Source: Pseudomonadota bacterium
Lineage (GTDB): Bacteria; Pseudomonadota; Alphaproteobacteria; Rhizobiales; MH13
Reading direction: 5' to 3'
Assembly (NCBI GenBank): GCA_039024915.1
Contig: JBCCPK010000001.1
Coordinates: 124,001-188,000 of the forward strand
Length of the DNA stretch: 64,000 nt
Part shown: positions 1 to 64,000 of the stretch, piece by piece
Layout: every line of letters begins with the position of its first letter
How positions within the stretch are numbered: position 1 is the stretch's first letter
Notes under the pieces: model-generated
What the model was told of the DNA's origin: nothing
What the model saw: only the letters and a program-made list of their open reading frames with translations
The model's database searches: none
Made by a program: the position numbers and the translations under genes

Positions 1-290
1 ACATATTCAGGGGCGTCATGCAGCAGCGCTGCAAGGCCAAGTGCAGCGGGCCGACCGGCCTTGCGCCGCGATACGGCATCCAGCGACTGAAGAATATCGA
101 CGACAACCAGGCTGTGTTGAGCGACCGAAAAGGGGTGTGCACCAATCGTTTGGCCGTTCCACCGCGCAACCCGCGCCAGCCCGTGCGCAATATCGTCTAT
201 CTCGACATCCAGCGGAGACGGATCGGCCAGATCAAGCCGCCTGCCTGACAGCATCCGCTGCCAAACGCGCGGCGGGGTCTGTTTTGGCAC
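1..290 (-). CDS. HD-domain phosphohydrolase, N-terminal fragment (runs off the window)
   Basis: The minus-strand frame reads from a GTG at 290 to the window edge, giving 96 residues without a stop. It resembles the YfbR-like HD hydrolases found beside ygfZ in rhizobia: an opening VWQRMLSGRRLDL, an AxxHPFSVAQHS segment with His59, and the His91-Asp92 pair in LLHDAPEY, which are the expected metal ligands of an HD phosphohydrolase. The GTG lies two bases after the ygfZ stop, so the two genes are probably co-transcribed and translationally coupled. YfbR-type proteins are nucleotidases, but the substrate here is unknown and the C-terminal half is missing. No ATG is available upstream in this frame, which supports GTG. 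Confidence 0.8.
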   Translation of the reverse strand, partial: MPKQTPPRVWQRMLSGRRLDLADPSPLDVEIDDIAHGLARVARWNGQTIGAHPFSVAQHSLVVVDILQSLDAVSRRKAGRPAALGLAALLHDAPEY

Positions 291-292
291 GG

Positions 293-1117
293 TCAGCCGC
301 CCTGCAAGGTGATTTCCACCTCAAGCCCATACGTTGCGTAGGGCGGCACCGAAACCGATACAGCACGGCCCGCAACACTGAGCGGTCCGCGAATATGGTC
401 GAGCCGAACCACCGCGATCGCTTGGCGGGCTGTGGCTGACCGCGTGACACCAATCTCGCGTTCGCCACACAGGACTGGCTCGCCTGCCCCGATACTTTCG
501 CCCGTCAGAATCACTGGCCTTCGCCTTGCGGTCCCACGGTGTTTGACGCGGCTGACCACCTCCTGGCCGACAAAGCAGCCCTTGTTGAAGGCAACCGCCT
601 CCGTCAAATCCAGCGCTACGTCATGCGGGAAATCCTGCCCGCTGGCGATCTCCTGCGGACCCTCAAGGACGCCGGCCGCCACGCGACGCGCGGTGTAGCG
701 GGCCAATGCGGCCCCATCGTCTTGCGCGCTGCTATGCCCATAGGTCCGCGCTTCGCGGCTGCCAGCCACGTTGCTGAAACGCAGGTCCCTCAAGGCGCCC
801 GGCGCTTCTGTTTCCCAATCGGTTGAAAAAGCACCCATCGCTTCGGGTTCTATGGTCACATTTGCCCGCAACTTATACAGCGTCAGCCGCTTGATCAGGG
901 CATCACGTTCGGTCGCGTCGCACTCCAGACGGAAACCCTCGGGCGTACGGCTGAGGAGGAACGTGAACAGGATTTTTCCTTGCGGGGTCAGCAATGCCGA
1001 TCCCACAACGTCTGATTCACCGGGCAGGCGGGCGGTCACCAAGCCTTCAAGCAGATGCTCGGCGTCCGGGCCGGAAAGGGCGATCAGCGAACGGTGGCGC
1101 AGCGGCGTAAGGGGCAT
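293..1117 (-). CDS. ygfZ: YgfZ/GcvT-fold folate-binding protein
   Basis: A 274-residue protein of the YgfZ/CAF17 family, tetrahydrofolate-binding proteins that support assembly or repair of certain iron-sulfur enzymes in the cytoplasm. The family signature K-G-C-x-x-G-Q-E is seen as KGCFVGQE near residue 180, with a GcvT-like N-terminal part (LSGPDAEHLLEGLVT) and a C-terminal barrel. I chose the ATG at 1117 because the protein then starts immediately before the conserved part; an in-frame ATG at 1150 would add 11 residues. It is followed at two bases by the HD hydrolase gene, a pairing common in rhizobia. Assignment to the family is firm; the exact client enzymes cannot be read from sequence. 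Confidence 0.92.
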   Translation of the reverse strand: MPLTPLRHRSLIALSGPDAEHLLEGLVTARLPGESDVVGSALLTPQGKILFTFLLSRTPEGFRLECDATERDALIKRLTLYKLRANVTIEPEAMGAFSTDWETEAPGALRDLRFSNVAGSREARTYGHSSAQDDGAALARYTARRVAAGVLEGPQEIASGQDFPHDVALDLTEAVAFNKGCFVGQEVVSRVKHRGTARRRPVILTGESIGAGEPVLCGEREIGVTRSATARQAIAVVRLDHIRGPLSVAGRAVSVSVPPYATYGLEVEITLQGG

Positions 1118-1164
1118 GGTGCTCGGTCCGTGGGGCTTCGATAAGCCCAACGGACATAGGCGCG

Positions 1165-2175
1165 TTACTGGATGATCTCAAGCTCGGGTTCAAACGCGTA
1201 CACCACGAAGGCGAAGGTCACGTCGTGGACAACGGGCTCGTCGTCGCGCATGACTGTGATGCTGCCGACATCGCGACCCTCACTCATGGTCGATGTATCG
1301 AGCGCCGAGGCTTGGCCTGCGGCAAAACGCAGTGTCACCCCTTCCATTTCGATCGTTCCTTCTTCGGCGATCTTGGCCGTGCTGATGGCGAAAACATTGT
1401 CGCCGTCACGCACCATCACCACACGCTCAAGCGGTGCGATGCCGTCGGGAAAAGGTCCATCATAAAGGAATGGCTGTGCGAGGGTATCGTAGCCCGGATA
1501 AGGGTTCTGGCCGTAGGGGCGGCGGAAATTGTTCGGGTCGTCGAGGACGAGTGCACTGGGATACTGCTCGGCGAACTGTTGCCAACTGATCAGCTTGCTG
1601 GGCAGCATTGTCAGTTCGGTTCCGGCATAGCTGCCAGCGATCGCTTCGCCGGAGAACTGCTGCCACCAGCTATCGGTCTGGCGGTCGTACATCACCAGGT
1701 CGGAGCGCCGCAGTTTGCCGGTCGTACCGAAATCAACCACCTCGCCATCAATCATGCGATCGAAGACAATCGCGGCGTTGCACAGCGGGCAATACGTTAC
1801 GGCAACCGGATCGCCAGCGATGACGTCGTTGACGATCTCATGAAAGGTCATCACGCGCAGCGGGTACCCTCGGGTTTCGCCCTTGTGCGTGAAGCTGAGG
1901 ATCGGGTCGCGCGGGTCGAGATGATCCACCTCCGCGACCGGCTCAAAGCGTGGGTTGTCAATGGGCGGGATGCCATCGCGCCGCGGTCCTCCGTCGAGGA
2001 TCTCACCCAGATCAACCGTGGATTGGGAGAAATCGGTTCGCCAACCCTCCGCAGCCCAACGGTCTGGGTTTGCGAGGGCCGGTATTGCCGTGGCCATCGC
2101 GACGAGGGCGATCATCGTGGCAATCGCAATCACCGAGATTGCGGTCTCGCATGGCGGTCGAATATGGCGCAGCAT
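1165..2175 (-). CDS. DUF3179 domain-containing exported protein
   Basis: A 336-residue protein with a hydrophobic N-terminal segment ending in IPALANPD, read as a signal peptide, followed by a DUF3179 domain covering most of the chain. Family-typical stretches are visible: PPIDNPRF, GYPLRVMTFHEIVND, the cysteine pair in VTYCPLCNAA near residue 130, and LYDRQT/DSWWQQF-like residues after it. The function of DUF3179 proteins is unknown; the CxxC and export suggest a periplasmic metal or redox role, which is inference. The ATG at 2175 has a good ribosome-binding site (AGGAG, eight bases upstream). The gene stands alone, and its upstream region carries three tandem palindromes (2293-2348), likely its operator. 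Confidence 0.88.
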   Translation of the reverse strand: MLRHIRPPCETAISVIAIATMIALVAMATAIPALANPDRWAAEGWRTDFSQSTVDLGEILDGGPRRDGIPPIDNPRFEPVAEVDHLDPRDPILSFTHKGETRGYPLRVMTFHEIVNDVIAGDPVAVTYCPLCNAAIVFDRMIDGEVVDFGTTGKLRRSDLVMYDRQTDSWWQQFSGEAIAGSYAGTELTMLPSKLISWQQFAEQYPSALVLDDPNNFRRPYGQNPYPGYDTLAQPFLYDGPFPDGIAPLERVVMVRDGDNVFAISTAKIAEEGTIEMEGVTLRFAAGQASALDTSTMSEGRDVGSITVMRDDEPVVHDVTFAFVVYAFEPELEIIQ

Positions 2176-2292
2176 GGATCAACTCTCCTGACAGGACTAG
2201 GACACCATGCCAAGCTTGAGCTGGATGCGCCACAAACGGCCGTTCACTTTGACGCGAGCGGCGCACGGATGGGTTAAAGCTGGGGCGGAGAC

Positions 2293-2348
2293 TTGTCGCG
2301 ACAAGCAGGCCGATTTGTCGCGACAAAGTGGGGGTGTTGTCGCGACAA
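2293..2348. promoter_or_regulatory. three 12-bp palindromes at 22-bp spacing, candidate operator
   Basis: The perfect palindrome TTGTCGCGACAA occurs at 2293-2304, 2315-2326 and 2337-2348. Start-to-start distance is exactly 22 bases both times, so the three sites face nearly the same side of the helix. The intervening ten-base spacers differ from one another. The array lies 118-173 bases upstream of the DUF3179 start and behind the stop of the next gene, so a regulator of the DUF3179 gene is the natural reading. The site does not match the FNR/FixK, Fur, LexA or ParB consensus that I know. The cognate protein is unidentified. Confidence 0.65.
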
Positions 2349-2385
2349 GATTGGCCCGTTACGGCCGCGTTTCTTGTGCGGTGAA

Positions 2386-2403
2386 ATCAGCTGAAAAGCT
2401 GAT
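2386..2403 (-). terminator. hairpin over the stop codon of the 2387-2908 gene, weak terminator candidate
   Basis: ATCAGCT and AGCTGAT form a perfect seven-base stem around a four-base loop. The hairpin spans the last codons and the stop of the upstream minus-strand gene. Only a short T run follows on the minus strand, so an intrinsic terminator is possible but weak. Confidence 0.3.
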
Positions 2404-2908
2404 CGACTGCATCTTGCGCGCGCATGGATGTTTCGCTGACCGGGAGCGGCGCTTCAACACGGGTGCTGTCCGTCCCGTTAATGATCGCGCTGGCCCGGTC
2501 TATCGCCGGACGAATCTCGCCGGCAATTATCGAGGTCAGGCGGTCGCTGACTGCCGGGTCCAACGGTTCGTCAGGCGACAGACCGGACAACAGGATCTGC
2601 ATTTCGCCGATCCAACCGTTCAGCTCGTCAACGACCGCTTCAAATCGCGTGCGCGGCTCATCGGGCGCTTGGGTGTAGGCGAGAACGGCGAGGTCCTTGT
2701 CGGCGAATACCGATTGCTTGAAATGCTCACAGTAGGACCGCGGCTCCCATTCCAGCACATCTTCAGCCATGTCGGGCATATCGGCGACCATCTCGATAAG
2801 CATCACCACCTCATTGAAATGGTTGAGATAGTCGGTCGCCAAAAAGCTTGCAGGGTTGATGTTGGCGGCAGCCAAGCGCTCCGGCGACAGGGTTGTGGTA
2901 CTGGTCAT
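2387..2908 (-). CDS. hypothetical protein, mostly helical, unrecognised family
   Basis: A 173-residue acidic protein with no signal peptide or membrane segment. I do not recognise the family with certainty. It begins MTSTTTLSPE and contains NINPASFLATDYLNHFNE, a run of acidic residues (DMPDMAEDVLEWEP) and a region resembling a small helical bundle, ending AQDAVDQLFS. Cysteine occurs once, in RSYCEHF. The frame could be extended to 2959, but ATG 2908 starts next to the recognisably coding part. The look of the sequence is that of a genuine soluble cytoplasmic protein: codon use matches its neighbours and no strong alternative frame exists. Nothing in the context points to a role. Confidence 0.72.
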   Translation of the reverse strand: MTSTTTLSPERLAAANINPASFLATDYLNHFNEVVMLIEMVADMPDMAEDVLEWEPRSYCEHFKQSVFADKDLAVLAYTQAPDEPRTRFEAVVDELNGWIGEMQILLSGLSPDEPLDPAVSDRLTSIIAGEIRPAIDRASAIINGTDSTRVEAPLPVSETSMRAQDAVDQLFS

Positions 2909-3037
2909 TTTGGGGTCGCATACACTCAAATATTTGCGGCTTGCCGGGAGTTTATCCAATAAGGGTTACAGAGCTTTGAACGGCGCTTTTGTTGGCGTCG
3001 CAGCCCAAAAGGGTCAAACGAGCAGCTGAGGGTAGCC

Positions 3038-3775
3038 ATGTGTGGACGGTTCGTTCTCGAAGCCTCGCGGGAAGCGGTTGAGGCCCTTTTCGAGGTCGAA
3101 GTGACCGGGCTTTTCGAACCGCGCTACAACATCGCGCCAAGCCAACCGGTCTTGTTCGTTCACGCCTTTCAGGGCGTTCGCGCCACCGACTACGGCCGTT
3201 GGGGGCTCGTGCCGCATTGGCACAAAGAACCCGACAAGGCCCAGATGATGATCAACGCCCGCATCGAGACCGTAGCGGAGAAGCCTTGGTTCAGAACAGC
3301 GGTGCGTCACCGCCGCGTGCTCGTACCGGCAACACATTTCTACGAGTGGCGGCGCGAGGGCAAGGCGCGGCAGCCGTTTGCCGTCAATCGGAAAAATGAC
3401 GCGAAAACAGAAGGTTTATTCGCATTTGCCGGCATCGTTGACGAGACGCATGGCGGGGATGGGAGCGCCGTTCCGACGCTTGCGCTACTCACCGAACAAG
3501 CCGAAGGCGAGGTTGCCGACATCCATCACCGCATGCCCGTTGTCGTGCCCGCCGAGCATTTCGCGAGCTGGCTCGACTGCCGGACTGTTGAACCGACCAT
3601 GGCGCTGGAGGCCTTGCGGCCACCGCCCGACGACGCCTGGACAATGTGGCCTGTGGATCCGGTCGTGAACCGCGCCGGCGTCGATGGCGCAAAGCTGCTG
3701 CTCCCGGTCGATATCGAAGCGGATGCCGCCAAGTCCGCGACCGCTGAGCCCAAAGCGCAGCTCGACCTGTTCTGA
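3038..3775 (+). CDS. SOS response-associated peptidase (SRAP/YedK/HMCES family)
   Basis: A 245-residue member of the SRAP family. YedK and HMCES form a covalent link through the N-terminal cysteine to abasic sites in single-stranded DNA, protecting them. The required features are visible: Cys2 after the initiator (MCGRF), YNIAPSQP, the NARIETVAEKPWF segment with its conserved Asn, FYEWRR with the conserved Glu, and HHRMPVVVP with the catalytic His. Length is normal for bacteria. The ATG is fixed by the need for Cys at position 2. The gene stands alone, convergent to the FAD oxidoreductase at 3810. I saw no LexA box upstream, despite the family name. Confidence 0.95.
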   Translation: MCGRFVLEASREAVEALFEVEVTGLFEPRYNIAPSQPVLFVHAFQGVRATDYGRWGLVPHWHKEPDKAQMMINARIETVAEKPWFRTAVRHRRVLVPATHFYEWRREGKARQPFAVNRKNDAKTEGLFAFAGIVDETHGGDGSAVPTLALLTEQAEGEVADIHHRMPVVVPAEHFASWLDCRTVEPTMALEALRPPPDDAWTMWPVDPVVNRAGVDGAKLLLPVDIEADAAKSATAEPKAQLDLF

Positions 3776-3809
3776 AGGCTAGGGCTGCCTTGTACAATCG
3801 CGAAAGAGG

Positions 3810-5267
3810 TCAGCCCCTCTCATCGGGCAGAAGTTTGCCCGGGTTCATGATGCCTTTCGGATCGAGCGCCAGTTTGATAGTGCGCATCAGCGCCAAGGCC
3901 ACCGGATCCTTCACCCCGGGCAACAGATCGCGCTTCAACTGCCCGATACCATGTTCGGCTGAGATTGACCCATCCATATCGGCGACGATCGCATGGATCA
4001 TCTCGTTCATCGCATCCCAGCGCTCTAAAAACGCTTGTTTGTCGGCGCCTTCCGGCTGAGAAATGTTGAAGTGAATGTTACCGTCACCGAGATGGCCAAA
4101 CGGCACCGGACGGCAGCCAGGCACAAGCGATTGAGCGGCTTCGGTTGCCGCTTCGATAAACGAGGGAACCGCGCTGACGGGAACCGAGACATCGTGCTTG
4201 ATCGAACCACCCTCGGGCTTCTGAACCTCGCTCATGCCATGCCGCAATGACCAGAACGTCCGGGACTGCTCGAGTGTTTGCGCGACGGCGGCATCCTCGA
4301 TCAAGTCTGCTTCGAACGCTTCTTCCATGCATTCCATCAGGAGGGCCTGCGCATCGTCCTCGCTGCGCCCAGATGACAGTTCAGCCAACACATACCACGC
4401 TGAAGGACTGGTGAGCGGGTCACGGGCACCAGGTAGATGACGCAAGACGAACTCTAAACCAAGCCTTGGCATGATCTCAAAACCTGTCAGCCCATGTCCG
4501 GCCCGTTGTTCCATCGCCTCATATAGGCGAAGCGCGTCGTGGGGGGTCTTAAGGCCAATAAAAGCCGTGCGGACCCCACGAGGCTTGGGGAAGAGCTTCA
4601 GGCTGGCCGCTGTGATCACCCCAAGGGTGCCCTCTGATCCGATAAACAGGTTCTTCAGATCGTAGCCCGTGTTGTCCTTGCGCAGCTTGCTCAACCCGTT
4701 CCAGAGCCGGCCATCGGGGAGCGCAACTTCGAGACCGAGAACCAGATCACGCGTGTTACCATAGGCCAGAACGCCCGTTCCTCCGGCGTTTGTCGCGATG
4801 TTGCCACCGATCATGCAAGAACCCTGCGCGCCCAGCGACAGAGGGAAAAATCGACCAGCCGCATCGGCCTGTTTCTGCAGCGCTTCAAGCACGACGCCGG
4901 CTTCTGTGGTTATCACATTGGCCTGAGCATCGATCTGCCGGACGCGATTGAGCCTGGCAAGCGATAAAACAATGGCACGGCCGCTGGTATCGGGTGTCTG
5001 GCCCCCAACTAAGCCGGTGTTTCCGCCTTGTGGGACAACCGGCAAGCCGCGCTCACTCGCAAAACGCAGCACTGCACAGACGTCTTGCGCTGTCCGCGGC
5101 TGAACGATCGCGATCGCTTTGCCTTGGAACAGGTCCCGCCACTCGCGCAAGAAAGGCGCTTTGTCCGAAGGCTCAGTCAGCACCGCACCATCATCGATAA
5201 GTGCCGCCAGCTCTGCCCCAAGATCGGTTATGTGCTCCACTGCCTCACCCGCAATTTCGGCCCTCAT
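3810..5267 (-). CDS. FAD-binding oxidoreductase, D-2-hydroxyacid dehydrogenase type (GlcD/D2HGDH family)
   Basis: A 485-residue flavoprotein of the VAO/PCMH superfamily. The FAD-binding half shows PQGGNTGLVGGQTP, the signature of the D-2-hydroxyglutarate and D-lactate dehydrogenase subgroup, then GGNIATNAGG and IGSEGTLGVIT. The C-terminal half has FGHLGDGNIHFN and AEHGIGQLK, which carry the metal-binding and substrate-contacting residues. It should oxidise a D-2-hydroxyacid to the 2-oxoacid and pass electrons to ETF or quinone; the exact substrate is not determined. The frame extends upstream to 5405, but ATG 5267 (MRAEIAGEAV) fits family length and leaves room for the divergent fabI promoter. 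Confidence 0.88.
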   Translation of the reverse strand: MRAEIAGEAVEHITDLGAELAALIDDGAVLTEPSDKAPFLREWRDLFQGKAIAIVQPRTAQDVCAVLRFASERGLPVVPQGGNTGLVGGQTPDTSGRAIVLSLARLNRVRQIDAQANVITTEAGVVLEALQKQADAAGRFFPLSLGAQGSCMIGGNIATNAGGTGVLAYGNTRDLVLGLEVALPDGRLWNGLSKLRKDNTGYDLKNLFIGSEGTLGVITAASLKLFPKPRGVRTAFIGLKTPHDALRLYEAMEQRAGHGLTGFEIMPRLGLEFVLRHLPGARDPLTSPSAWYVLAELSSGRSEDDAQALLMECMEEAFEADLIEDAAVAQTLEQSRTFWSLRHGMSEVQKPEGGSIKHDVSVPVSAVPSFIEAATEAAQSLVPGCRPVPFGHLGDGNIHFNISQPEGADKQAFLERWDAMNEMIHAIVADMDGSISAEHGIGQLKRDLLPGVKDPVALALMRTIKLALDPKGIMNPGKLLPDERG

Positions 5268-5434
5268 TGGATATTTGCGGTACTGCCGCCAACCGCGCTG
5301 GTCTCTCATCCGCAAGCGGAAGCGGAAAACCAGCATGATGGTTCGTTTGCAGGCTTTTCCTGCCGCATCTCCTACGGTAAAGACCGCCCATTCGCAAAGC
5401 GGCAAACCCTACCGACGAGCTTGAGGCTATCCCC

Positions 5435-6247
5435 TTGACCGTTTCGATCATGCAAGGCAAGCGCGGCCTGATTTTGGGCCTCGCAAACAATCGCTCCATC
5501 GCTTGGGGCATCGCGCAAGCGTGCCGTGAGCACGGCGCCGAGCTGGGCTTCACCTATCAGGGAGACGCCCTGCGCAAGCGCGTCGAGCCTCTGGCCGAGC
5601 AGCTGGGTGGAACCGTGTTTGGCCATTGCGACGTCACCGACACCGCGAGCATGGACGCCGTTTTCGGAGAGATCGAAGCGCAATGGGGCACGCTCGATTT
5701 CATCGTTCATGCGGTCGCCTTCTCCGACAAGGACGAGCTGACGGGCCGCTATGTCGATACGAGCGCTGAAAACTTCGACCGTTCCATGCACATCTCGGTC
5801 TATTCATTTACCGCGCTTATGCAGCGGGCCGAGACGCTCATGACAAATGGCGGATCGGCGCTCACGCTGACCTACTACGGTGCCGAGCGCGTGATGCCGC
5901 ATTACAATGTGATGGGTGTTGCCAAAGCGGCGCTTGAAGCATCGGTGCGCTATCTGGCTGTGGACCTTGGCGGCAAAGGCATCCGGGTCAACGCACTGTC
6001 CGCTGGCCCCATCAAGACACTCGCGGCCTCGGGCATTGGTGACTTCCGCTACATTCTCAAGTGGAACGAGTACAATTCGCCCTTGAAGAAAACAGTGACG
6101 ATTGAAGAGGTCGGTGATGCGGCCGTGTATCTCCTGTCGCCACTATCGCGGGCGGTCACGGGCGAAGTGCATCACGTCGATTCGGGCTACCACGTGGTCG
6201 GCATGAAATCGGTCGATGCGCCCGATATTTCGGTGGTCAAGGACTGA
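5435..6247 (+). CDS. fabI: enoyl-[acyl-carrier-protein] reductase (NADH) FabI
   Basis: A 270-residue SDR-family enzyme catalysing the last reduction of type II fatty acid elongation in the cytoplasm. Typical FabI features are present: KRGLILGLANNRSIAWGIA at the N-terminus for NADH binding, the HCDVTD turn, and the catalytic Tyr and Lys spaced as Y-x6-K in YNVMGVAKAA, followed by RVNALSAGPIKTLAASGI. I keep the TTG at 5435 because a GAGG motif sits eight bases before it; an ATG at 5450 (MQGKRG) is also possible and would lose five residues. The histidine phosphatase gene follows 10 bases downstream. Divergent from the FAD oxidoreductase. Confidence 0.95.
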   Translation: MTVSIMQGKRGLILGLANNRSIAWGIAQACREHGAELGFTYQGDALRKRVEPLAEQLGGTVFGHCDVTDTASMDAVFGEIEAQWGTLDFIVHAVAFSDKDELTGRYVDTSAENFDRSMHISVYSFTALMQRAETLMTNGGSALTLTYYGAERVMPHYNVMGVAKAALEASVRYLAVDLGGKGIRVNALSAGPIKTLAASGIGDFRYILKWNEYNSPLKKTVTIEEVGDAAVYLLSPLSRAVTGEVHHVDSGYHVVGMKSVDAPDISVVKD

Positions 6248-6257
6248 CCTGCCCACT

Positions 6258-6863
6258 GTGATCACCCTTTCTCATCCGCTGATCTTCATCCGGCACGGGC
6301 AGACCGACTGGAACAAGGAAGCCCGGCTTCAGGGCGGCCAGGATATCCCCATCAATGCCCTTGGCGCTCTACAGGCGCAGCGCAACGGGCGGGCGCTGTC
6401 GGAACTGTTCGCCGGCGGGGCTTTCGCTCTGGACGATTTCCATTTCACGGCCTCCCCCCTGTCGCGATGCATTGCGACCATGGGCCACGTGCGCGATGCA
6501 CTCGGACTGGCACCGGACGACGGATTTGACCGCGACCCGCGCCTTCGTGAGATCACCTTTGGCCAGTGGGAAGGCAACACGTTCGCTGAACTGGAAGCAG
6601 CTCAGGCTGACGCCGTTGCCGCAAGAGAGGCTGACAAATGGGGCTTCGTGCCCCCCGGTGGCGAGAGCTACGCAATGCTGAGCGAGCGCATTGCGCCATG
6701 GTTGGAAAGCTTGGATCGTCCGACACTTGCGGTATCGCACGGTGGTGTGATGCGCGCAGTGCGCGGGCTGCTTTTCGATCTTCCCTCTGCCGAGATACCG
6801 CAACTGGACACACCCCAGGACCGTGTTTTCGTTTACGAAGACGGACAAGGCATGTGGGTGTGA
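6258..6863 (+). CDS. histidine phosphatase family protein
   Basis: A 201-residue member of the phosphoglycerate-mutase-like branch-1 histidine phosphatases. The catalytic RHG appears in PLIFIRHGQTDWN close to the N-terminus, the second pair of residues in LREITFGQWEG, and the second catalytic histidine in LAVSHGGVMRAV. The enzyme is a cytoplasmic phosphatase or mutase, but the substrate cannot be told from sequence. I chose the GTG at 6258, ten bases after fabI, since upstream frame overlaps fabI without family similarity. The arrangement fabI, histidine phosphatase, aroC is common in rhizobia, suggesting one transcription unit. Confidence 0.87.
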   Translation: MITLSHPLIFIRHGQTDWNKEARLQGGQDIPINALGALQAQRNGRALSELFAGGAFALDDFHFTASPLSRCIATMGHVRDALGLAPDDGFDRDPRLREITFGQWEGNTFAELEAAQADAVAAREADKWGFVPPGGESYAMLSERIAPWLESLDRPTLAVSHGGVMRAVRGLLFDLPSAEIPQLDTPQDRVFVYEDGQGMWV

Positions 6864-6942
6864 CGGCAAACGGGGACCGTCCGTTTGACGCTCTGGGGCG
6901 CGCGGTGTAGCACCTGCCAGTCCTGTTCAACGGCGATTTTTC

Positions 6943-8070
6943 ATGTCTCACAATAGCTTTGGCCATCTGTTCCGCTTCACGACCTTTGGCGAGAGCCATG
7001 GTCCGGCGATCGGCTGCGTCGTCGATGGCTGCCCGCCATTGATTGCGCTGACCGAAGCGGACATCCAAGCCGATCTCGAGCGCAGGAAGCCGGGCCAGTC
7101 GAAATACACCACCCAGCGGCGCGAGCCCGACAGCGTTCGGATCGTGTCCGGCGTTATGGACGATGCGGAAGGCGTGCAACGCACCACCGGCACACCAATC
7201 GGGCTGTTGATCGACAATACCGACCAGCGCTCGAAGGACTATTCCGAGATCAAGGAACGCTATCGTCCGGGTCACGCCGACTTCACCTACGACGCAAAAT
7301 ACGGCATCCGCGATTATCGCGGCGGTGGGCGCTCGTCGGCACGCGAGACAGCGATGCGCGTTGCGGCCGGGGCCATCGCGCGCAAGGTCGTTCCTCGCAT
7401 GGTTGTCCGCGGGGCACTGGTGCAGATGGGCCCGCACAAGGTCGACCGGGCGCGCTGGGACTGGGAGCAAACGCGGGCCAATCCGTTCTTCTGTCCTGAC
7501 CCTGTCGCAGCCGAACAGTGGGCCGCCTATCTCGATGAGGTCCGCAAGGCCGGGTCATCGGTCGGCGCAGTCATCGAAGTGGTGGCAGAAAGTGTGCCTG
7601 TTGGCCTTGGCGCGCCGATCTACGGCAAGCTCGACAGCGATTTGGCAGCGGCGATGATGACAATCAACGCGGTCAAAGGCGTTGAGATCGGCAACGGGTT
7701 CGACGCCGCGGCGCTTTCAGGCGAGGACAATGCCGATGAGATGCGGATGGGCGATGATGGCCAGCCGGTGTTTCTCACCAACAAAGCAGGTGGGGTCTTG
7801 GGCGGCATTTCAACAGGCGACCCGGTCGTCGTCCGCTTTGCCGTCAAGCCCACATCCTCCATTCTGACGCCGCGCCAGTCCGTTACCGCCAGCGGTGAAG
7901 AGGTTGATGTGCGCACCAAGGGTCGCCATGACCCGTGCGTTGGTATCCGCGCGGTGCCAGTGGGCGAGGCGATGATGGCCATTGTGCTTGCCGACCATTA
8001 TCTGCGGCACAGAGGCCAAAATGGCGGGAACGCCAATGAGACAAGTTCAGGAGTAGCCGTTGGATCGTGA
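6943..8070 (+). CDS. aroC: chorismate synthase
   Basis: A 375-residue enzyme converting 5-enolpyruvylshikimate-3-phosphate to chorismate, the last step of the common aromatic pathway, using reduced FMN. Family signatures are clear: [18 protein letters not shown] at the start, the [20 protein letters not shown] segment with the FMN and substrate contacts, RSSARET, and [17 protein letters not shown] near the C-terminus. Full length for the family. The ATG at 6943 directly precedes conserved residues. The last eleven bases overlap the start of ribBX, implying translational coupling. Confidence 0.97.
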
Positions 8071-9163
8071 TCTTAGCCATGTCGAGGCCGCCATAGCCGC
8101 CTTCAAGGCGGGTGCCATGCTCGTTGTCACCGATGATGATGACCGCGAGAACGAGGGGGATCTGTTCGTTGCGGCTGAAATGTGCACGCCCGAGGCGATG
8201 GCGTTCATCGTACGGCATACCTCCGGGATCGTCTGTGCCCCGATGGAGGCCGAGAACGCCAAGCGGTTGCGCCTCGACCCCATGGTTTCGGCCAATGACG
8301 CACCGCTGGCGACGGCGTTTACCGTCACCGTTGACGTCAAACATGGCCTGACGACCGGCATTTCCGCCGAAGAACGCACCAATACCGTCCGCGCGCTCGC
8401 CAACGGCAACGTTGGAGCGGACGATTTCGTGCGTCCCGGCCATGTCTTCCCGCTCATCGCGCGCGAAGGTGGCGTTTTGGTCCGCTCGGGACACACTGAA
8501 GCGTGCATCGATTTGTGCAAACTGGCTGGGCTTGAGGCGGTCGGCGTTCTCGCCGAACTCGTCAACGATGATGGCTCTGTGAAGCGTGGCCCGGAGGTCA
8601 AGGCGTTTGCAAAAGAGCATGATCTTCTGATGATTTCGGTCGCCGATCTCATCGCGTGGCGGCAGCAATCCGAACGGCTCGTGGCGCGGGTCGATGAAGC
8701 GGACATCGATACGCCACACGGGCCTGCTAGGGCGTACAGCTACGAGGTCCCCTTTGATCCGATGCAGCACCTAGCCGTTGTCTATGGCGACGTTCGCGGC
8801 AAGACGGACGTACCGGTCCGGCTGCAGCTGGAACGCGTTGCCGATGATGTATTCGGCGCTTCTGGACGGCTGAATGCGGTGATGCAGCGGCTTGCGAGCG
8901 AGGATTGTGGCGTGTTGGTGTACCTGCGCGAGGGCTCGGTAGGCGTCGCCAATGTCAGCGGCCGGCACACGCGGACAATTGAGGGCCAGGACGAGCACGG
9001 CAGCGCGGACAAACGGCATAGCCAGTGGCGAGAAATCGGCCTTGGAGCGCAGATCCTGCGCGATCTGGGCCTAACATCCATCCGTCTACTGTCCAGTCAG
9101 AAGCGAACCTATGTCGGCCTTGAGGGGTTTGGCCTGACCATCTCGCGCACGGAGATCGTGTAG
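8060..9163 (+). CDS. ribB: 3,4-dihydroxy-2-butanone-4-phosphate synthase with degenerate GTP cyclohydrolase II-like domain (RibBX type)
   Basis: A 367-residue riboflavin pathway enzyme. Residues 1-205 are a complete RibB domain, with [24 protein letters not shown], and RPGHVFPL and the [16 protein letters not shown] motif, which converts ribulose 5-phosphate to the four-carbon riboflavin precursor. The remaining part aligns with GTP cyclohydrolase II ([17 protein letters not shown] corresponds to the usual DVFGSxRCDCG region), but the three zinc-binding cysteines are gone, so that domain should lack cyclohydrolase activity. This is the RibBX architecture known in proteobacteria; another GCH II gene is then expected elsewhere. 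Start: TTG at 8060 with AGGAG seven bases upstream, overlapping aroC by eleven bases. Confidence 0.9.
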
Positions 9164-9165
9164 GC

Positions 9166-9720
9166 GTGGACCACAAGGAACCCACAGCGCAGCCTCGATC
9201 CCTGGGGGTCAACTATCTGCCCGGCTCCGGCGACATGATGGCCTATGGTGGCATCGTGCTCGCGGCTCTGGGGGTGCTGGCGTGGCTGGTCCGGGGCCAG
9301 CCGATTTTTCTCTGGATGGTTCCTGTCGGGCTTGGCGTTTCCGCTTACTTTTATCCGCTGATCGAAAAAGGCGTTGTGCGCCTGGGCGCAGATGCACGCG
9401 GGCTGTTCTTCGAACGGCTGGGTATCGTCCCCTGGGATGCAATCCAGTCGGTGCGCCATGAACGCCGGGCGCTGCGGACGCTGCGCCTTCACACGCTGCA
9501 CATCGTCCTGACAAGCGAGCCGGAAACGGTTGTCGTCGATACAGACCCTGCGCCAGCATGGAAGCAGTGGATGTCCAAGGCTTGGAAAGCGGATGGCCGG
9601 ACGATCAGCATCGATCTGCACCCGCTGGCGAAAGACCCCGTCGATCTTATCGATCACCTGCTTGCGTTCCGGCCAGACCTACTGGACGAGGTGCGCAGCA
9701 ACCGGGTGGAGCTGGATTAG
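9166..9720 (+). CDS. hypothetical membrane protein
   Basis: A 184-residue protein with two closely spaced hydrophobic segments (about residues 25-43 and 46-65), the layout of a small PH-domain-like or STM-type protein: both helices precede a soluble part rich in short beta stretches (LFFERLGIVPWDAIQSV, LRLHTLHIVLTS). The soluble part therefore may lie on the cytoplasmic face. I do not recognise the family. The GTG at 9166 is three bases after the ribBX stop, and GGAG lies upstream, so it probably belongs to the same transcription unit as aroC and ribBX. No enzymatic motif is visible. Confidence 0.75.
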   Translation: MDHKEPTAQPRSLGVNYLPGSGDMMAYGGIVLAALGVLAWLVRGQPIFLWMVPVGLGVSAYFYPLIEKGVVRLGADARGLFFERLGIVPWDAIQSVRHERRALRTLRLHTLHIVLTSEPETVVVDTDPAPAWKQWMSKAWKADGRTISIDLHPLAKDPVDLIDHLLAFRPDLLDEVRSNRVELD

Positions 9721-9745
9721 GCATCAAGCCAACCGTATCACCAAA

Positions 9746-9867
9746 CGTCACCCTCGGGCTTGTCCCGAGGGTCCATGCAACGGTTGCGCCTGTGCTGTTG
9801 CTACACGCTTGGCGTGGATCCTCGCCACAAGAGCCTGCGCCGGGCCCGTTCCGGGGGCGAGGATAAC
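9746..9867. repeat. REP/BIME-like composite palindromic element, copy A
   Basis: Two palindromes facing outward. The first has a perfect nine-base stem, ACCCTCGGG at 9750-9758 and CCCGAGGGT at 9764-9772, around a CTTGT loop. The second pairs ATCCTCGCC (9818-9826) with GGCGAGGAT (9856-9864), but its loop is expanded to 29 bases. It begins with CGTCA, which matches the end of copy B at 63527-63607. It lies between the convergent ends of the membrane protein gene and glyS and may also act as a terminator or transcript stabiliser. Confidence 0.7.
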
Positions 9868-9882
9868 CTTCGGGGGTGTCGC

Positions 9883-12069
9883 CTATCCCTCGACCTTGGA
9901 CAGGTCGGCGATGGCGCTGATCTCAGAGCGCACGCCTTCGAGCAGCGCGAGGCGATTGGCCCGGACCTTCTGATCCTCTGCGTTCACCAATACAGCTTCA
10001 AAGAATGCGTCGATAGGAGCGCGAAGCGTTGCCAGCGCCTGCATCGCGGCTTCGTAGTCGCCGGAGGCAACCGAGGCGTGGGCCTTGGTGGCAGCATCTG
10101 TCAGTGCCGTATGGAGCGCGCCCTCTTCGGGCTGCTCGAACAAGGACGGATCGACCGAATCCGCAACTTCAGTGCCCTTCTTGGCCTCGGCGGCGAGGAT
10201 GTTCGCCGCGCGGTCATAGCCAGCTTTCAGGTTCTGGCCATCGTCAGTCTTGAGCAGCGCCGAAAGGGCTTCTCCCCGCTGCACAAGATCGAGAAGATCG
10301 TCAAGGTTATTATCAAGGACAGCGTTTACAACGTCATGCCCGATGCCTTCGCCACGAAGATAATTCTTCACGCGGTCGTGCAGGAAGGAAATCAAATCAC
10401 CGCTGTATATCTGGTCAGCCTTTCCCTCCAGCGAGACGCCATCCGGCTTCAGATGCTTCGGAAGGTGCTGGTATGATACCCAGAAAATGGGGTTCAAGGA
10501 GAGTTTCAAACCGTTTTCCCGCACAAGGCGTGCGACTCCCTCGGCCGCCCTTCTAAGCGCATAAGGGTCCTTTGAGCCCGTCGGCTTTTCGTCAATCGCC
10601 CAGAAGCCCGTGAGTGTGTCGAGCTTGTCGGCCAGCGTGACGGCAACGGCCACCAAATCGGTGGGCACCGAGTCCGACGGGCCTTGCGGCTTATAATGGT
10701 CTTCAATGGCCACAACGACTGATGGGTCTTCACCCTGTAGAGCTGCGTAGCGCGCGCCCATGAAGCCTTGAAGCTCGGGGAATTCGCCCACCGCCTCGGT
10801 TTGCAGATCCGCCTTGGCAAGCTTCGCCGCGCGTTCGGCAAGATCTGCATCGGCACCGATTTCACCCGCAATGGTCCGCGCCAAGGCCGCGATACGCGCG
10901 ATCCGCTCACCCTGCGTGCCAAGTTTCGCGTGGAAAATCACGCCCAGGCTATCGAGCCGCGCCGCGCGCTGATCAAGCGGCTTGGCGAGATCAAGGCCCA
11001 GCCTCTCCGCGCTTTCTTTCAGCGTATCGAGATCGGGCAGCGGCGCTTGGTCGGTCTGCCAGAAATAGAGCGCATCGGCGAGCCGCGCGCGGATCACCCG
11101 CTCATTGCCCGCGACAACAGCCGCGCCACCATCATCGGGCACGATGTTCGAGGTCAGGAGGAACTTGTTCGCCAGATCGCCAGTCTGACGGTTTTTTTGG
11201 GGATCGCGCAGGACGAAGCACTTCTGGTTCGCGCGGATCGTCGCGCGGATAACGGCATCGGGGATCTGCAGGAACGCTTCATCAAACGATCCCATCATCA
11301 CGACCGGCCACTCGACGAGACCGGCTACTTCTTCGAGAAGGCCCGGGTCTTCGACCAGTTCCAGCCCTTGCGCGAACGCCAGATTGCGCGCCTCGGTCTC
11401 AATGATCGCCTTGCGCCGTTCGGGGTCGAGAACAACTTTCGCGGCTTCAAGCTTGGTCTGATAGTCGTCAAGACGGCGCACCGTGAACCGCTCCGGTGCA
11501 TGGAACCGATGACCTTCCGTGGTGTTGGACGCGGTGATGCCGCCAACCTCGACGGGAACGACCACAGGATCTTCGGTCTCCGGCCCGAACGTGCAGACGA
11601 TTGAATGCAACGGGCGCACCCATTTCAGCGAGCCGCTGCCCCAGCGCATCGATTTCGGCCACGGGAAGGTCTCGACGACCTCCTTCACAGCACCAGCGAT
11701 GATCGTCTCCGCATCCTGCCCCGGCTTGGTGATCTTCGCGACATAAAAGTCGCCCTTTTTGGGATCAGACGCAACCTGAGCCTCGTCAATCGAAGAGAGC
11801 CCAGCGCCGCGAAGGAAACCTTCGATAGCCTTGTCCGGCGCACCGACGCGGGGGCCCTTGCGCTCCTCGATCACGTCGGGCGAGCGGGTCGGGATCCCGG
11901 CAACGTGCAGAGCGAGCCGGCGCGGCGTGACAAAAGCTTTCGTTCCCTCATAGACCAGACCGGCATCCACCAGGCGGTCTGTGACACCCTTGCGCAGATC
12001 GTCTGCGGCGCGCGCTTGCATGCGTGCGGGTATCTCTTCGGAAAACAGTTCGAGCAAAAGGTCGGGCAT
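9883..12069 (-). CDS. glyS: glycine-tRNA ligase, beta subunit
   Basis: A 728-residue beta chain of the tetrameric bacterial glycyl-tRNA synthetase, which carries tRNA-binding domains and is required for charging. Characteristic stretches are [18 protein letters not shown] at the start, [10 protein letters not shown], the [17 protein letters not shown] segment and, further on, [12 protein letters not shown], followed by an HD-like domain and a C-terminal anticodon-binding region ([13 protein letters not shown]). Length fits the family. The ATG at 12069 starts the conserved MPDLLLE. The partner glyQ lies at 15082-16023 on the same strand, separated by lemA, a DUF2207 gene and a VOC gene, so one long operon is likely. 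Confidence 0.97.
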
Positions 12070-12107
12070 TGGGGATCAAAGTCGCGGTTGCGGCAAAGAA
12101 ATACCGG

Positions 12108-12491
12108 CTAGCCGAGGTCCTGTCCGAAGGCAATATCGTGCCCGTCGAGGTCCTGAATGCCGAATTCCAGAACGTTGTAGGGTTGTTCGCAAAGGCTGTA
12201 GTCGATCTTCGCGCCGCTGCCTAGGAATTCCTCGTAAAGCGCCTGCGCATCATCAACCCAGAAATAGGCGTTCCACATCGTATCGACCACTTTCCAATGC
12301 GGCGTGATGGTATGGCCCTCGGGCGCCTGCGAAAGCATGATGAAGCAGCTGTCGCGCTTGCCGATGGCGAATGTTGTCTCCGGCTCGCCATATTCGGCGA
12401 ATGTGAAGCCGATCGATTGCCGCCAATAGGCGAGGCTCGCCTTGATGTCACTGACGAGCAGAACCGGCGCTTGTTCGAGCAGTTTTGGCAT
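12108..12491 (-). CDS. VOC-fold (glyoxalase/bleomycin-resistance-like) protein
   Basis: A 127-residue single-domain protein of the vicinal oxygen chelate superfamily. The fold is recognisable from paired beta-alpha-beta-beta-beta units: APVLLVSDIKASLAYWRQSIGF near the N-terminus and AYFWVDDAQALYEEFLGSGA in the second half, ending with FGIQDLDGHDIAFGQ, the usual C-terminal strand with its acidic residue. The ATG at 12491 is preceded by a strong AGGAGG eight bases upstream, so an upstream ATG at 12524 is rejected. It sits between glyS and the DUF2207 gene. Substrate or ligand unknown; many such proteins bind small hydrophobic molecules. Confidence 0.85.
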   Translation of the reverse strand: MPKLLEQAPVLLVSDIKASLAYWRQSIGFTFAEYGEPETTFAIGKRDSCFIMLSQAPEGHTITPHWKVVDTMWNAYFWVDDAQALYEEFLGSGAKIDYSLCEQPYNVLEFGIQDLDGHDIAFGQDLG

Positions 12492-12517
12492 AAGAATTTC
12501 CTCCTCTTGGGGAGAAG

Positions 12518-14506
12518 TCACCAACCTCCGCCGCCGCCTCCGCCGCCGCCGCCGCCAGACGATCCGCCACCGCCACCACTTGAGCCCGACGAGCGCGGCA
12601 TGGATGACGCGTACGCGGCACCAATGGTCGACGCGATGGCCGCCGTCGATGCGGCGATCGAACCCGAGTCAAACGAACGGCCGTGATAGTAGCTTGGCTG
12701 GTAGGTTGTCCGCTGCGCTGCGGGTATGGCCTCTAGATGCGCTTCGAGCGCCTCCGACCACGGCTTCTCGACGCCAAGGCCAATGGCGTACGGTAGGAAG
12801 CGCTCGTACAGATCGAGTGAAAAATCAGGCGCGCCTTCCATGTTCATGCGCTCGGATTCGGCCACAGAAAGGTAGAGCCGGAAACCCTCGATCTCATCCA
12901 TCAGAGCCTGGCCCTCAACCGTGGGCGCGAACATCAACCGGGCGAACAATGTGATGGTGAAACCCATCGCGGCAGCGACCAACATTGTCAGCTGGATAAT
13001 CCAGCCGGTCGCGAAGGCGCGCGGCGGCGAAATGTGAAAAGCGGCCGCCAGCCCCGCAACCACGCCGGCAGCGATGATCACAAAGGTAACGGCTAGAAGC
13101 CCCCCGACGCGCGTTGAGCGCCCTGCAAAGTGTGCCCATGCGCCGCCCACGGTGATGCCCACTATGAGACCGCCGACAAAGTGAACAACCACACCGGTCG
13201 CAATCGCATCGGTTGAGGCGAACAGGGCCAGAAAAGCAAAGAGAGCCAGAACGGCAATCACAACCCCGATAATGGTGTAGCCAGGATTGCGCTTGAAATA
13301 GCGGCCCTTGAAGCCGTCATAAATTGTCTTGCGGAACGTCGAGGTCGTCCTCGTAAGGATCGGAGCATTAATGGGCAGGAACGACATTGCCTCCCGCTGG
13401 CCGAACAGCCCCTTCATCAGCGCCCGCTCGCCCGGGGGCAGGTCCTTATGGCCGGAACGCCCCATGTCACCGGTGCGCCGGACGGTGACGGTGCCGCCCT
13501 CCTCGTCAATGCGCAGCTTGCCTTTCGCGCCCAACGAAACCAGCGCCGCCATGAAACTCTTGCCGGTCGACCCGCCCTTGTGGCCGCGAAACCAGACCCA
13601 GCTCAACTCCGCCGGGCTCATGCCGCGCGGCGGCTCGAAGCGCGGGAAAACAACGCCGCGGGGCGGGTCGCGCCCTACCCGCCACCAGCTCGCGACCATA
13701 TAGGCAAAGACCGCAAGAGCCCCGACAAGTACCGCAGCGATCCCGGCATTGTCGCGGAGCAGCTTGAGCTGAACATCACCCTCGCTTGGAGGTTCGATGA
13801 TGCCGCTTTGAAAGCTAGCGGCGACTGTCAGCCCTTCGCGTGGACCGAGCGGACCGACGGTTTCGAAACGAACGGCACCAGGCCCAACGATCCGGCTTGC
13901 GGCTTTCGAAGCAGTCGAACCAAATCGCCCGGTGAACGCCGCCGTTTCTTTGATGGTTGCACCTTCGGGCAAGCGGATGGTCGCAATCGCGCGCTGGATC
14001 GGGAACGACCAGAAATTACCGGTGGCGTTCCAGTAGACTTCATCAAATTCGTCGAAGAACCGCATCTGGTGCCGCGAGCGATAGCGCAGTGTGTACGTGT
14101 AGACGCCCGACCGAAGGAACACGTCAGCGCGGCCAATATAGACCCGCGTCCCACCAGTGATCGGCTCGGTGTGATACGGCTCTGCTTGATCATCGCGTAG
14201 CACCTCGATCAGTTCGAAGCTTGTCCGATATATGAGGCCCGAAGGCTCCCGCTGGACCGTGGGAAAGTCGCGGAAGATGCCGCGCCGAATTTCGACGCCT
14301 TCCGCCCTCACCGTGATGCGTTCGGTCACCAGGAATGCGCCGTCCGCTTCGACTTCGACGACTGTGTTGAATTCGATAATCTCTTCACGGGCATGGGCGG
14401 ATGATAGGCCAGCCCCCAACAGGAGCAGTGCGACGATCAGCGCGTAACGAGCGAGTTCGGCCATCAGCTTGGAAGAACGCACGATGACGGCCATATTCGC
14501 GCTCAC
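12518..14506 (-). CDS. DUF2207 domain-containing membrane protein
   Basis: A 662-residue protein with a signal peptide (ALIVALLLLGAGLSSAHA), then an exported DUF2207 domain (EIIEFNTVVEVEADGAFLVTERITV), one membrane segment near residue 255 (VLVGALAVFAYMVAS), a cytoplasmic part, and a cluster of further transmembrane helices around residues 400-520. It ends in a glycine-rich tail of about twenty residues finishing in GGGGW, a usual feature of this family. It follows lemA by two bases and is probably translated together with it: LemA and DUF2207 proteins commonly occur as a pair. Function unknown. The start may be the GTG at 14506 or the ATG at 14494 or 14464. Confidence 0.87.
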   Translation of the reverse strand: MSANMAVIVRSSKLMAELARYALIVALLLLGAGLSSAHAREEIIEFNTVVEVEADGAFLVTERITVRAEGVEIRRGIFRDFPTVQREPSGLIYRTSFELIEVLRDDQAEPYHTEPITGGTRVYIGRADVFLRSGVYTYTLRYRSRHQMRFFDEFDEVYWNATGNFWSFPIQRAIATIRLPEGATIKETAAFTGRFGSTASKAASRIVGPGAVRFETVGPLGPREGLTVAASFQSGIIEPPSEGDVQLKLLRDNAGIAAVLVGALAVFAYMVASWWRVGRDPPRGVVFPRFEPPRGMSPAELSWVWFRGHKGGSTGKSFMAALVSLGAKGKLRIDEEGGTVTVRRTGDMGRSGHKDLPPGERALMKGLFGQREAMSFLPINAPILTRTTSTFRKTIYDGFKGRYFKRNPGYTIIGVVIAVLALFAFLALFASTDAIATGVVVHFVGGLIVGITVGGAWAHFAGRSTRVGGLLAVTFVIIAAGVVAGLAAAFHISPPRAFATGWIIQLTMLVAAAMGFTITLFARLMFAPTVEGQALMDEIEGFRLYLSVAESERMNMEGAPDFSLDLYERFLPYAIGLGVEKPWSEALEAHLEAIPAAQRTTYQPSYYHGRSFDSGSIAASTAAIASTIGAAYASSMPRSSGSSGGGGGSSGGGGGGGGGGGW

Positions 14507-14508
14507 CC

Positions 14509-15066
14509 TCAGCCGAATGAAACCTGCGGATTGGCCCGGTCGGCCGGGTCCTCAAGCTCGAAATACTCAGCCTGAGCGAAGCCGAACTGGCCTGCGATCA
14601 GATTGGACGGAAATTGCTCGACCAGCGTGTTGAACTGCCGCACGGCGCCGTTGTAGTAGCGCCGCGCAAGCTGGAGCTTGTCCTCGGTTTCCTCAAGGGC
14701 CTCCTGGAATTCGATGAAATTGGCGGACGCCTTGAGGTCGGGATAATTCTCCGCCACCGCAATCAGCTTGCCCAGCGCTGCACCAAGCAGGCTTTCAACG
14801 CCTGCGCGCTCGGCGGGATGTTCCTCGCCCATGGCCTGTGCTCGTGCGCGCAGTGCGGTCACGTTCTCCAGAACCTATTTCTCGTGGCCCATATAGCCTT
14901 TGACGGTTTCAAGCAGGTTGGGAATAAGGTCCGAGCGGCGCTGCAACTGCACGGAAATCCCCGACCAGCCCTCGCGAACCATCTGCCGCTTCTTCACCAG
15001 AGTGTTGTAGACGATGATCGCGTAGCCGATCACCACGACGATCAGCACGAGAATGATCCATTCCAT
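14509..15066 (-). pseudogene. lemA: LemA family protein, interrupted by an in-frame amber codon
   Basis: Together the two halves make a full-length LemA protein of 185 codons: an N-terminal membrane helix ([20 protein letters not shown]), then the family motif [19 protein letters not shown] and, after the break, a helical bundle with ENYPDLKASANFIEFQEALEETE. The reading frame is interrupted by a TAG at 14877-14875, after residue 63 (GHEK). Both sides are in the same frame, so this is a single nonsense change, probably GAG to TAG, since LemA proteins have E after HEK. Either the gene is recently broken, the amber codon is read through, or the base is a sequencing error. A GTG at 14862 could restart translation of the C-terminal part. 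Confidence 0.85.
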
Positions 15067-15081
15067 CGCCCTGCCCTCCGT

Positions 15082-16023
15082 TTAGGCCGCGCTGCGCTCG
15101 GCGGTGTGGCCGCCGGCGCTGGTCAGTAACCATGCTTCTCCGCAAGCCTTGGCCAACTCGCGAACGCGCAAAATGTAGGATTGGCGCTCGGTCACCGAGA
15201 TCACCCCGCGCGCATCAAGCAGGTTGAAGACATGGCTCGCCTTGATGCACTGGTCATAGGCCGGCAGAACCGCACGGTGCTCCGCTCCCGGCTCGCTGGG
15301 CTCCGAGGCGCGCAGGATGGCTTTGCACTCGGCTTCGGCGTCTTCAAAATGCTTGAACAGAGCGGCGGTGTTCGCAATCTCGAAATTGTAGCGGGAATAT
15401 TCCTGCTCAGCCTGTAGAAACACATCGCCATAGGTCACCTTATCGGGACCCTCGCGGCCGTTGAAGTTGAGATCGTAAACGTTTTCAACGCCCTGGACGT
15501 ACATCGCGATGCGCTCAAGCCCGTAGGTGAGTTCGCCTGAAACCGGCGAGCATTCCTGCCCGCAAACCTGCTGAAAGTAGGTGAACTGCGAGACCTCCAT
15601 CCCGTCACACCAACATTCCCAGCCAAGCCCCCAAGCGCCCAGAGTTGGGCTTTCCCAATCATCTTCGACGAAGCGGATGTCGTGGGTGGCGCTATCGAGG
15701 CCGATGGCGGCCAGCGAGCGCAAGTACAGATCCTGCAGATCGGGTGGCGATGGCTTCAAGAGCACCTGGTACTGGTAATAGTGCTGCAACCGGTTGGGGT
15801 TTTCACCATAGCGGCCATCCTTGGGGCGGCGCGAGGGCTGGACGTAGGCCGCCTTCCACGGAAGAGGGCCAAGCGCCCGCAATGTGGTGGCGGGGTGGAA
15901 GGTCCCCGCGCCCATTTCCATGTCGTAGGGCTGCAAAATCGTGCAGCCATGGTCTGCCCAAAACTGCTGAAGTGTCAGGATCAGGCCCTGAAAGGACCGG
16001 GTGGGATCATTGTGCGCAGACAT
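15082..16023 (-). CDS. glyQ: glycine-tRNA ligase, alpha subunit
   Basis: A 313-residue catalytic alpha chain of the heterotetrameric glycyl-tRNA synthetase. The family signatures are continuous: [17 protein letters not shown] at the start, [43 protein letters not shown], the [19 protein letters not shown] segment with the ATP and glycine contacts, and [12 protein letters not shown] toward the C-terminus. The ATG at 16023 gives normal length. lemA starts 15 bases after the stop, so glyQ is the first gene of the probable glyQ-lemA-DUF2207-VOC-glyS unit. Upstream small genes on the same strand may belong to it as well. Confidence 0.97.
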
Positions 16024-16098
16024 GGCGCCTTATCGCTCATCAACGGAAAACCAGCCTTCCCGTACCAGCGCCAGCGCAAGGGTCAAGCCGGAGGCGTG

Positions 16099-16296
16099 TT
16101 AGCTCTCGTCACCGGGCTTGTAGTTACCGGTCGCCGGATCGCGCTTGAGCTGCGGCATGGCCTCGCGATCGTCGGTAGTTTTGGCGCGTCGCGTGTCGTC
16201 CATTGCACGGTTCACCCGCATCCATTCGCGGCGCATGATTCGGGAGGCTATGAAACCGCCGACAGCTAAGGCTGCCAAACCAAAGAATGCCGGCAT
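16099..16296 (-). CDS. small single-pass membrane protein
   Basis: A 65-residue protein starting MPAFFGLAALAVGGFIASR, with one N-terminal transmembrane helix, then a basic segment (RREWMRVNRAMDDTRRA) and a C-terminal tail with LKRDPATGNYKPGD. This layout, ending in L-x-RDPATGxYxP, is familiar from short hypothetical proteins near glyQ in Rhizobiales. The upstream frame would extend to 16362, but ATG 16296 places the helix at the N-terminus and the extension has no recognisable character. Function unknown. It lies between the S49 peptidase gene and glyQ on the same strand. Confidence 0.72.
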   Translation of the reverse strand: MPAFFGLAALAVGGFIASRIMRREWMRVNRAMDDTRRAKTTDDREAMPQLKRDPATGNYKPGDES

Positions 16297-16312
16297 TCGC
16301 GAAGTCCCCCGA

Positions 16313-16411
16313 TCACTTTTTGTGTGCCGCGTGTCTCGATAGGCTGAAAGCCACGACGCCACAGACTAATGCGAACGCTCCCATCGGCCAATAGTTCGTC
16401 AACCAGACCAT
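16313..16411 (-). CDS. candidate 32-residue membrane miniprotein
   Basis: A short minus-strand frame, ATG 16411 to TGA 16313, encodes a 32-residue peptide with a hydrophobic core of about twenty residues (WPMGAFALVCGVVAFSLS) and a basic tail RHAAHKK, as expected of a single-pass inner-membrane peptide with the C-terminus inside. It fills the gap between the S49 peptidase stop and the 65-residue membrane protein, in the same direction, leaving 24 and 16 bases. No strong Shine-Dalgarno sequence is visible. The hydrophobicity pattern and the spacing support it; without comparison, it remains a candidate. Confidence 0.45.
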   Translation of the reverse strand: MVWLTNYWPMGAFALVCGVVAFSLSRHAAHKK

Positions 16412-16435
16412 CAAAGCGCCCACGTCTTAAGCCCC

Positions 16436-17290
16436 TCAAAGCCCGAATCGGGCCCAATGGGCGCGGTCTTCAATGGAAGCAATTGCGCCCTCAATCAGCG
16501 CATCGCCGAGGGCTGCGGCCGAGAAGCCTCGGGCTGCCTGGGAACGAAAAAGCGCGCCGAAACCACGCCGCTGGGTCGGGATCGCCACCAGCTTCACCTT
16601 GTCGCCAAGGCGATCCTTCATCGTCGCGTCGAGATTGTCGATCCGGTCGGCGAGGCCAAGCTCCACCGCTTTCTTCCCTGCCCAGAACTCGCCCGTGAAA
16701 AGCTGCTTGTCATCAGGGTCGATACGGCCTTCACGTCGGGCTTTAACCAGACCGACAAAGGAATCGTGGATTTCCTTCTGGATCGTTTTCAACCGCTTGA
16801 TATCATCAGGTTTTTCCGGCTGAAACGGGTCAAGCGATAGCTTCTTCTCGCCTGCGGTATAGACGCGCCGATCGACGCCCCACCGCTCGATCACCCGGTC
16901 GAAACCGAAGCTGGCGGAAATCACGCCGATGGACCCGAGGATCGAACTGTCGTCGCAAATAATCTCATCGCCCGCGCAGGCCAGCATGTAACCACCTGAC
17001 GCGCCGACATCTTCGACCATCACCACAACGTCTTTCTCTTTCTCCTTGGCAAGTTTTCGGATCCGGTCGTGGATCAGCCGGGATTGAACCGGTGAGCCGC
17101 CCGGCGAATTGATGACGATACCAACAACGGGCGCATCGAACGAGAACAGCTTGGCCAGCGGACCGGCGACGGCGGCTAAAGACAGCCCGCGGTTGACCCG
17201 ACCGCCACCGCCAATCACCCCGCTCAGGCGCAAGACCGGCACGAGCGGCGTTTTGGGTCGGATGGCCTTGGGCAAGTAGCGGCGAAGCAC
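16436..17290 (-). CDS. S49 family signal peptide peptidase-like protein
   Basis: A 284-residue single-domain S49 peptidase, the SppA/SohB family that degrades cleaved signal peptides or membrane protein fragments. The catalytic serine lies in DVGASGGYMLACAGDEI and the general-base lysine in GEKKLSLDPFQPE, preceded by the INSPGG loop and followed by FTGEFWAGKKAVELGLADRID. There is no clear membrane anchor at the N-terminus: the protein starts MLRRYLPKAI and reaches the domain within about 20 residues, so it would be cytoplasmic or peripheral. Length is typical of the short alphaproteobacterial type. Upstream on the strand is the TrmN6-like methyltransferase gene. Confidence 0.92.
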   Translation of the reverse strand: MLRRYLPKAIRPKTPLVPVLRLSGVIGGGGRVNRGLSLAAVAGPLAKLFSFDAPVVGIVINSPGGSPVQSRLIHDRIRKLAKEKEKDVVVMVEDVGASGGYMLACAGDEIICDDSSILGSIGVISASFGFDRVIERWGVDRRVYTAGEKKLSLDPFQPEKPDDIKRLKTIQKEIHDSFVGLVKARREGRIDPDDKQLFTGEFWAGKKAVELGLADRIDNLDATMKDRLGDKVKLVAIPTQRRGFGALFRSQAARGFSAAALGDALIEGAIASIEDRAHWARFGL

Positions 17291-17368
17291 GGCAGGGTCC
17301 TTTTTGGTCGCGGCGGGTTGATCTCGACATGGGGTGGTTGTGTTGCCGCCGCAAGGGGTGGTGGATCG

Positions 17369-18160
17369 TTAGCGGCCTGCGGCCATCTCGATCCCCTCTC
17401 GACCCGCAAGAATGGCACGGGCGGAGGGCGTGTAGCTGCCGTCAGGCCCATGTAGAGTGATCCCCGGCAAAAGCGCGGGGCGGGTTCGCCGGCCCTTGAT
17501 GGCCCGGATGAGGAGACGTTCGGCTGGCATGTCGGGCCCAGGATGCAGACCGCGGATGCATAGCGCGCCGAAGCGTCGCTCAAGGACAGCCAGGAGATCA
17601 CTTAGCCCGTCAGCCGCGAAAATCATTGTCAGTGTCCCACCCGGCTTCAGGACGCTGGCAGCGGTGCGCGCCCAGCCTTCGAGCGCCTCGGGCGAGATGA
17701 CGTGAGCGGCGAGTTTGCTGGCTTGAGCCCGCACATGCCCCTGCCGCCGATAGGGCGGGTTTGCCACCACATGATCAAACGATGCGCGTTTCAGCCCGGC
17801 CGCTGTTCGAGCGGGCTCAGCGGCCAGAAGGTCGACGTCGCACACCTTGACCCGGCGGCTAAGCGAAGGGTTCGCCGACACGCTTTGCCGCGCGCATTCG
17901 AGCAGAACCGGATCATTTTCAGCAAGGATCACGCGCGCGTCCGGGTTAGCGTGGGCGGCCATGAGGCCTACCGCACCGGCACCGGCACCCATGTCGAGAA
18001 TGTCGCCAGCCGCTCCTGAAAGCGTGGCTGCGAGCAAGACAGCGTCCGAGCCGGATCGATGCGACCCGCGTGCTGGCTGAATGAGTGTCACGGCACCACC
18101 GATGAAGGCATCGCGCGTGACCTCTCCAGCCCCTTCGCCCGCCATCGCGCTAACGGTCAC
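17369..18160 (-). CDS. SAM-dependent N6-adenine methyltransferase, TrmN6-like
   Basis: A 263-residue Rossmann-fold methyltransferase. The SAM-binding loop is ILDMGAGAGAVGLMAA, and the N6-adenine motif NPPY is present as HVVANPPYRRQG, with GGTLTMIFAADG further on. It resembles the tRNA1(Val) adenine-37 N6-methyltransferases (YfiC/TrmN6) more than protein methyltransferases, so tRNA modification in the cytoplasm is the likely role, although substrate cannot be proved from sequence. The GTG start overlaps the stop of the DUF2007 gene by four bases (GTGA), so the two are translationally coupled. The S49 peptidase gene follows after 78 bases. Confidence 0.87.
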   Translation of the reverse strand: MTVSAMAGEGAGEVTRDAFIGGAVTLIQPARGSHRSGSDAVLLAATLSGAAGDILDMGAGAGAVGLMAAHANPDARVILAENDPVLLECARQSVSANPSLSRRVKVCDVDLLAAEPARTAAGLKRASFDHVVANPPYRRQGHVRAQASKLAAHVISPEALEGWARTAASVLKPGGTLTMIFAADGLSDLLAVLERRFGALCIRGLHPGPDMPAERLLIRAIKGRRTRPALLPGITLHGPDGSYTPSARAILAGREGIEMAAGR

Positions 18161-18366
18161 GGCACCAGACCTGCATCCGCCATCGCGCGCTCGGCCTCCT
18201 CCTTGCGGTCCGCGTCGACCATGACCCGGCGGGGCAAAACGCCGATCGACCCCTCCAGAACCGACATGTGCTGGTCGGCCACGAAGTAGATGATGTCCAA
18301 CTCCTTCAGCAGCGCCTCAACAGCGGAGATCAGCACGATGTCGTTGGTCCGGAACAGTTCTTCCAT
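18157..18366 (-). CDS. DUF2007 domain-containing small protein
   Basis: A 69-residue protein filling the DUF2007 family (putative signal-transducing proteins of unknown mechanism): MEELFRTNDIVLISAVEALLKELDI, then FVADQHMSVLEG and LPRRVMVDADRKEEAERAM, the usual pattern of an alpha-beta domain with an ACT-like fold. The ATG at 18366 places the conserved part at the N-terminus; the longer frame to 18528 has no similarity. Its stop overlaps the start of the methyltransferase gene. The gene is divergent from the polyprenyl synthase gene, with about 200 bases between, enough for two promoters. Confidence 0.88.
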   Translation of the reverse strand: MEELFRTNDIVLISAVEALLKELDIIYFVADQHMSVLEGSIGVLPRRVMVDADRKEEAERAMADAGLVP

Positions 18367-18570
18367 CGGTCTTTCGCGTTGCGGTTGGTTTGCGCTGCTT
18401 GTTTTTGCGTCCACTGGCCTTTGCTTGCAAGTGGCGGGGGCCAACCGCCGCCAGGCCGATGCAGCTTTTGGGGCGTGACCGTTTGCCGGACTGTTCAGCG
18501 GGGCTGCATTGTGCTTTGCACCGCCCACTGAGAAAACGCGCGCATTCGAGCGCGCATGTGGGAGACCAAG

Positions 18571-19614
18571 ATGGGCGTCGTTGTTCCGCTATCGCATCAC
18601 CAGCAGGGCAAAGCATCGCTTGAGCGGGTGATGGGGCTGTCTTCCGAGCCGATGCAGCGGGTCAATCAGATTATCCTGAGCCGCACAGGCTCCGACGTCG
18701 AGATGATCCCCGAAGTCGCCAAGCACCTGATCGATTCGGGCGGGAAGCGTTTGCGTCCTATCCTGACGATCCTTTGCGCGCAGATGTTCGGATACGGCCA
18801 CGACACAAGCCAGATCGGGCATCTCAAGCTCGCTGCCAGTGTTGAGTTCATGCACACCGCAACCCTGCTGCATGATGACGTTGTCGACGAAAGCGATATG
18901 CGCCGCGGCAAACCCGCTGCCCGCATGCTGTGGGGCAATCAGGCGAGCGTCCTGGTGGGCGATTTCCTACTTGGGCAAGCGTTCCAGATGATGGTCGAGG
19001 TCGGCTCGCTTCCCTCTTTGGAAGTGCTGTCGCACGCCTCAGCGGTCATCGCGGAGGGTGAGGTCATGCAGCTGACCACCGCCAAGAACACCAACACGAC
19101 CGAAGACGAGTATTTGCAGGTCATCAAGGCGAAGACGGCTGCGCTGTTTTCTGCCGCCTGCGAGGTCGGCCCCATCGTCGCAAGCCAGCTCGATCCCCAA
19201 ATAGGCGAAGTGGGGCGGGCGGCCTTGCGTTCCTATGGCACCAATCTGGGCCTCGCCTTCCAGCTTGTCGATGACGCGCTCGACTATGGCGGTTCGGCCA
19301 AGGACCTTGGCAAGGACGTCGGCGACGATTTTCGCGAGCGAAAGGTGACCTTGCCCGTGATCTTGGCCTACCGGCGCTCGGAAGGTGACGAAAAAGCGTT
19401 TTGGGACAGGGTGATCGTGCAAGGCGAACAGCGCGAAGGCGATCTGGAACGCGCCACGGCATTGGTCCGCGATCGTCAGGGGCTCGCGGACACGATCAGT
19501 CGCGCCCAGCATTTTGGTGCGGTTGCGTGCGATGCGCTGGATGGTTTGCCTGCCAGCGAAGAGAAAGCGGCGCTCCTCGACGCCGTGGCATTTTGCATCG
19601 ACCGCGTCAGCTGA
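18571..19614 (+). CDS. polyprenyl diphosphate synthase (octaprenyl/decaprenyl type)
   Basis: A 347-residue trans-prenyl synthase that elongates farnesyl diphosphate to the long side chain of ubiquinone. The first aspartate-rich motif is LLHDDVVDESDMRRG near residue 105, the second QLVDDALDYGG near residue 235, with GGKRLRPILT in front and RKVTLPVI behind. Absence of bulky residues just before the first motif fits a long-chain product; in this group decaprenyl or octaprenyl is expected. The ATG at 18571 has GGGAG six bases upstream; an ATG at 18556 is the less likely alternative. ubiA, which uses its product, lies at 46301 in this window. Confidence 0.92.
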   Translation: MGVVVPLSHHQQGKASLERVMGLSSEPMQRVNQIILSRTGSDVEMIPEVAKHLIDSGGKRLRPILTILCAQMFGYGHDTSQIGHLKLAASVEFMHTATLLHDDVVDESDMRRGKPAARMLWGNQASVLVGDFLLGQAFQMMVEVGSLPSLEVLSHASAVIAEGEVMQLTTAKNTNTTEDEYLQVIKAKTAALFSAACEVGPIVASQLDPQIGEVGRAALRSYGTNLGLAFQLVDDALDYGGSAKDLGKDVGDDFRERKVTLPVILAYRRSEGDEKAFWDRVIVQGEQREGDLERATALVRDRQGLADTISRAQHFGAVACDALDGLPASEEKAALLDAVAFCIDRVS

Positions 19615-19742
19615 GCCCCGCCATAGGCTTCTTCTCTTAGCCATCGGTCAAAAAGGTGATGGACCGGCGCGCGCCCACCCGGTAGGTCCATGGCGGCTGT
19701 GCTGCACTGCACGCAAACCTGCTCGAAGCCGGGAGACCCCCA

Positions 19743-22430
19743 ATGACGACCGCAACCGAAAAATGGGTCTATTCGTTTGGCGACGGAGCTGCCGAAGGTC
19801 ATGCGGACATGCGCAACCTTCTTGGCGGGAAAGGCGCAAACCTGGCTGAAATGAGCCGCATCGGCCTGCCGGTTCCACCTGGCTTCACGGTGACAACCGA
19901 CGTCTGCACGCACTTTTACCAAAATGGCCGCACCTACCCCGCCACTCTTGAAGGCCAGCTGGCCGCCGCGGTCGGCAAGATCGAAACGATTACGGGCAAA
20001 CAGTTCGGTTCGAACGAGCGGCCGCTGCTCCTGTCGGTCCGATCGGGTGCGCGCGTATCGATGCCCGGCATGATGGACACCGTCCTCAATCTTGGCCTCA
20101 ACGATCAGACCGTGGAAGCACTGGCGACCTTGTCCGGGGATGACCGCTTCGCGCGCGACAGTTACCGGCGCTTCATCCAGATGTATGGCGACGTGGTGAT
20201 GGGCGTCGAGCACGACCTGTTCGAAGACGCACTCGGCGAGGTCAAGGACGCAGCGGGATATGCGCTCGACACCGAACTGACCGCTGCCGATTGGGGCAAG
20301 TTGATCGAGCAATTCAAGCGGATCGTTGAGGAAGAAGCGGGTGAGCCCTTTCCCCAAGACCCGCACCAGCAATTGTGGGGCGCGGTCGGCGCGGTGTTCA
20401 AGAGCTGGATGGTCCCTCGCGCGATCACCTACCGGACACTTCACGATTACCCTGAAGACTGGGGCACTGCCGTCAACGTCCAGGCCATGGTGTTCGGGAA
20501 TATGGGCGAAAGCTCAGCAACCGGCGTTGCGTTTACGCGCGATCCATCAACCGGCGACAACCATCTGTACGGCGAGTTTCTTGTTAACGCTCAAGGTGAG
20601 GACGTCGTTGCCGGCATCCGTACGCCCCAGTCCCTGACGCGCCGAGCCCGGGAACAGGGTGGCGATACGCAGCCCTCGCTTGAAGAAACGATGCCGGAGG
20701 CGTTTGCAGAGTTCCAGCGCTATTGCGGTGTGCTCGAAAAGCACTACCGCGACATGCAGGACATGGAGTTCACCGTAGAGGCGGGCAAACTGTGGATGCT
20801 GCAGACGCGCAGCGGCAAGCGCACCACAAAGGCGGCGATGAAGATCGCTGTCGATATGGTCGACGAAGGCCTTATCTCGCAGCAGGACGCACTTTTGCGG
20901 CTCGACCCTGCTGCGATTGATCAACTTCTCCACCCCACGATCCGCGAAGACGCTGAGCGCACGGTCATCGCACGCGGCCTGCCCGCATCGCCCGGCGCGG
21001 CCACCGGCGAGATCGTCCTGACCTCCGCCGATGCCGAGGCTGCCGCAGCCGCCGAGCGCGACTGTATCCTGGTGCGTGTGGAAACCAGCCCCGAAGACAT
21101 CCACGGCATGCATGCCGCGAAGGGCATTCTGACCGCTCGCGGCGGAATGACCTCGCATGCGGCGGTGGTGGCTCGGGGCATGGGTACGCCGTGTGTATCG
21201 GGTGCTGGGGCGATCCGGATCAATGCCGAACTTGGCATCGTCTCGGTCGGTGCGACCAAGCTGAAAGCAGGCGACATCATCACGATCGATGGCGCAACTG
21301 GCGATGTCATACTCGGCACCGTCGCGATGCAGGAACCGGAGCTGACCGGCGCCTTCTCCGCCGTCATGAAATGGGCGGACGAAGCGCGCCGCATGACCGT
21401 GCGGACCAACGCCGAAACCCCACAGGATGCCGAAACCGCGCGCAAATATGGGGCGGAGGGCATAGGGCTTTGCCGCACCGAACACATGTTCTTTGATGAT
21501 GACCGGATCGTCTCAGTGCGCGAGATGATCCTCGCCGACGATCCGGCGGTGCGTCGCAACGCCCTTGAGAAAATCCTGCCCATGCAACGGGCGGACTTCA
21601 CGCAACTCTTCGAGATCATGGCTGGTCTACCGGTGACGATCCGTCTTCTCGATCCGCCATTGCACGAGTTCCTGCCCCATTCGGCCTCGGAGTTCGCCGA
21701 GCTGGCGCAACAGATCGGCGTGGATGCAGATGAACTGCGGGAACGCGCGCGCGCGCTGCATGAGTTCAACCCGATGCTGGGCCATCGCGGCTGCCGCCTT
21801 GCGATCTCCTACCCCGAGATCGCACGCATGCAGACACGGGCGATTGTCGAGGCGGCCATTGATGCGGCCAAAACCACTGGACAGCCGGTCGAGCCGGAAA
21901 TCATGGTGCCGCTGGTTGCGACACTCGCAGAGCTCGACTTCGTCAAAGCGGCAATCGACGAGGTTGCGCAGGCCGTGATGGAGGAACGTGGCCAGTCTAT
22001 TGTCTACACGGTCGGCACTATGATCGAGCTGCCGCGTGCGGCGCTGCGGGCGAGCGAGATTGCGCAATCTGCGGCATTCTTTTCCTTTGGCACCAACGAC
22101 CTGACGCAAACGACGTTTGGCATTTCGCGCGATGACGCGGCCCAGTTCATGGGAACCTATGAGCGGCTCGGGATCATGGAAAAGGACCCCTTCGTCACCC
22201 TCGATCAGGATGGCGTCGGCGAGTTGGTCAGGCTGGCATCTGAGCGCGGCCGGGCGCAACGCGGCGACATCAAACTGGGCATATGCGGCGAGCATGGCGG
22301 CGACCCGGCATCCATCGGCTTCTGTGAGACGATCGGGCTCGACTACGTTTCCTGTTCGCCTTTCCGGGTGCCTATCGCACGGCTGGCGGCTGCGCAGGCG
22401 GCGCTGCGGACGTCAGAATCCGGGGCCTAG
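19743..22430 (+). CDS. ppdK: pyruvate, phosphate dikinase
   Basis: An 895-residue enzyme interconverting pyruvate, ATP and phosphate with phosphoenolpyruvate, AMP and diphosphate in the cytoplasm. Three domains are visible: the N-terminal ATP-grasp domain (LLGGKGANLAEM, SVRSGARVSMPGMMDT), a central swivelling domain with the phospho-histidine in TARGGMTSHAAVVARGMG near residue 465, and the C-terminal PEP/pyruvate barrel (LCRTEHMFFD, CGEHGGDPASIGF). Full length. A GGGAG ribosome-binding site lies about seven bases before the ATG. meaB follows after only nine bases. The enzyme can support gluconeogenesis or glycolysis depending on physiology. Confidence 0.97.
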   Translation: MTTATEKWVYSFGDGAAEGHADMRNLLGGKGANLAEMSRIGLPVPPGFTVTTDVCTHFYQNGRTYPATLEGQLAAAVGKIETITGKQFGSNERPLLLSVRSGARVSMPGMMDTVLNLGLNDQTVEALATLSGDDRFARDSYRRFIQMYGDVVMGVEHDLFEDALGEVKDAAGYALDTELTAADWGKLIEQFKRIVEEEAGEPFPQDPHQQLWGAVGAVFKSWMVPRAITYRTLHDYPEDWGTAVNVQAMVFGNMGESSATGVAFTRDPSTGDNHLYGEFLVNAQGEDVVAGIRTPQSLTRRAREQGGDTQPSLEETMPEAFAEFQRYCGVLEKHYRDMQDMEFTVEAGKLWMLQTRSGKRTTKAAMKIAVDMVDEGLISQQDALLRLDPAAIDQLLHPTIREDAERTVIARGLPASPGAATGEIVLTSADAEAAAAAERDCILVRVETSPEDIHGMHAAKGILTARGGMTSHAAVVARGMGTPCVSGAGAIRINAELGIVSVGATKLKAGDIITIDGATGDVILGTVAMQEPELTGAFSAVMKWADEARRMTVRTNAETPQDAETARKYGAEGIGLCRTEHMFFDDDRIVSVREMILADDPAVRRNALEKILPMQRADFTQLFEIMAGLPVTIRLLDPPLHEFLPHSASEFAELAQQIGVDADELRERARALHEFNPMLGHRGCRLAISYPEIARMQTRAIVEAAIDAAKTTGQPVEPEIMVPLVATLAELDFVKAAIDEVAQAVMEERGQSIVYTVGTMIELPRAALRASEIAQSAAFFSFGTNDLTQTTFGISRDDAAQFMGTYERLGIMEKDPFVTLDQDGVGELVRLASERGRAQRGDIKLGICGEHGGDPASIGFCETIGLDYVSCSPFRVPIARLAAAQAALRTSESGA

Positions 22431-22439
22431 GATAGAGCG

Positions 22440-23345
22440 GTGACCGACGCCGCACCCTCGCTCGAAATGCTGGGCACAGGCGGCAAGCGCGCCATTGCAC
22501 GGGCGTTGTCGACGCTGGACCGCCCAACGCTTCGCGAGGCCGATGCCGCGCTTCTCGACGCTGCCTTTGAAAGTCAGAAGGGCCGTGTCTTGGGTCTCAC
22601 CGGTCCGCCCGGTGTTGGAAAGTCCACTCTCCTTCAGGCATTGATCGGCGCGATCAGAGCCAAAGATCAGACGCTTGCAGTGATCGCCGTCGATCCCTCC
22701 TCTCACGCCACGGGGGGCGCACTCCTTGGGGACCGGACGCGGCTGTCGCTCGATCCGGAAGATGGTGGACTGTTCGTCCGATCGCTGGCCGCCCGCGACC
22801 GGCTGGGCGGGCTGTCCCACCACGCCATCGCATCGACAATTTTGCTGCGCGCGCTTTTCGATATGGTGCTGGTGGAAACGGTGGGGATCGGCCAATCGGA
22901 AGCGGACATACGGCTGGTGGCGGATCAGTCAATTTTGTGCGTGCAACCCGGATCAGGCGATGCCCTTCAATTCATGAAGGCGGGCATCATGGAATGGCCC
23001 GACCTGATTTGCGTCACCAAGTCCGATATGGGGCGGCCCGCCCGGCGCGCCGTGGCAGACGTGGAGGGCGCACTTGGCCTTGCAAGCCACGCCAACACCC
23101 CACCGACCGTCCTGGCAGTATCGGCGAAGACTGGCGAGGGCATGGACGCGTTGGTTGCCCACGCTTTGGCGCTGCCCGTCCACCGCCGCGCCGATCAAGC
23201 GCAGTTGATTGTTAACGATGCGATCCGCCATCGCTTTGGGACCGATGGGGTGGAAAGGCTGACCGAAGCGGAAGTTAAGGTTAACCTTAACAAACCGTTT
23301 CACTGCATTTTTGCCACAAATCGCGCTTTAAGCAGATCGCGTTAG
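22440..23345 (+). CDS. meaB: MeaB/ArgK-like P-loop GTPase
   Basis: A 301-residue G3E-like GTPase of the MeaB/ArgK family, chaperones that protect methylmalonyl-CoA mutase or related B12 enzymes. The P-loop is LTGPPGVGKSTLLQAL, followed by VIAVDPSSHATGGALLGDRTR, VETVGIGQSEADI (the switch II region) and VTKSDMGRP (the NKxD-like motif). The C-terminal part appears a little short and ends in a basic SRSR tail. The GTG at 22440 follows ppdK by nine bases, so the two are probably one operon. No mutase gene is near, so the partner enzyme must be encoded elsewhere. An 18-bp palindrome overlaps the last codons. Confidence 0.83.
   Translation: MTDAAPSLEMLGTGGKRAIARALSTLDRPTLREADAALLDAAFESQKGRVLGLTGPPGVGKSTLLQALIGAIRAKDQTLAVIAVDPSSHATGGALLGDRTRLSLDPEDGGLFVRSLAARDRLGGLSHHAIASTILLRALFDMVLVETVGIGQSEADIRLVADQSILCVQPGSGDALQFMKAGIMEWPDLICVTKSDMGRPARRAVADVEGALGLASHANTPPTVLAVSAKTGEGMDALVAHALALPVHRRADQAQLIVNDAIRHRFGTDGVERLTEAEVKVNLNKPFHCIFATNRALSRSR
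23274..23291. repeat. 18-bp perfect palindrome with three TTAA cores
   Basis: GTTAAGGTTAACCTTAAC is its own reverse complement and contains TTAA three times at six-base spacing. It overlaps the end of meaB, and further TTAAC elements occur at 23411-23415 and 23481-23485 upstream of the cell wall hydrolase. CtrA half-sites are TTAAC, but the N7 spacing of the classical site is not met. Possibly a regulatory site; possibly chance. Confidence 0.3.
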
Positions 23346-23618
23346 CCCAACAATGACAAGGGCTTAGCGTCGATGTCGAAGGCATCGTAAGCCACTCTTG
23401 TCATACTGGTTTAACGAGTGATTACCGGACTGTCCCAACTCATAACGGAAATTCACCGGCAGCTTTACGGGTTTGCAAGGTTAACCACCCATAACCAAAA
23501 TTGTTCGAATGCGGCGAATGGGAGCTTGCTGCGTTTGAACGGTGTGTATGGCGATGGGTCGGACACCCGGCGGTGGTACCGCGCTTCGGTTTGGGTATTG
23601 CGTAGGAGTTGCGTAACC
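23346..23618. other. intergenic region before the cell wall hydrolase
   Basis: About 270 bases without a convincing gene. The frame of the hydrolase can be extended back to 23418, but the extension is not family-like. The stretch contains GGTTAACC at 23479-23486 and TTAAC at 23411-23415, and an AGGAG at 23604-23608 serving the hydrolase start. It presumably contains the hydrolase promoter, which I cannot place with confidence. Confidence 0.5.
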
Positions 23619-24797
23619 ATGTTTGGTGTAGGACCTGTCGCCAAGCGCGCCTTGGGACGTTCTCAGGGTGCAAAGCTCCCACTATTTGGGCTTAGCCCAC
23701 AAAAGGCGACGGGCATCGCAGCGGTTGGCGCGCTTATGGCTTTGTCGCAACCCGCTACGGTTGGCCATCTCGATGCCGCTCATCTGCTTGGCCTCGATGG
23801 CCCTGGTTCTGAGCGTTGGCAAAGTTTCCTCACCGCTTCTCCGGCCGGTTCCATACACAGCGCAACTCTGCACCTCGACGATGAGCGCGGGCATGCCCTC
23901 CAACATGGCGGTGTGGCGAACCTGTCCGAACCAGCGGCGCTGGCCGCAATCGCTCCGGCGTCCTTGAACGAAGAACTTGTAACGGGATCCATTCCCGATA
24001 ACCGCCTGCCTGTCGGACGCGACCAAAACGTTGCGCGGGACAGTCGCGAGCATCAACTAGTGACGCCTGCGGTCCACGCGATGCGCGAAGCGCGCCGCCT
24101 ACCGGTTTCTTTGGTCGAGCAGCACCCGTTCGCGCAACTTGAAGTTGCTGCATTGCCCGATGCGGCCTTTTCCGGCCATATCGGCATGATCGCGCCGCAG
24201 CCGGAAATCATGGTCGCCGAAGACCCCGTCGGCGCTATCGAAGGCGTTGCGGCACGCGGCGACGAGAGCTCTGAGCCAGGAAGCGACGCCGCCAGCCCCT
24301 ACGCGCTCGCGATGATCGATCCATCCGCCGCCGGCTCGCCGCTGGACGACACCGAAGGGCAGCAGCAGATTTCCGCATTTCTAGGCAATGATCGGCAATT
24401 CCGCTGTCTTGCCGAAGGCATCTACTTCGAAGCGCGCGGTGAGCCGCGCCGTGGCCAGGTCGCGGTCGCGCAGGTCATCATGAACCGCGTGCATCACGAC
24501 GAATTCCCCGACACGATCTGCGGCGTCGTTTACCAGAACCAGCATTGGCGCAATCGCTGCCAGTTCTCGTTTGCCTGCGACGGTATTCCCGAGCGGATCA
24601 CCGAACAACGTGCCTGGGAAGAGTCCGAAGATGTCGCCAAGCAAGTCCTTGAAGAGCGTGATCTGATCGATTCCATCAAGGAATCAACGCATTACCACGC
24701 CAATTACGTGCGCCCGCGCTGGGCACCGCGGATGATCCGGCTCGACCGGATTGGTCTGCATATCTTCTACAAAGGCCGTTACGGCGGCTGGCGATAA
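23619..24797 (+). CDS. SleB-type cell wall hydrolase (hydrolase_2 family)
   Basis: A 392-residue protein. The last 140 residues form the SleB/CwlJ hydrolase_2 domain, recognised by FRCLAEGIYFEARGEP (catalytic Glu), VAVAQVIMNRVHHDEFPDTICGVVYQN, CQFSFACDG and the C-terminal YHANYVRPRWA. The first 240 residues are low in motifs and probably a linker or localisation region; a hydrophobic stretch near residues 29-40 could act as a signal or membrane anchor. The enzyme should cleave peptidoglycan in the periplasm. ATG 23619 is preceded by AGGAG at a good distance. Convergent with ispE. Confidence 0.9.
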   Translation: MFGVGPVAKRALGRSQGAKLPLFGLSPQKATGIAAVGALMALSQPATVGHLDAAHLLGLDGPGSERWQSFLTASPAGSIHSATLHLDDERGHALQHGGVANLSEPAALAAIAPASLNEELVTGSIPDNRLPVGRDQNVARDSREHQLVTPAVHAMREARRLPVSLVEQHPFAQLEVAALPDAAFSGHIGMIAPQPEIMVAEDPVGAIEGVAARGDESSEPGSDAASPYALAMIDPSAAGSPLDDTEGQQQISAFLGNDRQFRCLAEGIYFEARGEPRRGQVAVAQVIMNRVHHDEFPDTICGVVYQNQHWRNRCQFSFACDGIPERITEQRAWEESEDVAKQVLEERDLIDSIKESTHYHANYVRPRWAPRMIRLDRIGLHIFYKGRYGGWR

Positions 24798-24833
24798 ACA
24801 GACGAAGCGGGTTCGCGATCGCGGACGCCGTCC

Positions 24834-25682
24834 TTACCCCAACAACCCCTCTGCGATCCACCAATCGGGGCGCGCAGCTCTCAGGTCCGCCGCTTTCTCG
24901 CCAGCATCGACCTCGCTTTCGAACAGCGCGAAACAGGTCGCACCCGAGCCGCTCATCCGAGCAAACGGCGCACCCTCCAGCGCATCCATAACGTCAGAAA
25001 TGGCTGGCTCCAGCGCACTCGCAGGCGCCATCAAATCGTTGCGTGTACCGCCAAGCCACGTAATGAGATCATTGAAGTTGGGCGGGGGCTCCGGATAAGA
25101 CGGCAAAGGTGGGTTATGCCTCGATTGCAAGGCGGCGAACACCTTGGGCGTCGAGACTTCTCTGAGTGGGTTCACCAGCACGCAAAAGGCTCGTGGCAAA
25201 TCCACCGCGCTGACCACCGAACCGATTCCATCGATCAAGGCCGGGGTGCCCGTAAGACACATGGGGATGTCCGCGCCCAGCGCGAGGCAGTCGGCTGTCT
25301 GTGCGTCCGTGAGAGCTGCGCCATTGGTCAGCAGCTCCACCAGTGCCGCCGCATCTGCCGAGCCGCCGCCTATTCCTGCTGCGATGGGCAGGTTCTTCAT
25401 CAAATGGATGTGGACAGGCTCGGGCTGCAAGCCCCAGCGCCGCACCATCGAGAGGGCTTGCCCGAGAATGTTTCCATCGAGGGGCGGAACATGCGCCGCA
25501 AACGGCCCATCGACCGTCAATGTGTCTTCGCGGGCCGGTTGGATGCGAACCTCATCGCCCACATCGACAAAGGCTACCAGGGAACTGAGCGTATGGTAGC
25601 CGTCAGAACGTTGCCCGGTGACATGCAAGGCGAGGTTGACCTTCGCCCGCGCCCGCGCCCGCGCGCTTGCCGATCCCGACAT
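24834..25682 (-). CDS. ispE: 4-diphosphocytidyl-2-C-methyl-D-erythritol kinase
   Basis: A 282-residue GHMP kinase of the non-mevalonate isoprenoid pathway, phosphorylating CDP-methylerythritol. The signatures are ARAKVNLALHVTGQRSDGYH at the N-terminus, the ATP-binding PIAAGIGGGSADAAALVELL, and MSGSGATCFALF near the C-terminus. The ATG at 25682 begins 13 bases after the TPR protein gene, so the two are likely co-transcribed; the longer frame to 25739 overlaps that gene. The region before the kinase domain holds a short run of Arg-Ala codons (hexanucleotide repeat). Confidence 0.95.
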   Translation of the reverse strand: MSGSASARARARAKVNLALHVTGQRSDGYHTLSSLVAFVDVGDEVRIQPAREDTLTVDGPFAAHVPPLDGNILGQALSMVRRWGLQPEPVHIHLMKNLPIAAGIGGGSADAAALVELLTNGAALTDAQTADCLALGADIPMCLTGTPALIDGIGSVVSAVDLPRAFCVLVNPLREVSTPKVFAALQSRHNPPLPSYPEPPPNFNDLITWLGGTRNDLMAPASALEPAISDVMDALEGAPFARMSGSGATCFALFESEVDAGEKAADLRAARPDWWIAEGLLG

Positions 25683-25695
25683 CGGGCAGGCTGCG

Positions 25696-27480
25696 TTATT
25701 GGATCGTCGGAATCTTGTAGCCTTCCGGCCAGACGCCAACCGACTCGACTTCCTGCCGGGTCAGACCGCGTTGCAGCTTCCGTTGGATGGCTTCCTCGTC
25801 GATCTCATCGTGCGTGTCATCAAGATCGCGGGCATGGCTCCATTGGAAGCGAGCTTCCAGTCGCCGTCCAACCATCCAGTAGGCATCGCCCAGATGATCA
25901 TGAATCACGGCTTGTGTCGGATCGAGGATAACCGCTCGCTCCAACTGCTCGACAGCGTCCTCGAACCTGCCCAGGCGGAAGTACACCCATCCAAGGGAAT
26001 CCACGATGTAGCCGGAGTCGGGGCGCATCTCGACGGCGCGCTCCAGCATCTGAACCGAACGATCAAGGTTCTCACCACGATCAACCCAGGTGTAGGCGAG
26101 GTAATTCAGGACGTCGGGCTGATCTTCATTGAGCTCCAGCGCCTTAAGAAAATCGGCTTCAGCCAACGGCCAGCGATCGGTCCGCTCGAAGGCGATCCCG
26201 CGTTGGTAGAAGAGCCGCCAGTGCTCAAAAGTGGGCTTTTCGATCGTTTCGATGCCCATGCTGTAAACCTCGGCAGCGCGCTCAAAGTCACGGCGCACCC
26301 GCAGGACCGTGCCGAACGTGCTGATCGCGTTCAGGTCGGACGAGTCCGCTTCGATCAGCGCCTCAAGATGTGCATCGGCCTCATCGGGGCGCTCAAGCTG
26401 GTCTAGAAGAACACCCAAGCGGATTTCTGCAGTCCGCTTGAGCGCTGATTCATCGGTGATGCCCTCATACACATCCACCGCTCTTTCCCACAGTTCCAGC
26501 CCCTCATAGGTGCGGGCGAGCCCGAAGCGGGCCAGATCGAACTCGGGCGCAGCGAACAAAGCGAGGTTCAGGTAGATCGCGCCCACTTCCTCTGCGCCAT
26601 CCTGCCCGAGGGCGACGCCCAACCCGTAAAGCACTTCGGCAGCACCTTGCTGCGCTGTGCGCACGCGCATCGAAATCGGCTGATCAGCCAACGCAGCCGC
26701 GATATCGCCAGCAATGACTTCATTGCTGGGGGCAAGCATCCGAAACCCTTCAAGGACTTCCAGCGCTTCATCCTTGCGATCGTTGGCGATAAGCCCCCTC
26801 GCATAGCCCTGCACGAGCCGAAGCGCGCCCGGGTCCGCGGTGTACGCGCGTTCGAGATCGGCGAGCGCTTCCTTGGAATCCCCGTTTGCGAGCCGGATCA
26901 GCCCAGCATGAAACGAAGCATAAAGCTCCACCCAAGCAGGGCCGTCCATCGCATCGAGTATCGCGAGACCTTGCTCCGCATCCCCAGCCCCATAATGCGC
27001 CCAGGCACCCACGAGGCTCGCAACGATGTCGCCGAAGCCATCACTCTGGTATGCCTCCAGTTCGCGCAAGGCGACGCGGTGTGATCGTTGGCGCATGGCG
27101 TCAAGGGCAATTGCGAGCCGCGCCACGCCGGTGTCACCTGCGGCAACCAGCAAACTCGCCAGATCCAGCGCACCGGTCATGCGGCCGTCGGCAAGCTCCA
27201 TAGTGAAAGCGCTTTGCAGAAACCGGCTCGATGATGGGTCAAGCTCGTGCAACCCGCGATAAAACTCCGCAGCGCGAGGCAAATCCCGTTCGGTTTCCGC
27301 TAAAGTAGCCGCCAGGAACAGCCCGGATAGAGAGGTTGCGGACTGTGCTTCGACCGGCGGCGCCAGGGCTTCAGCCTCGTGGGTTTCTATCGCCACCGTA
27401 TCCGCTTGCGCGACGCTGACCAGAGAAACACTCGCCGACATCAGGGTTGCAACGAGTAGAGCGGGGAAGGTTAAGCGCAC
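25696..27480 (-). CDS. TPR-repeat exported protein
   Basis: A 594-residue protein with a signal peptide (LTFPALLVATLMSASVSLVSVAQA) and then an array of tetratricopeptide repeats filling most of the chain, for example ERAVDVYEGITDESALKRTAEI, LNYLAYTWVDRGENLDRSVQML and FEDAVEQLERAVILDP. It should be periplasmic or lipid-associated and act as a protein-interaction scaffold. Such TPR proteins are regularly found directly upstream of ispE in Alphaproteobacteria. I chose the GTG at 27480, which has GAGAGG nine bases upstream; a TTG at 27498 is the alternative. Confidence 0.88.
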   Translation of the reverse strand: MRLTFPALLVATLMSASVSLVSVAQADTVAIETHEAEALAPPVEAQSATSLSGLFLAATLAETERDLPRAAEFYRGLHELDPSSSRFLQSAFTMELADGRMTGALDLASLLVAAGDTGVARLAIALDAMRQRSHRVALRELEAYQSDGFGDIVASLVGAWAHYGAGDAEQGLAILDAMDGPAWVELYASFHAGLIRLANGDSKEALADLERAYTADPGALRLVQGYARGLIANDRKDEALEVLEGFRMLAPSNEVIAGDIAAALADQPISMRVRTAQQGAAEVLYGLGVALGQDGAEEVGAIYLNLALFAAPEFDLARFGLARTYEGLELWERAVDVYEGITDESALKRTAEIRLGVLLDQLERPDEADAHLEALIEADSSDLNAISTFGTVLRVRRDFERAAEVYSMGIETIEKPTFEHWRLFYQRGIAFERTDRWPLAEADFLKALELNEDQPDVLNYLAYTWVDRGENLDRSVQMLERAVEMRPDSGYIVDSLGWVYFRLGRFEDAVEQLERAVILDPTQAVIHDHLGDAYWMVGRRLEARFQWSHARDLDDTHDEIDEEAIQRKLQRGLTRQEVESVGVWPEGYKIPTIQ

Positions 27481-27582
27481 GGTTGCATGTCCTCTCAAGG
27501 CCCAACTGTCAGGGTGCCAGCAAATCAGTGAAGCGGTTCGTGGTGCCTAACCATGGCTTTTTCCCGGCAGGCGCACAAGCGC

Positions 27583-28536
27583 CTAAAAAACCGCATGGTC
27601 ACCGCGCTCAACGGTTGCTTCGCCGCTGGCAAGCTGCCGGAAGAAGCCCGCGAGCGTGTCGTTTCCGAAGCTGGGCGTTGCATCCGCGTCGTAGCGACCC
27701 TGCTCGGGGTCCCACACCAGCATCGACTCGGTCGCGTAATACCGGCCGATGCGTGCCAGCTCGGCCTTGACTGCCAGCTTGGGAAACATGCGACCTCCTA
27801 AGCTCAAGCCGGTGATAATTGCGTCCATCATGCCGATGGGTACCGAACGAAACTTCGGCGGCAGCCCGAGGGCTTCGAACAGGTCTTCACCCTGCTGCCG
27901 GGGCGTCTGTGCCGGGCCCGGCCCACCAATCGGCAGCACCACGTTGTGCATCTGCGTGTCGCGCACGGCCCTCACGATGTAACGCGCCAGATCCTCGTCG
28001 CTGATTGGCTTACAGGCGGTCAGCGCACCATCCGCAAACAGGAGGAAGGGCTTTCCCGCTTTGACCCGATCAAACTGTCCCGACAAGGATTTGAAGAACG
28101 CGGTCGGGCGGATGATCGAATGGGTGATGTCGGCGGCAGTGAGGCGGTCTTCGAACGCGATCTTCGCCCTCTGAAAGGCGAGAACGGGCTTCTGCACGCA
28201 GATCGCCGACAACAAAACAAAATGCTGACACCCGGCCATTGCCGCCGCCTCAAGCGTATTGAGGTTGGCGTGGTAGTCAATGGCCCAAGCGTCATCGGGT
28301 GCGCCAGTGCGGGACGCAAGGCAGGAAATGACGACATCGAAGGGCTCGGCCTTGAAGCCATGCTCAAGCAGGTGAGCGGCATCGGTAACGTGAGCCGTCC
28401 GATAGTGCGCGCCATCGATTGTAGCGGCTCGGTTGGCGCGAACAACGCAAACCGTCTCAAAGCCCTGCGCCACCAGTTCTTTCGCTACAGCGCGCCCGAT
28501 TGTCCCGGTCGCGCCAACAAGCAGCGCCCGCGCCAC
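27583..28536 (-). CDS. bciA: divinyl (proto)chlorophyllide 8-vinyl reductase, BciA type
   Basis: A 317-residue NAD(P)-binding protein of the NmrA/atypical SDR group. Beyond the N-terminal LLVGATGTIGRAVAKEL, it follows BciA and plant DVR closely: DVVISCLASRTG, HFVLLSAICVQKP, FQRAKIAFE, IIRPTAFFKSLSG, ACKPISDEDLA, VLPIGGPG, KFRSVPIGMMDAI, ARIGRYYATESML, YDADATPSFGNDTL and the terminal GDHAVF. BciA reduces the 8-vinyl group of the chlorophyllide ring during (bacterio)chlorophyll synthesis. The GTG start lies five bases after the ETF-QO stop, so it is coupled to that gene. No other pigment gene lies in the window. Confidence 0.85.
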   Translation of the reverse strand: MARALLVGATGTIGRAVAKELVAQGFETVCVVRANRAATIDGAHYRTAHVTDAAHLLEHGFKAEPFDVVISCLASRTGAPDDAWAIDYHANLNTLEAAAMAGCQHFVLLSAICVQKPVLAFQRAKIAFEDRLTAADITHSIIRPTAFFKSLSGQFDRVKAGKPFLLFADGALTACKPISDEDLARYIVRAVRDTQMHNVVLPIGGPGPAQTPRQQGEDLFEALGLPPKFRSVPIGMMDAIITGLSLGGRMFPKLAVKAELARIGRYYATESMLVWDPEQGRYDADATPSFGNDTLAGFFRQLASGEATVERGDHAVF

Positions 28537-28541
28537 CCGAC

Positions 28542-30191
28542 CTACATCCCCGGATAGTTCGGACCGCCGCCCCCTTCGGGAACTTGCCAGACGATGTTCT
28601 GGTTGGGGTCCTTGATATCGCAGGTTTTGCAGTGAACGCAGTTCTGCGCGTTGATCTGGAACCGCATGTCACCTGCGCCGTCATCCACCCATTCGTAGAC
28701 GCCAGCAGGGCAGTAGCGCTGAGACAGGCCGCTATAGAGGCCAAGTTCGGAAATGCGCTGCAGCCGCTGATCGGAAACCCGAAGGTGGACCGGCTGATCT
28801 TCCTCGTGGTTGGTGTTCGACAGAAAAACCGACGACAGCCGGTCGAAGGTCAGTTTCCCGTCGGGTTTTGGATAGGCGACGGGCGGCGCGTCGAACTCTT
28901 TGCCGGTCGCCTCGTGATCGGGCTTGCCGTGGGCAAGGGTGCCGAACAACGATGTTCCAACTGTCTGGTTGAGCCACATATCGAGGCCGCCCAACATGAC
29001 ACCCAGCCGGGTACCATAACGCGACCATAGGGGTTTCACGTTGCGAACAGGCGCCAGATCCTGACCGATGGGGCTGGCGCGCCAGCCCGTCTCATAGTCT
29101 CCCAACTCGTCCTGTGCCCGTCCGGCGGCGAGCGCCTCAATAACCGCATCGGCGGCTTGGATTCCCGACAGCATCGCGTTGTGCGAGCCTTTGATGCGCG
29201 GAACGTTCACAAAACCTGCCGAGCAGCCCAGGAGGGCACCACCCGGGAAGGTGAGCTTCGGGACGGACTGGTAGCCGCCCTCGGAAATCGCGCGGGCGCC
29301 ATAGGCCAACCGTCGCGCGCCTTCGAACGTTGGCGCGATCATCGGGTGGGTCTTGTAGCGCTGAAACTCTTCGAACGGCGACAGGTGCGGGTTCTTGTAA
29401 TTGAGGTGGACAACGAAGCCGACTGCAACCTGATTGTCCTCAAGGTGGTAGAGGAACGACCCGCCACCGGTAGCGTTGTCGAGTGGCCACCCGAAGGAAT
29501 GCTCAACGCGTCCGGGATGGTGCCTGTCAGGCTTGACCTCCCAAAGTTCCTTCAGCCCAAGCCCATACTTTTGATGATCGGCATCGCGCGCCAAATCGAA
29601 CTTGGCAATGGCCTGCTTGGACAGCGACCCACGCACGCCCTCGGCCAACAGCACATATTTGCCGTGCAGCTCCATGCCCGGCGTGTGCTGGTCGTTCGGC
29701 TGGCCATCGCGGCCGATACCCATGTCGCCGGTCGCCACGCCGTACACCGCGCCATCATCATTGATCAGAAGTTCGGCAGCCGCGAAGCCCGGATAGATCT
29801 CGACCCCAAGCGCCTCAGCCTTTTCGGCGAGCCAGCGACAGACATTGCCAAGCGACACGATGTAGTTGCCATGGTTGGACATCAGCGGCGGCATGGCAAA
29901 GTTGGGCAAGCGCACGCCACCGCCCGGCCCGAGATAATAAAACCTGTCCTCGGTTACGGCGGTCTTGATGGGCGAATCGTCTTCCCGCCAGTCCGGCAGC
30001 AACGCATCAAGCCCAATAGGATCGATGACAGCGCCTGACAGAATGTGCGCGCCCACCTCCGCGCCCTTTTCGAGAACAACGACCTCGCAGTCCGGGTCAG
30101 CCTGTTTGAGGCGGATGGCAGCTGCAAGACCGGCAGGACCCGCGCCGACAATCACAACATCGAAAGGCATGCTTTCGCGTTCGCTGCTCAT
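28542..30191 (-). CDS. electron transfer flavoprotein-ubiquinone oxidoreductase
   Basis: A 549-residue monotopic membrane flavoprotein passing electrons from ETF to ubiquinone. The FAD-binding start is FDVVIVGAGPAGLAAAIRLKQ; the central region shows GCSAGFVNVPRIKGSHNAM; and the C-terminal 4Fe-4S site has CPAG and the CVHCKTCDIKDPNQNI cluster. The protein is full length. The ATG at 30191 has GGAG upstream; an extension to 30272 is not family-like. It receives electrons from acyl-CoA and related dehydrogenases, perhaps including the FAD enzyme at 3810. bciA follows after five bases, an unusual companion. Confidence 0.96.
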   Translation of the reverse strand: MSSERESMPFDVVIVGAGPAGLAAAIRLKQADPDCEVVVLEKGAEVGAHILSGAVIDPIGLDALLPDWREDDSPIKTAVTEDRFYYLGPGGGVRLPNFAMPPLMSNHGNYIVSLGNVCRWLAEKAEALGVEIYPGFAAAELLINDDGAVYGVATGDMGIGRDGQPNDQHTPGMELHGKYVLLAEGVRGSLSKQAIAKFDLARDADHQKYGLGLKELWEVKPDRHHPGRVEHSFGWPLDNATGGGSFLYHLEDNQVAVGFVVHLNYKNPHLSPFEEFQRYKTHPMIAPTFEGARRLAYGARAISEGGYQSVPKLTFPGGALLGCSAGFVNVPRIKGSHNAMLSGIQAADAVIEALAAGRAQDELGDYETGWRASPIGQDLAPVRNVKPLWSRYGTRLGVMLGGLDMWLNQTVGTSLFGTLAHGKPDHEATGKEFDAPPVAYPKPDGKLTFDRLSSVFLSNTNHEEDQPVHLRVSDQRLQRISELGLYSGLSQRYCPAGVYEWVDDGAGDMRFQINAQNCVHCKTCDIKDPNQNIVWQVPEGGGGPNYPGM

Positions 30192-30308
30192 CGATGCTGC
30201 TCCGATTCCTGACAAATTGCTGCATTGCACACTTCGCGCGCTCTTTGTTTCCTTATAAACAGACAACGTCAATTGGCCTTAATGTCTCGAAACCGGTTTA
30301 CCAGACGG

Positions 30309-31157
30309 ATGGATAACGCAGCTCTGAGATCAATTCTTGAGTTCTACCGCGATGCTGGCGTCGATGCAGCGATCGGCGAGGAACCGGTAGATCGGTTCGA
30401 TGAGTCAAAGCGCGACGTTGCGCGCAAACAAGCCGATCAACAGGCGCGAGCGGATGCGCTGGCCGCCCAAATAGCCCCGCCACCGGGCGAAGCTCCTCCT
30501 GTCATTCAAGCCGCCCAGCCGCTACACGCTGCAAAGGGAAGGTCGGTGGAAGGTATTGAAGCCGCACAGGCTCTGGCGGCGCGTGCGCAAAGCCTCGATG
30601 AGCTGCGGCAGGCACTCGAAGCGTTCGACGGGTGTGCGCTGAAGAAGACCGCGCGTCGGCTGGTCTTTTCCGACGGAAACCCAAAGGCGTCGATCATGCT
30701 GATCGGCGAGGCGCCTGGCCGGGAGGAAGATGAACGGGGCCTGCCCTTTGTCGGCCGATCGGGGCAACTGCTCGATAAAATGCTCGCTGCGATCGACCTG
30801 GATCGCTCATCGGTCTACATCGGCAACGCAATTTACTGGCGCCCGCCCGGCAATCGCACACCAACCGCCGAAGAGCGCGCCCTGTGCGAGCCGTTCATCC
30901 GGCGTCAGATCGTGCTTGCTCAACCGAAAGTCCTTATGACGCTTGGCGGCTCAGCGCTCTCTAGCTTGTTTGGCATCCAGGGGATCATGAAGACACGGGG
31001 CCGGACGTTGAGCTACGAGTATGACGGCCTGACGATCCCGAGCGTACCAACGCTTCACCCGGCAGCGCTGTTGCGCACGCCCAGCAATAAGAGACTGGCA
31101 TGGCAGGATTTTCTCGCGCTGGAGCGGATCATCGACGAAACCGGCGCCCGGCAGTAG
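30309..31157 (+). CDS. family 4-like uracil-DNA glycosylase
   Basis: A 282-residue protein. The C-terminal 200 residues form the glycosylase domain: LIGEAPGREEDERGLPFVGRSGQLLDKML (water-activating motif), NAIYWRPPGNRTPTAEE, and HPAALLRTPSNKRLAW (the His motif that contacts the phosphate). A single cysteine is visible in FDGCALKKTARRLVF where thermophile prototypes have CxxC, so the iron-sulfur site may differ, although this is usual in the alphaproteobacterial group. The first 75 residues are a charged extension common to the group. ATG 30309 is preferred to the upstream frame at 30225. Divergent from ETF-QO and close to moaB. Confidence 0.87.
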   Translation: MDNAALRSILEFYRDAGVDAAIGEEPVDRFDESKRDVARKQADQQARADALAAQIAPPPGEAPPVIQAAQPLHAAKGRSVEGIEAAQALAARAQSLDELRQALEAFDGCALKKTARRLVFSDGNPKASIMLIGEAPGREEDERGLPFVGRSGQLLDKMLAAIDLDRSSVYIGNAIYWRPPGNRTPTAEERALCEPFIRRQIVLAQPKVLMTLGGSALSSLFGIQGIMKTRGRTLSYEYDGLTIPSVPTLHPAALLRTPSNKRLAWQDFLALERIIDETGARQ

Positions 31158-31166
31158 GAACCTCCC

Positions 31167-31721
31167 ATGACGCTTGACCAAACCCTCCCCTTTGTCCCTC
31201 TTGGTATTGCCGTTCTAACGGTGTCAGACACGCGAACATTGCAGGACGACAAGTCTGGCGACACGCTCGCGGGGCGTATCGAGGCCGCGGGCCACAAGCT
31301 GGCCGCACGTGTGATCGTACGGGACGATGTTCCTGCCTTGCAGGCGCAAGTCAAAGACTGGGCGGCCAATGACGCGATCGACGTCATCATAACGACGGGC
31401 GGAACCGGGTTTACCGGTCGCGATGTGACGCCTGATGCGCTCGAGCCGCTTTTTGACAAGCGCATGGACGGTTTTTCAGCACTCTTTCACCGCATAAGCT
31501 TTGAGAAGATCGGCACGTCGACACTGCAGTCGCGCGCCACCGCAGGGCTTGTCGGAACCACATTTGTGTTCTGCCTGCCGGGCTCGACAGGCGCCTGCAA
31601 AGACGGTTGGGACGGCATACTGGCCGCGCAACTCGACTATCGGCATCGCCCGTGCAACTTCGTTGAAATCATGCCGCGCCTTGACGAACATCTGCGCAGA
31701 GGACAGGGCGCAAGCACCTGA
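31167..31721 (+). CDS. moaB: molybdenum cofactor biosynthesis protein B (MoaB/Mog family)
   Basis: A 184-residue molybdopterin adenylyltransferase-like protein. The family core is IAVLTVSDTRTLQDDKSGDTL, the substrate loop TTGGTGFTGRDVTPDA, and FVFCLPGSTGACKDGW. Such proteins adenylate or bind molybdopterin before molybdenum insertion; MoaB and MogA cannot be distinguished from this sequence alone. ATG 31167 begins nine bases after the glycosylase stop, so both are probably co-transcribed. The next gene is convergent. Confidence 0.9.
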   Translation: MTLDQTLPFVPLGIAVLTVSDTRTLQDDKSGDTLAGRIEAAGHKLAARVIVRDDVPALQAQVKDWAANDAIDVIITTGGTGFTGRDVTPDALEPLFDKRMDGFSALFHRISFEKIGTSTLQSRATAGLVGTTFVFCLPGSTGACKDGWDGILAAQLDYRHRPCNFVEIMPRLDEHLRRGQGAST

Positions 31722-31735
31722 AACGCATGCGCTTT

Positions 31736-32374
31736 TCAGGAGTGATCGGCCACATGCGCCCCGCGTGGCGCTGATATCATTTCGTCCTTTGGCGCGGGCA
31801 GTGGCCGCGCGAGATAGCTGCGACTGCGTAACCGCATAAGGCCCGGGGCCGTCATCGTCGGCTCACCTTCTCGCCAGTTAATCACCGGCGCGCGGGCACC
31901 CATCAACACGGCGCGGCGCACCAGGATGCCTTGGCTTAGAAAAGCCCGCGATGCCAAACGGTTCGTTGCCAGAACCGTTATCCGTCGCCGCAAGTCTCCA
32001 CTGCCGAGCTCTGGCTCATGTTCCGGCCGAAAACAGGCGGCAGACCGCGATTGGCTCACCCGCAACCGATCTTGCCGTTCGACAAAACCAACGCTCTCTT
32101 CCATCCAGCCGGCCGCAAGCACAGTGTTCTGGTCAAGCAGTAAAAGCCATGAGCCACGGTGCGCTTGTGCCAAGGCGCCGTCAAAGCCATCGCTTTTGGC
32201 GGACACCATCGCGGCACCGGCGGTGTCGGCGATCATGGCTGTCCCGTCACGAGATCCCAGGTCAAGGAAAACAACGTCGCGCACAACCCCTTCAGCCGCA
32301 GCTGAAATCAAAGGCCGCAAAACCTCCGGCAGCAGCTGTTCGCCATTGTTGGTGCGGATGACCACGCTAAGCAT
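31736..32374 (-). CDS. glycosyltransferase family 2-like protein
   Basis: A 212-residue protein beginning MLSVVIRTNNGEQLLPEVLRPL, the N-terminal strand of the GT-A fold, followed by VFLDLGSRDGTAMIADTAGA (corresponding to the usual D-x-S-x-D-G-T nucleotide-binding turn) and LLLLDQNTVLAAGWMEE. The DxD metal motif is represented only by LDQN, so catalysis is doubtful. The C-terminal half lacks recognisable acceptor-binding parts. It is shorter than typical GT2 enzymes. It is convergent with moaB and divergent from the radical SAM gene. The glycosyl donor and acceptor are unknown. Confidence 0.75.
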   Translation of the reverse strand: MLSVVIRTNNGEQLLPEVLRPLISAAAEGVVRDVVFLDLGSRDGTAMIADTAGAAMVSAKSDGFDGALAQAHRGSWLLLLDQNTVLAAGWMEESVGFVERQDRLRVSQSRSAACFRPEHEPELGSGDLRRRITVLATNRLASRAFLSQGILVRRAVLMGARAPVINWREGEPTMTAPGLMRLRSRSYLARPLPAPKDEMISAPRGAHVADHS

Positions 32375-32440
32375 GCGGCAAATCTACCAGCCCTGCGCGC
32401 GGTTGGCGATAGGGCTGGGGATTGCACCATAGATGTAAAT

Positions 32441-32455
32441 GTTCTATATTTGTTC
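32441..32455 (+). promoter_or_regulatory. LexA (SOS) box of the alphaproteobacterial type
   Basis: GTTCTATATTTGTTC matches GTTC-N7-GTTC exactly. It lies 58 bases before the ATG of the radical SAM gene, in the intergenic region that also precedes the divergent GT2-like gene. The AT-rich spacer suits a promoter location. The match is perfect for the core half-sites. Confidence 0.65.
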
Positions 32456-32512
32456 TCATTTAATCGGCGATACCGGGCCGGAAAAGCGAGCCCTTCAAAT
32501 TGGAAACGAGCG

Positions 32513-33589
32513 ATGGGACATAATCCCCAAAAGGTGAAAGGTCGAGCAGCTGTTACGAATATCAGCGGCCGGTTTGAAAACTTCGCGCGCGTGCCGACCG
32601 ACGATGGCTGGGAATCCTTCGATGATCTGCCACCACTGCGCACCGATGTTACAGCGGAGGCAGCACGTCACATCATCACGCGGAACACGTCGCCTGATGT
32701 CGGCTTCGACCGATCGATCAACCCCTATCGAGGTTGCGAGCATGGCTGCATCTACTGCTTTGCGCGCCCAACCCACGCTTATATGGGGCTGTCGCCCGGA
32801 CTGGACTTCGAAACCCGGCTGTTTGCGAAGCCGAACGCTGCGAAGTTGCTGCGGGCCGAATTGTCCAAGCCAGGTTACAAACCAAAACCGATCGCGATCG
32901 GCACCAACACCGACCCCTACCAGCCAATCGAGAAGAAACAGCGGATCATGCGCGCTTTGCTGGAGGTGCTTTGGGAGTTCCGGCACCCCGTCCTGATCAC
33001 AACCAAGTCGGCCATGGTTGCGCGCGACATTGATATTCTGCAGGACATGGCGCGCGAGGGCCTGTCACACGTCACGATGTCAGTGACAACGCTTGATCGC
33101 AGGCTCGCCCGCGCGATGGAGCCGCGCGCCTCGACGCCCCCTCGGCGGTTGGCGGCGATGGCGGCCTTGCATGAAGCCGGCATTCCCGTTTCGGTCGCCG
33201 CATCGCCGATGATCCCGGCGCTCAACGACCATGAGTTGGAAGCGATCCTGACCGCGGGGCACCAGGCGGGTGCACAGGCAGCAAACTGTATCGTTTTGCG
33301 CCTGCCGCTTGAGGTTCGCGATGTTTTCCAAAGTTGGCTGCTGGAGAACTATTCGGGGCGATACCGGCACGTGATTTCAGTCCTGAAATCGATGCGCGGC
33401 GGGGCAGATTATGATGCGCGTTGGGGCTACCGAATGCGCGGAACCGGGCCCTATGCCGATATGTTGGCCAAGCGGTTTGCACTGATCTGTGAGAAGCTGG
33501 GCTTGAAAAAAGACCGCTTTGGCTTGCGCACTGACCGTTTCCGCAAGCATGATCCGAGCACTCAGCAAATGGATCTGTTTGGAGGATGA
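32513..33589 (+). CDS. PA0069 family radical SAM protein (SplB-like)
   Basis: A 358-residue radical SAM protein. The cluster-binding motif is CEHGCIYCFARP (C-x3-C-x2-C) near residue 80, preceded by SINPYRG and followed by IGTNTDPYQPIEKK, LITTKSAMVARDIDIL and VAASPMIPALND. The group is distantly related to spore photoproduct lyase; its reaction is not established. The LexA box at 32441 places it in the damage response. ATG 32513 (MGHNPQK) was preferred to the upstream frame at 32450, which would contain the operator. rnhB starts immediately afterwards, with its start overlapping the end region, so both may be co-induced. Confidence 0.92.
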   Translation: MGHNPQKVKGRAAVTNISGRFENFARVPTDDGWESFDDLPPLRTDVTAEAARHIITRNTSPDVGFDRSINPYRGCEHGCIYCFARPTHAYMGLSPGLDFETRLFAKPNAAKLLRAELSKPGYKPKPIAIGTNTDPYQPIEKKQRIMRALLEVLWEFRHPVLITTKSAMVARDIDILQDMAREGLSHVTMSVTTLDRRLARAMEPRASTPPRRLAAMAALHEAGIPVSVAASPMIPALNDHELEAILTAGHQAGAQAANCIVLRLPLEVRDVFQSWLLENYSGRYRHVISVLKSMRGGADYDARWGYRMRGTGPYADMLAKRFALICEKLGLKKDRFGLRTDRFRKHDPSTQQMDLFGG

Positions 33590-33590
33590 T

Positions 33591-34328
33591 GTGGGGCGCG
33601 CACAACGGGCCGGACGGTCAAGTTGGGCCCCTCGACGGGCGTCGCAGGGGCCTGATGCGCAGGCCGAGCAGCAGGCGCGACGTCTCGGCTTTCGCACCAT
33701 TTGCGGCGTGGACGAAGCCGGGCGCGGGCCCTTGGCAGGTCCGGTCGTGGCCGCAGCGGTGGTCCTGCCGTTTGATTTCATAGGTGAAGGCGAGCCGATC
33801 TCGGGTTCCGAGGGCCCCGGTGCGGCTGTGCTGCCCGATGAACTTGCGGGTCTCAACGATTCAAAACAGCTGACAGAGGCCAGGCGGGAGCAGCTTTTTG
33901 CCGCCTTGTGCCAGATGGCAGACGTCAGCATCGCCTCGCTGAGCGCGCCAACCATTGATTCGCGGAACATCCGAAAAGCATCGCTCGACGCGATGCGGCT
34001 CGCGATTCTTGGCCTGCCGCATCGGCCGCATTTCGCCCTGATAGACGGTACCGACGAGCCCCCGGCCCTGCCCTGCGCGGCTGCAACCCTTATCAAAGGC
34101 GATGGACGAAGCCTTTCGATTGCGGCGGCTTCCATCTGCGCCAAGGTCGCGCGAGACCGCATGATGGTGGCGGCAGATAGGCTGTATCCAGGCTACCGCT
34201 TCGCTGCCCATAAGGGCTATGCAACCCAATCACACCGCGACGCGCTCGCACGGTTGGGGCCTTGCCACATCCACCGGCGCAGCTTCGCTCCGGTCCGGGA
34301 AGCCGCTATCGCGAAGGCCAGCCGATAA
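33591..34328 (+). CDS. rnhB: ribonuclease HII
   Basis: A 245-residue enzyme that removes ribonucleotides embedded in DNA. The catalytic acidic residues are in ICGVDEAGRGPLAGPVVAAAV (Asp and Glu) and LIDGTDEP (Asp), with SIAAASICAKVARDRMM and HKGYATQSH behind. Compared with E. coli, a short insertion occurs between the first two motifs. The GTG at 33591 follows the radical SAM stop by one base, with GGAGG seven bases upstream; no ATG is nearby. A candidate SOS-controlled operon with the radical SAM gene. ccrM lies 119 bases downstream. Confidence 0.95.
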   Translation: MGRAQRAGRSSWAPRRASQGPDAQAEQQARRLGFRTICGVDEAGRGPLAGPVVAAAVVLPFDFIGEGEPISGSEGPGAAVLPDELAGLNDSKQLTEARREQLFAALCQMADVSIASLSAPTIDSRNIRKASLDAMRLAILGLPHRPHFALIDGTDEPPALPCAAATLIKGDGRSLSIAAASICAKVARDRMMVAADRLYPGYRFAAHKGYATQSHRDALARLGPCHIHRRSFAPVREAAIAKASR

Positions 34329-34342
34329 GGGTTATACCTTAG

Positions 34343-36747
<2,405 letters not shown>

Positions 36748-37213
36748 TCAGCTTGGCTGCCTCCGCACCCTTGGTCTGCTCGGCAAGCAGCTTCTCAGAC
36801 GCAGCAATCGCCAGCTCAGCCGCGCGCGCCCGCACTTCTGATAGTGCCTGGCTTTCCGCCTGCGCGATACGCGCTTCCGCGGCCGCCGTGCGGCGCGTGA
36901 TCATCTCTTCGAGCGCCGCTTCGGTTTCTTCAGTCATGCGCTGGGCTTCGACCTTAGCCTGATCGAGGATCGCCTCAGCTTCTTCGTCGGCATTCTGGGT
37001 CTTACGCCGAAAATCCGCGAGGACCGCCTGCGCCTCCTCCCGAAGTCGGCGGGCCTCTTCCAGCTCGCCGCGAACCTTGTCAGCGCGCGCATCAAGCGCC
37101 CGGGTCACCATTCCCGGCACCTTGAGATAGAAGATCAGCGCAAAGAAAATGATCAGCGCGACCAGAGCCCAAAACGATGAATCCATGGTGGTCTCTCTTC
37201 TTTAAGTCGACGC

Positions 37214-37753
37214 CTAGCCTTTGGCGACGTCGCCAATCGCTTGGCTGATAGCGCCTGCATCGGGCACTTTGGGTGCCAGCTTTTCCAAAATCGCGCCCGC
37301 TGCGTCCGCCGCGATGGTGTCGACCTGCGTCAGGGCTTCGCTCTTGATGGAAGCGATACGCGTTTCGGCCTCAGACAGCTTTTCGCTCAGCGCCTTTTCC
37401 GACGCTTCACGCTTTGCGGTCGTCTCGGCGGTCAGCTTGTCGCGCGTCTCACTTGCGACCGCCTGCGCTTTTGAACGCGCATCGGACAGAGCGCTTTCAT
37501 AGCTCTCCATGGCCGATTGCGTTTCGCTCTTAAGCCGCTCGGCCTCCGCCAGATCGCTCGCAATCCGGTCGTGCCGATCCTCGAGGATCCCTGAAATACG
37601 TGGGCCGGCAATCTTCGAGATCACGTAGTAGGTCAGCCCGAAAGCGATGACCAACCAGAACAGCTGGGAAGCATAAGTCGAGGTATCAAACGGCGGAAAA
37701 AGGCCGCTTGATGCCGCTTCGGCGCCATGCGCTGCATCTTCTGTTGTTGCCAT
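37214..37753 (-). CDS. ATP synthase F0 subunit b' (AtpF2/AtpX)
   Basis: A 179-residue divergent b-type stalk subunit. An N-terminal extension (MATTEDAAHGAEAASSG) leads to a membrane helix (QLFWLVIAFGLTYYVIS) and a coiled helical domain with ILEDRHDRIASDLAEAERL. It pairs with atpF to form a b-b' heterodimer, as in photosynthetic and alphaproteobacterial enzymes. ATG 37753 is favoured over the frame start at 37762 because of an AGGA at the right distance. A 209-base spacer with a small hairpin separates it from atpE. Confidence 0.93.
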   Translation of the reverse strand: MATTEDAAHGAEAASSGLFPPFDTSTYASQLFWLVIAFGLTYYVISKIAGPRISGILEDRHDRIASDLAEAERLKSETQSAMESYESALSDARSKAQAVASETRDKLTAETTAKREASEKALSEKLSEAETRIASIKSEALTQVDTIAADAAGAILEKLAPKVPDAGAISQAIGDVAKG

Positions 37754-37786
37754 TGTGAGCAATCCTCACTGCGCTGCGACGGTGTG

Positions 37787-37802
37787 TGCGGGAAAACCCG
37801 CA
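37787..37802. repeat. small hairpin in the spacer between atpE and atpF'
   Basis: TGCGGG and CCCGCA form a six-base stem around AAAA, 34 bases before the atpF' start on the minus-strand transcript. An A run follows on the plus strand, so it does not look like an ordinary terminator for the operon. It could stabilise the upstream atpE message. Confidence 0.3.
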
Positions 37803-37962
37803 AAAAAGTGCTTGAGTTAACCGGAAGGATGGCACGTTGGCCCCGCGACAAGCACGTAGACCGGCGGACCCCCAACCTATCGGCACTTTGTGAGTTCAAC
37901 CGGGAGAGCGGCGCGCTATGTGTGCGCGTCGCACCCCATTCCCGTTGTGCGGGCGGAAAGCC

Positions 37963-38190
37963 TTAGACAGCGAACAGCAACAGAAGCGCGACGAGCAGCG
38001 AGAAGATGCCCAACGCCTCGGTCACGGCGAAGCCGAAGATCAAACGGCCGAACTGACCGTCAGCGGCTGAGGGGTTACGCAGGGCGCCGGACAGGTAGTT
38101 GCCGAAAATCTGGCCAAGGCCGATGGCCGCGCCACCCATGCCGAGACAGGCGATACCGGCACCGATAAGGGCTGCTGCATCTGCTTCCAT
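37963..38190 (-). CDS. atpE: ATP synthase F0 subunit c
   Basis: A 75-residue proteolipid with two transmembrane helices ([21 protein letters not shown] and [21 protein letters not shown]). The essential carboxylate is the Glu in AVTEALGIF of the second helix. Its sequence and length are typical of the alphaproteobacterial ring subunit. It follows atpB by 77 bases and precedes the spacer to atpF'. Many copies form the rotor ring, so differential expression within the operon is expected. Confidence 0.97.
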
Positions 38191-38267
38191 GATTGAACTC
38201 CTTTGGAAAGATAGCGTGTTGATCGAAGGGGGCCGTGCGGGTGCCCGGCCTAAGGTTTGAGACTGGA

Positions 38268-39017
38268 TCAGTGTGATGGGTGAAGCGCGTCGTTAAGATA
38301 CATGCAGGTCAGCACTGCGAAGACATAGGCCTGTAGGAACGACACGAGGAATTCGAGAGCGGTCATCGCGACGGTCATGATCAGCGGCAGGATCGAACCA
38401 CCGATCCCCAAAACGCCCATCCCGGTGAGCGAAACGATGAAACCGGCAAACACTTTCAAGGTGATGTGGCCCGCCAGCATGTTGGCGAACAGGCGCACAG
38501 ACAATGAAATGGGCCGCGACAAGAACGAAATGACCTCAATCGCTGTCACCAGGGGGATCAGATAACCGGGGACGCCGCTCGGCACGAACAGCTTCAGGAA
38601 ACTGAGCCCGTTCTTCATAAAACCGTACACAACGACCGTTCCGATCACGAGCATCGCGAGCGCAAACGTGACAATGATGTGGCTGGTGACGGTGAAGAAA
38701 TAGGGGAACATGCCAAACAGGTTGGCGAACAGGATGAACATGAAAAGCGAGAACACGAGCGGGAAGAATTTCATTCCCTGCGTGCCCGCCGCATCCCTGA
38801 GCATGTTGGCGACAAACTCGTAACTGATTTCCGCAGCCGCTTGCCAGCGCCCGGGAACCAGCCCCCGTCCGTTCGTGGACAGTACGAGAAAGGCGGCAAC
38901 GGCGCCGGTTGTCGCCAGCATGAACAGCGAAGAGTTCGTGAAGGAGAAATCGAGATTGGCGATTTCCACCGGAACAATTGTGGAGATCTCGAACTGTTTA
39001 ATCGGATCGTTCGCCAA
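38268..39017 (-). CDS. atpB: ATP synthase F0 subunit a
   Basis: A 249-residue stator subunit with several transmembrane helices. The conserved Arg is in [20 protein letters not shown], with [18 protein letters not shown] earlier and [16 protein letters not shown] at the C-terminus. It forms the proton half-channels against the c ring. The ATG at 39017 follows the atpI gene by about 130 bases on the same strand. Confidence 0.97.
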
Positions 39018-39147
39018 AGCGCATCTCTCCTTGCCCGTGCCGGGCGCCGGGCGTGTCCGGCGTTTCTATCTCTTAGCGCACGCGTGTGCGCCAGTGTTGC
39101 TTTCGGCCCACCGCGTCGCTGCGCGGACCGCTTGATCGCTCTAGCCC

Positions 39148-39576
39148 TTACCGGCCATCGCGATCCGAATTGACTGTGTCATCTCGCCGCGCCCGCAGGG
39201 GGCGTGGCTGCGCGATCAACCCAAGCGTTCTCATGACGTTTAGAACGCCCGCTGCAAACCCCAACAAAAGCAGAACAATCAGACCGAAAGGCCCTGTTCC
39301 GGCGACCTCATCAAGGCCCCAACCCAGCAAACCCCCAACAAAAACCGCCGCAATGAAGTCCGACGATACCCGCATCGCCATCGACCATTGCGATCGATCC
39401 TGTTTCGCCTGCTTTTCGAGCACCGGATCGGGGCGATGCGCATCCAGTTTGGCGTCCAAGGCTTCGAGGCGCTCCTGCACATCGGATAACTCTTGGTTCG
39501 CGCCAGACTGCGCTTTTGGACCGCGATTGCTGTCTTTGCCCTGTGAGCCCGGACCGGGGTCGGCTGGGTCACCCAC
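39148..39576 (-). CDS. AtpI-like protein of the F0 operon
   Basis: A 142-residue protein whose C-terminal half has two membrane helices (FIAAVFVGGLLGWGLDEVAG and FGLIVLLLLGFAAGVLNVMR), the layout of ATP synthase protein I, which assists c-ring assembly. The N-terminal half is hydrophilic and proline- and glutamine-rich. The GTG at 39576 follows AGGAG by 11 bases; the longer frame to 39660 is not similar to any family. First gene of the F0 operon in this window. Confidence 0.88.
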   Translation of the reverse strand: MGDPADPGPGSQGKDSNRGPKAQSGANQELSDVQERLEALDAKLDAHRPDPVLEKQAKQDRSQWSMAMRVSSDFIAAVFVGGLLGWGLDEVAGTGPFGLIVLLLLGFAAGVLNVMRTLGLIAQPRPLRARRDDTVNSDRDGR

Positions 39577-39712
39577 CCAAGCTCTCCTGCATGATGCTCT
39601 AGTGATGCTGCATTTGCGAAAATCGGCGGGACCATAGGGGCGGTCGCCCTGCAAAGTCAACGGCCCTCACGCCAGCCCTCTGCAACCGCAAACCAGCGGG
39701 TTTTGGCGTCCG

Positions 39713-42700
39713 TCAGGCGGCGCTGCCGGCGTCCACCAACGCCTCTGCGTCGGCAAGATCGACCGAAACGATCTGGCTGACGCCGCGCTCGGCCATTGTA
39801 ACCCCGAACAAACGCTGCATACGGCTCATCGTGATGGGATTGTGGGTCACCACAAGGAACCGGGTCGAAGCGCGTTTTCCCATCTCGTCCAGAAGATCGC
39901 AGAAGCGTTCAACGTTGGCGTCGTCGAGCGGTGCATCGACCTCGTCGAGAATGCAGATCGGTGCAGGGTTGCAAAGGAACACCGCAAATATCAGCGCCAT
40001 GGCGGTCAGGGCCTGCTCGCCGCCCGACAGAAGCGTGATCGACTGAGGCTTCTTGCCGGGCGGCTTGGCGATAATCTCAAGGCCGGCATCCAGCGGATCG
40101 TCAGCGTCGACCAGTTGAAGCTCCGCATCGCCGCCACCAAAAAGCTGGACGAACAACTCGTTGAACCGCTCGTTGACGCGGTCAAACGCTTCCAGAAGCT
40201 TCGCTCGCCCTTCCCTGTTCAACGTTGATATGGTCGAGCGCAACTTGGTGATCGCCTCGGCAACGTCGTCGCGCTCCAGCACCAGCATATCGCGTCGCTC
40301 GGCCACCTCATTGGCCTCCTGTTCCGCCGCAAGATTGACGGCGCCGATGCGTGCACGGGCGTCCTTAAGGGTTGAAAGCTCTTTCTCCAATGCCTCCAGC
40401 GTTGGGGTCTGCATGCCGGGCTCAAAGCCAGCCATTGCCATGAGCGCATGCGGCGCAGCATCGACCGCTTCGACGATCATCGCTTCAAGCGTGTTGCGCC
40501 TCTCATCCGCAGCCGCTTTGCGCTCTTCGGCCCTGCCATGCGCTTCGCGCGCCGCGAAATAAGCCTCTTTGATCTCGCGGGCACGGGCATCCGCCTGGCG
40601 CTGCTGCCCCTCAAGCGCTGCAAGCCGGTCTGCAGTCTTGCCGCGTTCCGCTTCGGCCGCTTCGATCTGCGCCGCCAAAGCCCGGCGCTTAGCAACCAAC
40701 TCACCCGGCGCTCCATCGAGTGCCTCAAGTGTCGCCTCGAGCTCAGATTTGCGGCGCGCAAGCGTTTGCGAATGGGCGGCTGCGGCTTCGGCGCGGCGGC
40801 TCCATCCTTCGAGCGCGCGCTGAACAGTCTCAACCCGGCGCGCGGTATCGTCCAGGTCGCGCTCAATCGCTTGAGCAGCCGCGACCGCGTCGTTTGATCG
40901 TGTTCGCGCCGCGCCCTCCGCTTCTGAAGCTGCCCGGAGCTCAGCTTCCAACGCTTCAAGCTTTTCCGGCTCAACGGTGGAGGTCTGGGCATGCGCCACC
41001 GCTTCTTGCGCAGCTTGCAAGGCTTCTTCGAGCCGCTTGAGATCGCCTTGCGCCGCTGCAAGTTGCGCGGCTTCGCGCTCTGCTGCGCGTTCAATCCCGA
41101 CCAGAGCGTTCGCAGCGTGGTCATATGCCCGGCGCGCATCTGCCTCGTCCTTGCGGGCCTGAGAGTAGGCGTCACCCGCCTGCCGCATCGCTTCAAGCGC
41201 GTTGGTATGGCTTTGCGAAAGAGCCCCGACTTCCGTCTGCGCGGCTGCCAAATCCGAGCGGAGCGCGCCAAGGCGGTTGCGCTCGGCCAACTTAATGGCG
41301 GCGGCTGATGGTGCGTCGGCCTTGCGGGCATAGCCGTCCCAACGCCAAACCGCACCGTCCTTTGAGACCAGGATCTGTCCAGCCGACAGCTGGTGTTGCA
41401 GCGTGTCACCTTGCTCCGGCTCGACGAGCCCAATCTGCGCCAGAGCGCGCGCGAGCAACGGTGCGCCACGCACATAACGAGCGAAAGCGGTAACATTGGC
41501 GGGCAGCTCTGGTCCGTCGGGATGGTCGTCCCCCAGATTGGCCCAGAAATGCGGCGCATCAGCACTGGTAGCGGCTTCAAGCGCCTCGCCGAGCGCCGCA
41601 CCAAGCGCAGCTTCGTATCCCGGCTCCACCGTCAGCGCGTCAAGAACAGACCCGTATTCGCGCCCCGGATCGCTGTCTGTCGGCTGGGAGCCGACAAGCT
41701 TCTCAAGGGTATTGACCTCAGCCTGAAGCAGGTTGAAGGCCTTCTCCTTCGCCCGCAGGGGCTGTTCTGCCGCAGCCGCGGCAGCCATCGCCTCGGTCCG
41801 GTGAACTTCCGCAAGAGCGGCCCTTTCGGCGGCGCTCTCCGACTTGTGTTTGTGGGCCTGTGCGTCCTGCCGGGCGTTTGCAAGTTGCTGTGCAGACTGC
41901 GAGTGAACAAGCTTATCGGCGGCCAAACGTGCTGCAGCATGTTTTGCTTCGGCGTCAGCCAACTGAGCCTGGGACCGCGCGGTCATCTGCTTTTGGGCGT
42001 CCACCTGAGCGCGGGCCGCGGCAAGCGAATCGCGCGCCGCGTTGCTGGCGGCAAGGGCCCGCTCAAGTTCATCTTGCGCTTTCTCGGCCGCCAGCTTCCG
42101 GTCTGGAAGTTGATCCTGTGCCGCTTTGCGCGCGGCATCGAGCGCTTTAAGATCCTCTTCCAACGCGGCTCTCTCCGCAGCCTGTTCGGAGGAGATGCCC
42201 GTCTCGCGGGCGATGTCCGCGTTGAGGGTTTCGAGTTGGCCCCGAGCGGTATCGAGGCGTTCGGCAATGCGCTTTTCCTCCGATGCCAGCTCATCGCGAG
42301 CCCTCAGCAGCCGACCCAGGGCGGCACCGGCTTGGGCAGCCTTTTCGCGCGCGTCGGGCACTTGTGCTGCGGCGCTTGCCTGGGCGGTGGCAGCAGACAG
42401 TTGGCCCTCGTCGGCGCGCGCCAGAAGCTCTGTCGCCTCTTTAAGGTGCGACGCCGCCTGGTTAGCGGTGCTGTTAGCTTCCGCCCACTTCAGCGCAAAG
42501 ACACCCGCCTCGACCTTGCGGGTCTTGGCAGCGATGTCGCGAAAGCGCGCAGCCTGCCTTGCTTGCTTGCGCAAGCCGTCAAGCTGGCGATCCAGCTCGG
42601 CGACCACATCGTCAAGGCGCTCGATGTTGGCTTCTGCCGCTTTGAGCCGCAGCTCGGCCTCATGGCGGCGCGTGTGCAGGCCCGATATGCCCGCCGCTTC

Positions 42701-43195
42701 TTCGAGCAGTGCGCGCCTTTGCGCCGGCTTCGCAGCAATGATCTCGCCGATCTGACCCTGCCGGACCATCGAAGGCGAGCGCGCCCCTGATGCAGCGTCA
42801 GCGAACATGAGCTGGACATCGCGCGCCCGCGCTTCGCGACCGTTGACGCGGTAGTTCGAACCCTTGTCCCGCTCAATCTTGCGCGAAACTTCAAGCTGCT
42901 CATGTTCGTTGAAGGCGGCTGGAGCCTTGCGCTCGGAATTATCGAGAAAAAGCCGGACTTCCGCCCAATGGCGCGCCGGGCGTTTGGCCGAGCCGGAGAA
43001 GATCACTTCTTCCATGCCCGACGCGCGCATGGCCTTGTATGAGCTTTCGCCCATGACCCAGCGCATCGCCTCGACCAGATTGGACTTGCCGCAACCATTG
43101 GGCCCGACAATACCGGTGAGACCATTCTCGATCAGAAGGTCGGTCGGCTCGACAAAGGTCTTGAAGCCTGTGATGCGCAGTTTGTTGAATTTCAT
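39713..43195 (-). CDS. smc: chromosome segregation protein SMC
   Basis: A 1160-residue ATPase that organises and segregates chromosomes. The Walker A motif is IVGPNGCGKSNLVEAMRW at the N-terminus, a long coiled coil follows, the hinge lies near residues 500-650 (GYEAALGAALGEALEA), and the C-terminal head carries LLSGGEQALTAMALIFAVF (signature) and ICILDEVDAPLDDANVERF (Walker B). Length normal. ATG 43195 is immediately before MKFNKLRITGFKTF. dsbA and dciA lie directly upstream on the same strand, a common rhizobial block. Confidence 0.97.
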   Translation of the reverse strand: MKFNKLRITGFKTFVEPTDLLIENGLTGIVGPNGCGKSNLVEAMRWVMGESSYKAMRASGMEEVIFSGSAKRPARHWAEVRLFLDNSERKAPAAFNEHEQLEVSRKIERDKGSNYRVNGREARARDVQLMFADAASGARSPSMVRQGQIGEIIAAKPAQRRALLEEAAGISGLHTRRHEAELRLKAAEANIERLDDVVAELDRQLDGLRKQARQAARFRDIAAKTRKVEAGVFALKWAEANSTANQAASHLKEATELLARADEGQLSAATAQASAAAQVPDAREKAAQAGAALGRLLRARDELASEEKRIAERLDTARGQLETLNADIARETGISSEQAAERAALEEDLKALDAARKAAQDQLPDRKLAAEKAQDELERALAASNAARDSLAAARAQVDAQKQMTARSQAQLADAEAKHAAARLAADKLVHSQSAQQLANARQDAQAHKHKSESAAERAALAEVHRTEAMAAAAAAEQPLRAKEKAFNLLQAEVNTLEKLVGSQPTDSDPGREYGSVLDALTVEPGYEAALGAALGEALEAATSADAPHFWANLGDDHPDGPELPANVTAFARYVRGAPLLARALAQIGLVEPEQGDTLQHQLSAGQILVSKDGAVWRWDGYARKADAPSAAAIKLAERNRLGALRSDLAAAQTEVGALSQSHTNALEAMRQAGDAYSQARKDEADARRAYDHAANALVGIERAAEREAAQLAAAQGDLKRLEEALQAAQEAVAHAQTSTVEPEKLEALEAELRAASEAEGAARTRSNDAVAAAQAIERDLDDTARRVETVQRALEGWSRRAEAAAAHSQTLARRKSELEATLEALDGAPGELVAKRRALAAQIEAAEAERGKTADRLAALEGQQRQADARAREIKEAYFAAREAHGRAEERKAAADERRNTLEAMIVEAVDAAPHALMAMAGFEPGMQTPTLEALEKELSTLKDARARIGAVNLAAEQEANEVAERRDMLVLERDDVAEAITKLRSTISTLNREGRAKLLEAFDRVNERFNELFVQLFGGGDAELQLVDADDPLDAGLEIIAKPPGKKPQSITLLSGGEQALTAMALIFAVFLCNPAPICILDEVDAPLDDANVERFCDLLDEMGKRASTRFLVVTHNPITMSRMQRLFGVTMAERGVSQIVSVDLADAEALVDAGSAA

Positions 43196-43246
43196 GGGCG
43201 AGGACTGCCTATGAAATACCGTGCGCGTAGACGCGCTGCCCCGGCG

Positions 43247-43957
43247 CTAGGCCAGCAGCGGATCGATGATTTCGGCGTACTCTTCAGGGCTCCGCGCACC
43301 GGGGAATCTCGCACCATTGATAAATATCGTCGGCGTCGAGGCGACCCCAAACTCCTGCGCGCCTCGCTCCGCGCCGGCCACAATAGCCCGTTCAAGCTCC
43401 TGATTCGTCAAGCACGCGTTGAACGTCTCTTGGGTATAACCGGCTTGCGCGACAATGGCGAAAAGCGCTTCGGCAGGGTTCGCCGCCGCAGCCCATTCGC
43501 GCTGGCGCTCGAACAGGATGTCTATGACGTCGTGGTAGAGGCTTTCGTCGGCACAGCGGGCCAGCATGGATGCCGCGCGCGCGCGCGCATCAAGCGGAAA
43601 ATCGCGGAAAACGTAGAAGGCCTGACCGTTGTCGATGTATTCCGCCTTGATCGCAGGAAGGGCACTGGTGTGAAAGCGGGCGCAGTGCGGGCATGTCATG
43701 GACGAATAGTCGACAATAACGACCGGCGCATCGGGATCGCCCAGCGTAACGTCCGGAAGACCATCGGTTGGGGTGAGAAGCTCCGAAAGGCTGACTTCAT
43801 CCTCGCCACCGGACGGGACCTGCCGCGTTGTTCCATCAGGCGCTGTGGCCGTGGACGAATCGTTACAGGCCGCAAGAACGGCGCCCGAGGCGGTCAAAAG
43901 GGCAGACGTCCGCAAGAAAGTGCGGCGGTCAGTCGGCAGTTGGATCGGGTTGCGCAT
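43247..43957 (-). CDS. DsbA-family thiol-disulfide oxidoreductase
   Basis: A 236-residue exported thioredoxin-fold protein. The N-terminus has RRTFLRTSALLTASGAVLAAC, combining a twin-arginine-like start with a lipobox-like LAAC, so it may be a Tat-exported lipoprotein. The redox site is MTCPHCARFHT (CPHC), and the cis-proline loop is seen in VASTPTIFINGARFPG. Most similar to the DsbA/Com1 group. ATG 43957 is chosen; ATG 43969 is also possible. Gene order dciA-dsbA-smc suggests one transcript. A (GC)n tract lies inside the gene near 43576. Confidence 0.9.
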   Translation of the reverse strand: MRNPIQLPTDRRTFLRTSALLTASGAVLAACNDSSTATAPDGTTRQVPSGGEDEVSLSELLTPTDGLPDVTLGDPDAPVVIVDYSSMTCPHCARFHTSALPAIKAEYIDNGQAFYVFRDFPLDARARAASMLARCADESLYHDVIDILFERQREWAAAANPAEALFAIVAQAGYTQETFNACLTNQELERAIVAGAERGAQEFGVASTPTIFINGARFPGARSPEEYAEIIDPLLA

Positions 43958-44112
43958 GGCGGATCGCATGTCCTCGTCAAGTGTTTGGCGCGGCTAAGCG
44001 GCGGAAACTCGTTTGGTCAGGGGGTTACCACGTTCGCGCGCTGCGGCAAGTCGAACCCCACATCTGCAGCTTTTCTTTCAGGCGACCATGGCAAAACAGC
44101 GGCAGTACCGGT

Positions 44113-44727
44113 CTAGTCCTCTCGTCGCTCACCGGCGGCGAAAACCTGTGAGCCCAATGCCTTAAGGGCCTCACGTAGGTTCTCATCATGGATACCATCA
44201 GTCGCGGCCGACGCCTGTTCACGGTTTTGTGAAGTTGGCGCGGAAACGGTCTTATCGGCCCTGTTGGCGCGCGAGCCGGCGGTCCCGTCATTCACCGCGC
44301 CGGGCAGCACCTTGAGCCGAGCTATTGCGCTGTAGCCGAAGACCGCATTGGCGCGCTCGACGATCAGCCCCTGGCCATAATCGAGATCGACCGCAACTGA
44401 CGGGTCCGCGCGCACCTCAAGCAGCCCACCCTCCTTGTACTTGGCATGGCGGCTTCGGGACTTCGGCAGAGGCTTCAGGCTGATAGGAAAGCATGCGGAA
44501 GCCAGACGCGGCCCGACAATCTCTGCCCAAGCGTCGATGAGGGCCGCTGGCACGAAAGTCTTGCCCTTGCGCATCGGCTCCATGACGCTCGTCACCATGG
44601 CCCCCAGAGCGACCGCCGATGTTGGCTGCACGCCTTTGGTGGTCACGGCATGACCCAGCACGGTCCCGGTGGTCCGCTCTGCGAAGCGCACCCGCGGCGA
44701 TCCGACGTTCTTGTCCCTATCGGCCAT
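44113..44727 (-). CDS. DUF721 (DciA-like) protein
   Basis: A 204-residue protein with an N-terminal region (LGAMVTSVMEPMRKGKTFVPAALIDAWAEIVGPRLA) matching DUF721. DciA, the better-known member, loads the replicative helicase. A central beta-rich part (GGLLEVRADPSVAVDLDYGQGLIVERANAVFGY-like) and a disordered C-terminal third complete it. Divergent from the HAD gene and upstream of dsbA on the same strand. Whether this copy acts in helicase loading is inference. Confidence 0.87.
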   Translation of the reverse strand: MADRDKNVGSPRVRFAERTTGTVLGHAVTTKGVQPTSAVALGAMVTSVMEPMRKGKTFVPAALIDAWAEIVGPRLASACFPISLKPLPKSRSRHAKYKEGGLLEVRADPSVAVDLDYGQGLIVERANAVFGYSAIARLKVLPGAVNDGTAGSRANRADKTVSAPTSQNREQASAATDGIHDENLREALKALGSQVFAAGERRED

Positions 44728-44827
44728 CGAAGATCTATCCGCCCTTTCCTAGGGGTGCGATCCCTGATAGCGGCTAGCCGCCGAGATGCCCACCGGCAGC
44801 CACCACCCACACAAGGACCTGACCTGC

Positions 44828-45517
44828 GTGTTTGAGCTTATCATTTTCGACTGCGATGGCGTTCTGATCAACTCCGAAATGATCGCCGCGCGGGTTCAAT
44901 CGGTCGCCTACAAACGCGAAGGTTTTGAAATGGAACCGCTGGGCTTTGCGGAGCATTTCGCGGGCAAAACCCATCACGCGATCCGGGCAGAGATCGAAGA
45001 GGATCTGGGCAAGCCACTGAGCGAGGATTTCGCCCAGAAGCTGGAAGAGGCTTTCTTTGAGCTGGCCGACGCTGAAATGACGGCCGTCGGGGGTGTCGAT
45101 GAGATGCTTGACCAGATTGAGTTACCGCGCTGCATCTGCTCGAACTCCGATAGCGATTATTTGCACCGCTATTTGTCCGATGTCGGCCTGATCGATCGCT
45201 TCGAGCCGCACATTTTTTCGGCCATGGAGGTCGGCACCAAAGCGCCGAAACCCGACCCCAATGTGTTTTCCTTCGCCAGCCAAAGCTTCGGCCTGCAAGC
45301 TGATCGCTGTCTGGTCGTCGAAGATTCAGCGGCAGGCGTCAAAGGTGCGGTCGATGCCGGCATGACCGTGATCGGCTTTGTCGGCGCGGATCACACCTGG
45401 CCGGGACATGCCGAGATTTTGATGCAAGCTGGCGCTCTGACCACCGTCAATCGCCACGCCGAGCTCGCCGAAACGATCAATGCGCTCGCCCAATGGGAAG
45501 GCGAACCACTCGGCTAA
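44828..45517 (+). CDS. HAD superfamily phosphatase (phosphoglycolate/beta-phosphoglucomutase-like)
   Basis: A 229-residue HAD hydrolase of subfamily IA. Motif I is IIFDCDGVLINSE, with the nucleophile and acid aspartates; motif II is CICSNSD; motif III lysine is in GTKAPKPDPNVF; and motif IV is VVEDSAAGVKGAVDAGM. The helical cap between motifs I and II is complete. The GTG at 44828 has AAGGA six bases upstream. Substrate unknown; phosphoglycolate or a sugar phosphate would fit the family. Confidence 0.92.
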   Translation: MFELIIFDCDGVLINSEMIAARVQSVAYKREGFEMEPLGFAEHFAGKTHHAIRAEIEEDLGKPLSEDFAQKLEEAFFELADAEMTAVGGVDEMLDQIELPRCICSNSDSDYLHRYLSDVGLIDRFEPHIFSAMEVGTKAPKPDPNVFSFASQSFGLQADRCLVVEDSAAGVKGAVDAGMTVIGFVGADHTWPGHAEILMQAGALTTVNRHAELAETINALAQWEGEPLG

Positions 45518-45559
45518 GCGGCCAGCAGAGGCGTGGCAGCGGCCAGCAGAGGCGTGGCA
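45518..45559. repeat. 21-bp direct tandem duplication
   Basis: The 21 bases at 45518-45538 are repeated exactly at 45539-45559, one base after the stop of the HAD gene and 16 bases before the stop of the convergent lipoprotein gene. Two copies only. Probably a slippage or local duplication. Confidence 0.75.
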
Positions 45560-45575
45560 AGCGCGGTGCCGGTGC

Positions 45576-46199
45576 CTAGGTTTCCTGGCTGTCGAAGCCG
45601 ACAATCACCACGAAGTTGGTGCGGCGCTGGGGCAGTGGCACCGAAAGATCGCGGTAAATCGTCGTGAAATTCGCCGAAACCTCGGTCGGTTCGATGACGG
45701 CTCGCGGACGAATGACATCGCTCGAAAGGACGGTGTTCTCAAAACGATCGAGTACGACCACCCGGAGCGGCAAATCAATTGACGCCGGCGCGCCTTGCGG
45801 CCCCATCAAAACGCGACCGGCAATTCCAACGGACAGAGCCAATGCTGGGCCTATCGAGGTGCACTCAACCGCCGTCTGTGTGATCTGCGCCTGGTAGCGA
45901 AGCGCCTGTGGCGTTGGCTCTTCACCGGGAACGTAGAGCTGCAAGGACTGTGTGCCTTCCCGGATCGACACCTCCGGGCAGAGCTGATCAGCGCGCAACT
46001 GGTCAACCGAAACCCCGCCAATGGTGGTCACGGTGGCCGGCTCAGCCCGCTGACCGCCACCGCCTCCGATAACGCTGGTGACCGCATCAATAGCGCCACC
46101 GCCGCAGCCCGATAGCGCGACCGACAGGCAACACAGCGCCGCCGTGCGAACCAAAAGCCTTGGGGAAAAAGCCAAACGCGCTACACCACTTACCGACAT
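45576..46199 (-). CDS. hypothetical lipoprotein
   Basis: A 207-residue exported protein with a hydrophobic leader and a lipobox LSGCGGG, so it is likely anchored in a membrane by lipid. Two short Gly-rich stretches follow. The rest is mostly beta-strand-like (TTIGGVSVDQL, LRYQAQITQTAVECTSIG, IDLPLRVVVLDRFENTVL), resembling the small outer-membrane lipoproteins found in rhizobia. I do not recognise a characterised family. ATG 46199 or GTG 46208 may start translation. The divergent ubiA lies about 100 bases away. Confidence 0.78.
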   Translation of the reverse strand: MSVSGVARLAFSPRLLVRTAALCCLSVALSGCGGGAIDAVTSVIGGGGGQRAEPATVTTIGGVSVDQLRADQLCPEVSIREGTQSLQLYVPGEEPTPQALRYQAQITQTAVECTSIGPALALSVGIAGRVLMGPQGAPASIDLPLRVVVLDRFENTVLSSDVIRPRAVIEPTEVSANFTTIYRDLSVPLPQRRTNFVVIVGFDSQET

Positions 46200-46300
46200 T
46201 CCGCTCACTCAAATACCACACGATTCCGCGCCGACGTCATCGCCAGCGGCGGCTATTTAGCAAGTTGCCAGCAGCTTGGCGAGGGGATAGCAACCGCTTC

Positions 46301-47227
46301 ATGACACCGACCCATCCATCGCTCACACCTGACGCACTGCGGCATCACTGGTCGTTGCGGGTCCTTCCACGATGGGCCCGTCCGTATGGGCGCCTGATGC
46401 GGCTTGAACGTCCCATCGGCTGGCAGTTGTTGTTCTGGCCGTGCGCCTTCTCGTCTCTCCTGGCGAGCCTCGCCACCAGTAACGGGCCGGCGTGGGCTCA
46501 TCTGGCGTTGTTTCTGATCGGCTCAATCATCATGCGCAGCGCCGGTTGCACCCTCAACGACATCGTTGATCGCGATATCGATGCGAAAGTCGCGCGCACG
46601 GCAGCGCGTCCGATCCCCGCCGGCGAGGTCAGCGTCCTTGGCGCACTGATCTTTCTGGCCGTGCTGCTTTTCGCTGGCCTGATCGTGCTTTTGCAATTCA
46701 ATTGGTTCACCATTGGAGTTGGTGCCAGTTCGCTCATCCTGGTGGCGATCTACCCCTTCATGAAGCGCATCACCAACTGGCCTCAACTGGTCCTTGGCCT
46801 GGTTTTTTCATGGGGAGCGCTGGTTGGCTGGGCGGCGCAACTGGGTGCGCTGGGGTGGGCGCCATTGGCCTGCTACGTCGCATGCGTTGCTTGGATCGTT
46901 GGTTACGATACGATTTACGCATTCCAGGATCTTGAAGATGACGCACTGATTGGAATTGGCTCAACGGCGCAGATCGTTGGCCAGTCCGCACCACTTTTTG
47001 TCGGCGTTTGTTACACCCTGACGATTGTAGGATTGGGTACTGCGTTGGCACTCGCCGGCAGCGGGCTGCTTGGTTTTGGCGCACTTGCCCTCGCTGCCGG
47101 GCACTTTGCCTGGCAGGTCACGTCAATCCGTACGGACGATCCGCAACTTTGCCTGCGACTGTTCAAATCGAATCACCCGCTCGCAATGATCATTGCAGCG
47201 GGCCTTCTGGTGGAGGTCCTGGTCTGA
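46301..47227 (+). CDS. ubiA: 4-hydroxybenzoate polyprenyltransferase
   Basis: A 308-residue integral membrane prenyltransferase of ubiquinone synthesis. The first Asp-rich motif is LNDIVDRDIDAKVARTAARP and the second YDTIYAFQDLEDDALIG, both with the expected spacing, within a membrane protein of eight or nine helices. It attaches the polyprenyl chain made by the synthase at 18571. ATG 46301 is chosen; the longer frame (46160) overlaps the divergent lipoprotein gene. DUF6101 lies convergent downstream. Confidence 0.95.
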   Translation: MTPTHPSLTPDALRHHWSLRVLPRWARPYGRLMRLERPIGWQLLFWPCAFSSLLASLATSNGPAWAHLALFLIGSIIMRSAGCTLNDIVDRDIDAKVARTAARPIPAGEVSVLGALIFLAVLLFAGLIVLLQFNWFTIGVGASSLILVAIYPFMKRITNWPQLVLGLVFSWGALVGWAAQLGALGWAPLACYVACVAWIVGYDTIYAFQDLEDDALIGIGSTAQIVGQSAPLFVGVCYTLTIVGLGTALALAGSGLLGFGALALAAGHFAWQVTSIRTDDPQLCLRLFKSNHPLAMIIAAGLLVEVLV

Positions 47228-47252
47228 TCGGACGCCTGAATCGAATACAGAC

Positions 47253-47759
47253 TTAGCGCTGTGCACGGCGCTTGGAGAAGCGCGGGCGACGGCGGACAAG
47301 TTTGCCTTTGCGCCGTTCCGCCGGTTCGCCAACCGCAACGGCTCCCAACATCGGACGCACAACACTGTCTGGGCCGCCATCGGTGCGCAGTATCATGGCC
47401 ACCGAAAGCCGGTCTGCCCACCGTCGCCAGACCGCAACGGCGTCATCCAGCGCAAGATCGTCAGCAAGGACAACTGAATGCACGGCACTGTCATGGCGCA
47501 GAACCAACTTGACCGTGGGCGGCGTATCTGGCCCCTGCAAGGCTTTGAGTTCCGCCGCCACACCGCGATAGGCGTTGAGCGGGATGCGCTGAAGCGTCAG
47601 CGTGCCCGCCAGACGTTGTGTGATGACGATGGCGCGATCGGCTCTGTCGAGCCGCGCGCGCCGTGGCATCGACACCGCCATGGGTATGGCGTCGACGCAT
47701 CCACTATCCAAAGATGCGCGCACGCGTGCCGGGTTTGTTCGGGACGGCTGTGATCCCAT
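47253..47759 (-). CDS. DUF6101 family protein
   Basis: A 168-residue soluble protein. Strands and helices of the DUF6101 family are recognisable: RADRAIVITQRLAGTLTLQRIPLNAYRGVA, VKLVLRHDSAVHSVVLAD, WRRWADRLSVAMILR and the family's end with LGAVAVGEPAERRKGKLVRRRP, giving a strongly basic tail. Function unknown. It is convergent with ubiA, a common neighbour of this family in rhizobia. Confidence 0.8.
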   Translation of the reverse strand: MGSQPSRTNPARVRASLDSGCVDAIPMAVSMPRRARLDRADRAIVITQRLAGTLTLQRIPLNAYRGVAAELKALQGPDTPPTVKLVLRHDSAVHSVVLADDLALDDAVAVWRRWADRLSVAMILRTDGGPDSVVRPMLGAVAVGEPAERRKGKLVRRRPRFSKRRAQR

Positions 47760-48036
47760 TGGTCTCGCCTCTTTATTCCTGTCCGCCGAACCATCTTTGG
47801 GTTCAGCTAAGCTGAGCCAGTGGTTGATCCGCTGTGCTCGCCACCAATGTTTAAAGGGTGGGACTTCGCAGGCACTTAAGCAACGAGGTTAAAAAAGACT
47901 GGTTTGTGAGAGGGTTATCAGAACACAAACGGAAAAACGAAGACTGAGATGACACGGCGCCCGTGCGCAGCGCATTCAATCATGGCACGCTGGGTGGCGC
48001 TGGGTTGGGATTCGGACATGACAAGAGGCTGGTGAT
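47760..48036. other. intergenic region between DUF6101 and cysQ-like genes
   Basis: About 277 bases, the longest gap. Divergent promoters are expected here. A near-palindrome (GGTTCAGC, TAA, GCTGAGCC) lies around 47809-47820. A short A run follows GAGGTTAA near 47890. No RNA gene or small coding frame is convincing. Confidence 0.4.
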
Positions 48037-48852
48037 TTGGGCGAGCACGAAGATGATGAGGCGACAGCCACCGACGCGACAGCTTTGCCCGATATAGGCG
48101 TGCTGTGTGACGCAGCGCGCGAAGCGGGCGAGATCGCCTTGCGGTATTATGGCAACGCGCCCAAAACCTGGATGAAACCCGGAAACTCGCCCGTGACCGA
48201 GGCTGACCTCGCGATCGACCGGATGCTCCACCGCGAGCTGAGGGACGCGTTTCCGAGCTTTGGGTGGCTATCGGAAGAAATCGAGGATGACGGCTCGCGC
48301 TTGAGCGGCTCGCCAACGTTCATTGTCGATCCGATTGACGGCACCAAGGGCTTCATGGCTGGCAGCGACGATTGGGCGGTCTCGATCGGACTGGTGCATC
48401 AGGGTGAGCCGGTTCGGGGCGTGTTGTTCAATCCCGTTCGCGGCGAGATGATGATGGCCTCCAAGGGCATGGGCGCATCCGTGGAAACGGCGGACGGGAC
48501 CGTAAGCGCACTGACCCCATCGGGTCGTGAGCAATTGAGCGGCTCACTCATAGCGCATCCGGGGCGGGTGTCTCCAGGCCAACCGCACCGAAAGGCACCG
48601 AGGCTCGCGTCACTCGCACTGCGCATTGCAGCCGTCGCCAGCGGGCGTTTTGACGGGTGCGTTGCGAGCGGCGGGGCGCGCGACTGGGATCTGGCCGCCG
48701 CCGATGCGCTGATCCGGGAGGCCGGTCTGGTCATGCAAACACGTGATGGGTCGCTGCCCCGGTACGACCGAGCCTCAACCGCACACGCCGTTCTGTTCTG
48801 CGGGACGGCGGGGCTTTGCGCGGCCATGGCGGAATTTGCGCCGGGTCGCTAG
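48037..48852 (+). CDS. CysQ-like inositol monophosphatase family protein
   Basis: A 271-residue phosphatase of the IMPase/CysQ superfamily, which removes the 3' phosphate from adenosine 3',5'-bisphosphate or a related sugar phosphate. The metal-binding motifs are SEEIEDD, DPIDGTKGFMAG and GARDWDLAAADALI, with NSPVTEADLAIDRML at the N-terminal side. The start is a TTG at 48037 with AGAGG nine bases upstream. The CysQ assignment is probable; IMPase remains possible. The following DUF4170 gene is 111 bases away. Confidence 0.88.
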   Translation: MGEHEDDEATATDATALPDIGVLCDAAREAGEIALRYYGNAPKTWMKPGNSPVTEADLAIDRMLHRELRDAFPSFGWLSEEIEDDGSRLSGSPTFIVDPIDGTKGFMAGSDDWAVSIGLVHQGEPVRGVLFNPVRGEMMMASKGMGASVETADGTVSALTPSGREQLSGSLIAHPGRVSPGQPHRKAPRLASLALRIAAVASGRFDGCVASGGARDWDLAAADALIREAGLVMQTRDGSLPRYDRASTAHAVLFCGTAGLCAAMAEFAPGR

Positions 48853-48963
48853 CCGAACGGATCTGCGTCCGCGCTTGACCGCTTGGGGTGCTCCGGTAGA
48901 ACGCCTCGCATCGGTGCATTTGGCGTGCGCCATCCCTCCCCCCAATTCATGAGGTTACCGACG

Positions 48964-49215
48964 ATGACGGAAACGACCAAAGATCAGAAGCCGCAGCTTC
49001 TCCACCTTGTTTTCGGTGGCGAGGTTGAAAGCCCCGACTCGCACACGTTCGTCGATCTGGATGCTCTGGACATCGTCGGCATTTACCCCAGCAACGCCGA
49101 GGCCGAGGATGCGTGGCGCGCGAAAGCGCAGGCGACCGTCGACAGCGCGACGACCCGGTACTTTGTGGTACACATGCATCGGCTTATGGATCCTGATCGC
49201 GACGGCGACGCCTAG
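48964..49215 (+). CDS. DUF4170 domain-containing protein
   Basis: An 83-residue protein of a family that is frequent in Alphaproteobacteria: LLHLVFGGEVESPDSHTFVDLDALDIVGIYPS, then EDAWRAKAQATVDSATTRYFVVHMHRLMDP. It has no membrane segment. Function unknown. It lies between the cysQ-like gene and the DUF374 acyltransferase gene, as in rhizobia. The ATG at 48964 starts the conserved part. Confidence 0.9.
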   Translation: MTETTKDQKPQLLHLVFGGEVESPDSHTFVDLDALDIVGIYPSNAEAEDAWRAKAQATVDSATTRYFVVHMHRLMDPDRDGDA

Positions 49216-49267
49216 CCAGCCTCCCGACGTCTAGCCGCCTGCCCAATGTCAACGTGAAACCGCCAAC

Positions 49268-50020
49268 GTGCCCGATTCTGTGATTAAACGCATCAGCCGA
49301 TCGCCAGCCGTCCAGAACGGGATCGGTTCTGCGCTTGCCGGTTACCTGGGGTTTGTGAACGCAACGGTGCGTCGGACACGCAGTGACCTGGTCAGCGGCG
49401 ATGATCATATCGATCGCAACCTACCTGCGATCCTGACTTGCTGGCATGGCGAACACTTTATGTTGGCCGCTGCCAGTGAGCCGCAGTGGAAGCTGCATGC
49501 CATGATTTCCCGTAGCGCTGACGGTGCCATCAACGCCATCGCAGCACAGAAACTGGGCATTAAACCGGTTCGTGGCTCCGGCGAAACCAAGCGGGGTGCT
49601 TTCGCAAAGGGCAACATGAAGGGCGGGATGACGGCTTTCCGGGCCTTCACCCGCATCCTTGAAGAGGGCGCCTGCGTATCGATGACAGCCGACGTTCCCA
49701 AGATCGCGCGCGTCGTTTCTCCGGGACTGGTCAAGCTTGCCAGACTATCGGGGCGACCAATTTATCCGTGTGCCTACGTCACCCACCCACATATTGTGCT
49801 GTCGAGTTGGGATCGGGCAAAGCTCAACCTGCCGTTCACGCGGGGAGCTCTTGGCACACATGGCCCAATTTACATCGGAGCGGACGAGGGCGACGATGCG
49901 GATTGGTGTGCCCTCATCAAAGCGCGTCTCGATGAGATTACCGATCATTGCTACGCGCTTACCGGACGCCGCGCGGTCAAACATCCGCCACGGGCACATG
50001 CGCACGGTGAGCCATCATGA
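49268..50020 (+). CDS. DUF374 lysophospholipid acyltransferase-like protein
   Basis: A 250-residue protein resembling the LpxL/PlsC acyltransferase fold. The DUF374 pattern CWHGEHFMLAA, SRSADGAINAIAAQKLGIKPVRGSGETK, GGMTAFRAFTRILEEGACVSMTADVPK and LARLSGRPIYPCAYVT is visible. It lies directly before waaA, a neighbourhood known for lipid A assembly in rhizobia, where a special acyl chain is added. Which acyl chain this one transfers is inference. The start is a GTG at 49268. Confidence 0.87.
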   Translation: MPDSVIKRISRSPAVQNGIGSALAGYLGFVNATVRRTRSDLVSGDDHIDRNLPAILTCWHGEHFMLAAASEPQWKLHAMISRSADGAINAIAAQKLGIKPVRGSGETKRGAFAKGNMKGGMTAFRAFTRILEEGACVSMTADVPKIARVVSPGLVKLARLSGRPIYPCAYVTHPHIVLSSWDRAKLNLPFTRGALGTHGPIYIGADEGDDADWCALIKARLDEITDHCYALTGRRAVKHPPRAHAHGEPS

Positions 50021-50075
50021 CCCGTGGCCTCAATCGATGCGCCAGTAAAGGTGTGAGCGCGATGAGATTGCCGCG

Positions 50076-51389
50076 ATGACCGATACGCTTTCCACAGGGC
50101 TCCTGGCCAGCTACCGGCTTGCCGGTGGGCTGGTATCGCCGTTTGCAAGTTCGCTGGTGCGGGCACGGGCGCGCAAGGGAAAAGAAGATCTTGTCCGGCG
50201 GCGTGAGCGCTATGGTCAGGCGTCGGTGCCCAGACCGAACGGGGCTGTGGTCTGGATCCATGCGGCGAGCGTCGGCGAAACGGTGGCCGTACTGCCGCTG
50301 GTCGAACAGATCGAGATGACCGGCGCATCGGTTTTGCTGACAACCGGCACCGTCACCTCGGCGCGCCTGGCAACAAAACGGATTAGTGACCGAACCGTGC
50401 ACCAATATGCGCCGCTGGACTTGTCACCGTTTATCCGCCGGTTCCTCGACCATTGGAATCCGCAACTGGCGATTTTCGTGGAATCGGAGCTGTGGCCCGC
50501 GACTTTCCATGAACTGGCGCGCCGGGCGGTTCCGCATGTTCTGGTGAACGCACGCATGTCCGAGCGGTCTTACCTGCGTTGGCGCCGCGCATCAGGCTTG
50601 ATCGGTGCCATGCTGTCGCGTCTCACGCTGTGTCTGGCGCAAACCGTTGACGACGCGGAGCGGTATCGCGTCCTGGGCGCTCCGCGGGTCCAGGTCACGG
50701 GTAATCTGAAGTTCGACACGCCCGCGCCGGGCTTCGACCCAGACCAGCTGTCGGTGATGCAACGGGCGATCCGCAACCGACCGGTGTGGCTGGCCGCCTC
50801 GACCCATCCGGGCGAGGAAAACGTTGTGTTGCGGGTTCACAAGGCTCTGCAGCACAGCTTGCCGGGCTTGTTGACCATTATCGTACCCCGCCACCCCGAG
50901 CGCGGCCGGGAGATATCGGAATTGGCAACGGGCGAAGGCTTTACCGCACTGAGCCGCTCAATCGGCCGGCTACCCGACGACAAGACGGAGATCTATGTCG
51001 GCGACACGATAGGCGAGATGGGGCTGCACTATCAGATCGCTCCGGTCTCGTTCATCGGCGGCTCGCTGGTTTCGCATGGCGGGCAAAATCCGATTGAGGC
51101 AGCCAAGCTTGGATCGGCGATCCTGCACGGGCCAGCGGTGACGAACTTTCCGGAAATCTACGCCGCCTTGGGCGCGGCTGCCGCATCGCGTGAAGTGAAC
51201 GGCGCTGAAACCCTTGCCAGGGGCGTGCAGGAGTTGTTGAGCGATGAGGCGGAACGCGAACTGCGCTGCCATTATGCGCGCCGGGCCATCATGGAGTTTG
51301 AAGGCTCCCTGAAGGCAACGGTCGATGCCATTGAGCCATTGCTGACCGCCTTCTCGGTTTCCGCCGCCTTGGAGCAGGCACGGGCGTGA
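50076..51389 (+). CDS. waaA: 3-deoxy-D-manno-octulosonic acid transferase
   Basis: A 437-residue inner-membrane glycosyltransferase that attaches KDO to lipid IVA. The N-terminal domain shows IHAASVGETVAVLPLVEQI with the catalytic Glu, FVESELWPATFHELARRAV, and the C-terminal domain carries KFDTPAP, SFIGGSLVSHGGQNPIEAA. A short hydrophobic stretch at the N-terminus probably anchors it. The stop overlaps the lpxK start by four bases, so the two are translationally coupled. Confidence 0.95.
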   Translation: MTDTLSTGLLASYRLAGGLVSPFASSLVRARARKGKEDLVRRRERYGQASVPRPNGAVVWIHAASVGETVAVLPLVEQIEMTGASVLLTTGTVTSARLATKRISDRTVHQYAPLDLSPFIRRFLDHWNPQLAIFVESELWPATFHELARRAVPHVLVNARMSERSYLRWRRASGLIGAMLSRLTLCLAQTVDDAERYRVLGAPRVQVTGNLKFDTPAPGFDPDQLSVMQRAIRNRPVWLAASTHPGEENVVLRVHKALQHSLPGLLTIIVPRHPERGREISELATGEGFTALSRSIGRLPDDKTEIYVGDTIGEMGLHYQIAPVSFIGGSLVSHGGQNPIEAAKLGSAILHGPAVTNFPEIYAALGAAAASREVNGAETLARGVQELLSDEAERELRCHYARRAIMEFEGSLKATVDAIEPLLTAFSVSAALEQARA

Positions 51390-52444
51390 GCGGTACCTCG
51401 AGCCTGTGGTGGCCGAAGCCCGATGAGCCTGCAAGCCTGTCGCGTGGGCTCGCCAAAGCCCTGCTGTACATCCCGTCAGCCCTCTATGGCCAAACCGTTG
51501 CGAACCGCATGGCGATGCCCGGCAAGCAGGCCGCCCTGCCTGTCATCTGCGTCGGCAACTTCATAGCAGGCGGCGCAGGAAAGACCCCAACGGCGCTGGC
51601 CATCGCAGCCATGATGAGTGAGCGTGGAATAGCGCCAGCGTTCATTTCGAGAGGTTATGGCGGAACGCTGACCTCCGGATCGACGCGTGTGGAGCCCGAG
51701 CGCCACAACGCTGCGGAGACCGGCGATGAACCGCTTCTGCTTGCTCGCCAGGCGCCAACGTGGGTTGGCACAGACAGATTGGCTTCCATAGCGGCCGCAT
51801 CCGAGAACGGTGCGCGCTGCGCAATTCTCGATGATGGTTTACAAAACCCAGGGGTCATCAAAAACCTGGCTTTCGCTGTCGTCGATGGCCGTTCCGGCGT
51901 AGGCAACGGTCTTTGCCATCCTGCGGGCCCGCTCAGGGCACCCCTCGACAGGCAAATGGATCATGTCGATGCCGTTGTGCTGATCGGTGAGGGCAACGCG
52001 GCCGCGCCAGCGGTGCGTCGAGCGGCCCAGCGCGGCAAGCCGGTCCTCAGTGCCCGCATGGAAATCGAGGTCGCTGAGCATCTGCGCGAGAAACCCGTCA
52101 TGGCCTATTGCGGGATCGGGCGGCCGGAGAAGTTTTTTGACAGCCTCAAATCAGCTGGTCTCGACGTGGTGCACGGTTTGCACTTCGCTGATCACCACCG
52201 CTACACCAAGGCGGACGCCGAGCGCTTGATCCGGGATGCGCAAAGCCGCAACGCGCTGTTGGTAACCACCGAAAAAGACCATCTTCGCTTGAAAGATGCC
52301 GAAGGCGTGTTGGCGGACCTCGCAAATCTTTCGACCGCGATCCCAGCGCAGCTCAGCTTTGAAGACCCAGCCTATATCGGCACCTTGCTCGACGCCGCAA
52401 TTGCGAGATGGCGCCGTGAATTGTTGCTCGTGTCGATAGACTGA
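51386..52444 (+). CDS. lpxK: tetraacyldisaccharide 4'-kinase
   Basis: A 352-residue kinase of lipid A biosynthesis. The Walker A loop is GNFIAGGAGKTPTALAIA, followed by FISRGYGGTL, ILDDGLQNPGVIKNLAFAVVDGRSG and a C-terminal VVHGLHFADHHRYTKADAERL. An N-terminal hydrophobic stretch (AKALLYIPSALYG) anchors it to the membrane. GTG start at 51386 overlaps waaA. Convergent with DUF2093. Confidence 0.95.
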   Translation: MSGTSSLWWPKPDEPASLSRGLAKALLYIPSALYGQTVANRMAMPGKQAALPVICVGNFIAGGAGKTPTALAIAAMMSERGIAPAFISRGYGGTLTSGSTRVEPERHNAAETGDEPLLLARQAPTWVGTDRLASIAAASENGARCAILDDGLQNPGVIKNLAFAVVDGRSGVGNGLCHPAGPLRAPLDRQMDHVDAVVLIGEGNAAAPAVRRAAQRGKPVLSARMEIEVAEHLREKPVMAYCGIGRPEKFFDSLKSAGLDVVHGLHFADHHRYTKADAERLIRDAQSRNALLVTTEKDHLRLKDAEGVLADLANLSTAIPAQLSFEDPAYIGTLLDAAIARWRRELLLVSID

Positions 52445-52467
52445 AACGGCCAGAGAGCCGCAGGTTA

Positions 52468-52495
52468 CGGCGAAAAGGGTTTAACCCGTTTTGCC
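52468..52495. terminator. inverted repeat between convergent lpxK and DUF2093 genes
   Basis: The arms at 52468-52481 and 52482-52495 form a fourteen-base inverted repeat with two mismatched positions, ending near GTTTTG. It lies 24 bases after the lpxK stop and overlaps the last codons of the DUF2093 gene. A bidirectional terminator is plausible. Confidence 0.4.
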
Positions 52496-52693
52496 GGCGC
52501 GCAATTCGGCTTCCAGCGAGGCGGCGGCGTCACGGTAAGGCTCCTGGCGAGCAACGCTCCAATATTTCAGCTCGGCAAGCGGAATGCGCTCAAACGTCAC
52601 CGCGCAAACCACAAAATCGCCCGGACGCAGCACATGATATTCAGGCGTATCGTAGCGAATGATGGCTTCGCGTTCATCGTTCGAAAACACCAT
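52481..52693 (-). CDS. DUF2093 domain-containing protein
   Basis: A 70-residue soluble protein matching DUF2093: EREAIIRYDTPEYHVLRPGDFVVCAVTFERIPLAELKYWSV, followed by REPYRDAAASLEAELRAG. Function unknown. It lies 43 bases downstream of tadA on the same strand, forming a probable two-gene unit. The single-cysteine VVCAV part is usual for the family. Confidence 0.9.
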   Translation of the reverse strand: MVFSNDEREAIIRYDTPEYHVLRPGDFVVCAVTFERIPLAELKYWSVARQEPYRDAAASLEAELRAGKTG

Positions 52694-52736
52694 GATCAGG
52701 GTCCCTCAACCTCTGTTGCCAATTCACGATACGCCT

Positions 52737-53165
52737 TTACCGACGCGCTGCAAAGAAGTCTCGCAAAAGCCGCGCGGATGCGTCCGCGTCGATACCGTCA
52801 TAGACCTCCGGCGCATGATGACAGGTCGGCTGAGCAAAAAAGCGCGGCCCGTGGAGAACGGCGCCCATCTTGGGATCATCGGCGCCATAATAGAGCCGCC
52901 GGATGCGGGCGTGGCTGATGGCGGCCGCGCACATGGCGCAAGGCTCAAGCGTCACGTAGAGATCAACGCCCACGAGCCGATCCGTCTCAAGCCTCTTTGC
53001 CGCCGCTCTGATCGCGACAATCTCCGCGTGGGCCGATGGGTCATGATCGGTGCGCGTTCGGTTGCCCGCTTGAGCGAGAATGGCCCCGTCGCGGACTAGT
53101 ACAGCGCCAACGGGCACTTCACCGAGCGCCGCCGCGGCGCGCGCTTCCTGCAAAGCGACCTGCAT
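52737..53165 (-). CDS. tadA: tRNA-specific adenosine deaminase
   Basis: A 142-residue zinc deaminase that converts the wobble adenosine of tRNA-Arg(ACG) to inosine. Zinc ligands lie in HAEIVAIRAA and PCAMCAAAISHARI, with GEVPVGAVLVRDG before them and YYGADDPKMGAV after. The catalytic Glu is in HAE. I start at ATG 53165; the frame continues to 53246 and overlaps the divergent pseudouridine synthase, so ATG 53210 is the main alternative. Confidence 0.94.
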   Translation of the reverse strand: MQVALQEARAAAALGEVPVGAVLVRDGAILAQAGNRTRTDHDPSAHAEIVAIRAAAKRLETDRLVGVDLYVTLEPCAMCAAAISHARIRRLYYGADDPKMGAVLHGPRFFAQPTCHHAPEVYDGIDADASARLLRDFFAARR

Positions 53166-53256
53166 GGGTTTTAAGGCCCGACCGGTGTGGTGAAGGGTAT
53201 GCACGACCATGAAAGGGGCTTGCCACAAGTGGCAGAGCGCCGTCAAAAGAGCGGCA

Positions 53257-54306
53257 ATGGTGCCAACGGATCAAACAAAGCGGCGAGCGCAGACTGGCAA
53301 AGGCGCGGAGACCGCTCGCAAACACGGCGAGCGGATCGCGAAGGTCATTGCGCGATCTGGGCTTTGTTCACGGCGCACAGCCGAGGTGTGGATCGAGGCC
53401 GGTCGCGTGGCCGTGAACGGCAAAACCCTTCACACGCCTGCACATCTGGTAACATCCAGCGACCGGATCGAGGTGGACGGAGCACCCCTCCCGCAGGCTG
53501 AACGAACGCGTCTATGGCTGTTCCACAAGCCGAAAGGTCTTTTGACCGCAGCGCGCGACCCCGAGGGCCGGCCCGTCTTGCCGGACGCTTTGCCTGATGA
53601 GCTGAAAACGCTTCATCCCGTTGGCCGTCTCGACTTCAATACCGAGGGGCTGCTGTTGCTGACCAATGATGGCGGGCTCAAACGTGTGTTGGAACTGCCT
53701 TCAACCGGCTGGTTGCGCCGCTACCGGGTTCGCGCTTTTGGCGACGTTGACCTGCCTGCGCTTGATCGCGCTCGGGCGGGCATGACGGTCGATGGTGTTC
53801 GATACGGACCGATGGAAATCGCTGTCGAGCGGCGCCAAGGCGGCAATCAATGGCTGACAGTCGGTTTGCGCGAAGGCAAGAACCGCGAGGTCAAGGTGGT
53901 GCTGGGCGCACTCGGTTTGCAGGTCAATCGCCTCATCCGTGTGTCTTATGGCCCGTTTCAACTTGGCGATCTCGCTTCTGGCGACGTTTCCGAGGTGCGA
54001 GCGCGGATTCTGAAGGATCAGTTAGGGGCCAAACTGGCCGAACAGGCGGGCGCGGATTTCGACGCCGGTTTGCGTGCGGAGACCAACAACCGGCGCGGAA
54101 AGCAGTCAGAGGCCGGAGCGGCAACCCAACCCTCAAAACGCGCGAAGACACGCGAACCGAAGGCAAAACAGGACGCTGGCGGGCGCAGTTCAACGCCGCG
54201 ACGTCCCGCACGCGCAAGAAAGTCCAGCCGAAACGACACCCGGAAACCTTCTAAGGGTAGCAGTACGCCACCCGACCGGCCCCGAACGCGAGGAAAGCGG
54301 CGGTGA
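53257..54306 (+). CDS. RsuA/RluB-family pseudouridine synthase with basic tail
   Basis: A 349-residue rRNA pseudouridine synthase. The S4 RNA-binding domain comes first (RIAKVIARSGLCSRRTAEVWIEAGRVAV), then the catalytic domain with HPVGRLDFNTEGLLLLTNDG containing the catalytic Asp, and GLREGKNREVKVVL. The last 80 or so residues are disordered, rich in Lys, Arg, Ser and Thr, and are typical of RluB-like proteins though long. ATG 53257 avoids extensive overlap with tadA; ATG 53209 is possible. rsmD overlaps the stop by four bases. Confidence 0.9.
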   Translation: MVPTDQTKRRAQTGKGAETARKHGERIAKVIARSGLCSRRTAEVWIEAGRVAVNGKTLHTPAHLVTSSDRIEVDGAPLPQAERTRLWLFHKPKGLLTAARDPEGRPVLPDALPDELKTLHPVGRLDFNTEGLLLLTNDGGLKRVLELPSTGWLRRYRVRAFGDVDLPALDRARAGMTVDGVRYGPMEIAVERRQGGNQWLTVGLREGKNREVKVVLGALGLQVNRLIRVSYGPFQLGDLASGDVSEVRARILKDQLGAKLAEQAGADFDAGLRAETNNRRGKQSEAGAATQPSKRAKTREPKAKQDAGGRSSTPRRPARARKSSRNDTRKPSKGSSTPPDRPRTRGKRR

Positions 54307-54878
54307 GAATCGTCGGTGGAAGCTTCAAGGGCCGCGCTTTGAAAGCGCCGCGCAGCGATGCGGTCCGCCCCACAACGGACCGGGCGCGCGAAAGCCTGTT
54401 CAATATTCTGGAACACAGCAATCTGTTCAGTCCAAGCCAGGAGATTGATGGTGCGCGGGTCATCGATGTGTTTGCAGGCACCGGCGCGCTCGGGCTGGAA
54501 GCACTGAGCCGGGGGGCTGCATTTGCGCTGTTCGTCGACGCGTCGATCGAAGGCCGAAGCCTTATCCGCCACAACATCGAAGCGTGCGGCGTCGCGGCGA
54601 AAGCCCGGCTGTTCAAGCGAGATGCGACACGGCTCGGGTCGCGTGGGTCGATGGCACCATTTACGCTCGGCTTTCTCGATCCGCCTTATGCCCAAAGGCT
54701 TGCGGAATCAGCGCTTTCGGCTTTGCATCAAGGCACCTGGCTTGAGCCTGGCGCGCTGGTCATTGTGGAAGAGAGTGCGTCGGTGGAATTGTCCGTCCCG
54801 GCCGGCTTTACCATCGCTGAAATCCGTGGATTTGGAGGGTCGCAAATCATCTTTTTGCGCTATAGTGGCGAACGATGA
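54303..54878 (+). CDS. rsmD: 16S rRNA (guanine(966)-N(2))-methyltransferase
   Basis: A 191-residue SAM-dependent methyltransferase. N-terminus MRIVGGSFKGRALKAP and RPTTDRARESLFNIL, the SAM loop VIDVFAGTGALGLEALSRGA and the catalytic FLDPPYAQRLAESAL, a DPPY motif for N2 methylation of guanine. Its GTG start overlaps the synthase by four bases and its stop overlaps the DUF2937 gene in the same way, making a tightly coupled three-gene unit. Confidence 0.95.
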   Translation: MRIVGGSFKGRALKAPRSDAVRPTTDRARESLFNILEHSNLFSPSQEIDGARVIDVFAGTGALGLEALSRGAAFALFVDASIEGRSLIRHNIEACGVAAKARLFKRDATRLGSRGSMAPFTLGFLDPPYAQRLAESALSALHQGTWLEPGALVIVEESASVELSVPAGFTIAEIRGFGGSQIIFLRYSGER

Positions 54879-55402
54879 TCCGTAAGCTCTTCATCATGAT
54901 CGTGGCGCTTGCAGGCGCTGGAACAATGAGCCAAGCGCCTGAATTCGCACAGCAATACCGGCAGGCGCTCAGTGGGGCGGTGGCTGAGTTGGAGCAAGTG
55001 GCCAACGATTTTGATGCCGCGAGCGCTCGCGCCGGGCTGACGCGGGAACAGGCTCTAGCGCACTATCAATTGCCCGATAACAGCTTCTTATCTGATCGTG
55101 GGCGCCAGATTGCCAGCACACTCGAACGCTACCAGGCCCTCGTCAGTCAGCAACGCGCCTTCGAAGATGCCGGGTCTCTGGAGCGGGTTTGGCTCGTTGC
55201 CAGCAGCCCCGATGTCGCTCTGGTCAGGGGGGTACAAACCCGTTTTGAGCCGGCGGTGCCGCTAACGGTTGCCGGCCTCATCATGGTTGCAATCGGCTTC
55301 TTGCTTGGGTGGATGCTCGCGCGGTTCGCTCTCGCAACAGGAAGATCGGGTGTACAAGCGGTGCGCAAAATGGCGCCAGGGCCGCGCACAGCAACTTTGT
55401 AA
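54875..55402 (+). CDS. DUF2937 family membrane protein
   Basis: A 175-residue protein with an N-terminal hydrophobic helix (LFIMIVALAGAGTMSQA), the family-typical PEFAQQYRQALSGAVAELEQV, a helical periplasmic region, and a second helix near the C-terminus (PLTVAGLIMVAIGFLLGWML). These match DUF2937. Function unknown. Overlaps rsmD by four bases, and is convergent with mutL 32 bases downstream. Confidence 0.88.
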   Translation: MIRKLFIMIVALAGAGTMSQAPEFAQQYRQALSGAVAELEQVANDFDAASARAGLTREQALAHYQLPDNSFLSDRGRQIASTLERYQALVSQQRAFEDAGSLERVWLVASSPDVALVRGVQTRFEPAVPLTVAGLIMVAIGFLLGWMLARFALATGRSGVQAVRKMAPGPRTATL

Positions 55403-55434
55403 GCTGTTGATTTATCAGGGTTTATCGATTGGTT

Positions 55435-57324
55435 CTATCGGCCGAAAAGCCGATCCAGCGCTTTTTTGTCGAGCTTCATGAACGTCGGGCGGCCATGGTT
55501 GCATTGCGCGGAGGCAGGCGTACGCTCCATCTGCCGCAGCAACGCATTCATTTCCTCGGTACGCAAACGGCGACCCGCGCGAACCGAACCATGACAGGCC
55601 ATTGAGCTTGCAACCCGTTTGAGGCGTGCATCAAGACGCTCCGATGTGCCCATTTCTGCAAGGTCATCGGCAATGTCGCGGACCAGCTGCGCGCCGTCAC
55701 ATGGCCCGAGCATGGCGGGCGTCTCACGAACCAGGACCGTCTCCGGGCCGAACGGTTCGACAACAAGACCCATTTTCGCAAGCGCGTCCGCCTGATCAAG
55801 CACCGTGGCAGCTTGCCCGGCAGGCAGCTCCACAACATCAGGCACGAGCAACGGCTGCGAGCCAACGCCATCACGTTCCATGCCCGCCTTGAGCTGTTCA
55901 TAGACCAACCGCTCATGGGCGGCGTGCGCGTCAATCAGGATGAGACCGTCGCGACTTTCAGCAAGGATGTAGGTCTCGTGGACATGGGCGCGGGCGGTGC
56001 CCAGTGGGTAGTCGTCGAGCGCCTCGGGCTCGTGGTGATGATCATCGGTCTGTCGCGACGATGGCGCATCGAGGCCGGACAAACGGGGGGTCATGGCTCG
56101 CCCATATGGCTGGGCCACCCTAACCTTATTCCAGTTAAAGTCCGGGGCGGAGTAAGCTGCCTGCTGCGGCGCTTCGAACCCGCCGGGGTTTTCCGGGCTG
56201 CTGGCGCCGGAACCCACCGTGAGGTGATTGAGAGCTTGCTGCTCAAGGCTCGCAGACGTCGCAAGGCCCGCTTCACCGAGGGCCGAGCGGATAGCAGAGA
56301 TCACAAGCCCCCGGACATGGCCAGGGTTCTGGAAGCGCACATCGGCTTTCTGCGGGTGAACGTTGACATCAACCCGCGTCGGATCGATGGCAATTGCCAG
56401 GACGATCGCCGGAAATCGGTCACGCGGCATCAGATCGCCGTAGGCTGCGCGAACGGCCCCCATCAGCAAGCGATCCTTAATTGGGCGATCGTTGATGATG
56501 AGATGGATGTCGCGGCTTGTCGCACGATGCCAGGTCGGCAGGCCAAGCCGCCCCTCAATGGAAAGCCCCTCTCGGCTTGCCAGCAATGGCCGCATGTTCG
56601 CATCGGCCTCGGGGCCAAAAAGCATGCGCATGCGCTGTGCGATCGCACTGTCGAACGGCAGCGCCGCATCGGCCGGCGGCAAGTCAAGGACAGTCCGTTG
56701 CCCCGACTGAAGCCGGAAACCCACTTTCGGAGCGGCCAAGGCGAGCCTTCGGACCGTGTCCGCGATGGCGGTTGTCTCCGCGCCGTCAGATTTGAGGAAC
56801 TTGAGGCGAGCGGGAACGGCGGCAAATAGCCTTTCCACACGCACTTCAGTCCCCTTGCGACGGGCGGCAGGGCGGGCAGACGAGATGTGGCCTGCATCAA
56901 CCCTTAGTTCATAGGCCCCGCTCGCGCCTTGCGAATGGGAGGTGACCGTCATCGTCGAAACGGCACCGATGGAGGGCAGCGCCTCCCCGCGAAAGCCAAG
57001 CTGTGTGATGTGCACCAATTCGTCATCGCCCAGTTTGGACGTCGCATGGCGCTGTACGGCCATCGCAAGATCATCCGCACCCATCCCGTGGCCATCATCG
57101 GACACGCAAACAAGTGCCTTGCCGCCCGCGTCGATCGTGATGTCGATCTGATGAGCGCCTGCGTCGAGGCTGTTTTCAACGAGCTCTTTGGCAACGCTGG
57201 CCGGCCGCTCGATCACCTCTCCGGCGGCTATGCGATTGATCAGGGAATCGGGAAGTGCACGGATGGCGGCGCGAACGCCCCGAACGTTGATGTCGGGCTC
57301 AGCTGCGGGTGCGGTCTTGGCCAA
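55435..57324 (-). CDS. mutL: DNA mismatch repair protein MutL
   Basis: A 629-residue mismatch repair protein. The GHKL ATPase domain has the RIAAGEVIERPASVAKELVENSLDAGA block and VSDDGHGMGADDL; the C-terminal endonuclease domain carries LIDAHAAHERLVYE, the variant of the metal-binding motif, and the terminal CNHGRPTFMKL. Both indicate an endonuclease-active MutL, as expected where MutH is absent. ATG 57324 is chosen as frame start; the real start may be the later PDSLINRIAAG region. Convergent with DUF2937. Confidence 0.96.
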   Translation of the reverse strand: MAKTAPAAEPDINVRGVRAAIRALPDSLINRIAAGEVIERPASVAKELVENSLDAGAHQIDITIDAGGKALVCVSDDGHGMGADDLAMAVQRHATSKLGDDELVHITQLGFRGEALPSIGAVSTMTVTSHSQGASGAYELRVDAGHISSARPAARRKGTEVRVERLFAAVPARLKFLKSDGAETTAIADTVRRLALAAPKVGFRLQSGQRTVLDLPPADAALPFDSAIAQRMRMLFGPEADANMRPLLASREGLSIEGRLGLPTWHRATSRDIHLIINDRPIKDRLLMGAVRAAYGDLMPRDRFPAIVLAIAIDPTRVDVNVHPQKADVRFQNPGHVRGLVISAIRSALGEAGLATSASLEQQALNHLTVGSGASSPENPGGFEAPQQAAYSAPDFNWNKVRVAQPYGRAMTPRLSGLDAPSSRQTDDHHHEPEALDDYPLGTARAHVHETYILAESRDGLILIDAHAAHERLVYEQLKAGMERDGVGSQPLLVPDVVELPAGQAATVLDQADALAKMGLVVEPFGPETVLVRETPAMLGPCDGAQLVRDIADDLAEMGTSERLDARLKRVASSMACHGSVRAGRRLRTEEMNALLRQMERTPASAQCNHGRPTFMKLDKKALDRLFGR

Positions 57325-57377
57325 GGCCGCCTCTCCTGATCGGCTAACGTGGTTCGAGGCCGCTGCTATACTACGCC

Positions 57378-58742
57378 TCAGCTCAACGGCTGTCCCACGA
57401 TGACAAGCGACAGCGGTGCCTTCAAGAGGCGGTCGGCAACCCGGCGAATGTCGTCCACCGTTATCGCTTCAATCAAACCAGCGCGTTCGGTCATGTAGCT
57501 GATGGGCATGTCCTCGAGCTGCATGCCGACCAGCTGCTGGGCGATCTTCTGAGATGAATCGAAACGAAGAGGATAGGAGCCAATCAAGAAATCCTTGGCT
57601 GCCTGCAACTCTTCCGCCGTTGGACCTTCACTGACGAACTCATCGATCACCTGCCGGATCACGTCGAGTGTCTCCTGCGCCCGTTCGGGGCGTGTCGATG
57701 CGCCCCCGCCAAGGAAGGGCGCGTAATCGCGGGCTGTTATGTAGGAATAGACGGAATAGGTCAGCCCCCGCGCCTCCCGCACCTGCTTGAACAGACGCGA
57801 AGAGAATGTCCCGCCGCCCAGTATATGGTTCATGACAAAGGCAGTGAGAAATTCGGGGTCATCGCGTTCGAGACCCGGCAGAGCGAAGCGAATGGCAGTC
57901 TGCGCAACCGCTTCGGTTTGCTGGGTAAGTGCCCCGGTCGGGACTTCGGTTGGCAGCACATCCGCTAGGTCGGCGGTCTCGCGCAACCCGCCGAACGCCT
58001 GGTCAACCAAAGCGTCCGCATCGCCTGAGGTGATGTCGCCGACAATCGCGATATGGAGCCGATCCCTCCCCAGAGCGCGGGCGTGAAGGTCGCGCAAGTG
58101 CTGGGCCTCGATCTGCGGCACGCTTTCAAGCGTACCGCGCACAGGCCTGCCATACGGGTGATCGGGGAACAGCGTGCGAGCGGACAGGCGCGATGCGATC
58201 GCCTCAGGATCGTTCAACTCTCGCCGTAGGCCGGCCATCATCTGCCCTTGCGCGCGCTCAATTGCATCGGCGTCAAAGCGCGGCTGCGTCAAAGCGAGGG
58301 CCAGAAGCTCCGCGCCCAAGGCGACAGTGTCTGAAACAACGGTAAGTTCGCCCGAAAAAGTATCGTGGCTTGCGTCAAACGACAGCCTTATGGCGTTGTC
58401 TTCGAGCAATGTCTGGAATGCGATTGCGTCATGCGGACCTGCCCCTTCGTCGAGAAGGGCTGCAGCAAGATTGGCCACACCGGGCACGGCTGCCGGATCC
58501 TGCACAGCGCCCGCGCCTCGAAAGCCAAACCGCATGGCAACAAGCGGGACGGTCGCATCTTCCACGAGCCAGTAGGAAAGACCGCCTGGAGACGTCCGTT
58601 CGGCGACGTTAACTGCCGCTTGCGCATCCGATGGCGGGGTGAGGTGTACTGTCATGACAATCAATCCTAGCAGCCCCAGAACAATTCCGGGTATTGGCTT
58701 GAACGGTCGAACAACCGGCGTGATGCGGCGCAAGGCTATCAA
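57378..58742 (-). CDS. M16 family peptidase, non-catalytic-type partner
   Basis: A 454-residue M16B protein with an N-terminal hydrophobic leader (GIVLGLLGLIVMTVHL). The family fold is recognisable (ANLAAALLDEGAG, SFDASHDTFSGELTV, TLESVPQIEAQHLRDLHARAL, VMNHILGGGTFSSRLFKQVREARGLTYSVYSY), but the zinc-binding HxxEH is absent, as is usual for the second protein of M16 pairs, which contributes an arginine-tyrosine pocket. The start is uncertain; I use the TTG at 58742, which overlaps the stop of the first peptidase gene by four bases. Confidence 0.9.
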   Translation of the reverse strand: MIALRRITPVVRPFKPIPGIVLGLLGLIVMTVHLTPPSDAQAAVNVAERTSPGGLSYWLVEDATVPLVAMRFGFRGAGAVQDPAAVPGVANLAAALLDEGAGPHDAIAFQTLLEDNAIRLSFDASHDTFSGELTVVSDTVALGAELLALALTQPRFDADAIERAQGQMMAGLRRELNDPEAIASRLSARTLFPDHPYGRPVRGTLESVPQIEAQHLRDLHARALGRDRLHIAIVGDITSGDADALVDQAFGGLRETADLADVLPTEVPTGALTQQTEAVAQTAIRFALPGLERDDPEFLTAFVMNHILGGGTFSSRLFKQVREARGLTYSVYSYITARDYAPFLGGGASTRPERAQETLDVIRQVIDEFVSEGPTAEELQAAKDFLIGSYPLRFDSSQKIAQQLVGMQLEDMPISYMTERAGLIEAITVDDIRRVADRLLKAPLSLVIVGQPLS

Positions 58743-60163
58743 TTGGCAGGCATCTCCGCAGGACCTTCCGCCGGATGCTGGACGCCGACCACGACCCGGT
58801 GGGGCTGAATGACCGCGCGGGCAGCGCGCATCACCTCCTCGGCGGTAACCTCGGCTATCCGAGCGGGCCATTGCTGAACGTCTTCGAGCGCTTCGCCGAC
58901 GGCGAGTGACGCGCCGAAGATACGGGCCAAGGATGATTGACTGTCCTGCGCAAAAACGGTCTGAGCAACCAAATTACGTTTGGCGCGTTCGACTTCTTGC
59001 TCGGAAATTCCTTCCTGCAAGAACGTGGCAATCTCCGCTTGAACCGCAGCTTCAAGGTCATCGGTTGAGGTGCCCTGAGCGGGGTAAGCGAATATGTACA
59101 GACCGCCATGATCGAGCGATGCGCCATTGTAGTAGGCGCCAATGGCCGCTGCGCTGCGCTGCTCTATGACAAAATGCCGGTAGAGGCGCGATGTAGTCCC
59201 ATCACCGAGATAATGGGAAAGGACGTCGAGCGCGGGCGGAAGGCGGGGGTCGTCATTGAGGGTGTAGGACGGGGCCAGATAACCCATCTGGACAATGGCC
59301 TGTGCGATACGAGGGTCGCGCAGTTCCACGCGGCGTTCCGCAACCGGCTCCGGCTCGCGGGGGCGTCGACGCTCGGTGACCGCGCCTTCGCGCGGAGGGA
59401 TCGTACCGTAGGTTTCTTCGGCCAGTTCTCGGACGCCCTCTTCATCAACATCACCGGCGACAACGAGGATTGCGTTCTCCGGTGTGTAGTAGCGCGCGTA
59501 AAAGGCCAGTGCGATTTCCCGCGTCAGCTCTTCGATCTCATGACCCCAGCCGATGATCGGCACACCATAGGGATGGTTCTGATAGAATGTCGCAGAGTAG
59601 CTTTCGCGCATTTGAGCGGACGGATCGTTATCGACCCGGCTGGCGCGCTCCTCGAGGACGACGTTGCGCTCGGAGGCTACTTCATCCTCAGCGAGCGTGA
59701 GATTGCTCATGCGGTCAGCCTCCATCTGCATCATGAGCGGCAGATGCTGGACGGCAATTCTCTGAAAATAGGCGGTGTAATCGTATGACGTAAAGGCGTT
59801 TTGGGTCCCGCCCAAACGCGCAATCTCCTGTGAGAATGTGTCACCAGGGTAGTTGGTCGTGCCCTTGAACATCAGGTGTTCGAGAAAGTGCGCGATACCG
59901 GACTCGCCAGGGACTTCGTCCGCCGCGCCGACCTTGTACCAGATCATATGCGTCACGACTGGCGCTCGGCGATCAGGGATGACCACAACGTGCAGCCCGT
60001 TGTCGAGGGTGAACTCGCTCGCAGCGGGTGCGAAGGCAACACTCGCTTCTGCCGCATTGGCCGGCGTCAGGCCTGCCGTAGTGGATTGCATGGCGGTAAC
60101 GGTCATCAGAATACTCCAAACAAGCGCGGAATAGAGGTGGGTCAGGATTATGGAGTATCCCAC
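58739..60163 (-). CDS. M16 family zinc peptidase, catalytic partner
   Basis: A 474-residue exported M16B peptidase. The zinc motif HxxEH is seen as AHFLEHLMFKGT near residue 75, with the distal Glu in SERNVVLEERASR. A leader with a hydrophobic stretch (IILTHLYSALVWSILMTV) precedes it. It should act in the periplasm with its neighbour as a heterodimer. The GTG at 60163 gives a complete leader; ATG 60106 is the alternative. The order peptidase-peptidase on one strand is typical of rhizobia. Confidence 0.92.
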   Translation of the reverse strand: MGYSIILTHLYSALVWSILMTVTAMQSTTAGLTPANAAEASVAFAPAASEFTLDNGLHVVVIPDRRAPVVTHMIWYKVGAADEVPGESGIAHFLEHLMFKGTTNYPGDTFSQEIARLGGTQNAFTSYDYTAYFQRIAVQHLPLMMQMEADRMSNLTLAEDEVASERNVVLEERASRVDNDPSAQMRESYSATFYQNHPYGVPIIGWGHEIEELTREIALAFYARYYTPENAILVVAGDVDEEGVRELAEETYGTIPPREGAVTERRRPREPEPVAERRVELRDPRIAQAIVQMGYLAPSYTLNDDPRLPPALDVLSHYLGDGTTSRLYRHFVIEQRSAAAIGAYYNGASLDHGGLYIFAYPAQGTSTDDLEAAVQAEIATFLQEGISEQEVERAKRNLVAQTVFAQDSQSSLARIFGASLAVGEALEDVQQWPARIAEVTAEEVMRAARAVIQPHRVVVGVQHPAEGPAEMPAN

Positions 60164-60294
60164 CGATTGGGAAGACGAACTGCAAAAACCTACATAGGCA
60201 CCCAGGGAGCGCCCGTGTAGGGGCCTGCGACCATGACCGCCGAGAAACTTGGCTCCACTACTGGGTAGGGGCTGCGCCGTTTGGTCGCCCGGCT

Positions 60295-60957
60295 CTACCA
60301 GAGTTGCCACCAAGGCTTCTCATCTTCAACAATTTCGCCGCTTTCGGAGATGGCAAACTCCGCGTCCGGCGAGGGCTGTCTTGCACTTTCGGGCGGATCG
60401 GTCAGATAGCGGCGCTCGCGTAGACGGGTTTCCGGGTTGATCTCCGCGGTGCCTGCCAAGCGACTACGCTCGATTTCAGTTTCACGCTGCATCTCGATCA
60501 CCGACAAGCGCGAATTGTCGTCCCGGTCGCGATCAGGTCGGCGTTCTGGGGCACCCCCAGCGCTGGCCAGTCTTTGCGTTGCTTCGATGTCGACTGTCCG
60601 GCCATCGCGACCGAACACCAGCACTTGTTCATCGCTTTCCAGAACGCTGGCGGCACGCGCGTCGCGGTCGGTCGGCCAATTCGGATCATTCGCCGCAATG
60701 CTGCTTTCCTGAGGCGCGGGAAGCTGAGAGCTGTCCGGTGGTACAACCAGTGGAGCGCGGGCGGAATAATCGATTGGCTCTTCGGGGACAGGATCACCCA
60801 AAACCCCCGCAAAGTCGCCGATCAGACTCTCCTCAATACCGGGCTCATTTTCGTCAAACGAACCGTAGCTTGCGCAACCACCCAGAAGCGTTGCGGTAGC
60901 AGCGCATAGGATGATCAAGCGCAAAGGGTGACGGATGAAATGATTACTCAACTGCAT
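60295..60957 (-). CDS. DUF3035-like lipoprotein
   Basis: A 220-residue lipoprotein with LIILCAATATLLGGCAS as leader and lipobox. Downstream lie YSARAPLVVPPDSSQLP, matching the RAPLVVPPD segment of DUF3035 proteins (proposed BamF-like subunits of the alphaproteobacterial outer-membrane assembly complex), and a charged, disordered C-terminal half ending WWQLW. Between lspA and the M16 peptidase genes on the same strand. Its own lipoprotein nature fits the neighbouring signal peptidase II gene. Confidence 0.8.
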   Translation of the reverse strand: MQLSNHFIRHPLRLIILCAATATLLGGCASYGSFDENEPGIEESLIGDFAGVLGDPVPEEPIDYSARAPLVVPPDSSQLPAPQESSIAANDPNWPTDRDARAASVLESDEQVLVFGRDGRTVDIEATQRLASAGGAPERRPDRDRDDNSRLSVIEMQRETEIERSRLAGTAEINPETRLRERRYLTDPPESARQPSPDAEFAISESGEIVEDEKPWWQLW

Positions 60958-61053
60958 GATATGCCTTCAGTGCGTGGCCTACGCGCCCACTAAGCGCCGA
61001 TTGCGGCAAGACCGTGCCGCCTCGCTCACCACGGTTGCGCTCGCTGCTGACCA

Positions 61054-61545
61054 TCAGTCCGCAACCTTCTGACCGCGATGGACGATGAAAGCGTCATACA
61101 GAAGAAGCGCTACACCGGCAACGACCCAGACATCGGCCAGATTGAAAACGTACCAGTAAAACCCGGCGGCATGCAGGGAGACGAAATCCACCACCGCTCC
61201 GTGGATAATCCGATCGATCGTGTTACCGATCGCGCCACCGATCAGCAGCCCAAGAGCCACAGCAGTCAGCAGGTCGGTGTTGCGCACAAGCCAGATGATC
61301 AGTGCAAGCGTGATCGCAACTTTGATGGCGATCAGAAAAAAGACCTCGGCCTGGCTTCCTGCCTGAAAAAGGCCGTAGGAAATCCCATAGTTCCAGACCA
61401 GAACCAGATCGAAAAACGAGGTCACGGGTATCTTTGCGAACGGGTCGGCTTCGAAGGTCGACAGGATCGCACCTTTGGTTGCCTGGTCGGCCAACAGGCC
61501 GACCAGTGCGATGACAATCCCGATGAGGACCGTTTTGTGCATCAA
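61054..61545 (-). CDS. lspA: lipoprotein signal peptidase (signal peptidase II)
   Basis: A 163-residue membrane aspartic peptidase with four helices. The catalytic aspartates lie in [20 protein letters not shown] and [21 protein letters not shown] matches the conserved WN loop. It removes signal peptides from prolipoproteins, including the lipoproteins encoded nearby. Its start overlaps the end of ileS by four bases, the usual arrangement, so translation is coupled. Confidence 0.95.
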
Positions 61546-64000
61546 GCGGCCTTCGAGATACCCAGTTCACGCAGCGCATCGGCGTCGCGAAGGGTGACAT
61601 CGGGGAAGTCGGTATCTGTGCCGACCTCGGGCAGGATTTTCCATGAGCGCGCGCACTTGCGGCCCTCGGCCATCCCGGGGACGACCCCAACGCCATGGAC
61701 GTCATCGAGGTGGAACGCCCCTTCGGGCGCATCGCCAAAGTGCATGCTTGCCTGCGATGCGATGGCGATGTCGGCCCAGTCCACATCCTTGACCGCGGCG
61801 AACAGGTCGGCATCTGCGATGTAGATGGCGGGAGCTGCTTCAAGCGACGAGCCGATCCGCTTTTCGCGGCGTTCGACTTCCAGCGCACCGGTCACGACGC
61901 GGCGAACCTGGCGTATGGTCTTCCAACGGGCGGCAAGCGCTTCGTCGCGCCAATCACTTGGTATTTCAGGGTACTGCTGCAAGTGGATCGACGGTGCGTC
62001 CATCGCGCCGTCCGAGCTATGACGGGACTGCCATACCTCTTCCATCGTGAATGGCAGAAGCGGCGCCAGCGACTTTGTCAGCGCGTCCAACGTCGTGTCG
62101 AGGACGGTGAGGCAGGCGCGGCGCCGATGGCTCGACGGCGCATCGCAATACAGCGCGTCCTTGCGGATATCGAAGTAGAACGCCGAAAGATCGATGGTCG
62201 CGAACGCAAACAGCGTCTGAAAGACCTTCTGAAAGTCGAAAGTGTTATAGGCCTCGCGCACGGTGGCATCGAGCGTCGTTAGGCGGTGCAGCATGTAGCG
62301 CTCAAGGTCCGGCATCTCGGCGGCGGGCATGTAATCGCGGTGGCGATCGTAATGGGCGACCGATCCAAGCGCCCAGCGCAGCGTGTTGCGCAGCTTTCGA
62401 TAGCTATCGACGACCGTCTTGATGATCTCCGGGCCGAGGCGCTGATCGTCGGAATAGTCGACCGAAGCAACCCAGGCGCGCAGGATGTCTGCGCCATACT
62501 GGCTTATGATGTCCTGCGGGAAAACCTGATTGTTCAGCGATTTCGACATCTTGCGACCGTCTTCGGCCATCGTGAAACCGTGGGTCAGGACATCGTCATA
62601 GGGCGCCCTGCCCCGCGTGCCGCAGCTTTCCAGAAGCGATGAATGGAACCAGCCGCGATGCTGATCGGAGCCCTCGAGATACATCACCCGGTCGCGACCG
62701 CCATCGATCTCGCGATGGGTCGCAAGGTCCTCGCGCTTTTCGAGCACATAGGCATGGGTTGAGCCTGAATCGAACCAGACATCGAGAATATCGGTGACCT
62801 GCTCCCATTCGTCGGCGTCATAGCCATTCCCCAGGAACCGGGCCTTCGCGCCCTCCTCGAACCAGGCGTCGGCGCCTTCGGCATGAAACGCCTCGACGAT
62901 GCGCGCATTGACCTCGGGATCGCGCAGTACCTCACCGCTCTCTTTGTGGGTGAACACCGTGATCGGCACGCCCCACGCGCGTTGGCGTGAGAGCACCCAG
63001 TCGGGCCGGTTCTCGATCATCGAGCGCAGGCGCTTCTGGCCCTGTGCCGGGTAGAAGGTCGTGGCGTCTATCGCGTCGAGCGAGCGCTTGCGCAGGGTGT
63101 CGCCCGCCTGACCAGCGATATCCTCATCCATGTAGACGAACCATTGCGGCGTGTTGCGGAAGATGACGGGCTTTTTCGAGCGCCAGGAATGCGGATAGGT
63201 GTGCTTGAGCCGCCCGCGCGCGAACAGCATGTCTTTTTCGATCAGCGCCGCGATGACGCGCTTGTTGGCGTCGCCTTTCTTGCCCTTATCGTCGATGACG
63301 CGTGCGCCTTCAAAGCCCGGCGCGTCGCTGGTGTAGAAGCCTGCATCGTCGACCGGAAACGGGATGGTGGTGTCGATGCCGCGCGCCTTAAGGTCCTGCG
63401 CATGGTCCATCCACGCTTCAAAGTCCTCACGGCCATGGCTGGGCGCGGTGTGGACGAACCCTGTGCCTGCGTCGTCAGTGACGTGGTCGCCGGCGAGGAG
63501 GGGGATGGGGAAGTCGTACGCTGGGACGTCACCCTCGCCCTCGTGGCGAGGGTCCATACCTGCTCCGCCGTTCTCCATGGATCCTCGGGACAAGCCCGAG
63601 GATGACGATAGGGGGTGATGGCAGGTTATCAGGTCAAATAGTTTCGTTGCTGGCGGCAAGGCCAAGCGGAGGCTCAACTCAACTTTCGCTTGCGCGGCGA
63701 TCTCATTAGCCTGACTTTGTGCGACGACAATTCGCTCACCACGCTGTGGCCCGAAGTCGTTTTTGGCGGCCGTGACCTCGTAAAGCGCGTAGTTAACACG
63801 GGGCGAATAAGCGATGGCTCGGTTCCCCGGAATGGTCCAAGGGGTGGTTGTCCAAATCACCACAAACGACCCCAGCAGCCGATCCACAATTTTCGGGTCA
63901 ACGTTTTGGCTGTTGCGAAGTGCGTCAATAGAAACCGGAAATTTCACCCAGATCGTATCAGACTCATAATCCTGATACTCGACCTCGGCCTCCGCCAACG
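61542..64000 (-). CDS. ileS: isoleucine-tRNA ligase, C-terminal part with in-frame repeat insertion (5' end outside window)
   Basis: More than 818 residues of a class I tRNA synthetase; the N-terminal HIGH part lies beyond the window. The editing domain shows [17 protein letters not shown] and [15 protein letters not shown], and the catalytic loop [13 protein letters not shown] lies near the middle. The end has CARSWK where other bacteria have a zinc-binding CxxCW, as usual in Alphaproteobacteria. Between HHPL and [17 protein letters not shown] about 27 residues are encoded by a palindromic repeat at 63527-63607; they are rich in Ser and Gly, do not belong to the family, and keep the frame open. 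lspA follows with a four-base overlap. Confidence 0.95.
63527..63607 (-). repeat. REP/BIME-like composite palindromic element, copy B, in ileS coding sequence
   Basis: 81 bases bounded by CGTCA and TGACG. It contains two hairpins with perfect nine-base stems and five-base loops: ACCCTCGCC with GGCGAGGGT (63531-63539, 63545-63553), and ATCCTCGGG with CCCGAGGAT (63581-63589, 63595-63603). Same architecture as copy A at 9746-9867, read from the other strand. Eighty-one is 27 codons and the ileS frame has no stop, so the element is translated. Confidence 0.8.

Follow-up and report, generated by a model that had tools for sequence, protein, structure and literature searches.

The three identical palindromes standing before a DUF3179 gene in this stretch of DNA raise the question of what they serve. 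In the original prediction they were regarded as sites of a dimeric regulator binding cooperatively, and as a lead to the function of the neighbouring gene. The window, that is the whole 64-kb stretch that was analysed (G000:C1:124001-188000), belongs to a source genome, G000, of 3.9 Mb in 35 contigs (97.63% complete). The predicted arrangement was confirmed: the 12-bp palindrome TTGTCGCGACAA (A unit) starts at 2293, 2315 and 2337, with start-to-start distances of 22 and 22 bp and unlike 10-bp spacers between the units (GCAGGCCGAT vs AGTGGGGGTG). The array lies past the stop codon of a 190-aa ORF and ahead of the DUF3179 gene, 118-173 bp upstream of the first base of the latter; an SRAP gene is also among the genes nearest to it. 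The features of the window are as follows:

2293-2304, no strand: A unit 1, exact match to TTGTCGCGACAA
2315-2326, no strand: A unit 2, match to TTGTCGCGACAA, with the extended word TTTGTCGCGACAAA at 2314-2327
2337-2348, no strand: A unit 3, exact match to TTGTCGCGACAA
2293-2348, no strand: three-unit phased array; exact copies stand at 21 places in the genome, this one included (20 without the place in RecG)
1165-2175, minus strand: DUF3179 gene (PF11376, E 6e-83), a neighbour and probably not the target of the array
2387-2959, minus strand: 190-aa ORF for which Pfam gave nothing at E 0.001; 38 bp separate its stop codon from the array
56050-56061, plus strand: degenerate A unit CTGTCGCGACGA with two mismatches, within the predicted gene at 55435-57324 (minus strand)
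56093-56116, plus strand: B-type unit ATGGCTCGCCCATATGGCTGGGCC, at a start-to-start distance of 43 bp from the degenerate A unit

Since only 0.08 exact copies of TTGTCGCGACAA are expected per 264 kb (both strands, third-order background), three copies within 56 bp are not due to chance. No other exact copy was found in the 64-kb window. When up to two mismatches were allowed, seven matches were found against 3.95 expected, and 13 of 100 shuffles reached seven; the four inexact matches are thus at chance level. Degenerate composites lacking an exact A copy were found once in the window (56050-56116, in the gene listed above, which we take to be MutL) and once in L181. Separately, another palindrome, CGGCTAGCCG, was enriched in G000 (12 copies against 0.75 expected, both strands, 460 kb). 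It occurs at six places (window positions 12105 and 44771; L176, L182, L183 and L186), of which three clearly fall within predicted genes, and is possibly another site family.

A search of the genome for copies upstream of other genes had been proposed together with the original prediction, and the word proved to be widespread. Exact TTGTCGCGACAA was found 32 times in the 3.9-Mb genome, compared with one match for the reversed control, and these copies form 21 places, nine of which hold two or three exact copies. Allowing one mismatch gave 51 matches against 15 for the control; the near-copies alone (19 vs 14) hardly exceed the control, and the word is therefore strict, with sites mostly perfect or absent. 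One place, in RecG (C13), was treated as chance and excluded from the place counts because its copy encodes what is presumably the normal RecG motif (LLVATTVVEVG), which leaves 20 places.

The distances between exact A copies within these places were 21 bp (five times), 22 bp (three times), 42 bp (three times), 43 bp and 44 bp (once each). Where the gap is 42-43 bp, it is occupied: L027 and L029 have a one-mismatch copy there, and L023 has a different unit. The mean deviation from multiples of 10.5 bp was 0.044 turn for the 13 distances of G000 and 0.024 turn for 26 distances of G003, a sister species of the same genus, whereas random distances give 0.25; distances inside one array are not independent in this statistic. 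Beyond a few bases, the eight short A-A spacers have no sequence in common. A scan of G000 (459 kb) and G003 (400 kb) for palindromic 8-mers repeated at 21-22 bp returned only GTCGCGAC, the core of the word; both matches were arrays already known, so that the scan says only that no other word behaves in this way there. The helical phasing of the original prediction is thus supported in both species and would agree with dimers aligned along one side of the helix; their cooperative binding stays a prediction.

The gene context of the places bears directly on the suggested regulator. Ten of the 20 places lie inside genes and ten between genes, as judged with a home-made ORF scorer, and at least three (L017, L025 and L033) are between converging genes. 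The arrays inside genes often encode FVAT- and CRDK-type peptides. For every one of the 20 places, one gene that contains or adjoins it was run against Pfam, and the neighbours share no function: they include DUF3179, a CofH-like radical SAM enzyme, a UPF0004/radical SAM protein (which we assume to be MtaB), MoeA, an aminotransferase class V protein (NifS-like), MaoC/mesaconyl-CoA hydratase, DUF192, an FGGY kinase, UxuA, NUDIX, YCII, LysR, peptidase M3 and others. The copies are thus not gathered in the promoters of related genes. The DUF3179 orthologs of the congeners G001, G002 and G003 are 74-75% identical, and none of the three has an A copy upstream. Absence of the array from such orthologs had been named in advance as the observation that would refute the prediction.

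An ordinary transcription-factor regulon, in which the array would serve DUF3179 and some 20 further operons as operator, would account for the perfect dyads, the phasing and the ten intergenic places, and a paired TTGTCGCGACAA at 21-bp spacing in Fodinicola does lie close before an apparent gene start. However, such a regulon is hard to reconcile with the ten places in genes, those between converging genes, the missing functional theme, the one-mismatch copies hardly above control, and the absence of the array from all three same-genus orthologs, and we consider it improbable. As a promoter regulon for DUF3179 it was rejected on the orthologs, the in-gene places and the missing theme; for the same reasons the array is not a lead to the function of DUF3179.

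The A units are not the only element of these places. Twelve of the 20 places have, in addition, a B- or C-type unit whose start lies 8-10 bp past an A copy. The words of these second units are TATGGCYNRGCCATATGGGCGG (B) and TATTCCGGCC (C) with variants, B also taking the form TATGGC..GCCATA; they were chosen by inspection of the very flanks in which they were then counted. In 150-bp flanks, ATGGCNNNGCCAT gave 14 matches on both strands, at seven of the 20 places, where 0.05 is expected from 460 kb of G000, while CCATATGG was present at eight and ATTCCGGC at seven of the 20 places (0.18 matches expected for each). The order A-N8-B recurs, and in places the similarity of B units extends over 30-40 bp, past the short core. 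By inspection alone, the A-to-B orientation has no clear relation to local GC skew or KOPS. In G003 a different partner is used, as 10 of 13 places carry TTGTTCC units (0.29 expected). The word GCCCATATGGGC was considered as a B unit common to the genus. With one mismatch allowed it gave, against control, 33/6 matches in G000, 31/1 in G001, 15/5 in G002 and 9/4 in G005, a member of another family; it was rejected in this role, the four G001 examples in 340 kb looking like ordinary coding sequence.

The distribution among relatives is narrow. Among 61 scanned genomes, the 60 other than G000 had zero to two exact copies of TTGTCGCGACAA each, with any copy at all in 15 of the 60. The phased pair GTCGCGAC-N13/14-GTCGCGAC was found in only four of 101 genomes (12 in G000, 10 in G003, and one each in G004 and G048), and its control gave zero throughout. 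G003 has its own arrays on the shared GTCGCGAC core: in 13 loci the distances are 20, 21, 32, 42, 43, 63, 64 and 84 bp, and a five-unit array with 21-bp steps lies within a HypF gene. No phased GTCGCGAC pair was found in the same-genus genomes G001 and G002 (G002 being 78% complete). A 340-kb sample of G001 held no clear substitute word, and a scan of the same 340 kb for near-palindromes at 21-22 bp gave one exact CTGGCCAG pair and no clear set.

The core is common to G000 and G003, and the edge and the partner unit differ by species. The extended pattern TTNGTCGCGACNAA was found 16 times in G003 (control 1), and all 16 copies read TTTGTCGCGACYAA on one strand; it was found eight times in G000 (control 2), and all eight read TTTGTCGCGACAAA; it was absent from G001 and G002 (0 in each). 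This one-base difference at the edge is best explained by a binder with a changed preference or by a homogenised repeat. The other core sites of G003 have looser edges and do not all fit TTTGTCGCGACYAA, the outer T/A pair is incomplete in 24 of the 32 TTGTCGCGACAA copies of G000, and the two copies of the G000 word in G003 are both single and outside arrays; these three facts count against the loading-site reading given below.

Orthologous loci were compared for 16 of the 20 places with G003; L023 was outside this comparison, L016 and L026 had no ortholog at E 1e-20, and L034 had an ortholog only in G001 and G002. A phased GTCGCGAC pair was present at the G003 ortholog in four of the 16 loci: the CofH-like gene (21 bp), the L020 gene (20 bp), L025 (64 bp) and L028 (63 bp). 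In the L020 gene the G003 pair lies, by interpolation, roughly 75-95 bp from the G000 site. No locus had a pair in G001 (0 of 16) or G002 (0 of 13). Two similar TTGTTCYACCATCGCCYGRT stretches were seen in G001, one upstream of DUF3179 (L041, G001:C97) and one inside MtaB (L036, G001:C79), and both loci correspond to loci with arrays in G000. Two candidate G001 versions of the word were tried. The first, TTGTCCSGGACAA, had been suggested by eye and was rejected, as it was not enriched (3 vs 10 in control). The two exact copies of the second, TTGTTCNACCATCGCC, were the two places from which it was designed (upstream of DUF3179 and MtaB), and its one-mismatch match reads as coding sequence and corresponds to none of the G000 array loci.

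The same alignments bear on the main rival explanation, a dispersed mosaic palindromic repeat, i.e. selfish DNA of REP/BIME or RPE type. According to it, units of 12-30 bp were copied into intergenic DNA and tolerant protein loops, giving each species its own families, and the 21-bp step arose from head-to-tail copying together with the keeping of the reading frame. When in-frame insertion of the RPE type was checked, five loci (MtaB, MoeA, the CofH-like enzyme, the NifS-like protein and L020) had extra G000 residues at the array in comparison with at least some orthologs, and an extra stretch was found between genes at L017. Insertion fits these residues, and copying fits both the recurrent A-N8-B order and the similarity of B units beyond their core; the strong restriction to single species and the existence of degenerate members also agree with a repeat. 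On the other hand, the site regions in MaoC, SnoaL, L019 and L024 align to orthologs without gaps, as is expected of sites made by substitution, and in MaoC one A copy is common to G001 and G000 while the second G000 copy lies 22 bp away. Other observations against the repeat are the short A-A spacers alike in only a few bases, the 22-bp steps inside genes at L021 and L029, which break the reading-frame period, the extended sites that differ at one edge between species despite some shared loci, and the even spacing of the places described below. On balance the mosaic repeat is a serious contender, quite possible without being likely.

Known repeats resemble the arrays in part. RPEs of Rickettsia are palindromic repeats that sit in frame within conserved protein genes and also occur in intergenic DNA, and they are 105-146 bp long with long stem-loops (PMC2229807). 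The G000 palindromes likewise occur inside and between genes; they do not form 105-146-bp copies with terminal inverted repeats but keep 12-bp cores with short second units, and their short A-A spacers differ. REP/BIME elements are frequent between converging genes. They are also short grouping palindromes that are found inside genes in several species (PMC3733652). The G000 arrays differ from REP/BIME elements with their RAYT partner in having helical phasing with unlike spacers. In addition, a REP/RAYT origin was rejected because PF01797, the Y1/RAYT transposase, had no match in the 97.63% complete G000 assembly, while the control was positive in five of 14 genomes.

The places are also distributed over the chromosome more evenly than random positions. 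In G000 they are over-dispersed, with a shortest interval of 54.8 kb (P 0.013) and a CV of 0.46 (P 0.020), the null being positions drawn at random from the nine contigs concerned (3.57 of 3.90 Mb). For 12 places of G003 this test gave a shortest interval of 128 kb (P 0.006) and a CV of 0.39 (P 0.004), and with the L109 place added P was 0.005 for the shortest interval and 0.014 for the CV. The test was devised after the G000 positions had been seen and was applied to G003 afterwards, and the two species share some loci. Chromosome-wide spread and a strict word would also suit a signal for a DNA motor or an uptake machine, KOPS-like or uptake-sequence-like. Such a signal is very improbable here: a perfect palindrome lacks polarity, known uptake sequences have copy numbers far above some 20 places, and a 400-kb stretch of G003 contains a KOPS-like, one-sided word of its own. 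In that stretch (G003:C1:1000001-1400000) GGGCAGGGG is enriched (24 vs 1.7, both strands) and GGG[CA]AGGG is strongly one-sided (2 vs 50), the pattern expected of FtsK-orienting sequences.

A strict short palindrome in tens of copies, placed regardless of promoters and often in genes, agrees with site sets of the SlmA/Noc/MatP type. Noc binds many chromosomal sites, the words of Noc and matS are palindromic, and the Noc and MatP/matS sets consist mostly of single sites conserved over wide groups. The G000 and G003 sets differ from these in that they diverge within one genus. MatP also binds a specific word, matS, at many chromosomal places and acts on the chromosome, and the SlmA site of Escherichia coli, which serves nucleoid occlusion, is a 12-bp palindrome, GTGAGTACTCAC, occurring 50 times, mainly in coding regions (PMC3116907). 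SlmA sites and the G000 set are alike in the 12-bp palindrome, the tens of copies and the placement in genes (PMC3116907). They differ in word, host group and array form: G000 has arrays of up to three exact units and G003 of five, at 21-22 bp and with second units, unlike SlmA sites.

Outside the genus the arrangement is rare. A search of genome contigs (84,980 species by description, with our own genome possibly left out) for the exact phased pair returned two records. One, in a Saprospiraceae MAG (L064:600-950), is a tandem array of units of about 21 bp alternating TTCCAAGA and TTGTCGCGACAA. In the other, from Fodinicola (L065:6780-7150), two copies of GTTGTCGCGACAAC, 21 bp apart, stand close to an apparent ATG on its upstream side, and this paired site is likely a local operator. 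Both resemble G000 in having TTGTCGCGACAA at 21-bp steps; unlike G000, they come from other phyla with one matching stretch each, and the spacers of the Saprospiraceae array are repeated. No match for the phased pair was found in viral contigs. A literature search, which covered the literature in part, found no paper with TTGTCGCGACAA, and none of the titles and abstract openings in this partial coverage describes such arrays.

Taken with this evidence, the reading that we lean towards, while holding it slightly short of probable, is that the arrays are loading sites of a putative DNA-binding protein that acts on the chromosome, with an anatomy like that of SlmA sites and a specificity drifting between species. 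Some 20 phased arrays, spread fairly evenly over the chromosome, would load a sequence-specific dimeric protein cooperatively on one face of the DNA. Alternatively, a pair of proteins might be involved, one for TTGTCGCGACAA and one for the TATGGC..GCCATA or TATTCCGGCC units. The loaded protein would act on the chromosome, e.g. in nucleoid occlusion, anchoring or compaction, and not on the adjacent promoter; the sites would turn over within and between genes, and the preferred word would change between sister species. A conserved housekeeping role is not supported, since G001 and G002 have no phased pair. Loading sites are placed only tentatively before the mosaic repeat because some loci look like insertions and the binder is only putative. 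A more far-reaching version, possible if rather doubtful, would be a chromosome-organising system of helically phased composite arrays at fairly even distances, in which the extended word (TTTGTCGCGACAAA vs TTTGTCGCGACYAA) and the second unit differ in concert through fast co-evolution of sites and binder, the arrays being written by substitution at the peptide's cost.

To our knowledge, few bacterial groups are known to have chromosome-organising proteins with sequence specificity, and little is understood of how the site sets of such proteins originate and change. In the present case one phased set exists in different versions in two sister species, at partly shared locations, and none is seen in two congeners, so that it could be traced how such a set is gained, is lost and changes its specificity. 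The arrays in MoeA, MtaB and the CofH-like enzyme suggest that protein sequence can yield to a function at the DNA level or to a selfish repeat.
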